This document shows positions 1 through 64,000 of a DNA stretch of 64,000 bases, piece after piece. The position numbers and the translations under genes were made by a program. The stretch lies in assembly GCA_032622095.1 (NCBI GenBank), contig CP136068.1, positions 161,901,465-161,965,464 on the forward strand, written 5' to 3'. The notes under the pieces are model-generated. The model saw nothing but the letters and a program-made list of their open reading frames with translations. It ran no database searches and was not told the DNA's origin. Source of the stretch: Siphonodentalium dalli (Eukaryota > Mollusca > Scaphopoda > Gadilida > Siphonodentaliidae). Within the stretch, counting starts at the first letter, position 1. Each line of letters starts with the position of its first letter.

Positions 1-119
1 ATGACATCGACAAACGGAACACTCATCTCACCAACCGGGCGCATTTTTTTTGGACATTTGTTTGACCGACACCAACATTCACAACTACGAAGCTGGGTAT
101 ACCTATAACTATATGTAGT

Positions 120-260
120 TTTGGATATGCTACAGGAATGCAGAAAAGAAAGACAAGATACTCCCAGGGAAACTACACCCATAGAAACTTCACGATACAC
201 AGTATTACGAATTGCTGATATAGGCATATTTATAGCCGAGGCGGATGAATTTCTTCATAT
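120..260 (+). repeat. Diverged copy of a dispersed repeat (parent of the 33-bp satellite)
   Basis: Starts with a GGATATGCTACAGGAAT block, continues through CCCAGGGAAACT and TATTACGAATT, and ends in CTGATATAGGCAT. The same order of blocks is seen at about 1725-1800 and at 4640-4805. The central part holds one unexpanded unit of the 33-bp satellite that starts at 1788. No coding sense is visible. Confidence 0.6.
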
Positions 261-919
261 CCATTTCTATCCACACAACTAAAACATATATGTTTATTCG
301 CAGGAATCCATGTCTATATCTAATTCCAATTTAAATATTAATCTAATCTGAAAATTATAGTGAAATATTTAAATTCTTTATGTAGCCATTATTGATTGTA
401 TTATGTCAGTCAGGGGTGCCGGGTAGACGACCATCATAGGCCACGGCACTCCACACAATACGTATACAAATAGACTTATATTATAATGTATTAATGTATA
501 ATGTATTGTGAAATAAAATATTTTATTATCCATCCCTTAACTAACACCATTTCCGATTGGGCAAAAGCCGCCCCGTGATAGTCGTGGAAAAAGTCATATT
601 GGACTCCCGAAAGTCATATTGGACTCCCGACTGTACAATATCACCTTTTTATTGGGACTGCGCGACGTCACGAATTAACTCTATTGCGAAATGAATAGGT
701 GAAATTGTGATGCCCGCGTAACACTGATGGATTTTAGCAGACGTTTCACTTTCGCATTGAGTTTTTTTCTCACTTCCGTGTTTATTTTCCAAATCATGCT
801 TTCTGATGATCAATATACAGGCTTTTACAGAGAATTAAGTGCCGTCAAATACCAAAAATAACCACAAACGTTTTATTCCCAAAATTTGGATAAACATACA
901 GATGGATAATAAAAATGTC
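261..919. other. No gene seen; small repeats only
   Basis: AT-rich non-coding DNA. It contains a perfect duplication of about 20 bp (AGTCATATTGGACTCCCGA at 590-629) and a short GC-rich hairpin near 415-455. I see no supported gene. Confidence 0.5.
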
Positions 920-1080
920 ATTATACAATGTTGTGTACAGTATGAGTTTTTTTGTACTTGTCCAGGTTGTGGTGAAAAGTCATAATGGACTCGACACTGG
1001 CGTGTCTCTTCCAATATGACTTTTCTCCATAACCTGGACTCGTACAAGAAAAACACATACTGTACACAACATTGTATAAT
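920..1080. mobile_element. Foldback MITE, about 70-bp arms
   Basis: ATTATACAATGTTGTGTACA at 920 is mirrored by its reverse complement ending at 1080, and the pairing continues inward through CCAGGTT and AAAAGTCATAWTGGACTC to a loop near 1000. This is the form of a foldback element. The superfamily is not assigned because target duplications are unclear. Confidence 0.75.
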
Positions 1081-1256
1081 AACTTTATAATCCTATCCAA
1101 TCATATCCTTATAAGTTGGACACCCCAATACGCCATAGCGAAGACGACATACAATCACAATCCTGGTTACACCGCGACAACTCAAGTGGAAGTACATTAC
1201 GTTAAGAAACAGAAATCTCATCGCAGCAACCGGGCGCATCTACATGTAGTTGGACA

Positions 1257-1706
1257 TTAAAATTACTCAATCCGAATCGATGGGCCCCATATCATCAGAT
1301 CCCAACATCAATTTTTGTTAAATGCCGCTTCTGTAATCAGAATCGAGTAATTGCCCAAAATAATGCTAACTACAGTCAACTATAATATCAAATTGCCCAT
1401 AACCTGTTATTTATCAACATTTTGTTCAACGCAATTTTGCCGGTTTGTCAAATATCTGACGAAAAAAAAAAATCGATTTTAGATTTTTTCATCTTCATCC
1501 GCAATTTGGTCCGATGCGGTCTTCTCGTCGACTGTTTACTGGGCCACTAAACATTATCGATGGTGAAAAATAATTGAGTTAAAAAAAATCGATATCTGAT
1601 CTCTATGAGCTTTGGTGGGTGGGTTCCTCGACTCGAATAAATAATTTGTTTTACCCCTGAAGCCAATCGTAATTTTCGAGCGTTAATTCGGATTATGCAT
1701 CTTTAA
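1257..1706. mobile_element. TTAA-flanked MITE, family GTTAAAG..CTTTAAC
   Basis: A 450-bp element bounded by TTAA at both ends. The right end reads GGATTATGCATCTTTAAC. Two relatives lie at 17116-17522 (same orientation) and 48411-48723 (opposite), sharing internal blocks such as the AATCGATATCTGAT stretch and GTCAACTATA. TTAA flanks with TTAAAGR termini fit Kolobok/T2-type MITEs; this class assignment is inference. Confidence 0.65.
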
Positions 1707-1787
1707 CATTCGCAACCACGAATCTGGGTGTATGTATATGCTACAGGAATTCCGAAGAGAAAGACGAGATACACTCAGGGAAACTAC

Positions 1788-3012
1788 CCCCCAGAGAAAC
1801 CTCACATATTATTACCAATTACCCCAGAGAAACCTCACACATTATTACCAATTACCCCAGGGAAACCTCACACATTACTACCAATTACCCCAGAGAAACC
1901 TCACACATTATTACGAATTACCCCAGGGAAACCTCACACATTATTACGAATTACCCCAGGGACACCTCACACATTATTACCAATTACCCCAGGGAAACCT
2001 CACACATTATTACCAATTACCCCAGAGAAACCTCACACATTATTACCAATTACCCCAGGGAAACCTCACACATTATTACGAATTACCCCAGGGAAACCTC
2101 ACACATTATTACGAATTACCCCAGGGAAACCTCACACATTATTACCAATTACCCCAGGGAAACCTCACACATTATTACCAATTACCCAGGGAAACCTCAC
2201 ACATTATTACGAATTACCCCAGGGAAACCTCACACATTATTACGAATTACCCCAGGGAAACCTCACACATTATTACGAATTACCCCAGGGAAACCTCACA
2301 CATTATTACGAATTACCCCAGGGAAACCTCACACATTATTACCAATTACCCCAGGGAAACCTCACACATGATTACCAATTACCCCAGGGAAACCTCACAC
2401 ATTATTACCAATTACCCCAGGGAAACCTCACACATTATTACCAATTACCCCAGGGAAACCTCACACATTATTACCAATTACCCCAGAGAAACCTCACACA
2501 TTATTACCAATTACCCCAGGGAAACCTCACACATTATTACCAATTACCCCAGGGAAACCTCACATATTATTACGAATTACCCAAGAGAAACCTCACACAT
2601 TATTACCAATTACCCCAGGGAAACCTCACACATTATTACCAATTACCCCAGGGAAACCTCACACATTATTACCAATTACCCCAGGGAAACCTCACACATT
2701 ACCAATTACCCCAGAGAAACCTCACACATTATTACGAATTACCCCAGAGAAACCTCACACATTATTACCAATTACCCCAGAGAAACCTCACACATTATTA
2801 CGAATTACCCCAGGGAAACCTCACACATTATTACGAATTACCCCAGGGAAACCTCACACATTATTACCAATTACCCCAGAGAAACCTCACACATTATTAC
2901 GAATTACCCCAGGGAAACCTCACACATTATTACGAATTACCCCAGGGAAACCTCACACATTATTACGAATTACCCCAGGGAAACCTCACACATTATTACC
3001 AATTACCCCAGC
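1788..3012 (+). repeat. 33-bp satellite, about 37 units
   Basis: The unit begins CCCCAGGGAAACCTCACACA and continues TTATTACCAATTA. Variation is concentrated at three sites (AGGG/AGAG, CCAA/CGAA, rare indels). Because 33 is a multiple of three, long open frames of 468 and 429 residues run through it in overlapping frames, reading NLTHYYQLPQG and TPGKPHTLLPI. These are by-products: the frames overlap and shift at a 1-bp deletion near 2187. The first, partial unit lies inside a copy of the dispersed repeat also seen at 120-260. Confidence 0.9.
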
Positions 3013-3015
3013 AGC

Positions 3016-3262
3016 AACTAGTTGGAGATCCTCGGGGAGATCACTCTATATATAGGGGAGATCACTCTATATATCCCGACATAACTAGTTGGAGACCCTC
3101 GGGGAGATCACTCTATATATCCCAACATGACTAGTTGGAGATCCTCTATATATAAGGGATATCACTCTATATATCCCGACATAACTAGTTGGAGATCCTC
3201 TATATATAGGGGAGATCACTCTATATATCCCGACATAACTAGTTGGAGATCCTCTGTATATC
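3016..3262 (+). repeat. Compound tandem repeat with ACTAGTTGGAGATCCTC
   Basis: Four blocks of about 55-65 bp each begin ACTAGTTGGAGA and contain one or two sub-units GGGGAGATCACTCTATATA followed by TCCCGACATA. It adjoins the 33-bp satellite with no spacer. Confidence 0.8.
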
Positions 3263-3764
3263 GGATGGTGTCACCCCCCTCTTTTCTGCACGCTGGGTTC
3301 GGGTGATTTTGAAGTTACTCATGATTCATACCCCTCTGTCAACTGGTACTTGGGTAATCACATGCCCATTTTAAGGGTATTCAGGATTCAACAAGGCTGG
3401 TTCACAGATTTTATAGCAAATTATTAAAATTGTCATGATTTCTTAGCCAAAATGACATATTTTAATCTTATCCGGTCTCAAACATCTGTATTATGTGAAA
3501 GTTATGTCTTGTATTCTATATTTTCTTAACTGGTACGCAGGATTCACATCTCTGTTAACTAGTATTCGTGATTCATGGGGGTGGGGTAGTGGATGGCGCC
3601 ATCATATAGACATATGTATCCGATAATGCTTAAAGCGTTGTTCTGAGGGCTCACATTTGTATGTGATATTCGGAGTTGGACACCCCTTACTGGAGCTTCC
3701 TGATATGTTTTGGTATATATATCCTTCGTGTAAGAATACCACGCACCACCCTCCATTCTCCATG
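3263..3764. other. No gene seen
   Basis: Unique-looking non-coding DNA between two arrays. No open frame with recognisable features, no RNA gene and no clear terminal inverted repeat was found. Confidence 0.4.
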
Positions 3765-4262
3765 TTTAGGGTTATGGTTAGGGTTAGGGTTAGGGTTAGG
3801 ACTAGGGTTAGGGTTAGGGTTAGGGCTAGGGTTAGGGCTAGGGTTAGAGTTAGGGTTAGAATTAGGGTTAGGGTTAGGGTTAGGGTTAGAGTTAGGGTTA
3901 GGGCTAGGGGTAGAGTTAGGGTTAGAGTTAGGGTTAGATTTAGGGTTAGGGTTAGGGTTAGGGTTAGGACTAGGGTTAGGGCTAGTGTTAGGGTTAGGGC
4001 TATGGTTAGGGTTAGGGTTGGGGTTATGGTTAGGACTAAGGTTAGGGTTAGGGTCAGGGCTAGGGTTAGGGTTAGAGTTATGGTTAGGGTTAGGACTAGG
4101 GTTAGGGCTAGGGTTATGGCTAGGGTTAGGGTTAGGGTTAGAGTTAGGGTTAGGGCTAGGACCAGGGTTAGGGCTAGGGTTAAGATTAGGGCTAGGGTTA
4201 GGGTTAGGGCTAGGGTTAGAGTTAGGTTTAGGGCTAGTGTTAGGTTAGAATTAGGGTTAGTG
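3765..4262 (+). repeat. Interstitial telomere-like (TTAGGG)n array, degenerate
   Basis: About 80 hexamers of GGTTAG with many single-base variants (CTAGGG, TTAGAG, TTATGG, TTAGGA). All are in the same phase and orientation, G-rich strand on plus. Open frames reading alternating Leu-Gly or Arg-Val run through it and are not genes. The degree of decay indicates an old internal site, not a chromosome end. It is followed at once by a palindromic MITE. Confidence 0.95.
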
Positions 4263-4274
4263 TATTCTTACATG

Positions 4275-4516
4275 AATGACATACCAATTTTTAGGATACC
4301 CTGTGCCAATACATTCTCATATATATGCGAGGCTCGCTATGGGAGATTCGCATATATAAGATAATGCATTGGCCTAACACTATTTACCTTGACCTTGAAA
4401 TCCAGTGCACTCTCCTATATATGCGAGGTCGCTACGAGAGACTCACATATATGATAAGGCACTGGCGCAGGATCATTAATGCTGCACCAGCGCGGCTCCC
4501 GCAACGAAAGGGTAAA
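4275..4516 (+). mobile_element. Palindrome-bearing MITE, piggyBac-like right end, left end lost
   Basis: Carries two hairpins (4305-4373 and 4402-4466) of the family GCCAATGCATTCTCTTATAT, then the block ATTAATGCTGCACCAGCGC and the terminus CGAAAGGGTAAA. The same right half ends in AAAGGGTTAA in the intact relative at 29655-29873. Here TTAA has become TAAA and the left terminus is missing next to the telomere-like array. Confidence 0.7.
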
Positions 4517-4639
4517 ATGAAGAGAATCTAGACACGTTCCTTGTTGTGGTGCGACATGATGCTGATATAGAAAAAAATCATCGTATACGCACGGGGGTAG
4601 TTAAGAATTCGGGAGGTTGGTACCCATGCACACTCGCAA

Positions 4640-4805
4640 TCGGACACCTTCGTCCCAGGAATGGATATTGGAATATGTAACGTAACGCGGAAAGGAAAGG
4701 CGAGTTATACTCCCCGAGAAATTTCATCCCACAATACACAATATTACCAATTTCTGATATAGGCATCTGTATCCGCCGATGATAAATGGCTACTTCCACG
4801 TTTAT
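4640..4805 (+). repeat. Third copy of the dispersed repeat
   Basis: Shares GGAATGGATATTGGAATATG, then ACTCCCCGAGAAATTTCA, AATATTACCAATTTCTGATA and TAGGCAT with the 120-260 copy. It is a single, unamplified copy of the sequence that forms the 33-bp satellite. Confidence 0.6.
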
Positions 4806-4912
4806 CGATCCCTTTGCCGGATTAACTGTACACCGCGCCGCCCATGAGTCATAAAGCGGTCATCTCTGCGCACTGCACAGCGCCCTCTGTCGGTAAAGGG
4901 ACCTAACTCGTG
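4806..4912. mobile_element. Possible 107-bp MITE with CCCTTTRCCGR ends
   Basis: CCCTTTGCCGGATTAACTG at the left is loosely mirrored by CTGTCGGTAAAGGG at the right. The middle contains CAGCGCCCTCTGTCGG, a block also seen near 20520 and 32660. The short size and imperfect ends make this tentative. Confidence 0.35.
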
Positions 4913-4959
4913 TTCGGGGAGGTACTTTCGAATGGGACAAGTGACTGGTCCATGTCACG

Positions 4960-5110
4960 AGAGAGACGGTTATCGTATACCAGGTAAGTGCAATCATAGT
5001 CGTGTGTCATTGTTAGTGAAAGTTATATGGGTATTGCATGATGCCTAATTATAGAGAGATACCCGTCGTGGTTATAGCGTTCGAAGTAACGCACATCTAC
5101 CCGGTTAGTT
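4960..5110 (+). repeat. Copy 1 of a triplicated segment with splice-donor-like site
   Basis: ATCGTATACCAG followed by GTAAGTGCAATCATAG, then GTGAAAGTTATATGG. Related segments lie at 5535-5720 and 7270-7440, each with CAGGTAAG at the same place. Non-coding as it stands. Confidence 0.5.
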
Positions 5111-5534
5111 TTAGTTTAAACAAATTTCATTTGTATACTCTCATATCCGAAACATAAAACATAGGCATACGTAATAACCGGGGTTACAAAGGTGTCGGAC
5201 CGCCGGACAAGTTATTCCAACTTACATATAAGTTACCCGATTCATTCCCAGACAGTGGCGTGGTGACAGGAAGTGCAGGTAGGGGTGTACCGGAGGCGTC
5301 CCACTCAACATTGGCCAACATTTTCAACAGTTATCAAGAAATGTAATACCTGTCACACCATTTGTTGGAAAGTCCTGTTCAAAGGTATATGCACATTGTA
5401 GGTTAAATTTGTTCAGGTATAGATAACTATTCCAGCCATTTGTATTGTGCATGTGTCAATATTTATGAACTAAATGGCCATCAGTCGGAAATTTTCAAAC
5501 TAATATCAGTTGGCAATTTCCAAAAGTTGATCAT

Positions 5535-5720
5535 GTTGTGCGCCGTATTAAATGTTCACCGCCAGCATATGCTCAATGTCAGGAGCGATACGTTTATTGT
5601 ATAGCAGGTAAGTACAGTCAGTGTGGTGCGTGACAATTATGGCTATTGCATGGTGTCTAAATATAGAGAACTACCACGAGTTACCGCCGAGTTTTTATAG
5701 CGTTTGGCGTGTATCCGATT
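5535..5720 (+). repeat. Copy 2 of the triplicated segment
   Basis: ATGTTCACCGCCAGCATATG leads to TTGTATAGCAG and a donor-like GTAAGTACAGTC, followed by ATGGCTATTGCATGGTGTCT as in copy 1. The same upstream block, ATGTCCACCGCC, occurs in copy 3. Confidence 0.5.
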
Positions 5721-6063
5721 ATTTCCCTGACAGGGACGTGGGGACTGGTTGGGGGGTGGCGAAGGGGTAACCCCACAACATAATTCATTAGTTGGATTTT
5801 TTTTGTACAAAAGTTGGTTAACCCGTTATAAGGATCATTGATGAGTAGTTATTTCATAGGAAATGTTCAAATAATATGTTTAACCGTTTCTATATACTAA
5901 AGCATCGTTGATGAGTTGTTATCCCATATGAAATGTTCAGATAATAAGTACTAAAGCCAATTATTTTTACAACATAAGTTGGACATTTCCAACCATATGG
6001 TGGGGTAAGAACGGGCATGTCCGTCAGTCTATTTTTGCAGTCTAGCTGCAGAAGGATATGATT

Positions 6064-6138
6064 GGTAGCAAATACAACACACCACACATCACCCTGTATA
6101 TAATAAATACAACACACCACACATCACCCTGTATATAA
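6064..6138 (+). repeat. 36-bp duplication
   Basis: ACAACACACCACACATCACC followed by CTGTATATAATAA is present twice in direct order. It is a simple local duplication. Confidence 0.8.
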
Positions 6139-6396
6139 TTATGTTTTATGTTCGTCGTCAACTTTATATTTGTTAAAATTTTAATGGGAGAGGGGCGGAT
6201 GTAAGTTGTCAAAACAAAAACTTGTGCCCCGATCCCTCTTGAGATATTCTATTACAATACAATATGTTTAAACAAAGTCTATTTGTGAGCCGGATTATAA
6301 CTACATCGCGGGGGGAATCACGTGGTTTAGAGGTTGGTGAGTACCACGCAGACAAAATGACCGAGGCGAGTGCAAAAGTACAAACACATAATATAT

Positions 6397-6856
6397 GTGA
6401 CCCGCCATATCAAATCCAGTCGTAAGTCGGGATTTTTTTTACCCTGTGCCAATACATTCTCTTATATATGCGAGTCGACCATAGGTCGCCTCGCATATAT
6501 AAGAGAATGCATTGGCCTATAACAATATTTTATCATTTTTTTTAAATAAATGTTTCTTACAATTTTTAGGACATAAAATAAAAAAACATCCATTACCCTG
6601 CAGGGAGCCCCACACATATATATACGCATATAGAAGAGTGTCGTCTGCTCATGTTTGTCTGGGGCTCTGTATGGGTGAAATTATAAAATTGTTAAAGAAT
6701 ACAAGAAAAACTTATTAAAATTGTAAAAAATTGTTAGGCCAATGCGTTCTCTTATATATGCGAGGCGACCTATTGTCGACTCGCATATATAAGAGAATGC
6801 ATTGGCAAAGGGTAAAAAAATCCCGACTTTCGACTGGATTTGATATAGCGGGTCAC
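6397..6856. mobile_element. 460-bp MITE with GTGACCCG ends and two internal hairpins
   Basis: Terminal inverted repeats of about 50 bp begin GTGACCCGCCATATCAAATC and close in GATATAGCGGGTCAC, flanked on both sides by ATAT. Directly inside each terminus sits one 69-bp palindrome (6448-6516 and 6738-6806) of the GCCAATGCATTCTC type. The spacer between them is AT-rich and interrupted by a CTGCAGGGAGCCCC segment. A fragment of the same termini lies at 23901. Confidence 0.8.
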
Positions 6857-6884
6857 ATATGAGGAACTGACACAAAACATAGCA

Positions 6885-7145
6885 TGTTGACTGTTACGAG
6901 CATATGCTAGTTTATTTTTGAAACAAGTTGATACCTTATTTGTTCGGAAATAATTGTTTTCTATAACATTCTGACCAAAGTTGCCAGTCTGAGGTGCGTG
7001 GAACAAACCAGCCCATACATCATGGAGAATCCTTCGACTTTGGTCAGAATGTTAGAGCAAACAAATGTTAATTTGGACACAAATGGGGTTTCAAATTGTT
7101 TGAAAAATAGTATATCATCTGCTCGTAGCTGACAAAGTACTATAA
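6885..7145. mobile_element. Imperfect inverted repeat, MITE-like
   Basis: ACATTCTGACCAAAGT at 6966 pairs with ACTTTGGTCAGAATGT near 7040. More distant blocks, TACGAGCATATGCTA with its mirror near 7125 and TTTTTGAAAC with GTTTGAAAAA, extend the pairing to about 120 bp per arm. The ends are diverged. Confidence 0.5.
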
Positions 7146-7269
7146 GAGGTGTCATATCCTATAATTTATTACCTTTTTGTCCTCGTTTCTGGTCGCGTTT
7201 GCGATTTCTCTCCAATTTTTAGTGCGTCATATACTCATCAACTCGAAACCACGTGATTCCCCACCGTGT

Positions 7270-7440
7270 ACATGTCCACCGCCGCAAATGACTGCTCAAT
7301 GTCCTAAGTGTGACCTTATCGCATAACAGGTAAGCAACATCAGATTCCTGTGTCGTGACTAGTGAAAGTTATATGGCTACTAAATATAGGAAACTAACTT
7401 GAGTTATATACCATGCACCGAGCTTACCGTTAGATTCGGC
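7270..7440 (+). repeat. Copy 3 of the triplicated segment
   Basis: ATGTCCACCGCCGCAAATGA, then CTCAATGTC and TATCGCATAACAG followed by GTAAGCAACATC, then GTGAAAGTTATATGGC. It parallels copies 1 and 2, including a 5-prime splice-site-like sequence. Confidence 0.5.
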
Positions 7441-7584
7441 GCACTCCGCTGTGACAATTTCCAAATAGAGAATACATTTACTCAACGGAGTTATTCTCTA
7501 AATTATGTGTACTAATTGGCAGTAGACATCGTCATGTTTTATAGCCCCATTCAAAAGATGGGGGGGGGTAACTGTGTTAAAAAC

Positions 7585-7920
7585 CGTTCGACCGTCCGCT
7601 CATATATCTCAGCCATGGGTTTGGAAATTTGGTATGCCGCTTTGGCATCATGAGGGCCTTCAAAAGAGGGTTCATTGACGTTGTTTACATTTTCCGTCCA
7701 AGAGTTGTCCCTCTTTGGTTATCTGAAAATGTAGGATTTCCGTCATCCGTTAATATATCTCAACCATATCGTGTCTCGGTGAAATTTGGTAAAGAGGGTT
7801 GTCATCAGGAGGGCTTTCAAAAGAGGGTTCATTGACATTGTTTCCATTCAAGAGTTATCCCTCTTTGTTCATCTGAAAATGTTGATTTTTTCCGTCCGCT
7901 CATATATAGTTTTTAATTTG
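7585..7920 (+). repeat. Direct repeat of about 170 bp, two copies
   Basis: GCTTTCAAAAGAGGGTTCAT and the following TTGACRTTGTTT recur about 165-170 bp apart, with CAAGAGTTRTCCCTCTTTG and CATCTGAAAATGT after each. CCGTCCGCTCATATAT occurs at both borders. The style resembles Helitron bodies, but no termini are visible. Confidence 0.6.
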
Positions 7921-8091
7921 GTTTCCATCCTGCCCAAGTTTCAATTGGCACCATGAGGGTATCCCAGCACCATACAGAGGCGCAAACTCTTGTTCTATAT
8001 TGATTACTATGCATGCAGCTACCCTCGTTGGTGAAATAATCGCCATTTATATGTATGGGTGATTAAATCGGCCAGAATTAATGAGTATATA

Positions 8092-8755
8092 TCTGCTATA
8101 TATTTGGAGACTTCCGTGTGTATATCCTTTATATACTCGAAAACGGCGCGACCGATTGAGCCCAAACTTCCTATCTAAGGGTAAAAATCCTCATGAAGTC
8201 CCTTCGCACCGCCTATGAGAACGTCCGAGCACTCCTTCACCCTTCGCCTGCCACCGTCGCTGGAATTGATGGGTTAATCGCGTGATAATTAATGAGCGTT
8301 TGTATATGAGGCGTCGCTATTAAAGAGCGTTTATCTACTTTAGTGAAAAATATATACGGCATTTGACCGTCTCGGAAACTGGGGATATCGAGACGAAATG
8401 TCGTACTTAGGGGTTCCAAGGGACGGGGGAGATTTTCGTCGGGTCAGTTTGTCCGCCCGAGGTGACCTTGACCTTGAAACGGGTACCCACAAATGACCTT
8501 GGGCGATATCTTGGTAGTCAGCCGTGACATCGATGTGAAATTTGTTATGTATGGTCAACTCGGGACGGGAAATATTTTTGTCCGGTTATTTTCTCCACCC
8601 AACACGACCTTGACACTGGTACCCGCAAATGACCTTGGACGATATTTCGTGCATCAGCGGTGGCAGCGACGTACGGGGTTACATTGAAAAACAAAAAGTA
8701 ATGGATCGACCAAAGCCATGGGACCAATCACGCCAGTGGCGGGCAAATCTGCTAG
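8092..8755 (+). mobile_element. Non-autonomous Helitron, copy 1
   Basis: Begins TCTGCTATATATTTGGAGAC preceded by A. Near the 3-prime end is a hairpin CGCCAGTGGCG, and the element ends CTGCTAG followed by T. TC at the start, a short hairpin 10-15 bases before CTAG, and an A/T insertion point are the family signature of Helitrons. No Rep/helicase frame is present. It abuts a second copy head to tail with no spacer. Confidence 0.75.
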
Positions 8756-8779
8756 TCTACTATATATTTTGAGACTTCC

Positions 8780-8831
<52 letters not shown>

Positions 8832-9362
8832 ATATCCTTTATAGACTCGAAAACGGCTCGACCGATTGAGCCCAAACTTACTATCTAAGGGTAAAAGCCA
8901 CTAGAAGTGTCATCGCACCGCTTCTGAGATCGTCCGAGCACTCCTTCATCCTTCGCCCTGCCACCGGGGTTGGAATTGGTGGGTTAATCTGTTAATGATT
9001 AAGGAGCGTTCGTATCTGCGGTGTCGTTGTTAAAGAGCGTTTGTATACACGAGTATAAATACGGCTCAATCGACCGTCTCGGAAACTGGGGATATCGAGA
9101 CGAAATTTCCTACTTAGGGCTTCCGAGGGACGGGGGAGATTTTCGTCGGGTCAGTTTGTCCGCCTTAGGTGACCTTGACCTTGAAACGGGTACCCACAAA
9201 TGACCTCGGGCGATATCTCGATGTGAAATTTGTTATGTATGGTCAACTCGGGACGGGGAATATTTTGTTGGCGTGTCTGTCGGGGTTACCTTGCAAAACA
9301 AAAATTAATGGATCGACCAAAGCCATGGGACCAATCCCGCCAGTGGCGTGCTAATCTGCTAG
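8756..9362 (+). mobile_element. Non-autonomous Helitron, copy 2, with (TA)n(TG)n
   Basis: Begins TCTACTATATATTTTGAGAC directly after the CTAG of copy 1 and ends at CTAG (9359-9362) followed by T, after the same CGCCAGTGGCG hairpin. It matches copy 1 along its length, including GGAAACTGGGGATATCGAGA and GACCTTGACCTTGAAAC. A (TA)n(TG)n microsatellite at 8780-8832 expands a site that is short in copy 1. Confidence 0.75.
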
Positions 9363-9546
9363 TATGTTTATAATTCTTCGTATACTGCGGACGTTGACGC
9401 TGCATGGCAGCCATTTTATATTTGCTCTTTGCATGATTAAATCCTTGGTAACATGCCCTATATATAATAATCAAATCAATTGTCATCCGACGAATGCCAA
9501 ACTTCATATGGTTATCCAGGTAATGACCTCTGGTATTACGTAAACA

Positions 9547-9930
9547 TTTAAAGGCACAGATGGCCTTCGCGGTAGGTATGCTGTTGAATAGTCACACCCG
9601 TTAAAACTGTCATAAAAATGAAGAATATTAAGATGTAGACATGATTTGTTCTTATACCAATCATCAATATTGCGTAAATAGTATGTTATTGTCAAGTCCA
9701 TTCGCTTTGTTATGTAAACAAATGCCAGGTTCTGTAACGTTTTTGGCATTTGTTTACATAACAAAGCATACAAACTTGACAATAACACACTATTTACGCG
9801 ATAGTTATGATTGGTATAAGAACAAGTGTATGTATATATTTAAATATTTTTTCTGCTTATGGCAGTTTTAAGGGTTATGACACATTTAACAGCATACCCA
9901 CATCGAAGGCCATCCGTGCATGCCTTTAAA
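9547..9930. mobile_element. 384-bp foldback MITE, TTTAAAGGCA ends
   Basis: Almost the whole element is two arms of about 190 bp: TTTAAAGGCACAGATGGCCT at the left is mirrored by CATGCCTTTAAA at the right, and the centre pairs TTGTTATGTAAACAAATGCC with its complement. TTAAAGG termini fit the Kolobok/T2 type by established descriptions. A diverged relative lies at 12018-12645. Confidence 0.8.
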
Positions 9931-10540
9931 CGTTCCGAATTTCTTATTACTCAAATGTCTGTGATGTATGACATTATCCCCTCTCCAAGTTGATCTTAAG
10001 TGACGTGAAAGATCAATATAACCATGCAGGTTTAACCACACGTGTGTATAACATGTAAAGTGTGTAACAGTTTCCTACGGAAGTCGCTTAATATCAAGTG
10101 ACCATTCCGCATACGGTTTAGACATTTTGTGCCCAAAGTGTACCAAAGATGAATAATCCAATCTTCTAATAACTGAATTAGCGACCAACTGTATGCAGGC
10201 AGTACGACACTGGGATTTGGCTGCGCGATAAGAGCTTATTTTGATTGAAGTTTATTTAACATATCGGTAGTAACAGCTTCTCTTTACCACCGACTAATGT
10301 TTATACGTGTTCGTACACGTTGGGCCGACATCTATAAACATGTACATGTAGGTTTGGCGCTGAAAAATCACGTGACGTTTCCGCCACGTGACTCTCAATA
10401 GCAATACCACAGTAACCCACGTTACAAATTACACGCACGTGATGATAAACCTGGCCATTACATGAACTTACCCGGGTTAAACGTGAAATGTGCATGAGTT
10501 GCCTATATTGTGTACCTCCCATTCCGTGTTATTTAAACAA
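9931..10540. other. No gene seen
   Basis: Unique-looking sequence with several CACGTG-type hexamers between 10370 and 10445. No coding exon, tRNA-like fold or element terminus could be supported. Confidence 0.4.
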
Positions 10541-10566
10541 TGCGTTTTCCGAAATGTAAAGTGGAT

Positions 10567-10652
10567 TTGACCTCGGGTTTCGTGGGTGTGGCCCCGGATT
10601 TCGTGGGTGTGGTCCCGGGTTTCGTGGGTGTGGCCCCGGGTTTCGTGGGTGT
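10567..10652 (+). repeat. 21-bp tandem repeat, about 4 units
   Basis: The unit TTTCGTGGGTGTGGCCCCGG plus one base is repeated four times and would read FVGVAPG. A 77-residue frame (10540-10773) runs across it; its ends have no recognisable domain, so I do not call a gene. Confidence 0.85.
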
Positions 10653-11241
10653 GTCTATGGTCTATTGCTGCATAGACATACACACACATATAGGGGAGGG
10701 CGTCATATCAAACATGACCCGCAGACGCAGACATGCTGCTGCTACGTTCTTCTTTAGGACTACTTGTTTTTAAGTGATTTCTACAAGTACTATCTCTTGC
10801 GGTCTTCCTAGTCACAGTCGTATCTGTCTTTACAGTCTGGTAGGGTTTCCACAGTCAAGCAACAGCCAACGTCTGGTGAGTCGATCAAAAACCATTTTAA
10901 CATTTAGACTACCCCACCGATATCGCTTGCTACGTTCCCGACAAGGGTTAGTCTTGATTTGGGTCGAGTTAGTGATCGAATTATATTCATAAGTACCAAC
11001 CGGTGCAACGGGTATACCGGTTTAATGATAGTTATAATTGTTGAACTTATTGTTCAGTTCCCACCAATTAATATGAATCGTGCAGCTATTGTATTATATG
11101 TTGGTATGTCTGTCGTCTGCTGTTATCACCTGAACATCCCTCCAAATAGACGATTTCAATGTAGATTTTTACAACTGAATGGGATAATCCAGTTAGTAAC
11201 GAAAGGGTTAATATGGAGGTTTCTCAAACCAAGCAGTCGTA
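10653..11241. other. No gene seen
   Basis: Non-coding, unique-looking sequence between two minisatellites. A 180-residue frame (10959-11501) ends inside the following repeat and shows no domain. Confidence 0.4.
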
Positions 11242-11470
11242 ACCTTCATGTAGTGCCCAACAACATTTATGTAGTGCCCAACAAAATGTATGTAGTGCCA
11301 AAAAAAATACATGCAGTGCCAAACACAAGTAGAGTCAAACACAATTCATTTAGTGCCAAAAAAATGCATGAAGCGCAATACAATATTCATGTAGTGCCAA
11401 ACAAAATTCATATAGTGCCAAACAAAATTCATGTAATGCCAAACAACATTCATGTAGTGCCAAACAAAGT
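11242..11470 (+). repeat. 21-bp minisatellite, about 11 diverged units
   Basis: The unit is TTCATGTAGTGCCAAACAAA plus one A. Units vary at several bases and there are short deletions. The open frame reading VPNKIHV across it follows from the 21-bp period. Confidence 0.85.
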
Positions 11471-11555
11471 TCGCAAAAACATTTCGACCAGGACAAACTG
11501 ACCACGATTATGATATCGTGCGCATTGTGTGTGTCGCTCTACACGACCAACACGA

Positions 11556-11907
11556 TTAAAGGGGGACTGTACACTAAATCCTGGACCATCTGCTTTTATA
11601 CTCAACAGCATATATGCAACAAATGAATGAATTTGCGCCATGGATTAGTGCAAAATAGACTCGTGCGCTCTATTAATGATGCAAACAGCATGGTAATTAT
11701 GATGAAATTGAATTGATGACTCCAGCCATTTATTCATTTTCGTTATAATTACCATGTTGTTTGCATCGTACATAGAGCAAATGAGTGTATTTTGCACTAA
11801 AACATTGCTAAAATTCATTTATTCGTTGCATATATTCTGTTGAGTATAAAAAATATAAATATATAAATATAATAAATGGCAGGATTTAGTGTACAGTACC
11901 CCTTTAA
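11556..11907. mobile_element. 352-bp MITE with TTAAAGGGG ends
   Basis: TTAAAGGGGGACTGTACACT at the left and the mirror ending AGTACCCCTTTAA at the right. The arms extend through CATTTATTCGTTGCATATAT-type blocks and the centre pairs GGTAATTATRATGAAA with its complement. TTAA flanks and TTAAAGGRR termini match the Kolobok/T2 description. Confidence 0.8.
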
Positions 11908-12017
11908 GCAAAACGCTCGCGATAATCTTCTATTCAATCGGCCAATTGAGGATTGTGTCCGAGGCTTGATAAGTGGTACAACAAAACTAATTGACTGAAT
12001 GTGTGTATGTTTAAACT

Positions 12018-12645
12018 TTAAAGATACAGGCGGGCTTTGCTGTGAGTATAGCTGTTAAAATAGTCACATCCGCTAAACCGTCATAAACAGAAAGAATATC
12101 ATATTATAGACAAATATTGTTCTTTACCAATCATAAATATCGCGTACTTACATGTTATTGTCACTTTTGTACGCTGTGTTATGTAAACAAACATAAAACA
12201 CGTCACGGAACCATTTGTTTATAGAAAACACTTGTAACTATCGGATCGTCCAATGAAAATGTTCCGTTGCGCTGTAGTATTTTCTCTTAACCTATATATG
12301 GTAATACGTACAAAATAAGGACTTCATTATCAGTAGTGTTGTTAGTTGTAATTTGTAGACGCATCAAATTAGGGGTTTTACAACCGACGTATAATGCGCA
12401 CGAAACTAAATAAGGAAATGACGCAATATCGTAACTCTGCTTATAAACAATCCACTGCGCTATTTGCGAGAAACGGAACAACAATCGACCTGTATTTTCT
12501 CGGACACAAAGCGCGTTTTGTGAATAATGTCGCAGTCATATCATCATTATGATATACTATTAGTATATTATTGAGGAAATTATCATAATTTGATAAATTT
12601 TATTTATAAATTATAACCTACAACGAAGGCCGCCTGTCCCTTTAA
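12018..12645. mobile_element. 628-bp MITE related to 9547-9930
   Basis: Left end TTAAAGATACAGGCGGGCTT, right end GCCGCCTGTCCCTTTAA. Internal blocks are shared with 9547-9930: TAGTCACATCCGCTAAA, CAATCATAAATATCGCGTA and TGTTATTGTC. The middle and right portions are longer and diverged. Confidence 0.7.
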
Positions 12646-14348
12646 TTGTTCAAGTTTGGTACAAACCAAAGGAATTGATGCGACATGTGGCGGTAAAGAC
12701 ATCGCGGCTATAATTAGAATGTGCGCATCATTTGATGACGTAGTACACTACCAAGCTGAACAAGTGGTATATTAAGCGCTCATTCGCGCCGAAATCGCGC
12801 TAATATCGCAAATATGGGCGCGCGTATGCACGCCTTTTGTGACATTTCGCGTTTAATATTGAAATTTCGATATTTCACGCTTCATATTACGACACATCGA
12901 ATGTCGTTCAATGGATGTATCCTTCTTATTATATTAAACTCGCCTTGTCCTGCGAATTACTTTATATGTGATAGCACTTTGTTCATGCAAGACTAAAACA
13001 ATGGGATCCTTATTCAGCGTAATAGTTGGCAACAATAAATATCAGAATATTAAACGTGTACGAATTCTGTTGCGTTCAATATTGCGCTGAATATCACACT
13101 ATTGAGCGCGACAAACTATTTGTGTTTCGCGCATTTTTCTAAAAGATGGACGTTCAGTATCGCAATAAAGTCGCACCGTAATATACCACTTCGTCTGATA
13201 CGGTACCATAAACATATGACATCATACCATAATCGTAGTCGTATATTTATAACTCTGTCCGTGAGTTTTGAAACCTCTCTATTGATTAAATGTACCAACA
13301 TTCACCAACACCAAACAGTTCAACATCTATGCCGATATTATTATATTTATACCTGTTCAATTGCACACACAACCCCGCCCCTGTCAACACGGATGTACCG
13401 TGATTTGGGACAGTTGTTATCGAGTGACCTCGACCTTCCTTAAAATGTGTCACGTCAGCACGTTTAATTTAAACAGTAGGTATGTATACTGTATACGCGT
13501 TCTGGAATCCGGTTACCGAGGTGATTGAGGGCATCGTTATACTCCGACCGATTTATGATGCATTGTGGCGCGTATTGACACATCACTATGCAAACAGGCG
13601 GCCGGCCACCGTGCGAACACGAGCCGTCGGCTACATATTATCTATGTATCAGCGTTCTCATGCTTAAGTCTTTCCATACTAAATGGATTATCCCATTCAG
13701 TTACACAAGTATGTCATCAGAGTGGTCTACTATTCATCTGGAGGGGTTTCAGGGAAAATTATTCAGACTATTATAGATGACACAAGTACATAAAGATTAA
13801 GGAGTCCTGTTTATATGGAGAGAAATGTTCAGGTAATAAGTTCAACAAACGATCTATTTTTCGTGTTCTGAACATTTCATAAGGGATAACTACTCGTCAA
13901 TGAGAACCACTGATAGAGTGCATGCTGTATATTCAGAAGCAGGGACATTTGACTTGAGGAGGGGCTGTCTGCGGGGGGGGGGGGGGGGGGCGCTGCGTGT
14001 GGATATTGTCTCACAATTTAACATTTCATGTTTGATGTTGGAATATTAGAAGACTAATATGCTAAAATTGCACCCGGTCCTTACGCTATTATATGCTACA
14101 ACGGGAAATCTGTTAAAAAGTTAGGCGCTGTTAGCAAAAATGCTTATGCTGGTAGCGCATAACATTGTAAGGATCAGGTGTTAACGTGCAACAATTTTTC
14201 ACACTTTAGGGATAAATATATTCCAGATTACTACTGAAAACATCCTATACCCCCTATAAATTTAAGAAAAAACTTGGTCGGATTCAAGGTGGGGTAGGGG
14301 GTGCAGTTGGAATTTCCCAAAGTGGACACCCCAACTGAGACCATCTAG
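12646..14348. other. No gene seen; poly-G tract
   Basis: About 1.7 kb without a supported gene. A run of about 20 G lies at 13971-13990. A block near 13820-13910 (AAATGTTCAGGTAATAAG and its inverse) resembles 5840-5950. Open frames at 13102-13443 and 13482-13780 show no domain and overlap each other. Confidence 0.45.
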
Positions 14349-14719
14349 CCACGTACCTGGCTATGACATGAGATGCCCTGTTCGTTCTAACAGTTATTTC
14401 CATCTGGCATATCATACATGATGGTAAGATGCCATGTCAGTCCAAACAGTTAGTTCCGTCGGGCAGATCATACATGGTCGTCAGCACAGGTATTAGGCAC
14501 AAATTTTATTTTTGGCCAATTTTTTTTTGGCCGAATACCTGTGGTTGTCATATGTCCTGTTAGTCCACACATTTACATCCGTCTGGCAGATCATACATTG
14601 TCGTAAGATGTCCTGTTAGTCCAAACAGTTACTTCCGTCGGGCAGATCATACATGGTCGTAAGATGTCCTGTTAGTCCAAACATTTACATCCGTCTGGCA
14701 GATCATACATGGTCGTCAG
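14349..14719 (+). repeat. 57-bp satellite, left part
   Basis: Units of about 56-60 bp contain GATGTCCTGTTAGTCCAAAC, then TCCGTCTGGCAGATCATACA and TGGTCGT. One unit is interrupted near 14480-14545. The array is cut at GGTCGTCAG (14711-14719) by a transposon and resumes with the same nine bases at 15877. Confidence 0.85.
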
Positions 14720-15876
14720 TAGTCCAAGTCTTCTTGTCCTAAAACCAGCTAAGATATTGGGATGGCGATGCTGGCGTTTAGTCCAAGACCGCCCTATATG
14801 CTCGCTTATGACACGGCTTAAGCGTTAGTGACCCGCTCAAATAAAACCACAATTATATGAAATAAAATATCACAATTGCGACAATAAACGGATATTTTCC
14901 GCAGAAGACATGCTATTTTATCTGAAACCCACATCAGTTGTGAATTTAAAACGGTAATTTAATGCGAAAAGAGACATTTACCTCAATGTTTACAATTTTT
15001 TAAAAGTATGCGAACTCGGTTGACCTCGCGAACTGTGTTCGGCATTTTCCGTTGAAAATATTCTGTAGATTTTGGACAACAACGATGAATTCTCCATTGT
15101 AATCGTAATTATGTGTGTCAATAAATAAAATAATAAATAGATTAATTAAACATTGGAGATATAAATGTAATACACTAAATAAATGAACCTTAAGTTTGAA
15201 AAGTCCCACTAAAACGGAAGAACTATATTTCGAAACTGTGTGATTCGGTTCTCCGATTATTTTATCAACACAGATGTCAAAATGCACACCACACGCATGG
15301 CAAGTCAGACACAAGAGATCTAATTTGCTCCAATTTTGACAAGTTGCTTGCGATAATTGTCAACAAAACTACCGTTCTGATCCTCCATTATGTCATTAAG
15401 TTTTTAGTGCGGGAATTGTTCTGAAAGCACATAGAAAACGGGACTTTCGGGCGATCGGTTTTCGCCATTTTTGTTCGGAAAACCCGCGCTATATATAGAA
15501 ACGGAAAGTAGAATTCCCAGAACAAACAGCGGATTATGCCGAACTTATTCGGACCACTTCGGCTTTCGGTTAAAACGTAAACAAACAGAGAAACAAATCG
15601 ATGTTTGTGGCAATCAACCGGAATATTCTATGTGTAATTTAACATTCAAGTTAGATTATTATACACCATTATGACCATTAGATGTAAGCCTTTCCGATGT
15701 ATATAGCATCATGTATTGATTTGCTAGGTAAATCGAGTAAAATACACCACAAATTCCCGCCACAGATCGTGGGCGTAACTCATGTGGTAGGATTGGTATG
15801 CAAGCGGGCTTGGACTAAACGCCAGCATCGCCATCCCAATATCTTAGCTGGTTTTAGTACAAGAAGACTTGGACTA
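14720..15876. mobile_element. 1157-bp element, 9-bp target duplication, Mutator-like
   Basis: Terminal inverted repeats of about 68 bp begin TAGTCCAAGTCTTCTTG and include ATATTGGGATGGCGATGCTG; the right copy differs at very few bases. The flanking nine bases GGTCGTCAG are repeated exactly at 14711-14719 and 15877-15885. A 9-bp duplication with long terminal repeats is typical of Mutator-like elements. Inside, a minus-strand frame at 15000-15314 starts MCLTCHACGVHFD (a CxxC pair) but matches no family I can name, and no transposase domain is visible. Confidence 0.75.
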
Positions 15877-16135
15877 GGTCGTCAGATGTCCTGTTAGTCC
15901 AAACATTAACGTCCGTCTGGCAGATCATACATGGTCGTAAGATTTCCTATTAGTCCAAACATTTACGTCCGTCGGGCAGATCATACATGGTCGTCAGATG
16001 TCCTGTTAGTCCACACATTTACGTCCGTCTGGCAGATTCAAAATGATCGTAAGATGTCCTGTTAGTCCAAACAGTTTGTTTCGTCGGGCAGATCATACAT
16101 GTACATGGTCGTAAGATGTCCTGTTATTCACTTTA
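15877..16135 (+). repeat. 57-bp satellite, right part
   Basis: Continues the array left of the element: GATGTCCTGTTAGTCCAAAC and GTCCGTCTGGCAGATCATAC recur about every 57-60 bp, about 4.5 units. Confidence 0.85.
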
Positions 16136-16226
16136 ACATGTTCTGTCATCCCCGTAGAGTGTTTCACATCACTTTAACATGTTCTGTCATCCCCGTAGAG
16201 TGTTTCACATCACTTTAACATGTTCG
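16127..16226 (+). repeat. 41-bp tandem repeat, 2.4 units
   Basis: CACTTTAACATGTTCTGTCA followed by TCCCCGTAGAGTGTTTCACAT is repeated exactly, then a partial third unit. Confidence 0.85.
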
Positions 16227-16724
16227 GTTGCTGAAATCATTGAGTTACCATGCAGACGACAATTTATCAGAGAGCGTAAACGGAGAGTCACAAAGTTAGT
16301 GATTGATTTGTGGTGAGGGGGTGGCTATTGTTAATTTGACATTCAAAGTTGAACACCGTGTTGAAGATAGCATCCTCTGACCTTTACTCGATTCGTGATT
16401 AACGAGGTTTGTGGCATGTGTTGGTGTTTAATTCAAAATTACCGATGATAAACTAATCTCTAGTTGACAGGGAACTGTGAAATTATTTGTCTTTGACCTT
16501 TGCTAAATTTGTGATTAAATAGACCATGTTACGAATCTCTACGCTTGCCTTGCCTGGGTCCCGCAGAGATCATATTCAGCCGGATTAAAAACCGGAAACT
16601 TTTTGAAATTTCAGACGGGGAATGTCCTTGTAATGGTGTAAACTGCTGTGTGGGTGACTGATACTTTAAATAGCCGATTGACAATTTCGAGTTGACATGT
16701 AACAATGCGATTCATTTGCCCTCT
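16227..16724. other. No gene; dispersed TGACCTTT motif
   Basis: Two related blocks, near 16378 (TGACCTTTACTCGATTCGTG) and 16493 (TGACCTTTGCTAAATTTGTG), recur at 17538 and 20109. They may be scattered remains of an old repeat. No gene is supported. Confidence 0.4.
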
Positions 16725-17095
16725 GCCAATGCATTCTCTTATATATGCGAGTCAACCATAGGTCGACTCGCATATATAAGAGAATGCATTGGTCTTATAT
16801 ATGTTATAATTGTTAAAGAATGTACAAAACAAAAATGAATAAACAAATTATAAAATATTGTAAGAATGTAAGAAATAATGATACAAAAATGATAACAATT
16901 GTTATAGAATGTACGATAAATATGATAAAAAATCGATAAAGAATATAAGAAAAAAATATCATAACTCATCAAAAAGTGTTAAAGAATGTAAGAAATAACG
17001 ATAAAAAAAATGATAAAAAATTGTTAAAGAAAGAAAGAAAAAATAAAGTAAAATTGATAAAGAATGCAAGAAAAAATGATAAAATATCATCACTG
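16725..17095 (+). repeat. 69-bp palindrome followed by AT-rich array
   Basis: 16725-16792 is one hairpin of the GCCAATGCATTCTC family. After it comes about 300 bp built from diverged repeats of GTTAAAGAATGTAAGAAA and AATGATAAAA. The same words form the spacer between paired hairpins at 49272-49350 and 55004-55082, so this looks like an expanded version of that spacer without the second hairpin. Confidence 0.65.
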
Positions 17096-17115
17096 CGATG
17101 AACGCACAACATGTG

Positions 17116-17522
17116 TTAAAGGTATACATATCAGATTAGATGGAACCCGTATAATCAGATTCTAACTTCCAACAACAATATTTCTTCAAAAGACGTTTTA
17201 GTTATCAGAATCGATAAATCACCAAAAAATAATGCTACCCACTGTCAACTTTCTATAGTATAACATTTTCCAAAATGTGTTATATGTCAACAATTTGTTC
17301 AGCGCAGTTTTTTTAGCGAGAGTATGTCGGTTGGCTGGTCGAATATGTTCATGGCTGCCAAATATTGCAGGTGGTGAAAAATAACAGATTTTAAAACTCG
17401 ATATCTGATATATCTGAGCTTTGATGAGTGGGTTTTCATCGACTCGAATCAAATATATCTACCTCCCCCCAAGCCAAACAAAATGTAATTTATGAATTTT
17501 AATTCGGATTATGTATCTTTAA
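17116..17522. mobile_element. TTAA-flanked MITE, copy 2 of the 1257 family
   Basis: TTAAAGGTATACATATCAGA at the left and GGATTATGTATCTTTAA at the right. Internal blocks match 1257-1706, for example AAAATAATGCTA, GTCAACTTTCTATA and CTCGATATCTGAT. 407 bp. Confidence 0.7.
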
Positions 17523-17689
17523 ATTAAACATTCAAAGCTGACCTCTGTCTGTGACCTTTACTGATTTCCTGATTAGCATTGGGTTGTGACGTCGGCGACA
17601 AACCTGGGCTGCTGATGATGGAGTTAGAGTCGACCAGTTCGATTCATTATCGTTCCATAGGTTTATGTCTGCCATCGAGTCTAGATCTA

Positions 17690-17859
17690 AATGGCCCTCA
17701 GTTGGAAGATGGTTCGATCGATCGATCGAGAGATAGATAGAAAGATAGGTAGATAGAGACGAGAGAGATTGTGTATGTATCCCTATCAGAGAGAGATACA
17801 GATAGTTAGAGGGAAAAGAGATAGATTGCGTATTCATCCCTATCAGAGAGATATATTTT

Positions 17860-17900
<41 letters not shown>

Positions 17901-17912
17901 GTATATACATCC

Positions 17913-17950
<38 letters not shown>

Positions 17951-17960
17951 TTATTCATCC
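17690..17960 (+). repeat. GATC/GATA/GA-rich microsatellites
   Basis: GATCGATCGATC near 17716, then ATAGATAGAAAG-type units, then two long (GA)n tracts at 17862-17896 and 17919-17946 separated by TTGTGTATATACATCC. Simple-sequence DNA. Confidence 0.9.
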
Positions 17961-18035
17961 CTATCAATGAATATTATTATACACATACTTGTTGTAATTT
18001 ACAGAGCAACAGCGATAACTTAGAGGAATTACGAG

Positions 18036-18770
18036 TAGTGTTCGGTCCGAATTAATATTCGAATGTTCGAATATTCGCTCGTAAAAATAAATATTCGAAT
18101 ATTCGAATCATTATTTGACTATTCGAATATTCGAGAATAATCTCCGGGTAATTGTTTCCTGGTTTGTTATTAGTCTGAGGGCCTGTTAAAAGTATAGTCT
18201 ATTTTCCACTGACCATAATCGAATTAATATGACGTAACTGTAACGTTCTGATTTGATTGGCGTCATGACGTCGAAATAATTGTATTGGCTATAGGTGTAA
18301 ACCAGACCGTGATGTGGTCATAGGAAGCGGACATATAAGGCATCGTTTTGTTTTGTTTGCGCGTTGTCACTTGTGTGTATAATATGGCGTCAAATTCGAA
18401 GAAATCAGATATATGGACTCACTTCACGTTGGATGCCAAAACTAAAAGGGCAACATACAAGCTCAATCCAGATCATGTTCTTAGTTATTGTGGCACTACG
18501 ACCAACTTGTGGAACCATGCATGGGACATTGACTACTTGAACTTCATAAACAGATAAACTCTTGCTTTTAAGCCAAAATACTTTTTTTCTCTCTCTTCAA
18601 GTTTTTTGCGTATAGCATGTGCATGGATAACTATGCTATTTCATTAAATAATAAATTGGTTCCAAAATATGTTATCTATATAATTTTATAAGTTATCTAA
18701 ATATTCGAATATTCGCTCGTTATTCGAACCGAATATTCGAATACCGAAATCCGTCGAATACCGAACACTA
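18036..18770 (+). mobile_element. hAT element, 735 bp, 8-bp target duplication
   Basis: The ends are TAGTGTTCGGTCCGAAT and TACCGAACACTA. The 8 bp ATTACGAG is present on both sides (18028-18035 and 18771-18778). Subterminal sequence at both ends is rich in TTCGAATATTCG. An 8-bp duplication with TAGTG-type ends is typical of hAT. The body keeps only a decayed BED-finger reading frame, so it is non-autonomous. Confidence 0.85.
18384..18557 (+). pseudogene. Decayed BED-type zinc finger of a hAT transposase
   Basis: A 57-residue frame starts MASNSKKSDIWTHFTLD and includes CGTTTNLWNHAW. The layout, S-x-I/V-W-x-H-F near the start and G-T-T-x-N-L-x-x-H after about 35 residues, is that of BED zinc fingers found at the N terminus of hAT transposases. 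The first CxxC pair is lost (the region reads ATYKLNPDHV) and only one His of the second pair remains, so zinc binding is doubtful. The catalytic RNase H-like domain is absent. A reading as host ZBED exon is possible, but the position inside a hAT element with intact target duplication favours transposase. Confidence 0.6.
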
Positions 18771-19495
18771 ATTACGAGGCTATGTGCCTATGATTAACTG
18801 ATATCACCACATTACTTACGCGGCTATGTGCCTATGCTTAACTGGTATCACCACATTACTTACGAGGATATGTGCCTATGGTTAACTGGTATCACCACAT
18901 TACTTACGCGGCTATGTGCCTATGCTTAACTGGTATCGCCACATTACTTACGCGGCTATGTGCCTATGCTTAACTGGTATCACCACATTACTTACGAGGA
19001 TATGTGTCTATGGTTAACTGGTATCACCACATTACTTACGCGGCTATGTTCCTATGCTTAACTGGTATCACCACATTACTTACGCGGCTATGTGCCTATG
19101 CTTAACTGGTATCACTACATTACTTACGAGGATATGTGCCTATGGTTAACTGGTATCACCACATTACTTACGAGGATATGTGCCTATGGTTAACTCATAT
19201 CACTACATTACTTACGAGGCTATGTGCCTATGATTAACTGATATCACCACATTACTTACGAGGATATGTGCCTATGCTTAACTGATATCACCACATTACT
19301 TACGATGATATGTGCCTATGCTTAACTGGTATCACCACATTACTTACGAGGATATGTGCCTATGGTTAACTCATATCACTACATTACTTACGAGGATATG
19401 TGCCAATGATTAACTCATATCACCACATTACTTACGAGGCTATGTGCCTATGATTAACTGATAGCACCACATTACTTACGAGGCTATGTACCTAT
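18771..19495 (+). repeat. 44-bp satellite, about 16 units
   Basis: Unit ATTACTTACGAGGCTATGTG followed by CCTATGNTTAACTGGTATCA and CCAC. Two alternating sub-types (CGCGGCTATG and CGAGGATATG) are visible. The hAT element sits at its left edge, inserted into ATTACGAG. Confidence 0.9.
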
Positions 19496-19530
19496 GACAA
19501 ACCCCATTACTGTTTTTATTTTCATTTAAA

Positions 19531-19786
19531 GACATTATGGACTTGTTCGGTTTGAGTGAAACTGATAAATTAGTACTCAGGCGCTATGCCAACTGGGGGA
19601 ATGTAGCATTCTACTAACATCGCCCAAAATATCAAAGAAATCGACCATAAAACCCCATAGAAAACACCGTCTGAACTACGCGAAATTGTAAATATTTACA
19701 TCTGTATTCGGGACGCAACAATCGGCGATAAACTAACGCAAATGATTTCTCCATCGATGCTCATAGCATTTAATAAATATTTATAA
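19531..19786 (+). pseudogene. Broken Death-domain-like exon
   Basis: After a pyrimidine-rich tract ending TTTCATTTAAAG, frame 1 reads DIMDLFGLSETDKLVLRRYA and NWGNVAFY, then stops at 19615. The next frame continues NIAQNIKEIDHKTP, has one in-frame stop, then KTPSELREIVNIYICIRDAT and IGDKLTQMI, ending at 19784. The W-x-x-V-A core, I-x-x-I-D, and a closing helix with A-T-x-x-x-L fit the pattern of Death-fold domains. The frameshift and stop make it a relic or a diverged exon. The family call is inference from pattern only. Confidence 0.35.
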
Positions 19787-21224
19787 GACTGGCGGAGAGT
19801 GTTGTAAATTTAGGTTAATATTCATAAAACTAACTACTTTGAGCAAGATTATTATCCATATTATTCTATTTGATCAGCAACCGGTGTGTTTCACGTCACT
19901 TTAAGTGATAGAGCGTCGTCATGTAGAATAACTGTTGGTGTAGATTTTCGTAATCGACCAAGCAGTATGGGGTATCCAAAACGAGTGTCCACAACAGTGA
20001 GGGAAATGGACAGGCATTAACTATAATAGTTGAATTCAGGATGTAACAGACCCATTAATTGAATACTCATAGATCTGTCGAACAATGTCCTGTATGTCCA
20101 CGTGGTTGACCTTTGCTGAGTTCGTGACTAACATGGTTTGTGTTGGCGGCAAACATGTGATCCGGGAGGCTGATTCTAAATTGATATATTTCGAGTGGAC
20201 AGGAAACAATGAAAGCCGGTGTGTGGTGTATATGCGGGGTGCGCAGGTGGTTACGCACAGCTTGATGGATCTCATGACATTTAAGTACAGACACATTACC
20301 AGTTCAACATCTGGCACTCAACGTCCGCCCACACCCCACCCCCGCGGTTATACCGCATGTATCTCGAATAGATAGTAGATCGTGAAGTATTTCATCGAAA
20401 TTAGTTAGTCCCTTGATATGTGACCGGTGTACGACTCCGGGCGCTGCTAACTTTCGTGTGACCCCCTCCCGCGCTGCTGACTTTCGTGCGACCCCCCCCC
20501 CCCCCCACATCAAACTTCACGCAGCGCCCTCTCCGTTTCACTGCGATATATCACTGCCGGAAGGATGGTACTTTGCGGACCGATACATAATTTTTTACGT
20601 GTTTTGGAAGGTTTCGGGTAACAAGTGGAACATTCTAATTGAGTATCAAAAGGAGAGCAAATGGAAACATATCTGCATGAGAGCTGAGAGTTGATAGATG
20701 TCAAAACAAGTTGGTTCACGGAGGTCGAAATTTGCCCCCTCCGAACGAATGCTCTCTGGCCACGTCCCTGAAATATGTCACTCCTTTTCATACTAAATAT
20801 TTCCAATCCGATTTGTCAACCAACGAAGAGAATTTTCTCAAATCATGTTTTCAAAGCGTTCTCTAATATTCACCATATATAATGCAACCGTGAACGCTTT
20901 GTATCATAATGTTCCGGCCGACCAAAATAAAACAATCTGGTATGACATCATTCATTGATCACAGTGTGCGTGCCATTGTGTTGTAAATTATTTATCAAGA
21001 TAAAATACTCTGATAAATTGACTCGTTTAGACATACCAGGCCGTTGCGAGTCTTCGTGTGGTCGCTTCCAAACGAGCCAATTCATCCTGGTGTTTGATCT
21101 ATTACTTCTACCACACTGTTGAGTGGGACAAATCACCAAATTATCGTCGGGCACTCTAAACAGACACCCACGCCACACCCCCACCAAATCAAGTGTGTCT
21201 CGAATAGATATTAGAGCACAATCC
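19787..21224. other. No clear gene; two loosely related blocks
   Basis: 20090-20420 and 20940-21260 share loosely similar stretches (GGCACTC..CCCACRCC..CCCCC, then TCTCGAATAGATA). A 96-residue frame (20085-20375) and a 123-residue minus frame (20948-21319) lie here, but neither shows a domain I recognise. A poly-C run is at 20494-20507. A block at 20518-20580 (AGCGCCCTCTCCG, CTGCGATATATCACTGCC) recurs at 32660-32720. Confidence 0.4.
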
Positions 21225-21660
21225 CATTGTTGCAATCGTTCCCTGATTTTTGGTAAAGCACACCGATTCCCAAGGCTGGCGAATGAATAGTTCAATGAGT
21301 ACCCCATTGTTAGGCACACTCAACTCACAACAGACAAATCGCACGGTCGCTTCGAAGTAGCTTCAATTACCAGAGGCCACAGGGGCACGAACAGCGCTCT
21401 GCTTCCCCCAAACACACTGCCATTATACGCCGTTACTATTTATGCACCTCTAATATACTAAGCAGGCACATATATAGGGACGGCGTATAAGGGGAGTGCG
21501 GGTGGGGGATGCACGTCCTCTTGTATAATAACTGAAGCTACATTGAAACGACCGCGCGATTTGTTTGTTAAGAGTGGCGCGTCTCGAACAATGGGATATC
21601 ACTGAAATATTAGTTTGCCAGCCTTGGGAATTGGGTGTAATTTACCAAAAATACAATATG
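21225..21660. repeat. Inverted repeat, about 130-bp arms
   Basis: Left arm 21225-21370 contains CCAAGGCTGGCGAATGAATA and the right arm 21533-21660 contains the mirrored GCCAGCCTTGGGAATTGG. ACCGYGCGATTTGT and GAAGCTAC also pair. The spacer holds CGCCGTTACTATTTATGCAC and its near-mirror at 21482. Possibly a foldback element with worn ends. Confidence 0.6.
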
Positions 21661-22689
21661 TATATATACATCAACAGGACGAACGGAGGGGTGGCAATAG
21701 TAACACATGCATTGGTTGAATTATTTATTAACTAGTAGAATAATTACATTTATTATAATTATTCCACAAAACTAATCCAGTTCCGAAAATATTCTCAGGA
21801 CAGGACCACTAATCCAACGATGAAACTAAACGAATTAACATTTACATTTAGAACCACTAAATAGTGATATATCCAATAATCCAACAGAATCACCACTTCA
21901 CTATATAGCGCTCCACATATCCGATATAACAAACAACAGAACTTGTATCTGGAGAATCTGGAGGAACCAATGGACTATTATGGTAGTAATTTCGAAACAG
22001 TTTCTTGAAAAGGCGACACGTTTGTCACATAATAATGATGTGCAGCATTACCTTTGGCAAAAAGTAGTTGGTTGTTGGTTACAGGTCCAAATTCCATGTC
22101 ATCATTCTGGCACACAGACTTCTTCGGAATTCATGATCCACTTATACAATGTATATAATAATAGTAAGACATAATCATGCGACTTCCACATTTGACTTTC
22201 CAAACACATCTGCGAGTGACTTGATTTGTGAAAACGCGTCACACGTTAATCCGTGTCGCTTCGGACATATTTATTCACATTCAACGGCGATCACTGCATG
22301 GGTAATCACGATGATTGGTGTGGCTAACGGGTCATTGTGTTCATCTCGGCCAGCGCACGGATTGTACGTCGTGTTCAACGCACGATCAATTGCGTATTTC
22401 GAGATAATCGCATTGTGTGCGGTCAATTGTGCTCTAAGTAGGTCAGAGCACGCGAATAGTTCTCCGACTCGATTTATTCTGGTAAAGAACTATTCTTGTG
22501 CTCTAACCATTACGTAGATCGGGATGTACTTATAGGAACACTTGCTGTTTTTGAGTTTGTGGGTGTCCAGCTAATCATTTCCAGCTGCATCCCCGTTGAA
22601 ACAAAAAATTCCCAACTCTCATTCTGTTACACTGGAGTCTCGCCCGGACCTCTGACGACTATGTCGCTGTGTGATGTTCTGGGGAGGAC
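21661..22689. other. No gene supported
   Basis: AT-rich at the left (21720-21960). A 122-residue frame at 22149-22517 reads through without a recognisable domain or splice context and is not called. Confidence 0.4.
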
Positions 22690-22769
22690 TCGCATTCTTA
22701 GAACAAATGTGTGAAATTCTACACAATTTGATCTTAAACAAAATTGTGCAGAAATGACACATGACATAT

Positions 22770-23216
22770 GTATGTAAATATTTTGGGACTTTTGTCTGTT
22801 TGTCTGTCTGTTAGCTGTGGCCGGGAAAACTGCCGGACGGATTTCGACGAAATTTGATACATAGGGATACTTTTGTCCGGGGAGTGTTTTGAACGGGTCA
22901 AATCTTGACCCAGACCTGACCTTGACCTTCAAAATGGTCAATTCAAGGTCAAATCTGGTAAAACCGACGGATTGCGATGAAATTTGATACCTAGGGGTAC
23001 TTTTGTCCGGGGAGCGTTTTGGTCCTTTTGAACGGGTAAAATCGTGACCCCGACCTGACCTTGACCTTCAAAATGGTCAATTCAAGGTCAAATCGGATCC
23101 AATTTCGTATGCGACCGTGTCCTTGCTCATATACGCTCATATAGTCATGTTTCTGGCAAAGAAATCCCTAAATAGCCCTGACGAATAGCCCGGACGAAGT
23201 CGGGCCCACCAGCTAG
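22770..23216 (+). mobile_element. Non-autonomous Helitron
   Basis: The 3-prime end is clear: hairpin GCCCGGACGAAGTCGGGC (23188-23205), seven bases, then CTAG followed by T. The start is uncertain (TCTGTTTGTCTG near 22795 is a candidate). The body has two imperfect copies of a 150-bp block with ATTTCGACGAAATTTGATAC, TTTTGTCCGGGGAG and TGACCTTGACCTTCAAAATG. Confidence 0.7.
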
Positions 23217-23340
23217 TATGTATATATTTTCTATTTACACAAACCTCGTAAAAGCTACCATATTACAAAATTGACAGCAGCTTTAAAACTTTGTGGTACA
23301 AAATTGTGTGCTGTTCAGCTTTGACACAAACAAGCCTTGA

Positions 23341-23497
23341 AATAGTGTGTCTGTCATTTGCAGAATGAGGTCCCCAGCTGTAAGCAGAATGAGGTCCCCA
23401 GATGGTGAATTTGGTTATGCTAGCCCGTTATGCGGGGTGGCATTACTAAAGTGGGGACCTCATTCTGTAAATGACAGACACACTATTTCAAGGCTTG
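23341..23497. mobile_element. Palindromic hAT-type MITE, 157 bp
   Basis: The ends CAAGCCTTGAAATAG and CTATTTCAAGGCTTG pair along nearly the whole element. GACACAAA is duplicated exactly at 23333-23340 and 23498-23505. The internal word GAATGAGGTCCCCAGA defines the family, seen in full at 33609, 39490, 50205 and 57004. Confidence 0.85.
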
Positions 23498-23748
23498 GAC
23501 ACAAAAGCAGTGTATAACACATATTACAGCTTCTGATAATTTGTGTTGTGTGGTAACCTTTACGAGTTTTGCGTCTCCGGTAGAATACATCTCGTCTGCT
23601 CATTTAATAAATATGATACACTCACATATTCGCTCATATTCAACAGTGATGAAATTTAACTAACACCTATGTCTTGTGTCATTTCCTTTTATTTAAAATC
23701 AAATGTAACACATATTGTGTAGAATGTATATGTTTCTTCTAAGAGTGC

Positions 23749-24157
23749 CGGGCGAGATTATGTGAACTCAACACTATCGGGGGAGTAGTTTAGCAGTCGC
23801 CGTGCAAATTAGTATCATTATAATTATATAGTATATGTGATCCGTCACTATAGTCAAGACGGACAGAACTCGTTCGAACCCCAACATTATTCATACATAT
23901 GTGACCCGTCATATCAAAACAAGTCGTAAGTCGAAAAATATTTTATTTGAGTTGTGTGCTGCATGTTATAGAGTGTGATAAGAGCTCGGTGTCAGTGTCA
24001 GCATAAACCGATTCCAGATAATCAGAAATAATCGCATTTAAAGACAAACAAATTAGCTAAAACTCTATACAAATGTGTACAAAAAAAATCTGAATTTTTC
24101 GGATTTTTTGACTTCCCTGCACGAGATGTCTAGATATATTGGTTACAATCGTTAGAC
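23749..24157. other. No gene; fragment of the GTGACCCG element
   Basis: GTGACCCGTCATATCAAAAC at 23901 and AAGTCGTAAGTCG match the terminus of the element at 6397. The rest is unassigned AT-rich DNA. Confidence 0.5.
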
Positions 24158-24222
24158 GATCTGTGTGATCAACTAAGATAAGCAACATCGAGCTCGGTTA
24201 GTCCTGGGATGGGGGACCGATG
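24158..24222 (+). pseudogene. 5S rRNA-derived fragment
   Basis: GATCTGTGTGATCAACTAAG followed by ATAAGCAACATCGAGCTCGG and TTAGTCCTGGGATGGGGGAC follows the middle of animal 5S rRNA (the GATC..AAGTTAAGCAACGTC stretch, then GGTTAGTACTTGGATGGG and GACCG). This covers the internal control region of the gene. The 5-prime third and the 3-prime end are not recognisable. The match is by recall of the conserved 5S sequence; an alignment would settle it. Confidence 0.7.
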
Positions 24223-24840
24223 CATCGAGCTCGGTTAGTCCTGGGATGGGGGACCGATACATCGAGCTCGGTAGTCCTTGGATGGGGGACCGATGCATCG
24301 AGCTCGGTTAGTCCTGGGATGGGGGACCGATACATCGAGCTCGGTTAGTCCTTGGATGGGGGACCGATACATCGAGCTTGGTTAGTCCTTGGATGGGGGA
24401 CCGATACATCGAGCTCGGTTAGTGCTTGGATGGTGGACCGATAGATCGAGCTCGGTTAGTCATGGGATGGGAGACCGATACATCGAGCTCGGTTAGTCCT
24501 GGGATGGGGGACCGATACATCGAGCTCGGTTAGTCCTGGGACGGGGGACCGATACATCGAGCTCGGTTAGTCCTTGGATGGGGGACCGATACATCGAGCT
24601 CGGTTAGTCCTTGGATGGGGGACCGATACATCGAGCTCGGTTGGTCCTTGGATGGGGGACCGATACATCGAGCTCGGTTAGTCCTGGGATGGGGGACCGA
24701 TACATCGAGCTCGGTTAGTCCTTGGATGGGGGACCGATACATCGAGCTCGGTTAGTCCTGGGATGGGATCTAGCTCGGTTAGTCCTTGGATGGGATCGAG
24801 CCCGGTTACTCCTTGCATGGGTGGGATCGAGCTACATTAG
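24186..24840 (+). repeat. 37-bp satellite made of 5S rRNA promoter sequence
   Basis: About 18 units of CATCGAGCTCGGTTAGTCCT followed by TGGATGGGGGACCGATA. Each unit repeats the part of 5S rRNA that holds the intermediate element and C box. The first unit is continuous with the longer 5S-like stretch at 24158. The final units are shortened (24747-24835). The minus frame reads SVPHPRTNRARC-like peptides by periodicity only. Confidence 0.85.
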
Positions 24841-24868
24841 TCCTTGGATAGCGGAGATATTGGTGACT

Positions 24869-25335
24869 GCAATATAGGAGTTAGGCAGGACCCACCAGCA
24901 ATATAGGAGGTAGGCAGGACTCACCGGCAATATAAGAGGAAGGAAGGACTCACCAGCATTATAGGAGGTAGGTAGGACCCACCAACAATATAGGAAATAG
25001 GTAGGACCCACCAGCAATATAGGAGGTAGACAGGACCCACCAGCAATATAGGAGGTAGGCAGGACCCACCAGAAATATAGGAGGTAGACAGCACCCACCA
25101 GCAATATAGGAGGTAGGCAGGACCCACCAGCAATATAGGAGGTAGGCAGGACCAACCAGCAATATGGGAGGTAGGCAGGACCCACCAGCAATATGGGAGG
25201 TAGGCAGGACCCACCAGCAATATATGAGGTAGGCAGGACCACCAGCAATATAGGAGATAGGCAGGACCCACCAGCAATATAGGAGGTAGGCAGGACCCAC
25301 CAGCAATATGGGAGGTAGGCAGGACTCACCAGATT
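24869..25335 (+). repeat. 29-bp satellite, about 16 units
   Basis: Unit CAATATAGGAGGTAGGCAGG followed by ACCCACCAG. The GACCCACCAGCA word is shared with the 31-bp satellite that follows, which suggests a common origin. The three minus-strand frames of 118-165 residues are repeat artefacts. Confidence 0.9.
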
Positions 25336-27845
25336 TATACAAATTCAGCAATACTCACCAGTATCATATCAGTTCAGTCGGACCCGCCAACACCATATGA
25401 CCCACCTTACATCATATGAATTCAACAGGAACAAGGAGTATCATAGGAATTCAACAGGACCCCCAACAGCATCATATCACATAATCAGGACCCACCATGA
25501 TCATAGTAGTTCATCGGGACCCACCAGCACCATGTGAATTCTGTAGGACCACTAGTAGTTCAGCATCATATCGCAGTTCAGCATGACCCACCAGCATCAT
25601 ATCGCAGTTCAGCAAGACCCACCATCATATCGCAGTTCAGCATGACCCACCAGCATCATCTCGCAGTTCAGCATGATCCACCAGCATCATAAGAATTCAG
25701 GAGGACACACCAGCATCATAAGAATTCAGCATGACCCACCAGCATCATATCGCAGTTCAGCATGACCCACCAGCATCATACGAATTCAGGAGGACCCACC
25801 AGCATCATAAGAATTCAGCATGACCCACCAGCATCATATCGCAGTTCAGCATGACCCACCAGCATCATATAGCGGTTCAGCATGACCCACCAGCATCATA
25901 TCGCAGTTCAGCATGACCCACCAACATCATATCGTAGTTCAGCATGACCCACCAGCATCATATCACAGTTCAGCGTGACCCACCAGCATCATATCGCAGT
26001 TCAGCATGACCCACCAGCATCATATCACAGTTCAGCATGACCCACCAGCATCATATCACAGTTCAACATGACCCACCAGCATCATATCGCAGTTCAGCAT
26101 GACCCACCAGCATCATATCGCAGTTCAACATGACCCACCAGCATCATATCACAGTTCAGCATGACCCACCAGCATCATATCGTAGTTCAGCATGACCCAC
26201 CAGCATCATATCGCAGTTCAGCATGACCCACCAGCACCATATCGCAGTTCAGCATGACCCACCAGCATCATATCGCAGTTCAGCAAGACCCACCAGCATC
26301 ATATCACAGTTCAGCATGACCCACCAGCATCATATCGCAGTTCAGCATGACACACCAGCATCATATCGCAATTCAGCATGACCCACCAGCATCATATCAC
26401 AGTTCAGCATGACCCACCAGCATCACATGGCAGTTCAGCATGACCAACCAGCATCATATCGCAATGCAGCATGACCCACCAGCATCATAATAATTCAGGA
26501 GGACCCACCAGCATCATATCGCAGTTCAGCATGACCCACCAGCATTATATAGCAGTTCAGCATGACCCACCAGCATCATAATAATTCAGGAGGACCCACC
26601 AGCATCATAAGAATTCAGCATGACCCACCAGCATCATTTCGCAGTTCAGCAGGACCCACCATCATCATTTCGCAGTTTAGCAGGACCCACCAGCATCATA
26701 TAGCGGTTCAGAAAGACCCACCAACATCATATCGCAGTTCAGCATGACCCACCAGCATCATATCGCAGTTCAGCATGACTCAACAGCATCATATCACAGT
26801 TCAGCATGACTCACCAGTATCATATCGCAGTTCAGCATGACCCACCAACATCATATAGCGGTTCAGCATGACCCACCAACATCATATAGCGGTTCAGCAA
26901 GACCCACCAGCATCATATAGCGGTTCAGCAAGACCCACCAGCATCATTTCGCAGTTCAGCAGGACCCATCAGCATCATATAGCGGTTCAGCATGACCCAC
27001 CAGCATCATAAGAATTCAGGAGGACCCACCAGCATCATAAGAATTCAGCATGACCCACCAGCATCATATCGCAGTTCAGCATGACCCACCAGCATCATAT
27101 AGCGGTTCAGCATGACCCACCAGCATCATATCGCAGTTCAGCATGACCCACCAGCATCATATAGCGGTTCAACATGACCCACCAGCATCATATCGCAGTT
27201 CAGCATGACCCACCAGCATCATATCGCAGTTCAGCATGACCCACCAGCATCATATCGCAGTTCAGCATGACCCACCAGCATCATATAGCAGTTCAGCATG
27301 ACCCACCAGCATCATATCGCAGTTCAGCATGACCCACCAGCATCATATCGCAGTTCAGCAAGACCCACCAGCATCATATCGCAGTTCAGCATGACCCACC
27401 AGCATCATATCGCAGTTCAGCATGACCCACCAGCATCATATCGCAGTTCAGCATGACCCACCAGCATCATATCGCAGTGCAGCATGACCCACCAGCATCA
27501 TAATAATTCAGGAGGACCCACCAGCATCATATCGCAGTTCAGCATGACCCACCAGCATCATATCGCAGTTCAGCATGACCCACCAGCATCATATAGCAGT
27601 TCAGCATGACCCACCAGCATCATATCGCAGTTCAGCAAGACCCACCAGCATCATATGAATTAAGGAGGACCCACCAGCATCATATAGATATTCAGCATGA
27701 CCCACCAGCATCATATCGCAGTTCAGCATGACCCACCAGCATCATATAGCAGTTCAGCATGACCCACCAGCATCATATCGCAGTTCAGCATGACCCACCA
27801 GCATCATATCGCAGTGCAGCATGACCCACCAACATCATAGGAATT
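25336..27845 (+). repeat. 31-bp satellite, about 80 units
   Basis: Unit CATCATATCGCAGTTCAGCA followed by TGACCCACCAG. Variants ATATAGCGG, AATAATTCAGGAGG and AAGAATTCAG recur in blocks, which suggests unequal exchange. Two near-units (CATCATAGCAATTCAGCAGG followed by ACCCACCAG) form part of the right terminal repeat of the MITE at 52237-52737, so the satellite probably arose from such a terminus. Confidence 0.9.
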
Positions 27846-27983
27846 CATCACGATCACTTAAAGTCACATTGCGGTTGCACTCCAAAATAGAATTAATAAT
27901 ATTTATTTTTCAATTTGACCCGGTATTGAAATATGTCGATACATACTTGAACTATCTTTCTGTGGGCATTCTGTATCCCAAAA

Positions 27984-28912
27984 ACGAGACGCATAGTATG
28001 TCCCGGAGAGACGCTTTCTGTGGGCATAGTATGCCCCGGAGAGACTCTTTCTGTGGGCATAGTATGCCCCGGAGAGACGCTTTCTGTTGGCATAGTATGT
28101 CCCGGAGAGACGCATTATGTGGGCATAGTATGTCCCGGAGAGACGCTTTCTGTGGGCATAGTATGTCCCGGAGAGACGCATTCTGTGGGCATAGTATGCC
28201 CCGGAGAGACGCATTCTGTTGGCATAGTATGTCCCAGAGAGACGCTTTCTGTGGGCATAGTATGTCCCGGAGAGACGCATTATGTGGGCATAGTATGTCC
28301 CGGAGAGACGCTTTCTGTGGGCATAGTATGTCCCGGAGAGACGCTTTTTGTGGGCATAGTATGCCCCGGAGAGACGCTTTCTGTGGGCATAGTATGTCCC
28401 AGAGAGACGCTTTCTGTGGGCATAGTATGTCCCGGAGAGACGCTTTATGTGGGCATAGTATGTCCCGGAGAGACGCTTTCTGTGGGCATAGTATGTCCCG
28501 GAGAGACGCTTTCTGTGGGCATAGTATGTCCCGGAGAGACGCTTTCTGTGGGCATAGTATGTCCCGGAGAGACGCATTATGTGGGCATAGTATGTCCCGG
28601 AGAGACGCTTTCTGTGGGCATAGTATGTCCCGGAGAGACGCATTCTGTGGGCATAGTATGCCCCGGAGAGACGCATTCTGTGGGCATAGTATGTCCCAGA
28701 GAGACGCTTTCTGTGGGCATAGTATGTCCCGGAGAGACGCATTATGTGGGCATAGTATGTCCCGGAGAGACGCTTTCTGTGGGCATAGTATGTCCCGGAG
28801 AGACGCTTTTTGTGGGCATAGTATGTCCCGGAGAGACGCTTTCTGTGGGCATAGTATGTCCCGGAGAGACGCTTTCTGTGCGCATAGTATGTCCCGGAGA
28901 GACGCATTGAAG
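27984..28912 (+). repeat. 33-bp satellite (second type), 28 units
   Basis: Unit GGCATAGTATGTCCCGGAGA followed by GACGCTTTCTGTG. Units differ mainly at TTTC/ATTA/ATTC and TCCC/CCCC. Three overlapping frames up to 365 residues are open because 33 is a multiple of three. Blocks of units repeat in the same variant order, a sign of segmental duplication inside the array. Confidence 0.9.
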
Positions 28913-29654
28913 TCATAAAAAAAAACGGTGTTTGGGTTCTAAATTTTTTTAAATAACAGCCATATGCACGTTATATAATCTACTAGTATGGTAGAAATAA
29001 AGAGCGTTTGCTTCATTTCTGTGCGAAAAATTTAAAACGGCTGGAAAATTTCTATTACCAAGCAGGAAATAATAAGATGAAATAAAGCCGGTATATCAGT
29101 ATTTCGTGTATTTGTCAACATATCTTATACTACTTACAAATTACGTACACACAATTTGGAAGCTCGAATGATCCATGCCCATGGTTCGCGCTGCCACTTG
29201 CCAAATTTGCCAATGGCAAAAATAATTCACATTTGGCAAAAAATATTTTCATTTGGCAAAAGTTTTGGCAAGTCACTTATTAATTACTCAATAAAGTTGA
29301 AAAATATCGGTCAAACAATACCATTCATTTTAGGAAACTATAACAATATAATTATATTAGTGGTGTTTTATATGGTTTCGGAAAAGTTAACACCTCCATT
29401 AAGATGCAGTTAATCTGGTAGCATTATTATCGATTGGTGGAGGGATTATCAATATTTAGTTTGATCGTGTTGTTTACGTAGCTAATCCTCTTGTGGTATT
29501 CCCTTCGGATGAGGCAACTCTTTTATAATTCTATTGTTCGGTGATTGGTTTATGTTTGTATGATAAACAACAATAGAGATGCGAGTATAATTATTAACTA
29601 ACTGCTTTCCTATCGATATCAAACGTCGTTGAAACCGCGAGTGTCCATGTCCCT
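28913..29654. other. No gene; TTTGGCAAAA words
   Basis: At 29195-29275 the word TTGGCAAAA or its inverse occurs six times within 80 bp. Otherwise AT-rich DNA without a supported gene. Confidence 0.4.
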
Positions 29655-29873
29655 TTAACCCTTTCATGACTGAAGATTTCTGAAATTTTGCGAAAAACCT
29701 GTGCCAATGCATTCTCTTATATATGCGAGTCTCCCATATGACTTTGTCTTGTAAGCCAGTGCATTTTATTATGTATGCGATGCTCCCTATGGGAGACTCG
29801 CATATATAAGATAATGCACTGGCACATGATATTTAATGCTGCACCAGCGCAGCACCTGTTTCGAAAGGGTTAA
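29655..29873. mobile_element. piggyBac-like MITE, TTAA-CCCTTT ends
   Basis: TTAACCCTTTCATGACTG at the left and TTCGAAAGGGTTAA at the right. TTAA target sites followed by CCC are characteristic of the piggyBac superfamily. Inside are half a hairpin (29703-29752) and a full one (29755-29823) of the GCCAATGCATTCTC family. 219 bp including TTAA. Confidence 0.8.
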
Positions 29874-29892
29874 CCTGGGGGTATAGTCACAA

Positions 29893-30245
29893 GATCGGGT
29901 ATATGGGCGTGACAGCACTAGAATGGTGTCATCTTGACCTGAGTGAAGCTTTTTTTCGTTAGATTTCTATCTAGATGTGTGAGGTTCACGATGGGGGCGT
30001 AACAGCTTTGGAACTCTTTCATCTCGTCCTGAGTTACGCTTTTTTTCGTGAGATTTCTATCTCGATGTGTGAGGTTCACGATGGGGGCGTGACATCTCTA
30101 GAATTCTTTCATCTCGTCCTGAGTGACGCTTTTTCGTGAGATTTCTATCTCGTTGTGTGAGGTGCACGCTGGGGGCGTGACATCTTTGGAACTCTTTCAT
30201 CTCGACCTGACTCGCACATTTTACTATCGCGATGTGTGGGGTGCA
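29893..30245 (+). repeat. 89-bp tandem repeat, about 4 units
   Basis: Units contain GGGGGCGTGACATCTCTAGA, TTCTTTCATCTCGTCCTGAG, TTTCGTGAGATTTCTATCTC and GATGTGTGAGGTTCACGATG. The last unit is diverged. Confidence 0.85.
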
Positions 30246-30458
30246 CGATGTTATCTCTATGTGCGCATGTCGCGTATGACAGATGGGCCTGGGAACAAAA
30301 CATGGCGGGTAGCACGACAAATTCCGCGCCGCCGCTTTCACGGTCCACATTGTTTACTACCATGAGAGGACGAATTGGTAAGATTTTAAAAGTGCACAAA
30401 CCCTCGCATGCCCGTTTAGGAAGATACATTCCACAGATGTACCAAGCAAATAACACTG

Positions 30459-30708
30459 TTAACCCTTTGACGACGGTAGCTGTGCTGGTGCAACATTAAC
30501 TATCCTGTTACAGTGCATTATCTTATATATATGCGAGTCTCTCATAGGGAGCCTCGCATATATAAGATAATGCACTGGCTCGCACGGCCAGGATATATAT
30601 GGTAGGCCAATGCATTATATTATATATGCGAGGATCCCATATATAAGAGAATGCATTAGCACAGGATTTTTGCAAACTTTCAGGAAGCTCCAGTCATGGA
30701 AGAGTTAA
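30459..30708. mobile_element. piggyBac-like MITE with one full hairpin and a remnant
   Basis: TTAACCCTTTGACGACGG at the left and CAGTCATGGAAGAGTTAA at the right. A full hairpin covers about 30511-30579 and a shortened one 30605-30660. 250 bp including TTAA. It is related to 29655 and 47469 at the ends and in the hairpins. Confidence 0.75.
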
Positions 30709-30789
30709 CCCATAAGCTGGAAGTCTCATTACGCCCTCTTAGGGTGTATATTGGCAAACATATATGGCCCTGTCGTTTAGGAGGTGATG

Positions 30790-31150
30790 GATTAAATGTG
30801 ATTAAAAACGTACTCGGTATTTGCGTACTTGAATGGACTAAATGTGATTGAAAACGTACTCGGTATTTGCGTACTTGAACCATGTAACGAAGATAGAATA
30901 TTTTGGATAATAATCAGGCCAAAACTCTCGATCATCGTTACATGTTTCAAGTACGCAAATATCGAGTATGTTTCTAATCACAGTTAGTCCATACAAGTAC
31001 GCAACTACTAGCTTGTTCTAATTTCATATGAAATAGTTGTCTGAATAGTCCATGAAATAGCATGCAGAATAATAATCAGGCCAAAATTGTCGATCTTCGT
31101 TAAATGGTTCAAGTACGCAAATCCCGAGTACCGGTACGTTTCTAATCACA
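30790..31150. repeat. Inverted and direct repeats with GTACTCGGTATTTGCGTACT
   Basis: Two direct copies of AAACGTACTCGGTATTTGCG followed by TACTTGAA (30807, 30849), then inverted copies near 30950 (TTCAAGTACGCAAATATCGA) and 31110. The blocks AATAATCAGGCCAAAA and ATCTTCGTTA also recur. Probably overlapping foldback elements. Confidence 0.6.
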
Positions 31151-31217
31151 TTGGATGCTATTTCAAGCACTATTAAAACATCTATTCAATATTGTGATAG
31201 TTACAGTTATGCCCTGT

Positions 31218-31404
31218 GCCAATGCATTCTCTTATATATGCGAGTCGACCATAGGTCGCCTCGCATATATAAGAGAATGCATTGGCCTAAAAAAAATCTT
31301 TTTTTTAACACTTTTTACCATTTTTCTTACATTCTTTAACAATTTTATAATTTTTAATGTGTTAAGCCAATGCATTCTCTTATATATGCGAGGCGACCTA
31401 TGGT
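31218..31404. mobile_element. Truncated double-hairpin MITE
   Basis: Full hairpin 31218-31286, AT-rich spacer with TTTCTTACATTCTTTAACAA, then most of a second hairpin from 31366. It breaks off at CGACCTATGGTC (31404). Upstream GTGATAGTTACAGTTATGCC matches the body of the element at 54782. Both outer ends are missing. Confidence 0.75.
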
Positions 31405-33190
31405 CAACGTAATAACGTGTCAATCGTCAAGGCTTTCATCACTATTTTGGCAATGTGCGTGTGATTATTGGTATAGTAATGCAATGGCCGCTGCATGTTT
31501 GGCGATGAAGCTTTCAACCAATTGGAACGTATGATACCTTTGTGAACACATATCACACGTGACGTATAATGTGTAAATATTTCATAACTAGCATGGTTAC
31601 CCGGCGTTTCCAAGGTTAAAGTGATTGTGAATTCCTCTGCTGTGGACATATGGCGGGAACAGAGAATACTCTTGGTCAAAGTGTCACACGCATTCCCATA
31701 AATTGTATATTCAAATGACATCACAAAACGTCATTCTTATACATGGATTATAAGTAGTGGCTCACCTTGACGGATGATTGTCATTTTCTTTATCGTGATT
31801 AATTCGTCCCACAAATAAAGCAGTATTTATTTATTTACAACTGCTCGTACCTCAGACGTTATCATTTTTTAAATCGTACCGTCGAAGTGGTATTTTTCAG
31901 ACTATTTATTATTTGGACCAAAACATGAACATTAGTTTGCAAAAATAAAAGACGAAAATCTGGTTTATCATAGAGATGTATAAATCAATCTAGTGCGTTT
32001 GACTACGATTTTGAGGTCACCTGGTTATCATATCTCCACGAAGACACAGATGTTTCAAAGAAGTGTCCATGTGATCCTCTGTTCGTGGTGCTATAATGGC
32101 TAATTTTAAAATAAATGTTGCCATATATCAGCTACATGTGCCCGACACAGAGCGAGATTTTAAGTTGTTTATGTTAGGCTATAATACTGTTTTAAACAAA
32201 TGAAATAACTCTTCTGTATCGGGCAGATGTACCCTTGTCAGAATGATGCCAGTATTGGAGAATCTTGAAAAGTCACGTGCTACTGACTGTGTTTTCTTTT
32301 ATCTCAGAAGAAACTATGTTATTATCTATACTATTTTGAACAGGCCTTCTATACATCTCCATATCTCTTGACAAATTGTGTCTTTTTTGTGGAAAATATC
32401 TTGAATGGGCAAACACAATTGTGTTATAATACATGAGTCATTCTAACATGCAATCATCCTCTGATGGTTCAAGGTCCCTGATTTAGCATGCATATATGTT
32501 TCTCTTAAATAGAATGATAAATATACTTTTAATGCTTTCTTCTATGCATCTGTTTGGCGAGCTCACTATATGAATGCCCCGATCCCGTCCCATATAAATA
32601 TGAAAGTTGAAAAAAGATAATTGTTCAAATGATTTAACATTTAGTCCATCACCGAACTCCATACAGCGCCCTCCACGCTATCGCTGCGATATATCACTGC
32701 CACAATGAGTGTACTTTGCAGACGATAAATCTGTTTTTACATATCGTCGCGGAACTGTATTTACTACTATTTAGTCACCTATTATCTTGTTTTGACCACC
32801 AACTTATTTTTTAAATTGCAATAATGGTAATTCTTTCGGTATTGATAAGAACAATATGAACTGAGCCAGACATAGACAATTTTAATCCTAAAACATAAGA
32901 ACTAAAAACACGTAAGAATTCCTTACAAATTAATGTCATTATGGCAGTGGTATCTCAGTGGAGCGATGGGAGATAACTCTGCCTGGAGTTTGTCCATCAC
33001 CTTCAAGGCAGGACCATGTATACTTGCCAAAATACACACTAAGAGGGCGTAATAATAGGCATTGCTAAGTCATAGGTGCAAGGTAGTCTTAAAACGAGAC
33101 ATGTATAGGGCAGAATATTATTTTGAGTACCATATAACTTATATCATATAACATATAACCTATTCACCATTGTGCGGCGTGTGTATTAAA
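31405..33190. other. No gene seen
   Basis: About 1.8 kb of AT-rich DNA without supported coding exons. 32655-32720 repeats the AGCGCCCTC..CTGCGATATATCACTGCC block seen at 20518. Confidence 0.45.
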
Positions 33191-33194
33191 TAAT

Positions 33195-33530
33195 TCATCA
33201 GTCACCCCCGGGTGCTCATCAGTCACCCCGGGTGCTCATCAGTCACCCCCGGGTGCTCATCAGTCACCCCCGGGTGCTCATCAGTCACCCCCGGGTGCTC
33301 ATCAGTCACCCCCGGGTGCTCATAAGTCACCCCCGGGTGCTCATAAGTCACCCCCGGGTGCTCATAAGTCACCCCCGGGTGCTCATCAGTCACCCCCGGG
33401 AGCTCATCAGTCACCCCGGGTGCTCATCAGTCACCACCGGGTGCTCATCAGTCACCCCCGGGTGCTCATCAGTCACCCCCGGGTGCTCATCAGTCACCCC
33501 CGGGTGCTCACCAGTCACCCCCGGGTGCAC
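33195..33530 (+). repeat. 21-bp minisatellite, 16 units
   Basis: Unit CATCAGTCACCCCCGGGTGC plus T, with rare variants (CATAAGTC, CACCACCGGG). Open frames of both strands are periodicity artefacts. The CCCCCGGG core is self-complementary. Confidence 0.9.
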
Positions 33531-33608
33531 GCCATTGTACTACTGATCCAGCTCTACTATATTCGTGCTATATTACGGCAGTCGATGTGAGAAGATAGTA
33601 CGCGGTAC

Positions 33609-34058
33609 CAAGCCTGAGTTTAGTGTGCCTGTCATTTGCAGAATGAGGTACCCAGAGGGTGAATTTAGTGACACTGTCCCGCATAGCATCACTAAATTCA
33701 CCCTCTGGGGACCTCATTCGGCTTTGGCATCATCTTCTCAGGAAAGCTTCTTTATTATAAAATTTCTATAGAAACTTCTTCACATAGATTCTGTTTTTTT
33801 TAATTTAGTTTCTCTATATTCACAAACTGCCAGACGACGCATTGTATAATCGAGGTTACCAATGGGTGTACATCACAATATTCACCATTTGGGAATTTCA
33901 ATCTGAGTCTATGTCTCCCTAACAAATGAGGCCTAAGCAGAATGAGGTCCCCAGATGATAAATTTAGTGATGCTAGCCCGCTATGGGGGATAGCGTCACT
34001 AAATTCACCCTCTGCTGACCTCATTCTGCAAATGCCAGACACACTAAACTCAGACTTG
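33609..34058. mobile_element. Double-hairpin hAT-type MITE, 450 bp
   Basis: Starts CAAGCCTGAGTTTAGTGTGC and ends in CACACTAAACTCAGACTTG. Each end is a hairpin containing GAATGAGGTMCCCAGA. The core between them includes TATAGAAACTTCTT and ACAATATTCACCATTTGGGA. Flanks CGCGGTAC and TGCTGTAC agree at six of eight bases, a worn 8-bp duplication. Confidence 0.75.
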
Positions 34059-34289
34059 TGCTGTACGCCCTTCAGCATTCCCAATGCGCTTCGAAAAGAG
34101 AGACCTTGACTATCAATGGGATCCTTTGTTGCTGATTAGGCAAATTTCACACGATACACTTCGCGTCGTGGGATTTATACCAGTTGCATAGTATATATCA
34201 TAAGTAACCGTTTATTTAATACCCATTGACAAGTAGTTCCCTTGTGAAATACACCGGTACAATACGTTCACTCTATATAGTTAGATATA

Positions 34290-34679
34290 TATATATAGAA
34301 GAGTAGGTTCTGTCCGACTGTTCGCGATTTTTCTCCCAGACTCCTCGTCCGATTTCAACCAAATTTGGTGTGGTAACTTGGGGTACCCCGGTGGATGTTT
34401 AAACGACGATAGTTTCAATAAAAATTTAAACAATTAATTTATAACAAAAAGCTATTTTTTGGGTGGTTAAATTCAGCCGATTTCAATCTAAAAAAAACAA
34501 CAGAATAAATTGTCTTTTAAATAAAAATGATAAAAATGTGCGCGAAACGCACAAAGAGGACACCGTTAAATAAAGACTCATGGAGAGGGAGCCTGTCTAA
34601 TATCAAAATGTGCGCAGAGCGCGCAAAGGAGATCATGTTTTTCCAACGCCCAATAAATTAGGGAGCCTGATTCAGCTAG
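34290..34679 (+). mobile_element. Helitron-like element
   Basis: Ends GATTCAGCTAG followed by T at 34680. The body begins near TTCTGTCCGACTGTTCGCGA and contains TCCGATTTCAACCAAATTTG, the kind of sequence seen in the Helitrons here. The terminal hairpin is weak, so the class is tentative. Confidence 0.4.
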
Positions 34680-34680
34680 T

Positions 34681-35846
34681 ATATACATGTATATATATAT
34701 ATTCATTCATAAAAGTAAGTGTACATTGTGTACTTGCGTGCTACGACATATATATATATATAAGTAAGTGGTGGTCCCAGAAATTATTTATGTTGCTATG
34801 CCTTTCAATGTTTTTCATATCTTCAGGCAACATATTATAGACATTATAAACACAAATGCCTAATTGTCCATGGTGTCACGTCTTTAACGCCTGGTGGTGA
34901 CGTCAGCTTTTGCATTTTGCTATGGCAGAATTTTTCGAATGAAAGTTTGTTCGGACGAAAGCCTTTCTACGACACTAACACTCCGCATCTCGTATAGCCG
35001 CTCTTAACAAATCGATATTCGTTTCAGACACTCCTGAAATGTTTCGGTATTCTCACAAAACTGAAGGTATTCTCTATATATTGGTGGGAAGGTTGGATAT
35101 AAAGCATACACTGACACGGTATGAAATAAACGTATAGAACATTCAATTTTATCAAACATAATAGCGTAATCGGCTAGCTCTCCAATCATTTTATTTATAC
35201 ACTACAATAAAAACAAAACAATAAAATAGGTTTCGAAAAAAATAGTCTCGAACCTTGAATAGCCCAGATTTGTATATCGCTAAGCGGAGAACGCAATAAA
35301 TCCAACAAACCAGAAAATGTCATGCATGCAGATTAGAAAGCCGGTGCAATAAGTTGATTGGGGGAGATCGATACATCGAATATACTACAGCACGTTATTA
35401 GCATTCGACCGATGACCGCCGCCACACCACTGACCGCGAAAGATCATAACTTAATAAGAAATTTGCCCAAAATACGATTAGCATTCGATTTCCACTTTTT
35501 ATCGCGGATCTATCCCGCTGTTTAGCGCGGATGTAATGCGTTGTTTACGGAAACTCGCTTTTGACAGGCATATTTGATGGGTTTTTTATCAGCCCAGTGT
35601 ACGTACTCAGTTCACCGTAACATCAAATGTGTTTTAGGTGCCCCATCTCTATGTTAACACACCAGCAATAAATCACGACAGAACTCACGCAGAACGTCCC
35701 GAATTATGAGGTTGTGTCTGACTCCGATCCAAATTACTATGCCGAGCTGGGGTAATCGATCACAACCTAGTGGGTTTATTTCAAATGTAGGGCCATGGTA
35801 CTTTTAATGTGGTAGCATGGCTTTATAGGACTGCCGCCAGAAAAGA
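34681..35846. other. No gene seen; AT microsatellites
   Basis: (TA)n tracts near 34685 and 34750. The rest is unique-looking sequence with no supported exon. Confidence 0.4.
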
Positions 35847-35951
35847 CACACTATTAAAATAAATTTGTATAAATTCTACACATTATGTTTTAACTTTGAT
35901 CTTAAACAAATTGTGTATAAATGATACATGACATAGGTGGAATTTCCTTAT

Positions 35952-37003
35952 TGAATATGATTGGATAGGTGAATGTAACATTGAATATGATTGGATAGGT
36001 GAATGTAACATTGAATATGATTGGATAGGTGAATGTAACATTGAATATGATTGGATAGGTGAATGTAACATTGAATATGATTGGATAGGTGAATGTAACA
36101 TTGAATATGATTGGATAGGTGAATGTAACATTGAATATGATTGGATAGGTGAATGTAACATTGAATATGATTGGATAAGTGAATGTAACATTGAATATGA
36201 TTGGATAGGTGAATGTAACATTGAATATGATTGGATAGGTGAATGTAACATTGAATATGATTGGATAGGTGAATGTAACATTGAATATGATTGGATAGGT
36301 GAATGTAACATTGAATATGATTGGATAGGTGAATGTAACATTGAATATGATTGGATAAGTGAATGTAACATTGAATATGATTGGATAGGTGAATGTAACA
36401 TTGAATATGATTGGATAGGTGAATGTAACATTGAATATGATTGGATAGGTGAATGTAACATTGAATATGATTGGATAGGTGAATGTAACATTGAATATGA
36501 TTGGATAGGTGAATGTAACATTGAATATGATTGGATAGGTGAATGTAACATTGAATATGATTGGATAAGTGAATGTAACATTGAATATGATTGGATAGGT
36601 GAATGTAACATTGAATATGATTGGATAGGTGAATGTAACATTGAATATGATTGGATAGGTGAATGTAACATTGAATATGATTGGATAAGTGAATGTAACA
36701 TTGAATATGATTGGATAGGTGAATGTAACATTGAATATGATTGGATAGGTGAATGTAACATTGAATATGATTGGATAGGTGAATGTAACATTGAATATGA
36801 TTGGATAGGTGAATGTAACATTGAATATGATTGGATAGGTGAATGTAACATTGAATATGATTGGATAGGTGAATGTAACATTGAATATGATTGGATAAGT
36901 GAATGTAACATTGAATATGATTGGATAAGTGAATGTAACATTGAATATGATTGGATAAGTGAATGTAACATTGAATATGATTGGATAGGTGAATGTAACA
37001 TAG
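35952..37003 (+). repeat. 30-bp satellite, 35 near-identical units
   Basis: Unit ATTGAATATGATTGGATAGG followed by TGAATGTAAC. Nearly all differences are one G/A change (ATAGGT versus ATAAGT), with the A form in units ending about 36180, 36360, 36570, 36690, 36900, 36930 and 36960. Two overlapping 372-residue minus frames are artefacts of the 30-bp period. Confidence 0.95.
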
Positions 37004-37204
37004 TTATTAAATAGTGACATGTGTTCTATTGGAGACTCACAAAGCTACCACAGAACAGTTGTAGCAGCAGTTGTAAATGTGTTATGTACTGTGTTTTTGT
37101 CAAAACTGAACAGCACATACATGTGTAGCACACATTTTAAAGCTGCTTCCAGATTTTAATATGGTAGCTTTTACGAGGTTTGTGTCTCAAATAGAACATA
37201 ATTA

Positions 37205-38095
37205 TCTCATCTAATAACTATAATATACTCACATATCTCATCTAATAACTATAATATACTCACATATCTCATCTAATAACTATAATATACTCACCGTAAA
37301 GGCCGAAAAGTTTTGTGTTCATATGCTTAATATGGCACAGGTTAGCGACTTGCAACTGAGGAAGATCCTATTGGTTGTATCTTTCTTTTGACTTTTCAAA
37401 AACTTTACCTCTTTGGTCTTCTAAAATTTTAAAGTTTTACCTTTTTCCTTAAATTACAAATTCTTAGGTATCTTTGATTTTAATTACCCTCTTTCGATCT
37501 GTACGTTCTTAATTACTTTTCAAAATATTTCCAGCCGCTCCGTGACTTTGCTCTCCGACTCAAAATTTTATGCCAAGAACACGAGGAACACAGTGTCTGC
37601 ATGTGATTGGGACCCTGACCCTAATATATCCCCTTTCTTTCATATACTTTGCAGACACTCTCCTCTTGTTCTTGACATCCATTACATTTTTGCTCCGCCA
37701 ATATTATGTGGGTAAAATGACGAATACGTTTGAGGCGTTTTTCTTTCTTACTAAAACCTATGTTGACTAACAAATAGGCCATTTATGGTCTACCTGCCAG
37801 TGCTTCACTTTGACTTGTTTTCTGTCATTCTGGTGTGCTAGGTTTGGTGTTGCTTACCCTGGAACTCGTGTTACCTGGTCTGACACCCACTTACCTGATT
37901 GGTTACACATAAAAACAGATTTTTAATATGGTAGCTTTTACGAGGTTTGTGCCTCAAATAGAACATAATTATCTCATCTAATAACTATAATATACTCACA
38001 TATCTCATCTAATAACTATAATATACTCACATATCTCATCTAATAACTATAATATACTCACATATCTCATCTAATAACTATAATATACTCACATA
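37205..38095 (+). repeat. 31-bp units ATCTCATCTAATAACTATAA, two clusters
   Basis: ATCTCATCTAATAACTATAA followed by TATACTCACAT occurs three times at 37203-37293 and four times at 37970-38095. A single related unit is present in the element at 22690-23748, so the arrays grew within this family. Confidence 0.8.
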
Positions 38096-38483
38096 TTCAC
38101 TCATATTCAATTTTGAGAAAATTCCACCGACACATAATCATGTCATGTGCCATTTCTTCACAAATTTGTTTAAGATCAAAACTAAAGCATATTGTGCAGA
38201 ATTTATACACATTTGTTCCAAGAGTGCAAGTCGTTCCCTTGTGTATGACGTCATGACTTATCAGTTTCTATCAATAATTGTGGGGCCGTCGTACTTTAAA
38301 ACGATAGCCCAACCTGACCTGAAAAAGAAACAAAAGACCCATTAGATCATAAAAGGCGCTGATATAGTTTGTTCCTAATATAAACTCTCGTATTCAGTCA
38401 CGATCGACTCCGAACCAGATATATTTTTTCTGACATCTATAACAATTTTTATAATTTGTTCTTATATTCTTTAACAATTCCCA

Positions 38484-39250
38484 GTCTGGTGATTTACGAT
38501 TAGTCGCCTTCACTATTGAATTATCGAAGGGAATATTACTCGATTATCCTAGTCTTGTGATTTACAAGTTTTCGCCTACACTATTAAATTATCGAGGGGT
38601 ATATTACTCGATTATCATAGTTTGGTGATTTACAATTTTTCGCCTACACTATAAAATTATCGAGGGGCAAATTACTCGATTTGATCAGTCTGGTGATTTA
38701 CAATTAGTCGCCTACACTATTAAATTATCGAGGGGAATATTACTCGATTTGATCAGTCTGGTGATTTACAATTTTTCGCCTACACTATTAAATTATCGAG
38801 GGGTATATTACTCGATTTGATCAGTCTGGTGATTTACAATTTTTCGCCTACACTATTAAATTATCGAGGGGAATATTACTCGATTATCATAGTCTTGTCA
38901 TTTATAATTAGTCGCCTTCACTATTAAATTATCGAGGGGTATATTACTCGATTTGATAAATCTGGTGCATTACCATAAAGTCGCCTAGACTATTAAATTA
39001 TCGAGGGGTATATTACTCGATTATCATAGTCTTGTGATTTACAATTAGTTGCCTACACTATTAAATTATCGAGAAGTATATTACTCGATTATCATAGTCT
39101 TGTGATTTACAATTAGTTGCCTACACTATTAAATTATCGAGGGGTATATTACTCGATTATCATAGTCTGGTGATTTACAATTAGTCGCCTACAATATTAA
39201 ATTATGGAGGGGTTTATTACTCGATTTGGTTAGTCTGGTGATTTACACTA
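38484..39250 (+). repeat. 68-bp satellite, about 11 units
   Basis: Units contain TCTGGTGATTTACAATTAGT, CGCCTACACTATTAAATTAT and CGAGGGGTATATTACTCGAT, followed by TTGATCAG or TATCATAG. Two sub-types differ in that last segment. A unique stretch follows to 39489. Confidence 0.9.
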
Positions 39251-39489
39251 TAGAACTTATCTAGGTTTATATAACTCGTCACCTTCTGCGAGTCAAATCA
39301 CCATTATGTGTATTGTTATAGTATTTGTCCTTGGTATATGCACCGAGCTAGCTTAATCGATTACACATTATAGTGCACGGCCAATGGAAACATTTACACC
39401 AACGTAACCGGAACCTATTGTCATACTATATCATAACAAGATAGAGTCAGGATTTCGTGGTGATAGTTTACGACTTTGCATGATATGCA

Positions 39490-39981
39490 CAAGCCTTCGT
39501 TTAGTGTGCCTGTCATTTGCAGAATGATGTCCCCAGAGGGTGAATTCAGTGATGCTATCACACACAGCGGGCTAGCATAACCAAATTCACCCTCTGAGTA
39601 CCTTATTCTGCATGGCATTATCTGCTATGGGAGATATAGACTCAGATTGAAGTTCCCAAATGGTGAATATTGTGATGTACACCCATTGGGAACCTCCATT
39701 ATGCAATGTGTCATCTACCAATTTGGGAAAATAGAAAAACTAAACTAAAAAAGAAATAAAATCTATAGAAGTTTCTATAGAAATTTGATAATAAAGAAAC
39801 TTTCCAGAGAAGATGAGGCCTAAGCAGAATGAGGTCACTAGATAGTGAATTTGGTGATGCTGGCCCGCTATGTGGGATAGCGTCACTTACTAATGCTAGC
39901 CCGCTATGCGGGGGAGCATCACTAAATTCACCCTCTGGGGACCTCATTCCGCAAATGACAGGCACACTAAACCCAGGCTTG
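39490..39981. mobile_element. Double-hairpin hAT-type MITE, 492 bp
   Basis: CAAGCCTTCGTTTAGTGTGC at the left, AAACCCAGGCTTG at the right. The core is in the opposite orientation to the copy at 33609 (TATAGAAGTTTCTATAGAAA, GAATATTGTGATGTACACCC). Flanks GATATGCA and GGTATGCG agree at six of eight bases. Confidence 0.75.
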
Positions 39982-40194
39982 GGTATGCGCGTGGCTAAAC
40001 ATTAACTCACTCGCGTCATTCGTCAACGTTTGACGTGGAAACACGATCATTATTCGCGCCATAAATTGTGTTTATATCCACAAAATGAAAAGTGCATTGC
40101 TGGTTGCTTTGAACTCTGCTAAGAAAAAAACCCACAAAAAGTGTCACCGAATTCCAAACATTATTTACCGGGCACGATCGTTCGTATTTAACTT

Positions 40195-40385
40195 TATAGT
40201 ACACTTGTCTGTGATATGTTTACATGGTTTGTTTTTATTGTACGGCCGTCCGTATTTAACTTCAGTACACTTGTCTGTGATATGTTACATGGTTTGTTTT
40301 TGTTTTACGACCGTTCGTATTTAACATCAGTACACTTGTCTGTGATATGTTACATGGTTTGCTGTTCTACGATCGTTCCCATTTA
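40195..40385 (+). repeat. About 62-bp tandem repeat, 3 units
   Basis: Units contain AGTACACTTGTCTGTGATAT, GTTACATGGTTTG and ACGRCCGTTCGTATTTAAC. Confidence 0.85.
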
Positions 40386-40498
40386 ACTTTACGACATCTG
40401 TACTTGTTTTGTGTTCTGTGTTTTGGTTTATTGTATCCGGGGTGAATGTCTCGGGCGATATACTTAAGATAATATTAGTAACCCCGTGTCCGTTCACA

Positions 40499-41178
40499 CT
40501 ATGCACTCTTAAAAATATAGCTACTATATACGTAGTACCTATATAGGTACTAGTGCCTAACTTTAGATACTATATAGTACATATATGCTATAGCTACTAT
40601 AAAGTACCTAATTAGGTATTATATGGTACCTAATTAGCTATTAAAAGTATTTAGCACCTAAGTTAGGTATTATATAGTACCTAAGTGGGTATTATATAGC
40701 ACCTTCATAGGCACTACATATATAGTACCTAACTATAGTGCCATTTGACAACAGAATCTTTCTTCCATTCCGAAGCCGGCGAAGTTCAACGTCAACGGAG
40801 TCGGTTGACTCGGCGGAACATGGCGAAGCGTCCATCTTTCTTGTCTTGTCTTCTTAGATTCCTGCGTTTACCTTTCACAACACATCTAATTCGGTTGATA
40901 CAACGATTAGTCGATTATAACGAATTATAACATTGGCTTCTTGAAAATAAATTCCTCGTGACCTGCGAATGCGCCCTCTGGCGTGAGCTTCTCTCAAATA
41001 ACAGGGGGGGGGGTAAATTGGTTTATCCTGAATGCGATATAGCGGTTCCAAGATAGGTACTAAAGACGGCATAGCTACTATATCACACCAATAACATATA
41101 GGTGTTACATATATAGGTACTATAGCTACAATAGCTACTATATAGTAGCTATACGGGCTCCGATTTTTTTTGTGAGTG
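40499..41178. mobile_element. Element with CACTCNNAAAAA ends and TAGCTACTATA arrays
   Basis: CACTCTTAAAAATATAGCTA at the left and TCCGATTTTTTTTGTGAGTG at the right form short inverted ends. Next to each lie simple arrays of GGTAC, TATATAGTACCTA and ATAGCTACTATATAG (40515-40740 and 41058-41160). The middle, 40745-41050, is unique. Superfamily not assigned. Confidence 0.5.
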
Positions 41179-41429
41179 TACGGGTTTTAACACTGAATGT
41201 TTAAACTTAGACATCAGCTTTTACACATAATACAACCGGGTTTCAGAGAGGGGTAACTGTGGAAATTGATTTCCCGACAGGAGGCCCTATATGAAACACG
41301 GAAACTGTCTGGGGTTGTGATTTCTGGAACGAGGTAGTTTACGCAATGCGAAAACAATCAGGGGGGGGGGGGTGGGTTGTACTGTTAGGACATATAGGCG
41401 ACTACGTAATTCAGGATTTTTTGAATACG

Positions 41430-41625
41430 TGGAAATTGACACCATAAAGAACTACTAAATATAAGACTTACGAATAACGTATATTTATCACATAGTGAAC
41501 TACTGCATATACGACTTACGAGTAGTTTATTATAGTCACACAATGAACTACAACATATTCGACTTATGAATAGATTATTATAGTCACATAATGAACTGTT
41601 ACACATAAGACTTACACAACTTGTT
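41430..41625 (+). repeat. About 58-bp tandem repeat, 3.4 units
   Basis: Units contain GAACTACT, ATACGACTTACGAGTA and TTATTATAGTCACA. Diverged. AGTGAACTACTGCATATACG is the clearest form. Confidence 0.75.
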
Positions 41626-41780
41626 TGTTGCATGGGTGTGTACTCATTTTACGAACATCTATTCATTGACCGAGGTGTTATAAATATGAGTTTTTAACAA
41701 TTGCTGAGTTTGAATGTGTTTTGTAAATGTCCACAGTTCGTGTAGCAGTTTATCCTGTCAGATAAACGTTTATATATGTC

Positions 41781-42306
41781 TTAAAGATGGATTATCTCTT
41801 TAAATAATTTGTTTTAAACAGTTGCGTGGGTATAACATAATCAATATGAACTGAAGACCCCTGTCCGGAAAGGCTTCGATCAATTAATATTGATTTTATT
41901 TCGAATATTTTATTGGGCCCGTTTATTTGTCTATTTTTAGAACAGACCATTCGGGTGATACCATATAGCGATAGAGAGCATTAGGTTGTTACTATGGCTA
42001 CGTACCGAGCGTCAAATGCCCAGATTGTTGGTTGTATTGTTTTATTCCATAGTTATAAGCGATAATGGGTATAATTAACGTTTATTTGTGACAAAATTAC
42101 GCAATAAAATTTATGGTCTCTGTTAACAGTAACTACTATTGTTCGTTAGCTAAACAACCACACCTATTTAGACCAGAAAATATTCGAAATAAATTCATTA
42201 TTAATCGATAGAAGCATTTCCGGACAGGAGTCTTCGACTCAGATCTAATATTTTATACCCCGGTAACTATATAATACATGCTTACAAAGAGATAATCCAC
42301 ATTTAA
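41781..42306. mobile_element. TTAA-flanked MITE, 526 bp
   Basis: TTAAAGATGGATTATCTCTT at the left and AAAGAGATAATCCACATTTAA at the right, with inner mirrored blocks around CTGTCCGGAAAGGCTTCG and TTTCCGGACAGGAGTCTTCG. Surrounding DNA (41641-41780, 42307-42390) is similar to 54760-55430, which has an uninterrupted TTAA at 55352-55355 in the matching place. Confidence 0.7.
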
Positions 42307-42524
42307 ACAAATTCATGATCAAAATCGCTTTTGGTTAGAGAGTTGATTGATGACGTAGGTTCGATGCCCTGATTATTCTGGGACTACACTGCTTTGTACT
42401 GCTGAATCATGTGAAGATGATTGTTTTAGGGTTATTGCACCCCGGCGATCTGGTGTCGGAGCGTGTGAGTCAGTCGCCCGATATGCACCACACACAATGT
42501 TCCTCGGAGCGGTATACTGTGGTC

Positions 42525-42530
42525 TATAAA
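42525..42530 (+). promoter_or_regulatory. TATA box of the activin-like gene
   Basis: GGTCTATAAAGCGCG holds a consensus TATAAA in a GC-richer surround. Transcription would start near 42555, about 235 bases before a strong splice donor. Placement before a matching donor and acceptor pair supports promoter function; this is inference. Confidence 0.5.
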
Positions 42531-42554
42531 GCGCGACGTTCCTAATCAACTAAT

Positions 42555-42790
42555 GCTTTGATTTGCCCATAACATCATTAGGTCGCTGCCCGTCTAGACG
42601 CAACCACAATGAGTTCCGAAATTATACCGCAGATCCCAAAGATCACGTGACCTATGGATTTAACCGGCGTGCATCGCCGCTAGCTAATTTCCACAAATGG
42701 TTTCGCACGAATCCAGCCAACTATAAATATGTGTTCATGCTTCCAGACTTTAAGTTACAACAACAACTACAACAACATACGCATTCTAAT
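42555..42790 (+). other. Probable first exon (5-prime UTR) of the activin-like gene
   Basis: Begins about 25-30 bases after the TATA box and ends at AATG-preceding donor GTAAGT (42791). The next good acceptor is TTTTGTATTTTCAG ending at 43476. The exon is open from an ATG at 42563 and would join in frame to the next exon, adding about 76 residues before the signal peptide. I favour an untranslated role because the signal sequence should lie at the N terminus and the ATG at 43495 has a good context (ACGATGG). Confidence 0.45.
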
Positions 42791-42968
42791 GTAAGTGATT
42801 TTGTGCTTTGTGAAAACCAAAGTGAAAACCAAAGTAGCACACAACGAGGAGCTTTATACACCACGTGATTCGCATCGCGTTAGATATCAAAATATATCAC
42901 ATGAAACCCCTATTATATCATTAAAAAACCACTAGATATTTTCTGATCAATGTATCGATTCGAGTGGC

Positions 42969-43067
42969 CAAGCCTTGAAATAGTGTGTCTGTCATTTGCC
43001 GAATGAGGTTCCCAGAGGGTGAATTTAGTGATGCTACCCCGCATAGCGGGCTAGCATCACCAAATGC
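42969..43067. mobile_element. Half copy of the hAT-type hairpin MITE, in the intron
   Basis: CAAGCCTTGAAATAGTGTGT through GGTTCCCAGAGGGTGAAT and the loop CCCGCATAGCGGG, ending after AGCATCACCAAAT. Only one arm and the turn are present. It lies in the intron between the first two exons. Confidence 0.75.
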
Positions 43068-43494
43068 GATTTTTGTCACAATAAATTCACGGTTTGACAT
43101 ACAGATCGTCGATAATCGTCAGTTTATATCATTTTAGACGTGGACACTCCGGGATGACCGGCGTTCGTACGGCAATAGAAAAGTTATCCCGAAAATTCCA
43201 TAAGGCTGTTAACTGGTATTCCGTATTCCACCCTCTGTGTTAAGTGGTATTCCGTATTCCAGGGGGTGGGGGTGGGGGCCTCATGGGAATGTATTTCTAA
43301 ACCTCTACATTGCATTAATTTCAATTTCAGACGGCGTTCGGATGAACGATGGTATAGACACACTACACCACATTTCCACCAGCGAATGCATTTATAAACC
43401 TCTACATTGAACGATGTTATAGATAAAGTCTACCACATTTATAAACGTCAACATTACATTATTTTTGTATTTTCAGACGGCGTTCGGACGAACG

Positions 43495-43822
43495 ATGGTA
43501 ATGCGCCAAGACCACACGAAGAGCGCTACAATGTACTTTAACGTGGTGTTTCTCGCGCTGTTACTGTTAGCTGAGAGCACGGTGGCGATCGGAAACAAGC
43601 TGCTGAGCATGCGCTGTTCTCGATGCCAGAATAACTGTCATGGCTGTCGGCGCGTGGGTGCCGGTGCTAGACAAGAATGGGAGAGGCTCGGCGCGGGGGC
43701 CAGAAAGGAGTTGGAGCTTCGGAAACACCTCGATGTGCTGAACAGAAAACTCAATCGACCGACCAAACTTACCTCACAACAGAAGTTTAAGGACAAGTTA
43801 GAAATAAAGTCGAGAGCATCCA
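43495..43822 (+). CDS. Activin-like TGF-beta superfamily prodomain, coding exon 1
   Basis: After an acceptor at 43476, ATG at 43495 opens MVMRQDHTKSATMYFNVVFL, whose hydrophobic stretch FLALLLLAESTVA is a signal peptide with likely cleavage before IGNK. Then comes CSRCQNNCHGC and a basic, helical region ending LDVLNRKLNRPTKLT. CxxC followed by a helix and a leucine-rich ILxxL..RP.xLT-like segment is the latency-lasso start of activin/inhibin-beta prodomains. The exon ends in phase 1 at donor GTGAGT (43823). The product would be secreted as a precursor. The same donor region is copied six times into the intron. Confidence 0.65.
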
Positions 43823-44455
43823 GTGAGTATATGTATTTATTATACACATAAACGCTCAACTGACAGACAAACTTACCTCACAACAGACGACAAGTTAGAA
43901 ATACACTCGAGTGCTAGCAGTGAGTATTTGTATTTAGTATCCACATAAACTCTCAATCGACAGACAAATTTACCTCACAACAGAAGCCTGGTGACAAGTT
44001 AGAAATACAGTCGAGAGCATCCAGTGAGTTTATGTATTTATTATGCACATAAACTCTTAATCGATCAATCAAACTTACATCACAACAGATGCTTGGGGAC
44101 AAGTTAGAAATACAGTCGAGAGCATCCAGTGAGTATATGTATTTATTATACACATAAACTCTAAATCGACCAATCAAACTTACCTCACAACATAAGACAA
44201 GTTTGAAATACACACGAGTGCTAGCAGTGTGTATATGTATGTATTATCCACATAAACTCTCAATCGACAGACAAACTTACCTCGCAACAGAAGCTTGGGG
44301 ACAAGTTAGAAATACATTCGCGAGCTTCTCGTAACTATATGTATTTATTATACACATAAACTCTTAATCGACCAATCAAATTTACCTCAAAACAGATGCT
44401 TAACGACAGGTTATAAATACAGTCGATATCTTCCAGTAAGTGTATATATTTATTA
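43745..44455 (+). repeat. About 100-bp tandem copies of the exon end and its splice donor
   Basis: The last 80 bases of coding exon 1 (from CAATCGACCGACCAAACTTA through AAGTTAGAAATAAAGTCGAG and AGCATCCA) with donor GTGAGTATATG are repeated about six more times at 97-105-bp steps. Donor positions read GTGAGT at 43823, 43920, 44024 and 44129, GTGTGT at 44227, GTAACT at 44330, GTAAGT at 44435. Several copies also keep TTACCTCACAACAG, an acceptor-like sequence. Confidence 0.85.
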
Positions 44456-44689
44456 CGACCTAAACTCTCAATCTTATTTCCTCAAATTCTGGAGAATTGT
44501 ACATGCAGATAATGACACAAGTCCAGGTTGTACATGTATATACGTTAATTGTCAAAAGAGAACATGCAACATCATTTTTCTAAGACCAGATTTCAAGACT
44601 ACAAATACATTTTAGTGAATAAAATACCGATATAACTGAATATCGGGTATAAATAAGTTGTGTCTAAATGAATTTTGTCTTGATTGACG

Positions 44690-44765
44690 GTGCTAACAAG
44701 ATAGAGTTTTCCGTCTTGATTGACGGTGCTAACAAGAGAGAGTTATCCCTCTTGGTACGCTCCAG
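44690..44765 (+). repeat. Two copies of GCTAACAAGATAGAGTT, intronic
   Basis: CTTGATTGACGGTGCTAACA then AGATAGAGTT occurs twice. A related three-unit array lies at 53235-53345 with ACTAACAAGATAGAGTTCTC. Confidence 0.7.
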
Positions 44766-44779
44766 ATACGCACCGAACG

Positions 44780-45003
44780 TTTAAACGAGATCGCCTGGCA
44801 TCTCTGTTCTAAATATAGCCCGTAGACCTTCCGGAAAGGTTGGATGTATTATACCAGTACAATATCGAATTAAACTATATATTTATTGTTAGAATGGTTT
44901 CCGGACAGGTCTCTTCGATTCATTTTTATTATTTTATACCCCGAAAACTATTTATACGACTTGTTAGGAAGATACACACTAAATTATATTATGATATTCT
45001 TCT
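44780..45003 (+). repeat. Dispersed repeat in the intron, relative of the 41781 element core
   Basis: TTTCCGGACAGGTCTCTTCG, ATTCATTTTTATTATTTTAT and ACCCCGAAAACTAT match the right half of 41781-42306. Another relative lies at about 53390-53520. Confidence 0.6.
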
Positions 45004-45013
45004 TTGTTTCCAG

Positions 45014-45486
45014 TATATACTCTGAACAACCGGGTGATGTTCTTCGAGTTCACCATAGAATCTCTGTCAGTTTATGACATCAAGCGCGTTTACCTCAAAT
45101 TCTACGTGGAACAAAAAGCGAAAAAGCGACGAAAGCTAAAACTGCAGCTGTTCTCAGCTAACGCCAAGGGTAAAAATAGAAGATTCCTGTCATCAAAAAG
45201 ATTTGACGTCACGGGCTCGAGCGAATGGAACGAAATTCCACTCCCCATTCTTAAATTCAGTGACATTCTCAAAGTGAATAAGGGCAATTTCTACTTGTTT
45301 TTGAAATGCCGCGGGTGTAACAGGCGAACTAGAGTTGTCTTTCCTGTTAAGCGTCAAAGAAGGAGGCCGCATATGAGGCGGCGACAAAGGAAAGGAAAAC
45401 GAAGGAGTAGACGGATGGACAAAGGTCAATTGCTGAATGCAATGCGACCTAAACTTGAGATTGAATTTCGACGTGGTCACACGTGA
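45014..45486 (+). CDS. Activin-like TGF-beta superfamily prodomain, coding exon 2, no ligand domain
   Basis: Acceptor TTTGTTTCCAG (45013) joins in phase 1 to exon 1, giving RASIYTLNNRVMFFEFTIES. The beta-rich region reads KRVYLKFYVEQ, KLKLQLFSA, SSEWNEIPLP, NFYLFLKCRGCNRR. S-x-W-x-x-I/F-P-L-P and L-x-x-x-C-x-G-C are typical of activin/inhibin-beta prodomains. A very basic stretch follows (RRRPHMRRRQRKGKRRSRR), then MRPKLEIEFRRGHT and stop at 45484. In known activin genes the cysteine-knot ligand follows this RP-x-L segment; here it is absent. A weak donor (GTGACT, 45483) overlaps the stop, so a further exon is possible. Total 266 residues. Confidence 0.65.
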
Positions 45487-45681
45487 CTTCGTGTGTTGAT
45501 ATAAGTCATGTGATTTGCACGTGACTATAACATGACGTGTTCGGCCAGTTGATGACCTTTATGGCGGGAATCCTCGTAAATTCTCGTGATTTGAGGCGGT
45601 GGAATATGATCTCAGTCACACATATTACCTCCACTAACCGAGTACCCTCGTAACCATCGTACGGATGTGTATTGTATACAA

Positions 45682-45960
45682 GGCAGAGTTCAGTCGACTC
45701 GCTACGCTGGTCTGACCACAAACTAAAATGTAGTGTCCAGTCAACTAGCTACGCTGGTCTGATCACACACTACAAGGTAGAGTTCAGTCCCCTGCAACGC
45801 TGGTCTGATCGTCGACCACAAACTGCAAGACAGAGTTCGGTCCACTCGCTACGCTGGTCTGACCATAAACTATACACGATAGAGTTCAGTCCCCTCGTTA
45901 CGCTGGTCTGACCACAAACTACAAGGCAGAGTCATGTCCCCTCGTTATGCTGGTCTCACC
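45682..45960 (+). repeat. 47-bp satellite, 6 units
   Basis: Units contain GAGTTCAGTCCCCTCGCTAC, GCTGGTCTGACCACAAACTA and CAAGGCA. It lies about 200 bp after the stop of the activin-like gene. The reverse complement of its core appears in the array at 46230-47275. Confidence 0.85.
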
Positions 45961-46229
45961 ATTGTCATCACGCATTGTATGCAAGCTTTCCTCAGTGTTT
46001 AAAGACTGTTATTGGTTACAATTCAGTCTGCATTATTCGGATAAAATAAGCTGTCTATTTTATATTGGAAATTGGACGGAATGTTCCGATATATTAGCTA
46101 AATTAGTAAATTTGTATGCACTGTTCTCTTTGGTGTATCCATGTTGAGTAACTTGAATTAACTAAATATGATAGACAAGAACATGTGTTTAGAAAGGAGA
46201 TAATAATGTGACATGGTGACGTTTTATAT

Positions 46230-47275
46230 TCCCAAAATATACACTAAGTACGTGATGTCGGTGGTATCTCCAGCATATATAGCGAGGGCTCATAACTGGT
46301 GATGTCGGTGGTATTTCCAGCGTAGCGAGGGCTCATCACTGGTGATGTCGGTGGTATCTCCAGCGTAGCGAGGCGATATAACTGGTGATGTCGGCGGTAT
46401 GTCCAGCGTAGTGAGGAGACATAACTGGTGATGTCGGTGGTATCTCCAGCGTAGCGAGGCTATATAACTGGTGATGTCGGTGGTATCTCCAGCGTAGCGA
46501 GGCTATACAACTGGTGATGTCGGTGGTATGTCCAGCGTAGTGAGGGGACATAACTGGTGATGTCGGTGGTATCTCCAGCGTAGCGAGGCTATATAACTGG
46601 TGATGTCGGTGGTATGTCCAGCGTAGTGAGGGGTCATAACTGGTGATGTCGGTGGTATCTCCAGCATATATAGCGAGGGCTCATAACTGGTGATGTCGGT
46701 GGTATCCCCAGCGTAGTGAGGGGGGGGGGGGGTCATAACTGATGATGTCGGTGGAATGTCCAGAGTAGTGAGGGGAGATGACCCGTGATGTGGGTGGTAA
46801 CTATGTCCAGAGTAGTGAGGGCTCATAACTGAATATGTGAGTAGCATGTCCAGCGAAGCGAGGGGATATAACTGATGATGTCGGCGGTATGTCCAGCGTA
46901 GTGAGGGGTCATAACTGGTGATGCGAGTGGTATCTCCAGCTTAGTGAGGGGTCATAACTGGTGATGCGAGTGGTATCTCCAGCTTAGTGAGGGGTCATAA
47001 CTGGTTATGTCAATGGTATGTTCGGCATAGTGAGGGGTCATAACTGGTGATACCAGTGGTATCTCCAGCGTAGTGAGGGGGATAACTGGTGATGTCGGTG
47101 GATTGTCCAGTGTAACGAGGGGACATAACTGGTGATGCCAGTTGTATCTCCAGCGTAGTGAGGGTTTATAACTGGTGATGTCGGTGGAATGTCAAGCGTA
47201 GCGAGGGGACATAACTGGTTATGTCGGCGGTATGTCCAGCGTAGCGAGGGGATATAACTCTGTCTTGCGGTTTGT
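46230..47275 (+). repeat. 46-bp satellite, about 22 units
   Basis: Units contain CATAACTGGTGATGTCGGTG, GTATCTCCAGCGTAGCGAGG and GG. The final unit runs into AACTCTGTCTTGCGGTTTGT, which is one unit of the 47-bp satellite in reverse orientation. A run of 10-11 G is at 46722-46732. Confidence 0.9.
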
Positions 47276-47351
47276 ATTTATGCATCTTCCTTTTATCACA
47301 TGTTCACTGTTGTAATTATCATTATTTGATACAACTGAATCAATCACCACC

Positions 47352-47838
47352 AGGGACGTGACACCGGTGGGGGCGGGTACCAGCCAACGGTGCCACGAAT
47401 GTTCAACGGTTCCACTGCTTGATACAACATATTTTGTTTACTTTGATTGGAAATTCCATTTAAAATAGTTAACCCTTCCATGACTGGAACTTCCTGAAAT
47501 TTTGTGAAAACCCTGTGCCATTGCATGATCTTATATATGCGAGTCGTCCATAGGGAAGAGCATGCATTGGCATAACACTATTTACCTTGACATTGTAACC
47601 CACTGCATTATCTTATATATGCGAAGCGCCCTGTGATAATGCACTGGCACATGATATTTAATGCTTCACCAGCGCAGCTCCCGTCATGGAAGGGTTAAAT
47701 ACGAGCTGAAACATTCGAACCACAATGAGACTTCTCGGAGTTTGAACGTTCGGTCTGCTTCAATTGGGGAGGGGTGCAGCTGGAAATTCCAAGGTGGATA
47801 CCGGTGCCGTAACGAGACCCTACAGCCACGTCCCTGTT
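47352..47838. mobile_element. Element with CAGGGACGTG ends, hosting a piggyBac-like MITE
   Basis: CAGGGACGTGACACCGG at the left and ACAGCCACGTCCCTG at the right are inverted. Similar ends appear singly at 5738 and 14345. No target duplication can be read. The element at 47469-47698 is inserted within it. Confidence 0.5.
47469..47698. mobile_element. piggyBac-like MITE, 230 bp
   Basis: TTAACCCTTCCATGACTGG and CCGTCATGGAAGGGTTAA are matching ends with TTAA on both sides. Internal hairpins are partly eroded (47516-47575, 47600-47648). Confidence 0.8.
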
Positions 47839-47969
47839 AGCAATGCATATTAGCATACTTGTATTCGTGCTCTGATACATTCCAGAACATTATTAACATG
47901 CAGTGGTCAGCTGGGGTGTATAGTTGTATACATGTGAACATAAATACTTTTCTTGTTATCGTCCCCGCG

Positions 47970-48095
47970 AAAGCGCCACCAATCACATGTCAGCGAAGGC
48001 TCACTCTGAATTCTAAACCAATCACATGGCAGCGAAGGCTCACTCTGAATTCTAAACCAATCACATGGCAGCGAAGGCTCACTCTGAATTCTAAA
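47970..48095 (+). repeat. 39-bp tandem repeat, 3 units
   Basis: CCAATCACATGGCAGCGAAG followed by GCTCACTCTGAATTCTAAA is repeated three times almost exactly. Confidence 0.9.
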
Positions 48096-48355
48096 TGAAT
48101 GGTACATGTAACTGACGTTTGGATCTCGTGACTAAATTAATGGTACATGTAACTGACGTTTGGATCTCGTGACTAAATTAATGGTACATGTAACTGATGT
48201 TTGGATCTCGTGACTAAATTAATGGTACATGTAACTGACGTTTGGATCTTGTGACTAAATTAATGGTACATGTAACTGACGTTTGGATCTCGTGACTAAA
48301 TTAATGGTACATGTAACTGACGTTTGGATCTCGTGACTAAATTAATGGTACATGT
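48096..48355 (+). repeat. 41-bp tandem repeat, 6.4 units
   Basis: ATGGTACATGTAACTGACGT followed by TTGGATCTCGTGACTAAATTA. Units are nearly identical and start directly after the 39-bp array. Confidence 0.9.
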
Positions 48356-48410
48356 ATAGTCAGGGATGTGGTTAGAGGGGTTAGTCACTAACATGGGCAT
48401 ATAAATCTAC

Positions 48411-48723
48411 TCTTTTTCACCATCGAGAATTAATAGTGGCCCAGTGAATAGTCGACGAGCCGATGATCTCGGACCAAATTGCGGATGAAGATAGACAACT
48501 CTAAAATCAAGAGGCTTTCTGTTCATAATAAGGCCAAATTTATCGAATAACATGTTGATAAATAACATGTTTCGGGCAATTTTATACTATAGCTGACAGT
48601 GGTTACCATTATTTTTGGGCAATCAATCGATTCTGATAACTGAAGCGGCATTTCTAAAAATGTTGTTGTTGTTGTTAGAATCTGATTATATGGGGACTAT
48701 CGAATCGGATTGAGTACCTTTAA
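48411..48723 (-). mobile_element. Third copy of the 1257 MITE family, truncated
   Basis: In reverse orientation: GATTGAGTACCTTTAAC at the right end, with GATTCTGATAACTGAAGCGG and GTGGCCCAGTGAATAGTCGA matching 1257-1706. The far end is missing. Confidence 0.7.
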
Positions 48724-49172
48724 CTATAATAATTGAATATGGATATTGCCGTCTTATTGATTCGATAAAAGAGGGATAATCCAAAATTACATTTCACAAA
48801 CATGGTTCAAAATTAGAGTCGCACTGCATGCAAACAATTATGATGCAATTCTGTACCATGTTTGTTTTGGTTTGTAGAGAAATAACACATCCAATCGAAT
48901 AATTAAGCATAATGACACACGATATGGAATTCAATTAACATGAAATCGCTATAAATATAGTTACGAAGGAGCGATTATGTTGTCAACGTCTTAAGAAAGG
49001 TATAATTGTACCATTATCACATAAATAAGCTGCCGCAAAAGGTTGTGAGACGAATTTTATCATGGTTCATTTTGCTGCAGTAATGTTCAGAGTGCAACTA
49101 GGCTGTGCACAGTGATTCGCGAAACTGATCACAATGTGTCCATTCAACAGGGATATATGGGATTTATGGGAT
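48724..49172. other. No gene seen
   Basis: AT-rich DNA. The right edge holds GGGATTTAT nonamers (49153-49172) that continue after the MITE at 49570-49610. Confidence 0.4.
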
Positions 49173-49569
49173 TTAACCCTTTACCCAACAGAACGGACCT
49201 GTGCCAATGCATTCTCTTATATATGCGAGTCGACCATAGGTCGCCTCGCATATATAAGAGAATGCATTGGCTTAACACATTAAAAATTATAAAATTGTTA
49301 AAGAATGTAAGAAAAAATGGTAAAAAGTGTTAAAAAAAGATTTTGTTTAGGCCAATGCATTCTCTTATATATGCGAGGCGACCTATGGTCGACTCGCATA
49401 TATAATAGAATGCATTGGCACAGGGCATAACTGTAACCATCACAATGTGGTCAATGAGCCGGTTCCAATGATATCCATATTTGTATGGTTTTATTGAGAC
49501 AGACCCAAGATAATTTAGGCTGTTGCAGCTTTATTTGGCCGTTTTTGGCCGGTTTGTTGGGTAAAGAGA
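49173..49569 (-). mobile_element. piggyBac-like double-hairpin MITE, about 397 bp
   Basis: TTAACCCTTTACCCAACAGA at the left and GTTTGTTGGGTAAAG at the right, the last bases and TTAA being lost. Hairpins at 49203-49271 and 49351-49419 enclose an AT-rich spacer. It is the reverse complement of the element at 54782-55181 over nearly the whole length. Inserted in GGGATTTAT repeats. Confidence 0.8.
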
Positions 49570-50196
49570 TATGGGATTTATGGGATTTATGGGATATATG
49601 GGATTTGACACTCTCAAATTTTACTATAATCAGGTCTGGCAATTAATTCCCAATTATAGCTACAATAGCTATATGTAGCTAACGTATAGCACTGCATGCA
49701 AGCATTACCGCGAGCTAGCTGTTGCAACTGATGGTGAGGGGTATTATGTTGTTACAACTTATGAAACCACTTTCGATGACAATTCGGTTGCACCAGCTTG
49801 CGGAATATCAGAGAAGTATAGCTAAGCACATGCATCTGTTTAGATATGGGTTATTCTATGTGATATGGGACTCAGTTCCATCCATATAATATCTCTTCTT
49901 CTATTTATGTACAGTTGTCAGGAAAAATTAACAATGTTGGAATATTTTGTTAATTATACATGAAAATGGCAAACAATATTTATTTACTTAGAGTATAATC
50001 AAATCATGTTCTTGTATATTTAAATGATTGTTTGTTGGATTGGGTTATCTCTCTTCAACCATATTCATCCACTATCAATATCGATCAATATCCATATGGA
50101 GATAAAATAGCTACATATGGCTAGTGTAGCTATATTTAGTAATTGCCAGACCTGATAATTTATTAATTATAATTGTAATAGTTGAGTTCGGGACGT
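49570..50196. other. No gene seen
   Basis: GGGATTTAT nonamer repeats at 49570-49610, then unique AT-rich DNA with TAGCTA-type words. No exon supported. Confidence 0.4.
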
Positions 50197-50204
50197 GCAT
50201 GACC

Positions 50205-50348
50205 CAAGCCTTGAAATAGGGTTTAAGCAGAATGAGGTCCCCAGAGGGTGAATTTGGTGATGCTAGCCCGTTATGCGGGGTAGCATAACTAAATTCACCC
50301 TCTGGGGACCTCATTCTTCAAATGACAGACACCCTATTACAAGGCTTG
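50205..50348. mobile_element. Palindromic hAT-type MITE, 144 bp
   Basis: CAAGCCTTGAAATAGGG and CCCTATTACAAGGCTTG. Flanks GCATGACC (50197-50204) and GTATGACC (50349-50356) agree at seven of eight bases. One hairpin only, with loop near CCCGTTATGCGGGG. Confidence 0.85.
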
Positions 50349-50544
50349 GTATGACCTGATAATTGTTATTTCATATCTGATTTGTGCAATTCTGGCATAT
50401 CATTTTCATCACAGTTCATCGTAAATTGTTATATCATACAAACACATAATCGTCAAATTATTGTCATGGTTTTCGTCGAAAAAAACTTTCGTTGAGATTC
50501 ATGAATCGTGTGTATTTTACACCGGGGTGTACCGTCGACATACG

Positions 50545-51059
50545 CACCCCTGATCAACTGGTCCTGCTAATATGATATGATGCTGGTGGTCCTGCTCAAG
50601 TGCTATGATGCCGGTAGGCCCAACTGATGCCGTTACGAAAAAGTACCGTTATTTGTTATTAAGTTGTCATTTTCGCGGTGTTTGGCTAATCGCTCTGATT
50701 TGAGAAAAAACCAGTGTGTGTATGAGACATCCAAGAACATATATATTTTTGAAAAATATAATAATGCCTGCGATGGTGCTTCTAAAGCGACGTGAATAGC
50801 CATCTTGATTATAGTCGATTTTCAACAACTAATACCAGTATTAAAAATATTTCGCAATAAATATGTTTTTGAATGTTTGATCGCATAACGGCTTTTCTTG
50901 TATGTGTTCAGATTAACGGAACACCGCGAAAAAGAAAAAATATAAAAAATATAACGGTACTGTTTGTTAACAGCATCAGTTTGCCCTAACACCACCATAG
51001 CAATTCAGCAGGACCCAACCGCATCACAGCACATTAGCAGGACCACTTGACCAGGGGTG
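50545..51059. mobile_element. MITE with CACCCCTG ends and satellite-like terminal sub-repeats
   Basis: CACCCCTGATCAACTGG at the left is mirrored by CCACTTGACCAGGGGTG at the right. Subterminal blocks such as TAGCAATTCAGCAGGACCCA and CAGCATCA resemble the 31-bp satellite unit. Inner arms pair TTGAGAAAAAACCAGTG-type sequence with its mirror. Relative of 52237-52737. Confidence 0.7.
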
Positions 51060-52236
51060 ATGCGTGTATTCTCAAGCAATTCTCAAGCGAAGTTTTGCTT
51101 GTTCATCGTTTATGTTTGCGTGTATCCTCTGTTGACCATGGTCTGTTGTAGCGTGATTTATTGTCTTACCTTGGCTGTTTTTGCTGACCACACTGTCACG
51201 ACGTTCGGAGCTATAAGACGAGAATACAGACGACAGAAATCGTCGCGTCAGAACTAAACTGTTCTATCTCCATTTTGGTGGGAATATGAGATATTGGTAT
51301 CTTTCGATTCGGTGCGGGATTTCCTGTCCGAAAATCACCAGACATCGTGTCTTGTCGCATACCAAATTTGAATGAGGGGCTGTGTAAAACTGTTCCATCT
51401 CAAAATTTTGTACCACGTGATTAAATCAATATCAGTGCTAAAATGTTGTATCTCTGACCTTCAATAGAAAGCAATGGAACCCGAACTTGGCCAGCCATTT
51501 GACTAGTTGGTAATAATGCTTTCTCACTCCTAGGTATAAACATCTTATTTCTAGGATCATTATTTGGTTAAAATAACACAGCAAATGGCGTGATGTGGGA
51601 TTGTTGCACGTTTATATGATTAAAAAACACAAAAACCACTATAGCACGGAAAAAAACGGAACATTTTACACAAATTGTTCTATCTCCAAAGTTTTGTTTC
51701 GTGATTACACCCAAGATATTATATGTTTTGTCTCCAAACTCGTTATATAATAGTATTTTTTACACCAGCTATCTTCCAAAACATAACGAGAACATGTGAA
51801 CCGGGGGGGGGGGGTCAAACTTCAAACTCGATTTCCCACAAAAATGAAAATATGGAGATAGAACAATTTAGTTCTGACGAGACGCGATCGCTAAAAACGT
51901 CACATGGGGATAATTATACAGTCGATGTCTGTCTTTTCAAAAGAACGAGCGTACTTTGCGGGTGTCTTTTCACTGGCTATATGTGTATATTACACAAGCT
52001 TCCTGAATCTCGCCGTTTCTGTTTCAGCATTCGCTCAATTCACAGAAAATGGATGAGTACGATAAAATGGATGAGTACGATAAAATGGATGAGTACGATA
52101 AAATGAACGCGATATAACTCAACAGTTAAAGATGGTCTACCTCTTTCAAGCCGCCTTTTCAACAACAATATAATTCTTATAAATCTCAATTTCAAGACTA
52201 CCAATAGGTATTTTGTGAATAACATACACATACAAC
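51060..52236. other. No gene; 18-bp triplicate
   Basis: ATGGATGAGTACGATAAA occurs three times at 52048-52101. Frames at 51057-51257 and 51723-52106 show no domain. The words AACTGTTCTATCTCCA and AATTGTTCTATCTCCA recur near 51255 and 51675. Confidence 0.4.
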
Positions 52237-52737
52237 CACCCCTGGTGGAGTGGTCCTGTAAATGTTCTATGATGCGGTTGGGTCCTGCTGAATTGCTATG
52301 ATGCTGTTATGACAAACTGATGCTGTTAAGAAAAAGTACCGTTATTTTTTCTAAAGTTGTCATTTTTGTGGTTTTCGAATAATGTGAGCATATCAAGGAA
52401 AAGCCATTATTTGTATCAAATATTCGAGAAATATATATTTTGCGAAATAGTTGTAATACTAATTGTATTAGTTGTTGAAATTCGACTCTAATCAATTTTG
52501 CTATCCATGTCGTTTTACGAACACCAGCGCAGCCATTATTCAATTTTCAAAAATATATAAAATTATGTTCTTGAATGTTTCATACAGACACTGGCTTTTT
52601 CTCAAATCCTTCCGATTAGCCAAACACCACAAAAATGACAACTTTAGACGGTACTTTTTCTTAACAGCATCGCCCTAACAGCATCATAGCAATTCAGCAG
52701 GACCCACCAGCATCATAGCACCACTTGGCCAGGGGTG
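52237..52737. mobile_element. MITE with CACCCCTGG ends, possible parent of the 31-bp satellite
   Basis: CACCCCTGGTGGAGTGGTCC at the left and CCACTTGGCCAGGGGTG at the right. Next to the right end two consecutive sub-repeats read CATCATAGCAATTCAGCAGG, ACCCACCAG, CATCATAGCA. These match the satellite unit at 25336-27845 at most positions. Inner arms contain AAAAGTACCGTTATTTTTTC and mirror. Confidence 0.75.
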
Positions 52738-52801
52738 ACCACTGAAGATTGTGGATATTATTGTCTATACAGGCAAAATGAAGTGGTTTATTTCGATCGT
52801 A

Positions 52802-53215
52802 AGGGTAGGTTCACACACTGGCATGTTTGCACGGTATGGTTTGCAGGCATTTCATCGTAGAAAACGATATGTTGCCAGCGTATGAACAGAAACATGCATA
52901 TAAAATGCATCTGTACCTCAGCTAACTACGTGAGAAGTACAATCTCTGTAGTTCCACCTGTAGCCATGCTACCGGAATTTGCCTGTAAATAGCATGCAAT
53001 TATCTCGCAAGAGTCTATCATACAGGTATTTGAAGGCAAAACCAGTAGCACCGTTACAAGAGGACCTACACAAATGTTACTTCTCATGTAGTTTGCTTTG
53101 GTAAAGATGCATGTTATATCCACGTTTCCGTTCATATTCTGGCACCATGTGATTTCCTATGAAGAAATGCCTGCAAAACATACCGTGCAAATTTGCCAGC
53201 GTATGAACGTTCCCT
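52802..53215. mobile_element. MITE with arms of about 120 bp, AGGG ends
   Basis: AGGGTAGGTTCACACACTGG, TTTGCACGGTATGGTTTGCA at the left; TACCGTGCAAATTTGCCAGC and GTATGAACGTTCCCT at the right. The pairing extends through AAATGCCTGCAAAACATACC and TATGAACAGAAACATG. Target duplication not clear. Confidence 0.75.
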
Positions 53216-53234
53216 AACACATGCAATGTTCAAT

Positions 53235-53345
53235 GATTTGTAGTACTAACAGGATAGAGTGCTCCTTCTTTGTAGTACTAACAAGATAGAGTTCTCCTTC
53301 TTTGATTGGTACTAACAAGATAGAGTTCTCCTTCTTTGATCGCTT
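53235..53345 (+). repeat. About 40-bp repeat with CTAACAAGATAGAGTTCTCC, 3 units
   Basis: GTACTAACAAGATAGAGTTC followed by TCCTTCTTTG. Related to two units in the activin-like gene intron (44690-44765). Confidence 0.8.
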
Positions 53346-53579
53346 TTTTGTACTCTCTGAACAATTTCGCGCAAATTATCTGTTCTGATGATCGACCAAA
53401 AACATGTTCCGCCGATGTGATAACAAATTCTAAATAAAATTTGTATTAATTGATAGAAACTCGATTCATATCGATTATTTAATACTCCTGAATCTATATA
53501 AATCTTTCTGGGCAGAAATAGACCAACTTTATAGACTACCTATCTCTTTCCTCCAGCATCAGTACATCCTAGAGACTCG

Positions 53580-53906
53580 TTTTGAATGGCATGATCTGCT
53601 ATGGGAGATATAGACTCAGATTTAAGTTCACAGAATATTGCGATGTGCACCCATTCGGCACCTCGATTATGTAATACATCGCGCGTCAACCAATTTGGGG
53701 ATATTGAGAAACTAAACTTAAAAAAAAAACATCTTTGTAAAGAAATTTCTAAAGAAACTAAAAACATGTTAATTATATTATAAACATACTTTCCAGAGAA
53801 GATGAGGTCCCCAGAGGGTGAATTTATTTATGCTAACTCGCTGTGCGGGGTAGCGTCACTAAATTACCCTCTGGTTACCTCATTCTGCAAATGTCTGGCA
53901 CAATGC
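53580..53906. mobile_element. Double-hairpin hAT-type MITE, left hairpin missing
   Basis: Core ATGGCATGATCTGCTATGGG and GAGATATAGACTCAGATT as in 39490-39981, then one full hairpin (53795-53895) with GATGAGGTCCCCAGAGGG. The left terminal hairpin is absent. Confidence 0.65.
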
Positions 53907-54394
53907 ATATTCTCAAACCTGATCCACTTACATATGCTTCAATCGTAACAAGCAGCAGTGTATCGATAACAAAAGGCATTCACTCTGTCCGCACGGGCTT
54001 ACCATACACAGTTAATAGCGCTAACAATAAATATAACTGAAGATCCTCAGAGAGGTATATTTGATCCATAAATTTATCTTAGTGTCATCCGCTTATATAG
54101 ACATGTATGCTATCCCGTAAAATTGTACAGTTAAAGTTATTGTTATTCCTGTTTTTTGTTAGCGCTATTACCCGTGTAGGGTCTGCTCGAACGGTCATAG
54201 AGTATGTCTTTGCTATCTCTGCTTGCTCGCATATATATGTAGGAGATTTACGCTTGATGCTATACCAGACGGGGTTGGATGAACACACACCAGAGCAACA
54301 TCATTTGTCAGTGAAATGTATTAATGTTCTAAAATTATTTCCTGTTGATTCTCCGACTCAAAACTAGCATTTCATGGCCAGGGCGGGAACCTAA

Positions 54395-54685
54395 TTATAC
54401 GTCACTAATGTAATCTCTAAACCATCACGTCAGACGTTCAGGGACCTTCGTCACTAATGTAATTTGTAGACGTCACGTAAGACGTTCGGGAACCTACGTC
54501 ACAAATGTAATCTCTAAACAGTCACTCCAGACGTTCGGGAACCTACCTCACTAATGTAATATCTAAACCGTCACTTCAGACGTTCAGGAACCTACGTCAC
54601 TAATGTAATATCTAAACGGTCACTTAAGGCGTTCGGGAACCTACGTCACTAATGTAATATCTAAACCGTCACTTCAGACGTTCTG
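54395..54685 (+). repeat. 49-bp tandem repeat, about 6 units
   Basis: Units contain GTTCGGGAACCTACGTCACT, AATGTAATATCTAAACCGTC and ACTTCAGAC. Moderately diverged. Confidence 0.9.
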
Positions 54686-54781
54686 TTACATGAAACTCAC
54701 ACATTGGCTTATATAATATCGGTTGAAACAGTTTATGTAATTAAGTGTGAAAATGGGTTATGTGCATTTAACGAACATCTA

Positions 54782-55181
54782 TTAACCCTTTACCCAACAA
54801 AACGGCCAAAACCGGCCAAATAAAGCTTCAACAGCCTAAAATATCTTCGGTCTGTCTCAATAGAACCATACAAATATGGATATCATTGGAACCGGCTCCT
54901 TGACCACATTGTGATAGTTACAGTTATGCCCTGTGCCAATGCATTCTCTTATATATGCGAGTCGACCATAGGTCGCCTCGCATATATAAGAGAATGCATT
55001 GGCATAAAAACAATCTTTTTTTAACACTTTTTACCATTTTTTCTTACATTCTTTAACAATTTTATATTGTTTAATGTGTTAAGCCAATGCATTCTCTTAT
55101 ATATGCGAGGCGACCTATGGTCGACTCGCATATATAAGAGAACGCATTGGCACATGGCCCTTCTGTTGGGTAAAGGGTTAA
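54782..55181 (+). mobile_element. piggyBac-like double-hairpin MITE, intact, 400 bp
   Basis: TTAACCCTTTACCCAAC at the left and GTTGGGTAAAGGGTTAA at the right, with TTAA at each border. Hairpins at 54935-55003 and 55083-55151 flank a spacer with TTTCTTACATTCTTTAACAA. The related locus at 41651-41680 reads CGAACATCTATTCATTGACC without an insert, an empty-site parallel. Confidence 0.85.
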
Positions 55182-56995
55182 ATGGTTGAGGTGTGTTTGA
55201 TGTTCAAAAGCTGGGCACATTCCATACCTATTTTCCTTGTAAATTTTAGTTATTAATATAATATGAGTTTTTAACGATTACTGACTTTTGAATGTGCATT
55301 GTGAATTTCGACAGCTCATGTACTCCCGTCAGCCAAACGTTTGCATATGTGTTAAACAATTTAAAATAAAAACCGCTTTGGGCTAGAGACTTGACTGGTG
55401 ACATAGTTTATCGGCCCTGGATCCACAACAGACCGTCCAGTGAAGAAACACACCATTTTAAAGGGACTATTCGTACTCGTTTCACGTGCAAAATAATAAA
55501 ACTCTGTATGCAATCGTCATTATCAAGTAGAACATGAACAATTTGTATAATTTATTATTGTGGTCATTATTAATAATTGCCTAATACAGACTAGATTGGA
55601 ATTAAGCACAGAACACACGTTGGTACGTTGATAAACACATGTTCACTGTTTATTCGTCCCGATAATTTGACAATGCAAATGTTGGAGCTTCCTTTATCAA
55701 ATGGTATATAATATGGAATACGTTGTATAATTAAAACGTGATACGGTGATTCGAAATTAAGAAGGCCGTTAATAATAAAAACAAGGAACAGAGTTAGAGT
55801 TATTGTTCGTTTTGTTATTGGTAGCGCTATTAGCCATATAAATCCCATATCGAATGATACTCTTGTCATAAAACACGGTATCTACGCTCCATTTTGATCG
55901 ATAACGATATGACTGAATATCTCGCCGAATTGATAGTGTGCATGGAGATATACTATAAGTACTCTGAAATACGCTCCATTTGTGTTGACATTCGGCAGCA
56001 TTGAAAAAAACAGGACAACGAGAAGAGGACATATAACTACCGATAACAGGACATATAACTACCGAGAACAGGACGTAGCACCGAACCGCAATTCAAGTGA
56101 TTGCTGTGAAAATATTGCTATATTTCTTATTTTCATACTCATCATTGTTGAAAACGAATCACCTGATCGGGAATATATATGGTATTGTTCTGGTCGTTTC
56201 GAAGCTCACCCTGAGTAGTGTGAAGACTACACTGGCATCCACAAACGGAACATCGCATATGTCACAATACTATGCCACAATACTTTAATTATAATCGCAA
56301 ATGGTTGGAATCCTATAACACAATTGCATACATGGTTGTCGATAATATGAATCAGTGACGATCGCTCTCACAGATAGCACAAGAGCGCGAACAATGGTGT
56401 AGACAGTAATTGCACACTTGTTTGGACCTGTGCCAACCTTGTTGACTTCAAGTGACAGAACAATGCAAATTAAGTTTTCTGCAAATGGATGTGTGATTGA
56501 CACTCACAATATTAGTTAGCTTTATCGGGTATCACGAATAGATGTCGATTGATAATCAATCCCAAAAAACGAGGTTAAGATTGATGATATGATTATTGAC
56601 GAAATAATGGAGATTTGTGTATAAGATTTTAAAGTGCGTGAAGTCAAGATGTGTTTTAGAGCATTTCCGTTCCCTTCCCCAAGCCTACCAACATGAGTCG
56701 GACTCATGTCAATACATCAGATGGCTTGTAAACTATTTCATAAAAATCTCCAAATTACGTTCTATATAGAGTTATCACCTCCGATTAACCCAGGATACTC
56801 GTTTCGAAATATAACCCTAATCTCGCACGGAACGTGTTACTGCGATTGCATATCAATCGCTATCTAATCGTGAACCCCCGATTGCGTATGAGTAGTAGGT
56901 GTGTTGACACGTGATTGTTTACATGCCACAATTGTTGTTGGCAAATAACTTATCGAACTTTATGGAAATATATTGGGGAAACTAGCCCATTTTGA
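55182..56995. other. No gene; some dispersed repeats
   Basis: 55182-55430 is similar to 41660-41780 plus 42307-42390. 55975-56072 holds AGGACATATAACTACCGA twice. Overlapping frames of 60-92 residues on both strands lack domains. Confidence 0.45.
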
Positions 56996-57003
56996 CCGAC
57001 ACT

Positions 57004-57410
57004 CAAGCTTGCAAATAATGTGTCTGTCATTTGCAGAATGATGCCCCAGAGGGTGATATTAGTGACTCTATGCCACAAGGCGGGCTAGCGTCACCAAAAC
57101 ACCCTCTGGGAACCTCATTCGCTTTGGCCTCATGCAGCATCTATGGGAGACCTAGGATCAGATTGAGTTCGCCAGTTGAAGTTGGTGCTGTTCACCCATT
57201 AGTCACTTGCGATTATGCATTTTATCTTCTGAAAATTAGGGGACTTCCAAGAAGGATAACAAGTAATTAAAATAATGTTAATTTGAGACTATAGATACTT
57301 CCCAGAAGATGATGCATAAGAAAAATTAGGTCCCCAGAGGGATAGCATCACTAAACCTACCCTCTGGGGACCTCATTCTGCAAATGACAGACCCACTATA
57401 TGCAGGTTTG
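57004..57410. mobile_element. Double-hairpin hAT-type MITE, 407 bp
   Basis: CAAGCTTGCAAATAATGTGT at the left, CACTATATGCAGGTTTG at the right. Flanks CCGACACT (56996-57003) and CCAACACT (57411-57418) agree at seven of eight bases. Hairpins carry GAATGATGCCCCAGAGGG and CTCTGGGGACCTCATTCTGC. Confidence 0.8.
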
Positions 57411-57799
57411 CCAACACTGCGTAAGATTTGATTGTAAGAAATAAATCTTGTTTCGATTAAGCTTATGGGTTATACCCGACTTTTTTGAAGACACATTACA
57501 TCCGTACACAAAATGTGTATACCTCTTGTTTGTTTGTTCGTTCGTATATACCATATTACTTTTATACTCAACATGTGTTCACCCCACGTCTGTTCATTCA
57601 CATTATGTGTTCACCCCGTCTCTGTTCATTCAAATTATGTGTTCCTCGTTATTTGTTCAATCATGTTTAATAAAACTCTTATAAAAAACTATGCATTTAA
57701 CCGAATCTCCGCCATTGCTTATTGGTCTATTTGGTGCACATATACTAATTGCTTGGCATCTTTTCATAAAGTTCTTCAACTAAAGTTATTTAAGATTAA
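57411..57799. other. No gene; short ATGTGTTCACCCC repeat
   Basis: ATGTGTTCACCCC with CTGTTCATTCA is repeated about three times at 57570-57650. No supported exon. Confidence 0.5.
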
Positions 57800-60700
57800 A
57801 GACACCTACGTATGTCCCGATCCGGTTAAAGACACCTACGTATGTCCCGATCCGATAAAAGACACCTACGTATGTCCCGATCCGGTTAAAGACACCTACG
57901 TATGTCCCGATCCGATAAAAGACACCTACGTATGTCTCGATCCGATAAAAGACACCTACGTATGTCCCGATCCGGTTAAAGACACCTACGTATGTCCCGA
58001 TCCGAGTAAAGACACCTACGTATGTCCCGATCCGATTAAAGACACCTACGTATGTCCCGATCCGGTTAAAGACACCTACGTATGTCCCGATCCGACTAAA
58101 GACACCTATGTATGTCCCGATCCGGTTAAAGACACCTACGTATGTCCCGATCCGACTAAAGACACCTATGTATGTCCCGATCCGATAAAAGACACCTACG
58201 TATGTCCCGATCCGGTTAAAGACACCTACGTATGTCTCGATCCGATAAAAGACACCTACGTATGTCCCGATCCGGTTAAAGACACCTACGTATGTCCCGA
58301 TCCGAGTAAAGGCGCCTACGTATGTCCCGATCCGATTAAAGACACCTACGTATGTCCCGATCCGGTTAAAGACACCTACGTATGTCCCGATCCGACTAAA
58401 GACACCTATGTATGTCCCGATCCGGTTAAAGACACCTACGTATGTCCCGATCCGGTTAAAGACACCTACGTATGTCCCGATCCGGTTAAACACACCTACG
58501 TATGTCCCGATCCGGTTACAGACACCTACGTATGTCCCGATCCGGTTAAACACACCTACGTATGTCCCGATCCGGTTACAGACACCTACGTATGTCCCGA
58601 TCCGGTTAAAGACAAATACGTATGTCCCGATCCGATAAAAGACACCTACGTATGTCCCGATCCGATTACAGACACCTACGTATGTCCCGATCCGGTTAAA
58701 GACAAATACGTATGTCCCGATCCGGTTAAAGACGCCTACGTATGTCCCGATCCGATTACAGACACCTACGTATGTCCAGATCCGAGTAAAGACACCTACG
58801 TATGTCCCGATCCGAGTAAAGACACCTAAGTATGTCCCGATCCGAGTAAAGACACCTAAGTATGTCCCGATCCGATTAAAGACACCTACGTATGTCCCGA
58901 TCCGGTTAAAGACATCTACGTATGTCTCGATCCGATAAAAGACACCTACGTATGTCCCGATCCGATTAAAGACACCTACGTATGTCCCGATCCGATTAAA
59001 GACAAATACGTATGTCCCGATCCGGTTAAAGACGCCTACGTATGTCCCGATCCGACTAAAGACGTCTACGTATGTCCAGATCCGATTAAAGACACCTACG
59101 TATGTCCCGATCCGATTAAAGACACCTACGTATGTCCCGATCCGAGTAAAGACGCCTACGTATGTCCCGATCCGGTTAAAGACACCTACGTATGTCCAGA
59201 TCCGATTAAAGACAAATACGTATGTCCCGATCCGACTAAAGACACCTACGTATGTCCCGATCCGATTAAAGACGCCTACGTATGTCCCGATCCGATTAAA
59301 GACACCTACGTATGTCCCGATCCGATTAAAGACGCCTACGTATGTCCCGATCCGACTAAAGACGCCTACGTATGTCCCGATCCGGTTAAAGACACCTACG
59401 TATGTCCCGATCCGGTTAAAGACACCTACGTATGTCCCGATCCGATTAAAGACACCTACGTATGTCCCGATCCGATTAAAGACGCCTACGTATGTCCCGA
59501 TTCGACTAAAGACGCCTACGTATGTCCCGATCCGGTTAAAGACACCTACGTATGTCCCGATCCGATTAAAGACACCTACGTATGTCCCGATCCGATTAAA
59601 CACACCTACGTATGTCCCGATCCGATTAAAGACGCCTACGTATGTCCCGATCCGACTAAAGACGCCTACGTATGTCCCGATCCGGTTAAAGACACCTACG
59701 TATGTCCCGATCCGATTAAAGACACCTACGTATGTCCAGATCCGGTTAAAGACATCTACGTATGTCCCGATCAGATTACAGACACCTATGTATGTCCCGA
59801 TCCGATTAAAGACACATACCTATGTCCCGATCCGATTAAACACACCTATGTATGTCCAGATCCGATTAAAGACACCTACGTATGTCTCGATCCGATAAAA
59901 GACATCTACGTATGTCCCGATCAGATTACAGACACCTATGTATGTCCCGATCAGATTAAAGACACCTATGTATGTCCCGATCCGATTAAACACACATATG
60001 TATGTCCCGATCCGAGTAAAGACACCTACGTATGTCCCGATCCGGTTAAAGACACCTACGTATGTCCCGATCCGATAAAAGACACCTATGTATGTCCCGA
60101 TCCGATTAAACACACCTATGTATGTCTCGATCCGATTAAAGACACCTACGTATGTCCCGATCCGGTTAAAGACACATACGTATGTCCCGATCCGATAAAA
60201 GACGCCTACGTATGTCTCGATCCGACTAAAGACGCCTACGTATGTCCCGATCCGGTTAAAGACACCTACGTATGTCCCGATCCGATTAAAGACACCTACG
60301 TATGTCCAGATCCGATTAAACACACATACGTATGTCCAGATCCGGTTAAAGACATCTACGTATGTCCCGATCAGATTACAGACACCTATGTATGTCCCGA
60401 TTCGATTAAAGACACATACCTATGTCCCGATCCGATTAAACACACCTATGTATGTCCAGATCCGATTAAAGACACCTACGTATGTCTCGATCCGATAAAA
60501 GACACCTACGTATGTCCAGATCCGATTAAACACACATACGTATGTCCAGATCCGGTTAAAGACATCTACGTATGTCCCGATCAGATTACAGACACCTATG
60601 TATGTCCCGATCAGATTAAAGACACCTATGTATGTCCCGATCCGATTAAACACACATATGTATGTCCCGATCCGAGTAAAGACACCTACGTATGTCCCGA

Positions 60701-63700
60701 TCCGGTTAAAGACACCTACGTATGTCCCGATCCGATAAAAGACACCTATGTATGTCCCGATCCGATTAAACACACCTATGTATGTCTCGATCCGATTAAA
60801 GACACCTACGTATGTCCCGATCCGGTTAAAGACACCTACGTATGTCCCGATCCGGTTAAAGACACCTACGTATGTCCCGATCCGGTTAAACACATATACG
60901 TATGTCCCGATCCGATTAAAGACACCTACGTATGTCCCGATCCGATTAAAGACACCTATGTATGTCCCGATCCGATTAAAGACACATACGTATGTCCCGA
61001 TCCGAGTAAACACACCTACGTATGTCCCGATCCGAGTAAAGGCACCTACGTATGTCCCGATCCGATTAAAGACAACTATGTATGTCCCGATCCGATTAAA
61101 GACACCTACGTATGTCCAGATCCGATTAAATACACATACCTATGTCCCGATCCGACTAAAGACACCTATGTATGTCCCGATCCGACTAAAGACACCTATG
61201 TCCCGATCCGATTAAAGACACCTACGTATGTCCCGATCCGATTAAAGACACCTACGTATGTCCCGATCCGACTAAAGACACCTATGTATGTCCCGATCCG
61301 ATTAAACACACCTACGTATGTCCCGATCCGATTAAAGACACCTACCTATGTCCCGATCCGATTAAACACACCTACGTATGTCCCGATCCGACTAAAGACG
61401 CCTACGTATGTCCCGATCCGGTTAAAGACACCTACGTATGTCCCGATCCGATTAAAGACACCTACGTATGTCCCGATCCGATTACAGACAACTATGTATG
61501 TCCCGATCCGATTACAGACACCTACGTATGTCCCGATCCGATTAAAGACACCTACGTATGTCCCGATCCGGTTAAAGACACCTACGTATGTCCTGATCCG
61601 ATTAAACACACCTACGTATGTCCCGATCCGACTAAAGGCACCTACGTATGTCCCGATCCGATTAAAGACACCTACGTATGTCCCGATCCGACTAAAGGCA
61701 CCTACGTATGTCCCGATCCGATTAAAGACACCTACGTATGTCCCGATCCGACTAAAGACACCTACGTATGTCCCGATCCGACTAAAGGCACCTACGTATG
61801 TCCCGATCCGATTAAAGACGCCTATGTATGTCCCGATCCGATTAAAGACACCTACGTATGTCCCGATCCGGTTAAAGACACCTACGTATGTCCCGATCCG
61901 ATTAAAGACACCTACGTATGTCTCGATCCGATTAAACACACCTACGTATGTCCTGATCCGATTAAACACACCTACGTATGTCCCGATCCGATTAAAGACA
62001 CCTACGTATGTCCCGATCCGGTTAAAGACACCTACGTATGTCCCGATCCGATTAAAGACACCTATGTATGTCCCGATCCGATTAAAGACGCCTACGTATG
62101 TCCTGATCCGATTAAACACACCTACGTATGTCCCGATCCGACTAAAGGCACCTACGTATGTCCCGATCCGACTAAAGGCACCTACGTATGTCCCGATCCG
62201 ACTAAAGGCACCTACGTATGTCCCGATCCGACTAAAGGCACCTACGTATGTCCCGATCCGACTAAAGACACCTACGTATGTCCCGATCCGATTAAAGACA
62301 CCTACGTATGTCCCGATCCGGTTAAAGACACCTACGTATGTCCCGATCCGGTTAAACACACCTACGTATGTCCCGATCCGATTAAAGACACCTACGTATG
62401 TCCCGATCCGGTTAAAGACACCTACGTATGTCCCGATCCGATTAAAGACACCTACGTATGTCCCGATCCGATTAAAGACACCTACGTATGTCCCGATCCG
62501 ATTAAAGACACATACGTATGTCCCGATCCGGTTAAAGACACCTACGTATGTCCCGATCCGATTAAAGACACCTACGTATGTCCCGATCCGGTTAAAGACA
62601 CCTACGTATGTCCCGATCCGATTAAAGACACCTACGTATGTCCCGATCCGATTAAAGACACCTACGTATGTCCCGATCCGGTTAAAGACACCTACGTATG
62701 TCCCGATCCGATTAAAGACACCTAAGTATGTCCCGATCCGATTAAACACACCTACGTATGTCCCGATCCGATTAAACACACCTACGTATGTCCCGATCCG
62801 ACTAAAGGCACCTACGTATGTCCCGATCCTACTAAAGACACCTACGTATGTCCCGATCCGACTAAAGACACCTACGTATGTCCCGATCCGATTAAAGACA
62901 CCTACGTATGTCCCGATCCGGTTAAAGACACCTACGTATGTCCCGATCCGATTAAAGACACCTACGTATGTCCCGATCCGATTAAACACACCTACGTATG
63001 TCCCGATCCGAGTAAAGGCACCTACGTATGTCCCGATCCGATTAAAGACACCTACGTATGTCCCGATCCGATTAAAGACACCTACGTATGTCCCGATCCG
63101 ACTAAAGACACCTACGTATGTCCCGATCCGATTAAAGACAAATACGTATGTCCCGATCCGATTACAGACACCTACGTATGTCCCGATCCGATTAAAGACA
63201 CCTACGTATGTCCCGATCCGACTAAAGACACCTACGTATGTCCCGATCCGATTAAAGACACCTACGTATGTCCCGATCCGAGTAAAGACACCTACGTATG
63301 TCCCGATCCGATTACAGACACCTACGTATGTCCCGATCCGATTACAGACACCTACGTATGTCCCGATCCGGTTAAAGAGGCCTACGTATGTCCCGATCCG
63401 GTTAAAGAGGCCTACGTATGTCCCGATCCGAGTAAAGACACCTACGTATGTCCCGATCCGATTACAGACACCTACGTATGTCCCGATCCGATTAAAGACA
63501 CCTACGTATGTCCCGATCCGGTTAAAGACACCTATGTATGTCCCGATCCGGTTAAAGAGGCCTACGTATGTCCCGATCCAAGTAAAGACACCTACGTATG
63601 TCCCGATCCGATTACAGACACCTACGTATGTCCCGATCCGATTAAAGACACCTACGTATGTCCCGATCCGGTAAAAGACACCTACGTATGTCCCGATCCG

Positions 63701-64000
63701 GTTAAAGAGGCCTACGTATGTCCCGATCCGATTAAACACACCTACGTATGTCCCGATCCGATTAAAGACACCTACGTATGTCCCGATCCGACTAAAGGCA
63801 CCTATGTATGTCCCGATCCGATTAAACACACCTACGTATGTCCCGATCCGGTTAAAGACACCTACGTATGTCCCGATCCGACTAAAGGCACCTATGTATG
63901 TCCCGATCCGATTAAACACACCTACGTATGTCCCGATCCGGTTAAAGACACCTACGTATGTCCCGATCCGACTAAAGGCACCTATGTATGTCCCGATCCG
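57800..64000 (+). repeat. 30-bp satellite, at least 206 units, continues beyond the window
   Basis: Unit GACACCTACGTATGTCCCGA followed by TCCGATTAAA. The most variable bases are the four before AAA (GATT, GGTT, GACT, GAGT, GATA). Phase is kept in 60-bp steps until a 24-bp shift at about 61200. A segment from about 59700 to 60180 is repeated 600-660 bp further on with the same variant order. Four of six frames lack stops, giving frames up to 857 residues; variable sites change the residue freely (Val, Ile, Thr, Ser), so no coding constraint is seen. Confidence 0.95.

Follow-up and report, generated by a model that had tools for sequence, protein, structure and literature searches.

The 64,000-nucleotide stretch of DNA analyzed here (the window) contains a sequence resembling animal 5S rRNA that runs directly into a short tandem array, which raises the question of where this array came from and whether it acts as a cluster of promoter elements. 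An earlier note had read it as a satellite made by tandem repetition of the 5S internal promoter, and had suggested that it could serve as a sink for TFIIIA or as a weak Pol III start cluster. A promoter of type 1 for Pol III combines box A, an intermediate element (IE), and box C at 5S spacing, and TFIIIA binds to it. We take the end of box A to occupy 5S positions 59-64 and the IE positions 67-72, with box C reaching past position 95. The feature has three parts:

24157 to 24219, + strand: seed, a 5S rRNA-derived fragment (5S positions 30-93) that contains box A, the IE, and most of box C, delimited by local alignment and shuffles and with a weak in-register Rfam match
24185 to 24738, + strand: 15 tandem units (14 of 37 bp and one of 36 bp), delimited by TRF and by alignment to 5S positions 59-95
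24739 to 24858, + strand: four shortened, decayed units (27, 27, 31, and 35 bp) that close the array on its 3′ side, with the end of the last unit placed by hand

Similarity to animal 5S genes is significant for the seed, which places it among 5S rRNA-derived sequences. The yardstick was the animal-type 5S gene of contig L001 (JAOZOU010000036.1), the only reference taken from a sequence record, and standard human, Drosophila, and C. elegans 5S sequences were used beside it. In the alignment, the seed lacks one base relative to 5S positions 30-93 and is identical at 48 of 64 positions to the L001, human, and Drosophila genes each, and at 44 of 64 to the C. elegans gene; over the same stretch the four reference genes are identical to one another at 45 to 56 of 64 positions. 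Local alignment of the seed gave scores of 46 with L001, 46 with human, and 51 with Drosophila 5S, compared with top scores of 27, 27, and 33, respectively, from 2000 dinucleotide shuffles each, and 22, 23, and 23 from 2292 background tiles covering both strands of the window minus 24100-24900. The seed score is twice that of the top background tile, and extreme-value estimates per tile are 1.3e-8 (L001), 2.6e-8 (human), and 1.1e-10 (Drosophila), in three tests that are mutually non-independent. Scores of 36 with C. elegans 5S and 28 with the Rfam consensus were obtained with no shuffle control, and the top 5S score in the rest of the 64-kb window, outside the array, was 23.

Contig L001 was the one match to a looser animal 5S pattern in GTDB genomes. 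It is labelled 'bacterium' and carries U1, U2, 5S, and histone 3′ stem-loops, and it looks like an animal contaminant, a histone-snRNA-5S cluster binned with a bacterium. An animal 5S pattern had no matches in IMG/VR, and the array motif had none in IMG/VR or in GTDB genomes.

A likeness that arose by chance and was strengthened by the repetition of one unit would have to account for similarity that runs 28 bases beyond the repeated unit. Those bases are significant alone: the pre-array part (5S 30-58) outscored every one of 2000 mononucleotide shuffles when compared with the L001, human, and Drosophila genes, and gave p = 0.001 with C. elegans 5S against mononucleotide shuffles. The first unit alone (5S 59-93) likewise outscored all 2000 such shuffles with L001, human, and Drosophila 5S. 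Since the whole seed also outscores every shuffle and every background tile by a wide margin with three references, we consider a chance likeness extremely unlikely, and the comparisons support the 5S internal control region as the origin of the seed, as the earlier note had proposed.

At the RNA level, in contrast, alignment to Rfam family RF00001, which had been put forward as a check, failed. No family, RF00001 included, was found at gathering score when the whole window was compared with Rfam, RF00001 was absent at E values up to 10 in 24050-24900 and in 24147-24221, and neither the seed nor the array reaches the gathering score of the RF00001 covariance model. When cut exactly at 24157-24219, the seed scored 12.3 bits against a cut-off of 38, with E = 1.8 in register 35-94; a true 5S fragment spanning the same positions, cut likewise from L001, scored 43.9 bits with E = 8.1e-9. 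This shortfall, which persists even with exact ends, favors a chance likeness and counts against the 5S reading, but RF00001 was the sole family listed for the exact-cut seed out of 4227 Rfam families, and it was listed in the same register. We judge the DNA-level evidence to outweigh Rfam where origin is concerned. The seed is 5S-derived as DNA but has decayed, and it no longer scores as 5S RNA. RNA folding of 24168-24267 gave a stability that is not unusual (z = -1.31, with 23 of 200 shuffles equally stable).

The remaining parts of 5S, which the earlier note had described as missing, were undetectable in the bases next to the seed and the array (positions 1-29 and 94-120, p = 0.19 to 0.74), and a wider scan for them, with no control run, gave top local scores of 13-18 in 23001-24150 and 12-14 in 24841-26000. 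An intact 5S gene or 5S cluster is ruled out by the Rfam results together with the undetectable 5S ends.

The array starts at 24185 and comprises 19 units, the first of which doubles as the right part of the seed. The 37-bp unit maps gap-free onto 5S positions 59-95 and takes in the end of box A, the IE, and box C up to position 95, which is most of box C. Letters of the array that are unusual for 5S stand at positions 61, 65, 68, and 77. TRF reports a period of 37, 15.8 copies, and 94% matches, and the mean pairwise identity of the 14 37-mers is 94.7%. These results agree with the earlier description of about 18 copies of a 37-bp unit from the region of the IE and box C, to which the end of box A can be added, and also with its observation that several units keep a canonical core, CTTGGATGGG, which we find in 8 of the 19. 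Similarity between units is flat with distance, at 0.93-0.96 for lags 1 to 8. All four of the compared 5S genes have T at position 80, where seven of the 14 37-mers have G and seven have T, with both letters interspersed along the array. The interspersed letters and the flat similarity are what repeated exchange among the units would produce. Minisatellites are built from units of about 10-100 bp. With head-to-tail units of this size in a short array, the locus qualifies as a minisatellite, about 0.7 kb long, and while the tandem repetition of a part of the 5S promoter held up, the term 'satellite' overstates its size. The size limits of minisatellites are themselves without consensus (PMC6947457).

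Does the array retain a promoter function? Neither the seed nor the units show a sign of promoter selection in tests of their variation, which are low in power. Among the 37-mers, variant letters occur at 11 of 308 sites in the IE and box C versus 6 of 210 elsewhere, with positions 59-64 included in the latter (Fisher p = 0.80), and at 4 of 294 versus 6 of 210 when position 80 is left out (p = 0.33). Counting positions 59-64 as box gives 14 of 392 in boxes versus 3 of 126 elsewhere (p = 0.77), or 7 of 378 versus 3 of 126 minus position 80 (p = 0.72). In the seed, the positions matched by none of the four 5S genes number 4 of 35 in boxes versus 5 of 29 outside them (p = 0.72). Only the first unit has the left part of box A ahead of it, all 18 later units are preceded by the end of the previous unit, and the seed alone contains the full set of boxes at 5S spacing. 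No TTTT occurs within 24158-24868 on either strand, and the next run on the + strand is at 27906. It is therefore unlikely that the array gives rise to discrete Pol III RNAs.

A TFIIIA sink or weak Pol III start cluster at this locus would have no more than ~15 sites in fairly intact form, a small number next to the usual count of 5S genes, and G stands at position 80 in 7 of the 14 37-mers. It would also have to work with box A complete ahead of the first unit only, with boxes that show no excess conservation, and with a + strand free of TTTT between the array and 27906. Two observations speak for such a role. Box-C positions 81-93 are kept as GGATGGGRGACCG (G or A at position 88) in 13 of the 19 units, and this sequence is made solely of letters that occur in the compared animal 5S genes, so that TFIIIA binding is possible, a point that counts against a neutral reading of the locus. 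In addition, there is evidence from two frogs that PcP190, a 5S-like satellite, is transcribed (PMC11675491). We nevertheless consider the sink or start cluster very unlikely. Of the earlier interpretation, the derivation from the 5S internal control region stood up, whereas the functional part found no support. The array is most likely without function, and any TFIIIA contact would be incidental.

We think it probable, from the sequence, that the locus is a neutral minisatellite that grew from an incomplete copy of a 5S rRNA-type sequence, because the seed and first unit are 5S-like, the unit is gap-free on 5S 59-95, the 3′ edge of the array is decayed, tandem arrays are abundant nearby, and the boxes vary as much as the rest. 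In this process, a fragment of 5S type (positions 30-93) would have arrived at the locus, its 37-bp segment corresponding to 5S 59-95 could have been duplicated and then multiplied by replication slippage or unequal exchange, and the copies may have been partly homogenized afterwards. The seed may thereby have been caught up in a local process that expanded other sequences of this stretch. Alu and B1 are 7SL-derived SINEs. In the published model for minisatellites, those derived from Alu included, a duplication between short repeats is followed by slippage, conversion, or unequal exchange (PMC6947457), and we infer that this model may apply to the 5S-derived array. In both the Alu/B1 minisatellites and the array described here, a short piece of small-RNA-derived sequence expands in place (PMC6947457), whereas the former stem from SINEs and the piece here is 5S-derived.

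The surroundings of the array are rich in tandem repeats, which cover 24.6% of positions 1-57793 of the window in a hand list made from TRF. Three arrays with units of 29, 31, and 33 bp lie between 24869 and 28905, within 4.1 kb after the 5S-derived array, and the first of them adjoins it:

24869 to 25332, + strand: 29-bp minisatellite unrelated to 5S, by TRF and 5S comparison

Consensus units of 11 other arrays, among the larger number that the window holds, were compared with 5S and none was alike, with a top score of 20 versus 27-44 for the 37-bp unit. The 29-, 31-, and 33-bp arrays are separated by gaps of ~0.2 kb or less, and among the matches listed in the self-comparison (120 of 330) the 29- and 31-bp arrays show a distant likeness of about 70%. 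A 30-bp array of ~207 copies occupies 57794-64000 and continues past the right edge of the window, and 3766-4260 is an interstitial, degenerate TTAGGG telomere-like array (TRF, 82% matches).

How the seed reached the locus is a separate matter, on which an imperfect direct repeat bears:

24133 to 24146, + strand: left copy of an imperfect 14-bp direct repeat, GATATATTGGTTAC, a possible target-site duplication
24854 to 24867, + strand: right copy of the repeat, GAGATATTGGTGAC

The copies are identical at 12 of 14 positions and frame the whole feature, the right one sharing 5 bases with the last unit as delimited by hand. Their score gave p = 0.004-0.012 against random flank pairs and p = 0.018-0.028 against pairs at the same spacing, values that are post hoc since the repeat was spotted by eye before testing. 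The repeat suggests retroposition of the seed. SINE3 elements are characterized by a 5S head, a LINE-derived 3′ tail, a target-site duplication, and dispersed copies, and the TRIMs Ajax and Cassandra by a 5S promoter in each of two LTRs, a primer site, and a polypurine tract. The seed could have been part of a retroelement with a 5S promoter, either SINE3 or a TRIM of the Ajax sort, whose insertion produced a target-site duplication and inside which the array then grew. This account is compatible with a neutral minisatellite and differs in the source of the seed only. It draws on the direct repeat (12/14, p = 0.004-0.03) and on the decay of the seed as RNA, and the part of 5S that is kept, box A, IE, and box C, is that kept by Ajax and Cassandra (PMC10886601, PMC10853983). 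Against it, among the matches listed in the self-comparison (120 of 330, sorted to include those touching 24000-24872), no second copy of the seed or upstream flank longer than 50 bp is found in the window, and no LTR pair longer than 50 bp flanks the seed. Moreover, no 3′ tail of SINE type was recognized at the locus, the boxes of the seed are no better kept than the rest (4/35 versus 5/29), and the repeat had been noticed ahead of its test. We regard a retroelement source as possible, if rather doubtful. A bolder version, in which the IE and box C half-site of an inserted retroelement was multiplied to ~15 sites that recruit TFIIIA as a decoy or a local platform for Pol III factors, appears to us very unlikely as well. 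We know of no 5S-derived satellite or TRIM in the state of a TFIIIA-recruiting decoy array.

Sequences derived from 5S are known from several systems, which are compared here with the locus. PcP190 satellite DNA, present in seven frog families, has a monomer of ~190 bp made of ~120 bp of 5S-like sequence and a variable part, and its conserved part resembles the 5S transcribed region with 69.4% similarity (PMC11675491). Like the array, it is a tandem repeat with 5S-like sequence, but the monomer here is 37 bp, covers 5S 59-95 only, and occurs as 19 units at the one place observed, so that the array does not belong to the PcP190 type with its ~190-bp monomer and ~120-bp 5S-like region. Ajax, a nemertean TRIM, carries only box A, IE, and box C of the 5S promoter inside its LTR (PMC10886601, section 3.7), and thus keeps the 5S promoter region alone, as the seed does, and in an animal host. 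As judged by description only, Ajax is a dispersed LTR element of 421 or 434 bp (PMC10886601), whereas the locus has no LTR pair or second copy among the matches listed (120 of 330). SINE3 and Cassandra likewise carry the 5S internal promoter outside 5S genes (PMC10886601, PMC10853983), with a 5S core of about 70 bp kept in Cassandra (PMC10853983). Both are dispersed and bear the promoter as a single stretch in a SINE head or LTR, in contrast to the short tandem array of a promoter part found here. Literature titles and abstract starts named no short minisatellite made of 5S promoter parts among the matches listed, which does not prove that none exists. While 5S-derived satellites and retroelements are already known, a short unit of almost only IE and box C is a further variant. 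It shows a further route for the spread of 5S promoter pieces, and the array offers a natural multimer for measuring TFIIIA binding without a full box A. If the array binds nothing, it is an ordinary minisatellite grown from whatever sequence was at hand.

Other parts of the window contain features of separate interest. By eye, the open frames at 44995-45483 and 43423-43848 resemble the propeptide of an activin/inhibin-type gene; the former has no Pfam match at E values up to 1 and a top PDB match to inhibin beta A that is not significant (E = 0.18), and the latter has a single Pfam match, below the cut-off. Taken with the 5S of animal type, the frame at 44995-45483 suggests that the DNA comes from an animal. 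At 14720-15876, a segment of 1157 bp lies between 73-bp terminal inverted repeats that are 97.3% identical, inside a 56-bp minisatellite and with GGTCGTCAG on both outer sides, an arrangement suggestive of a DNA transposon that jumped into the 56-bp array. A short element of ~70-90 bp occupies at least 11 sites among the matches listed in the self-comparison (120 of 330), at 4296-4377, 6440-6530, 6726-6814, 16717-16795, 29752-29832, 30501-30579, 31209-31290, 49198-49282, 49347-49428, 54926-55007, and 55076-55157, and several of its copies match one another in either orientation, a pattern expected of a small palindromic MITE.
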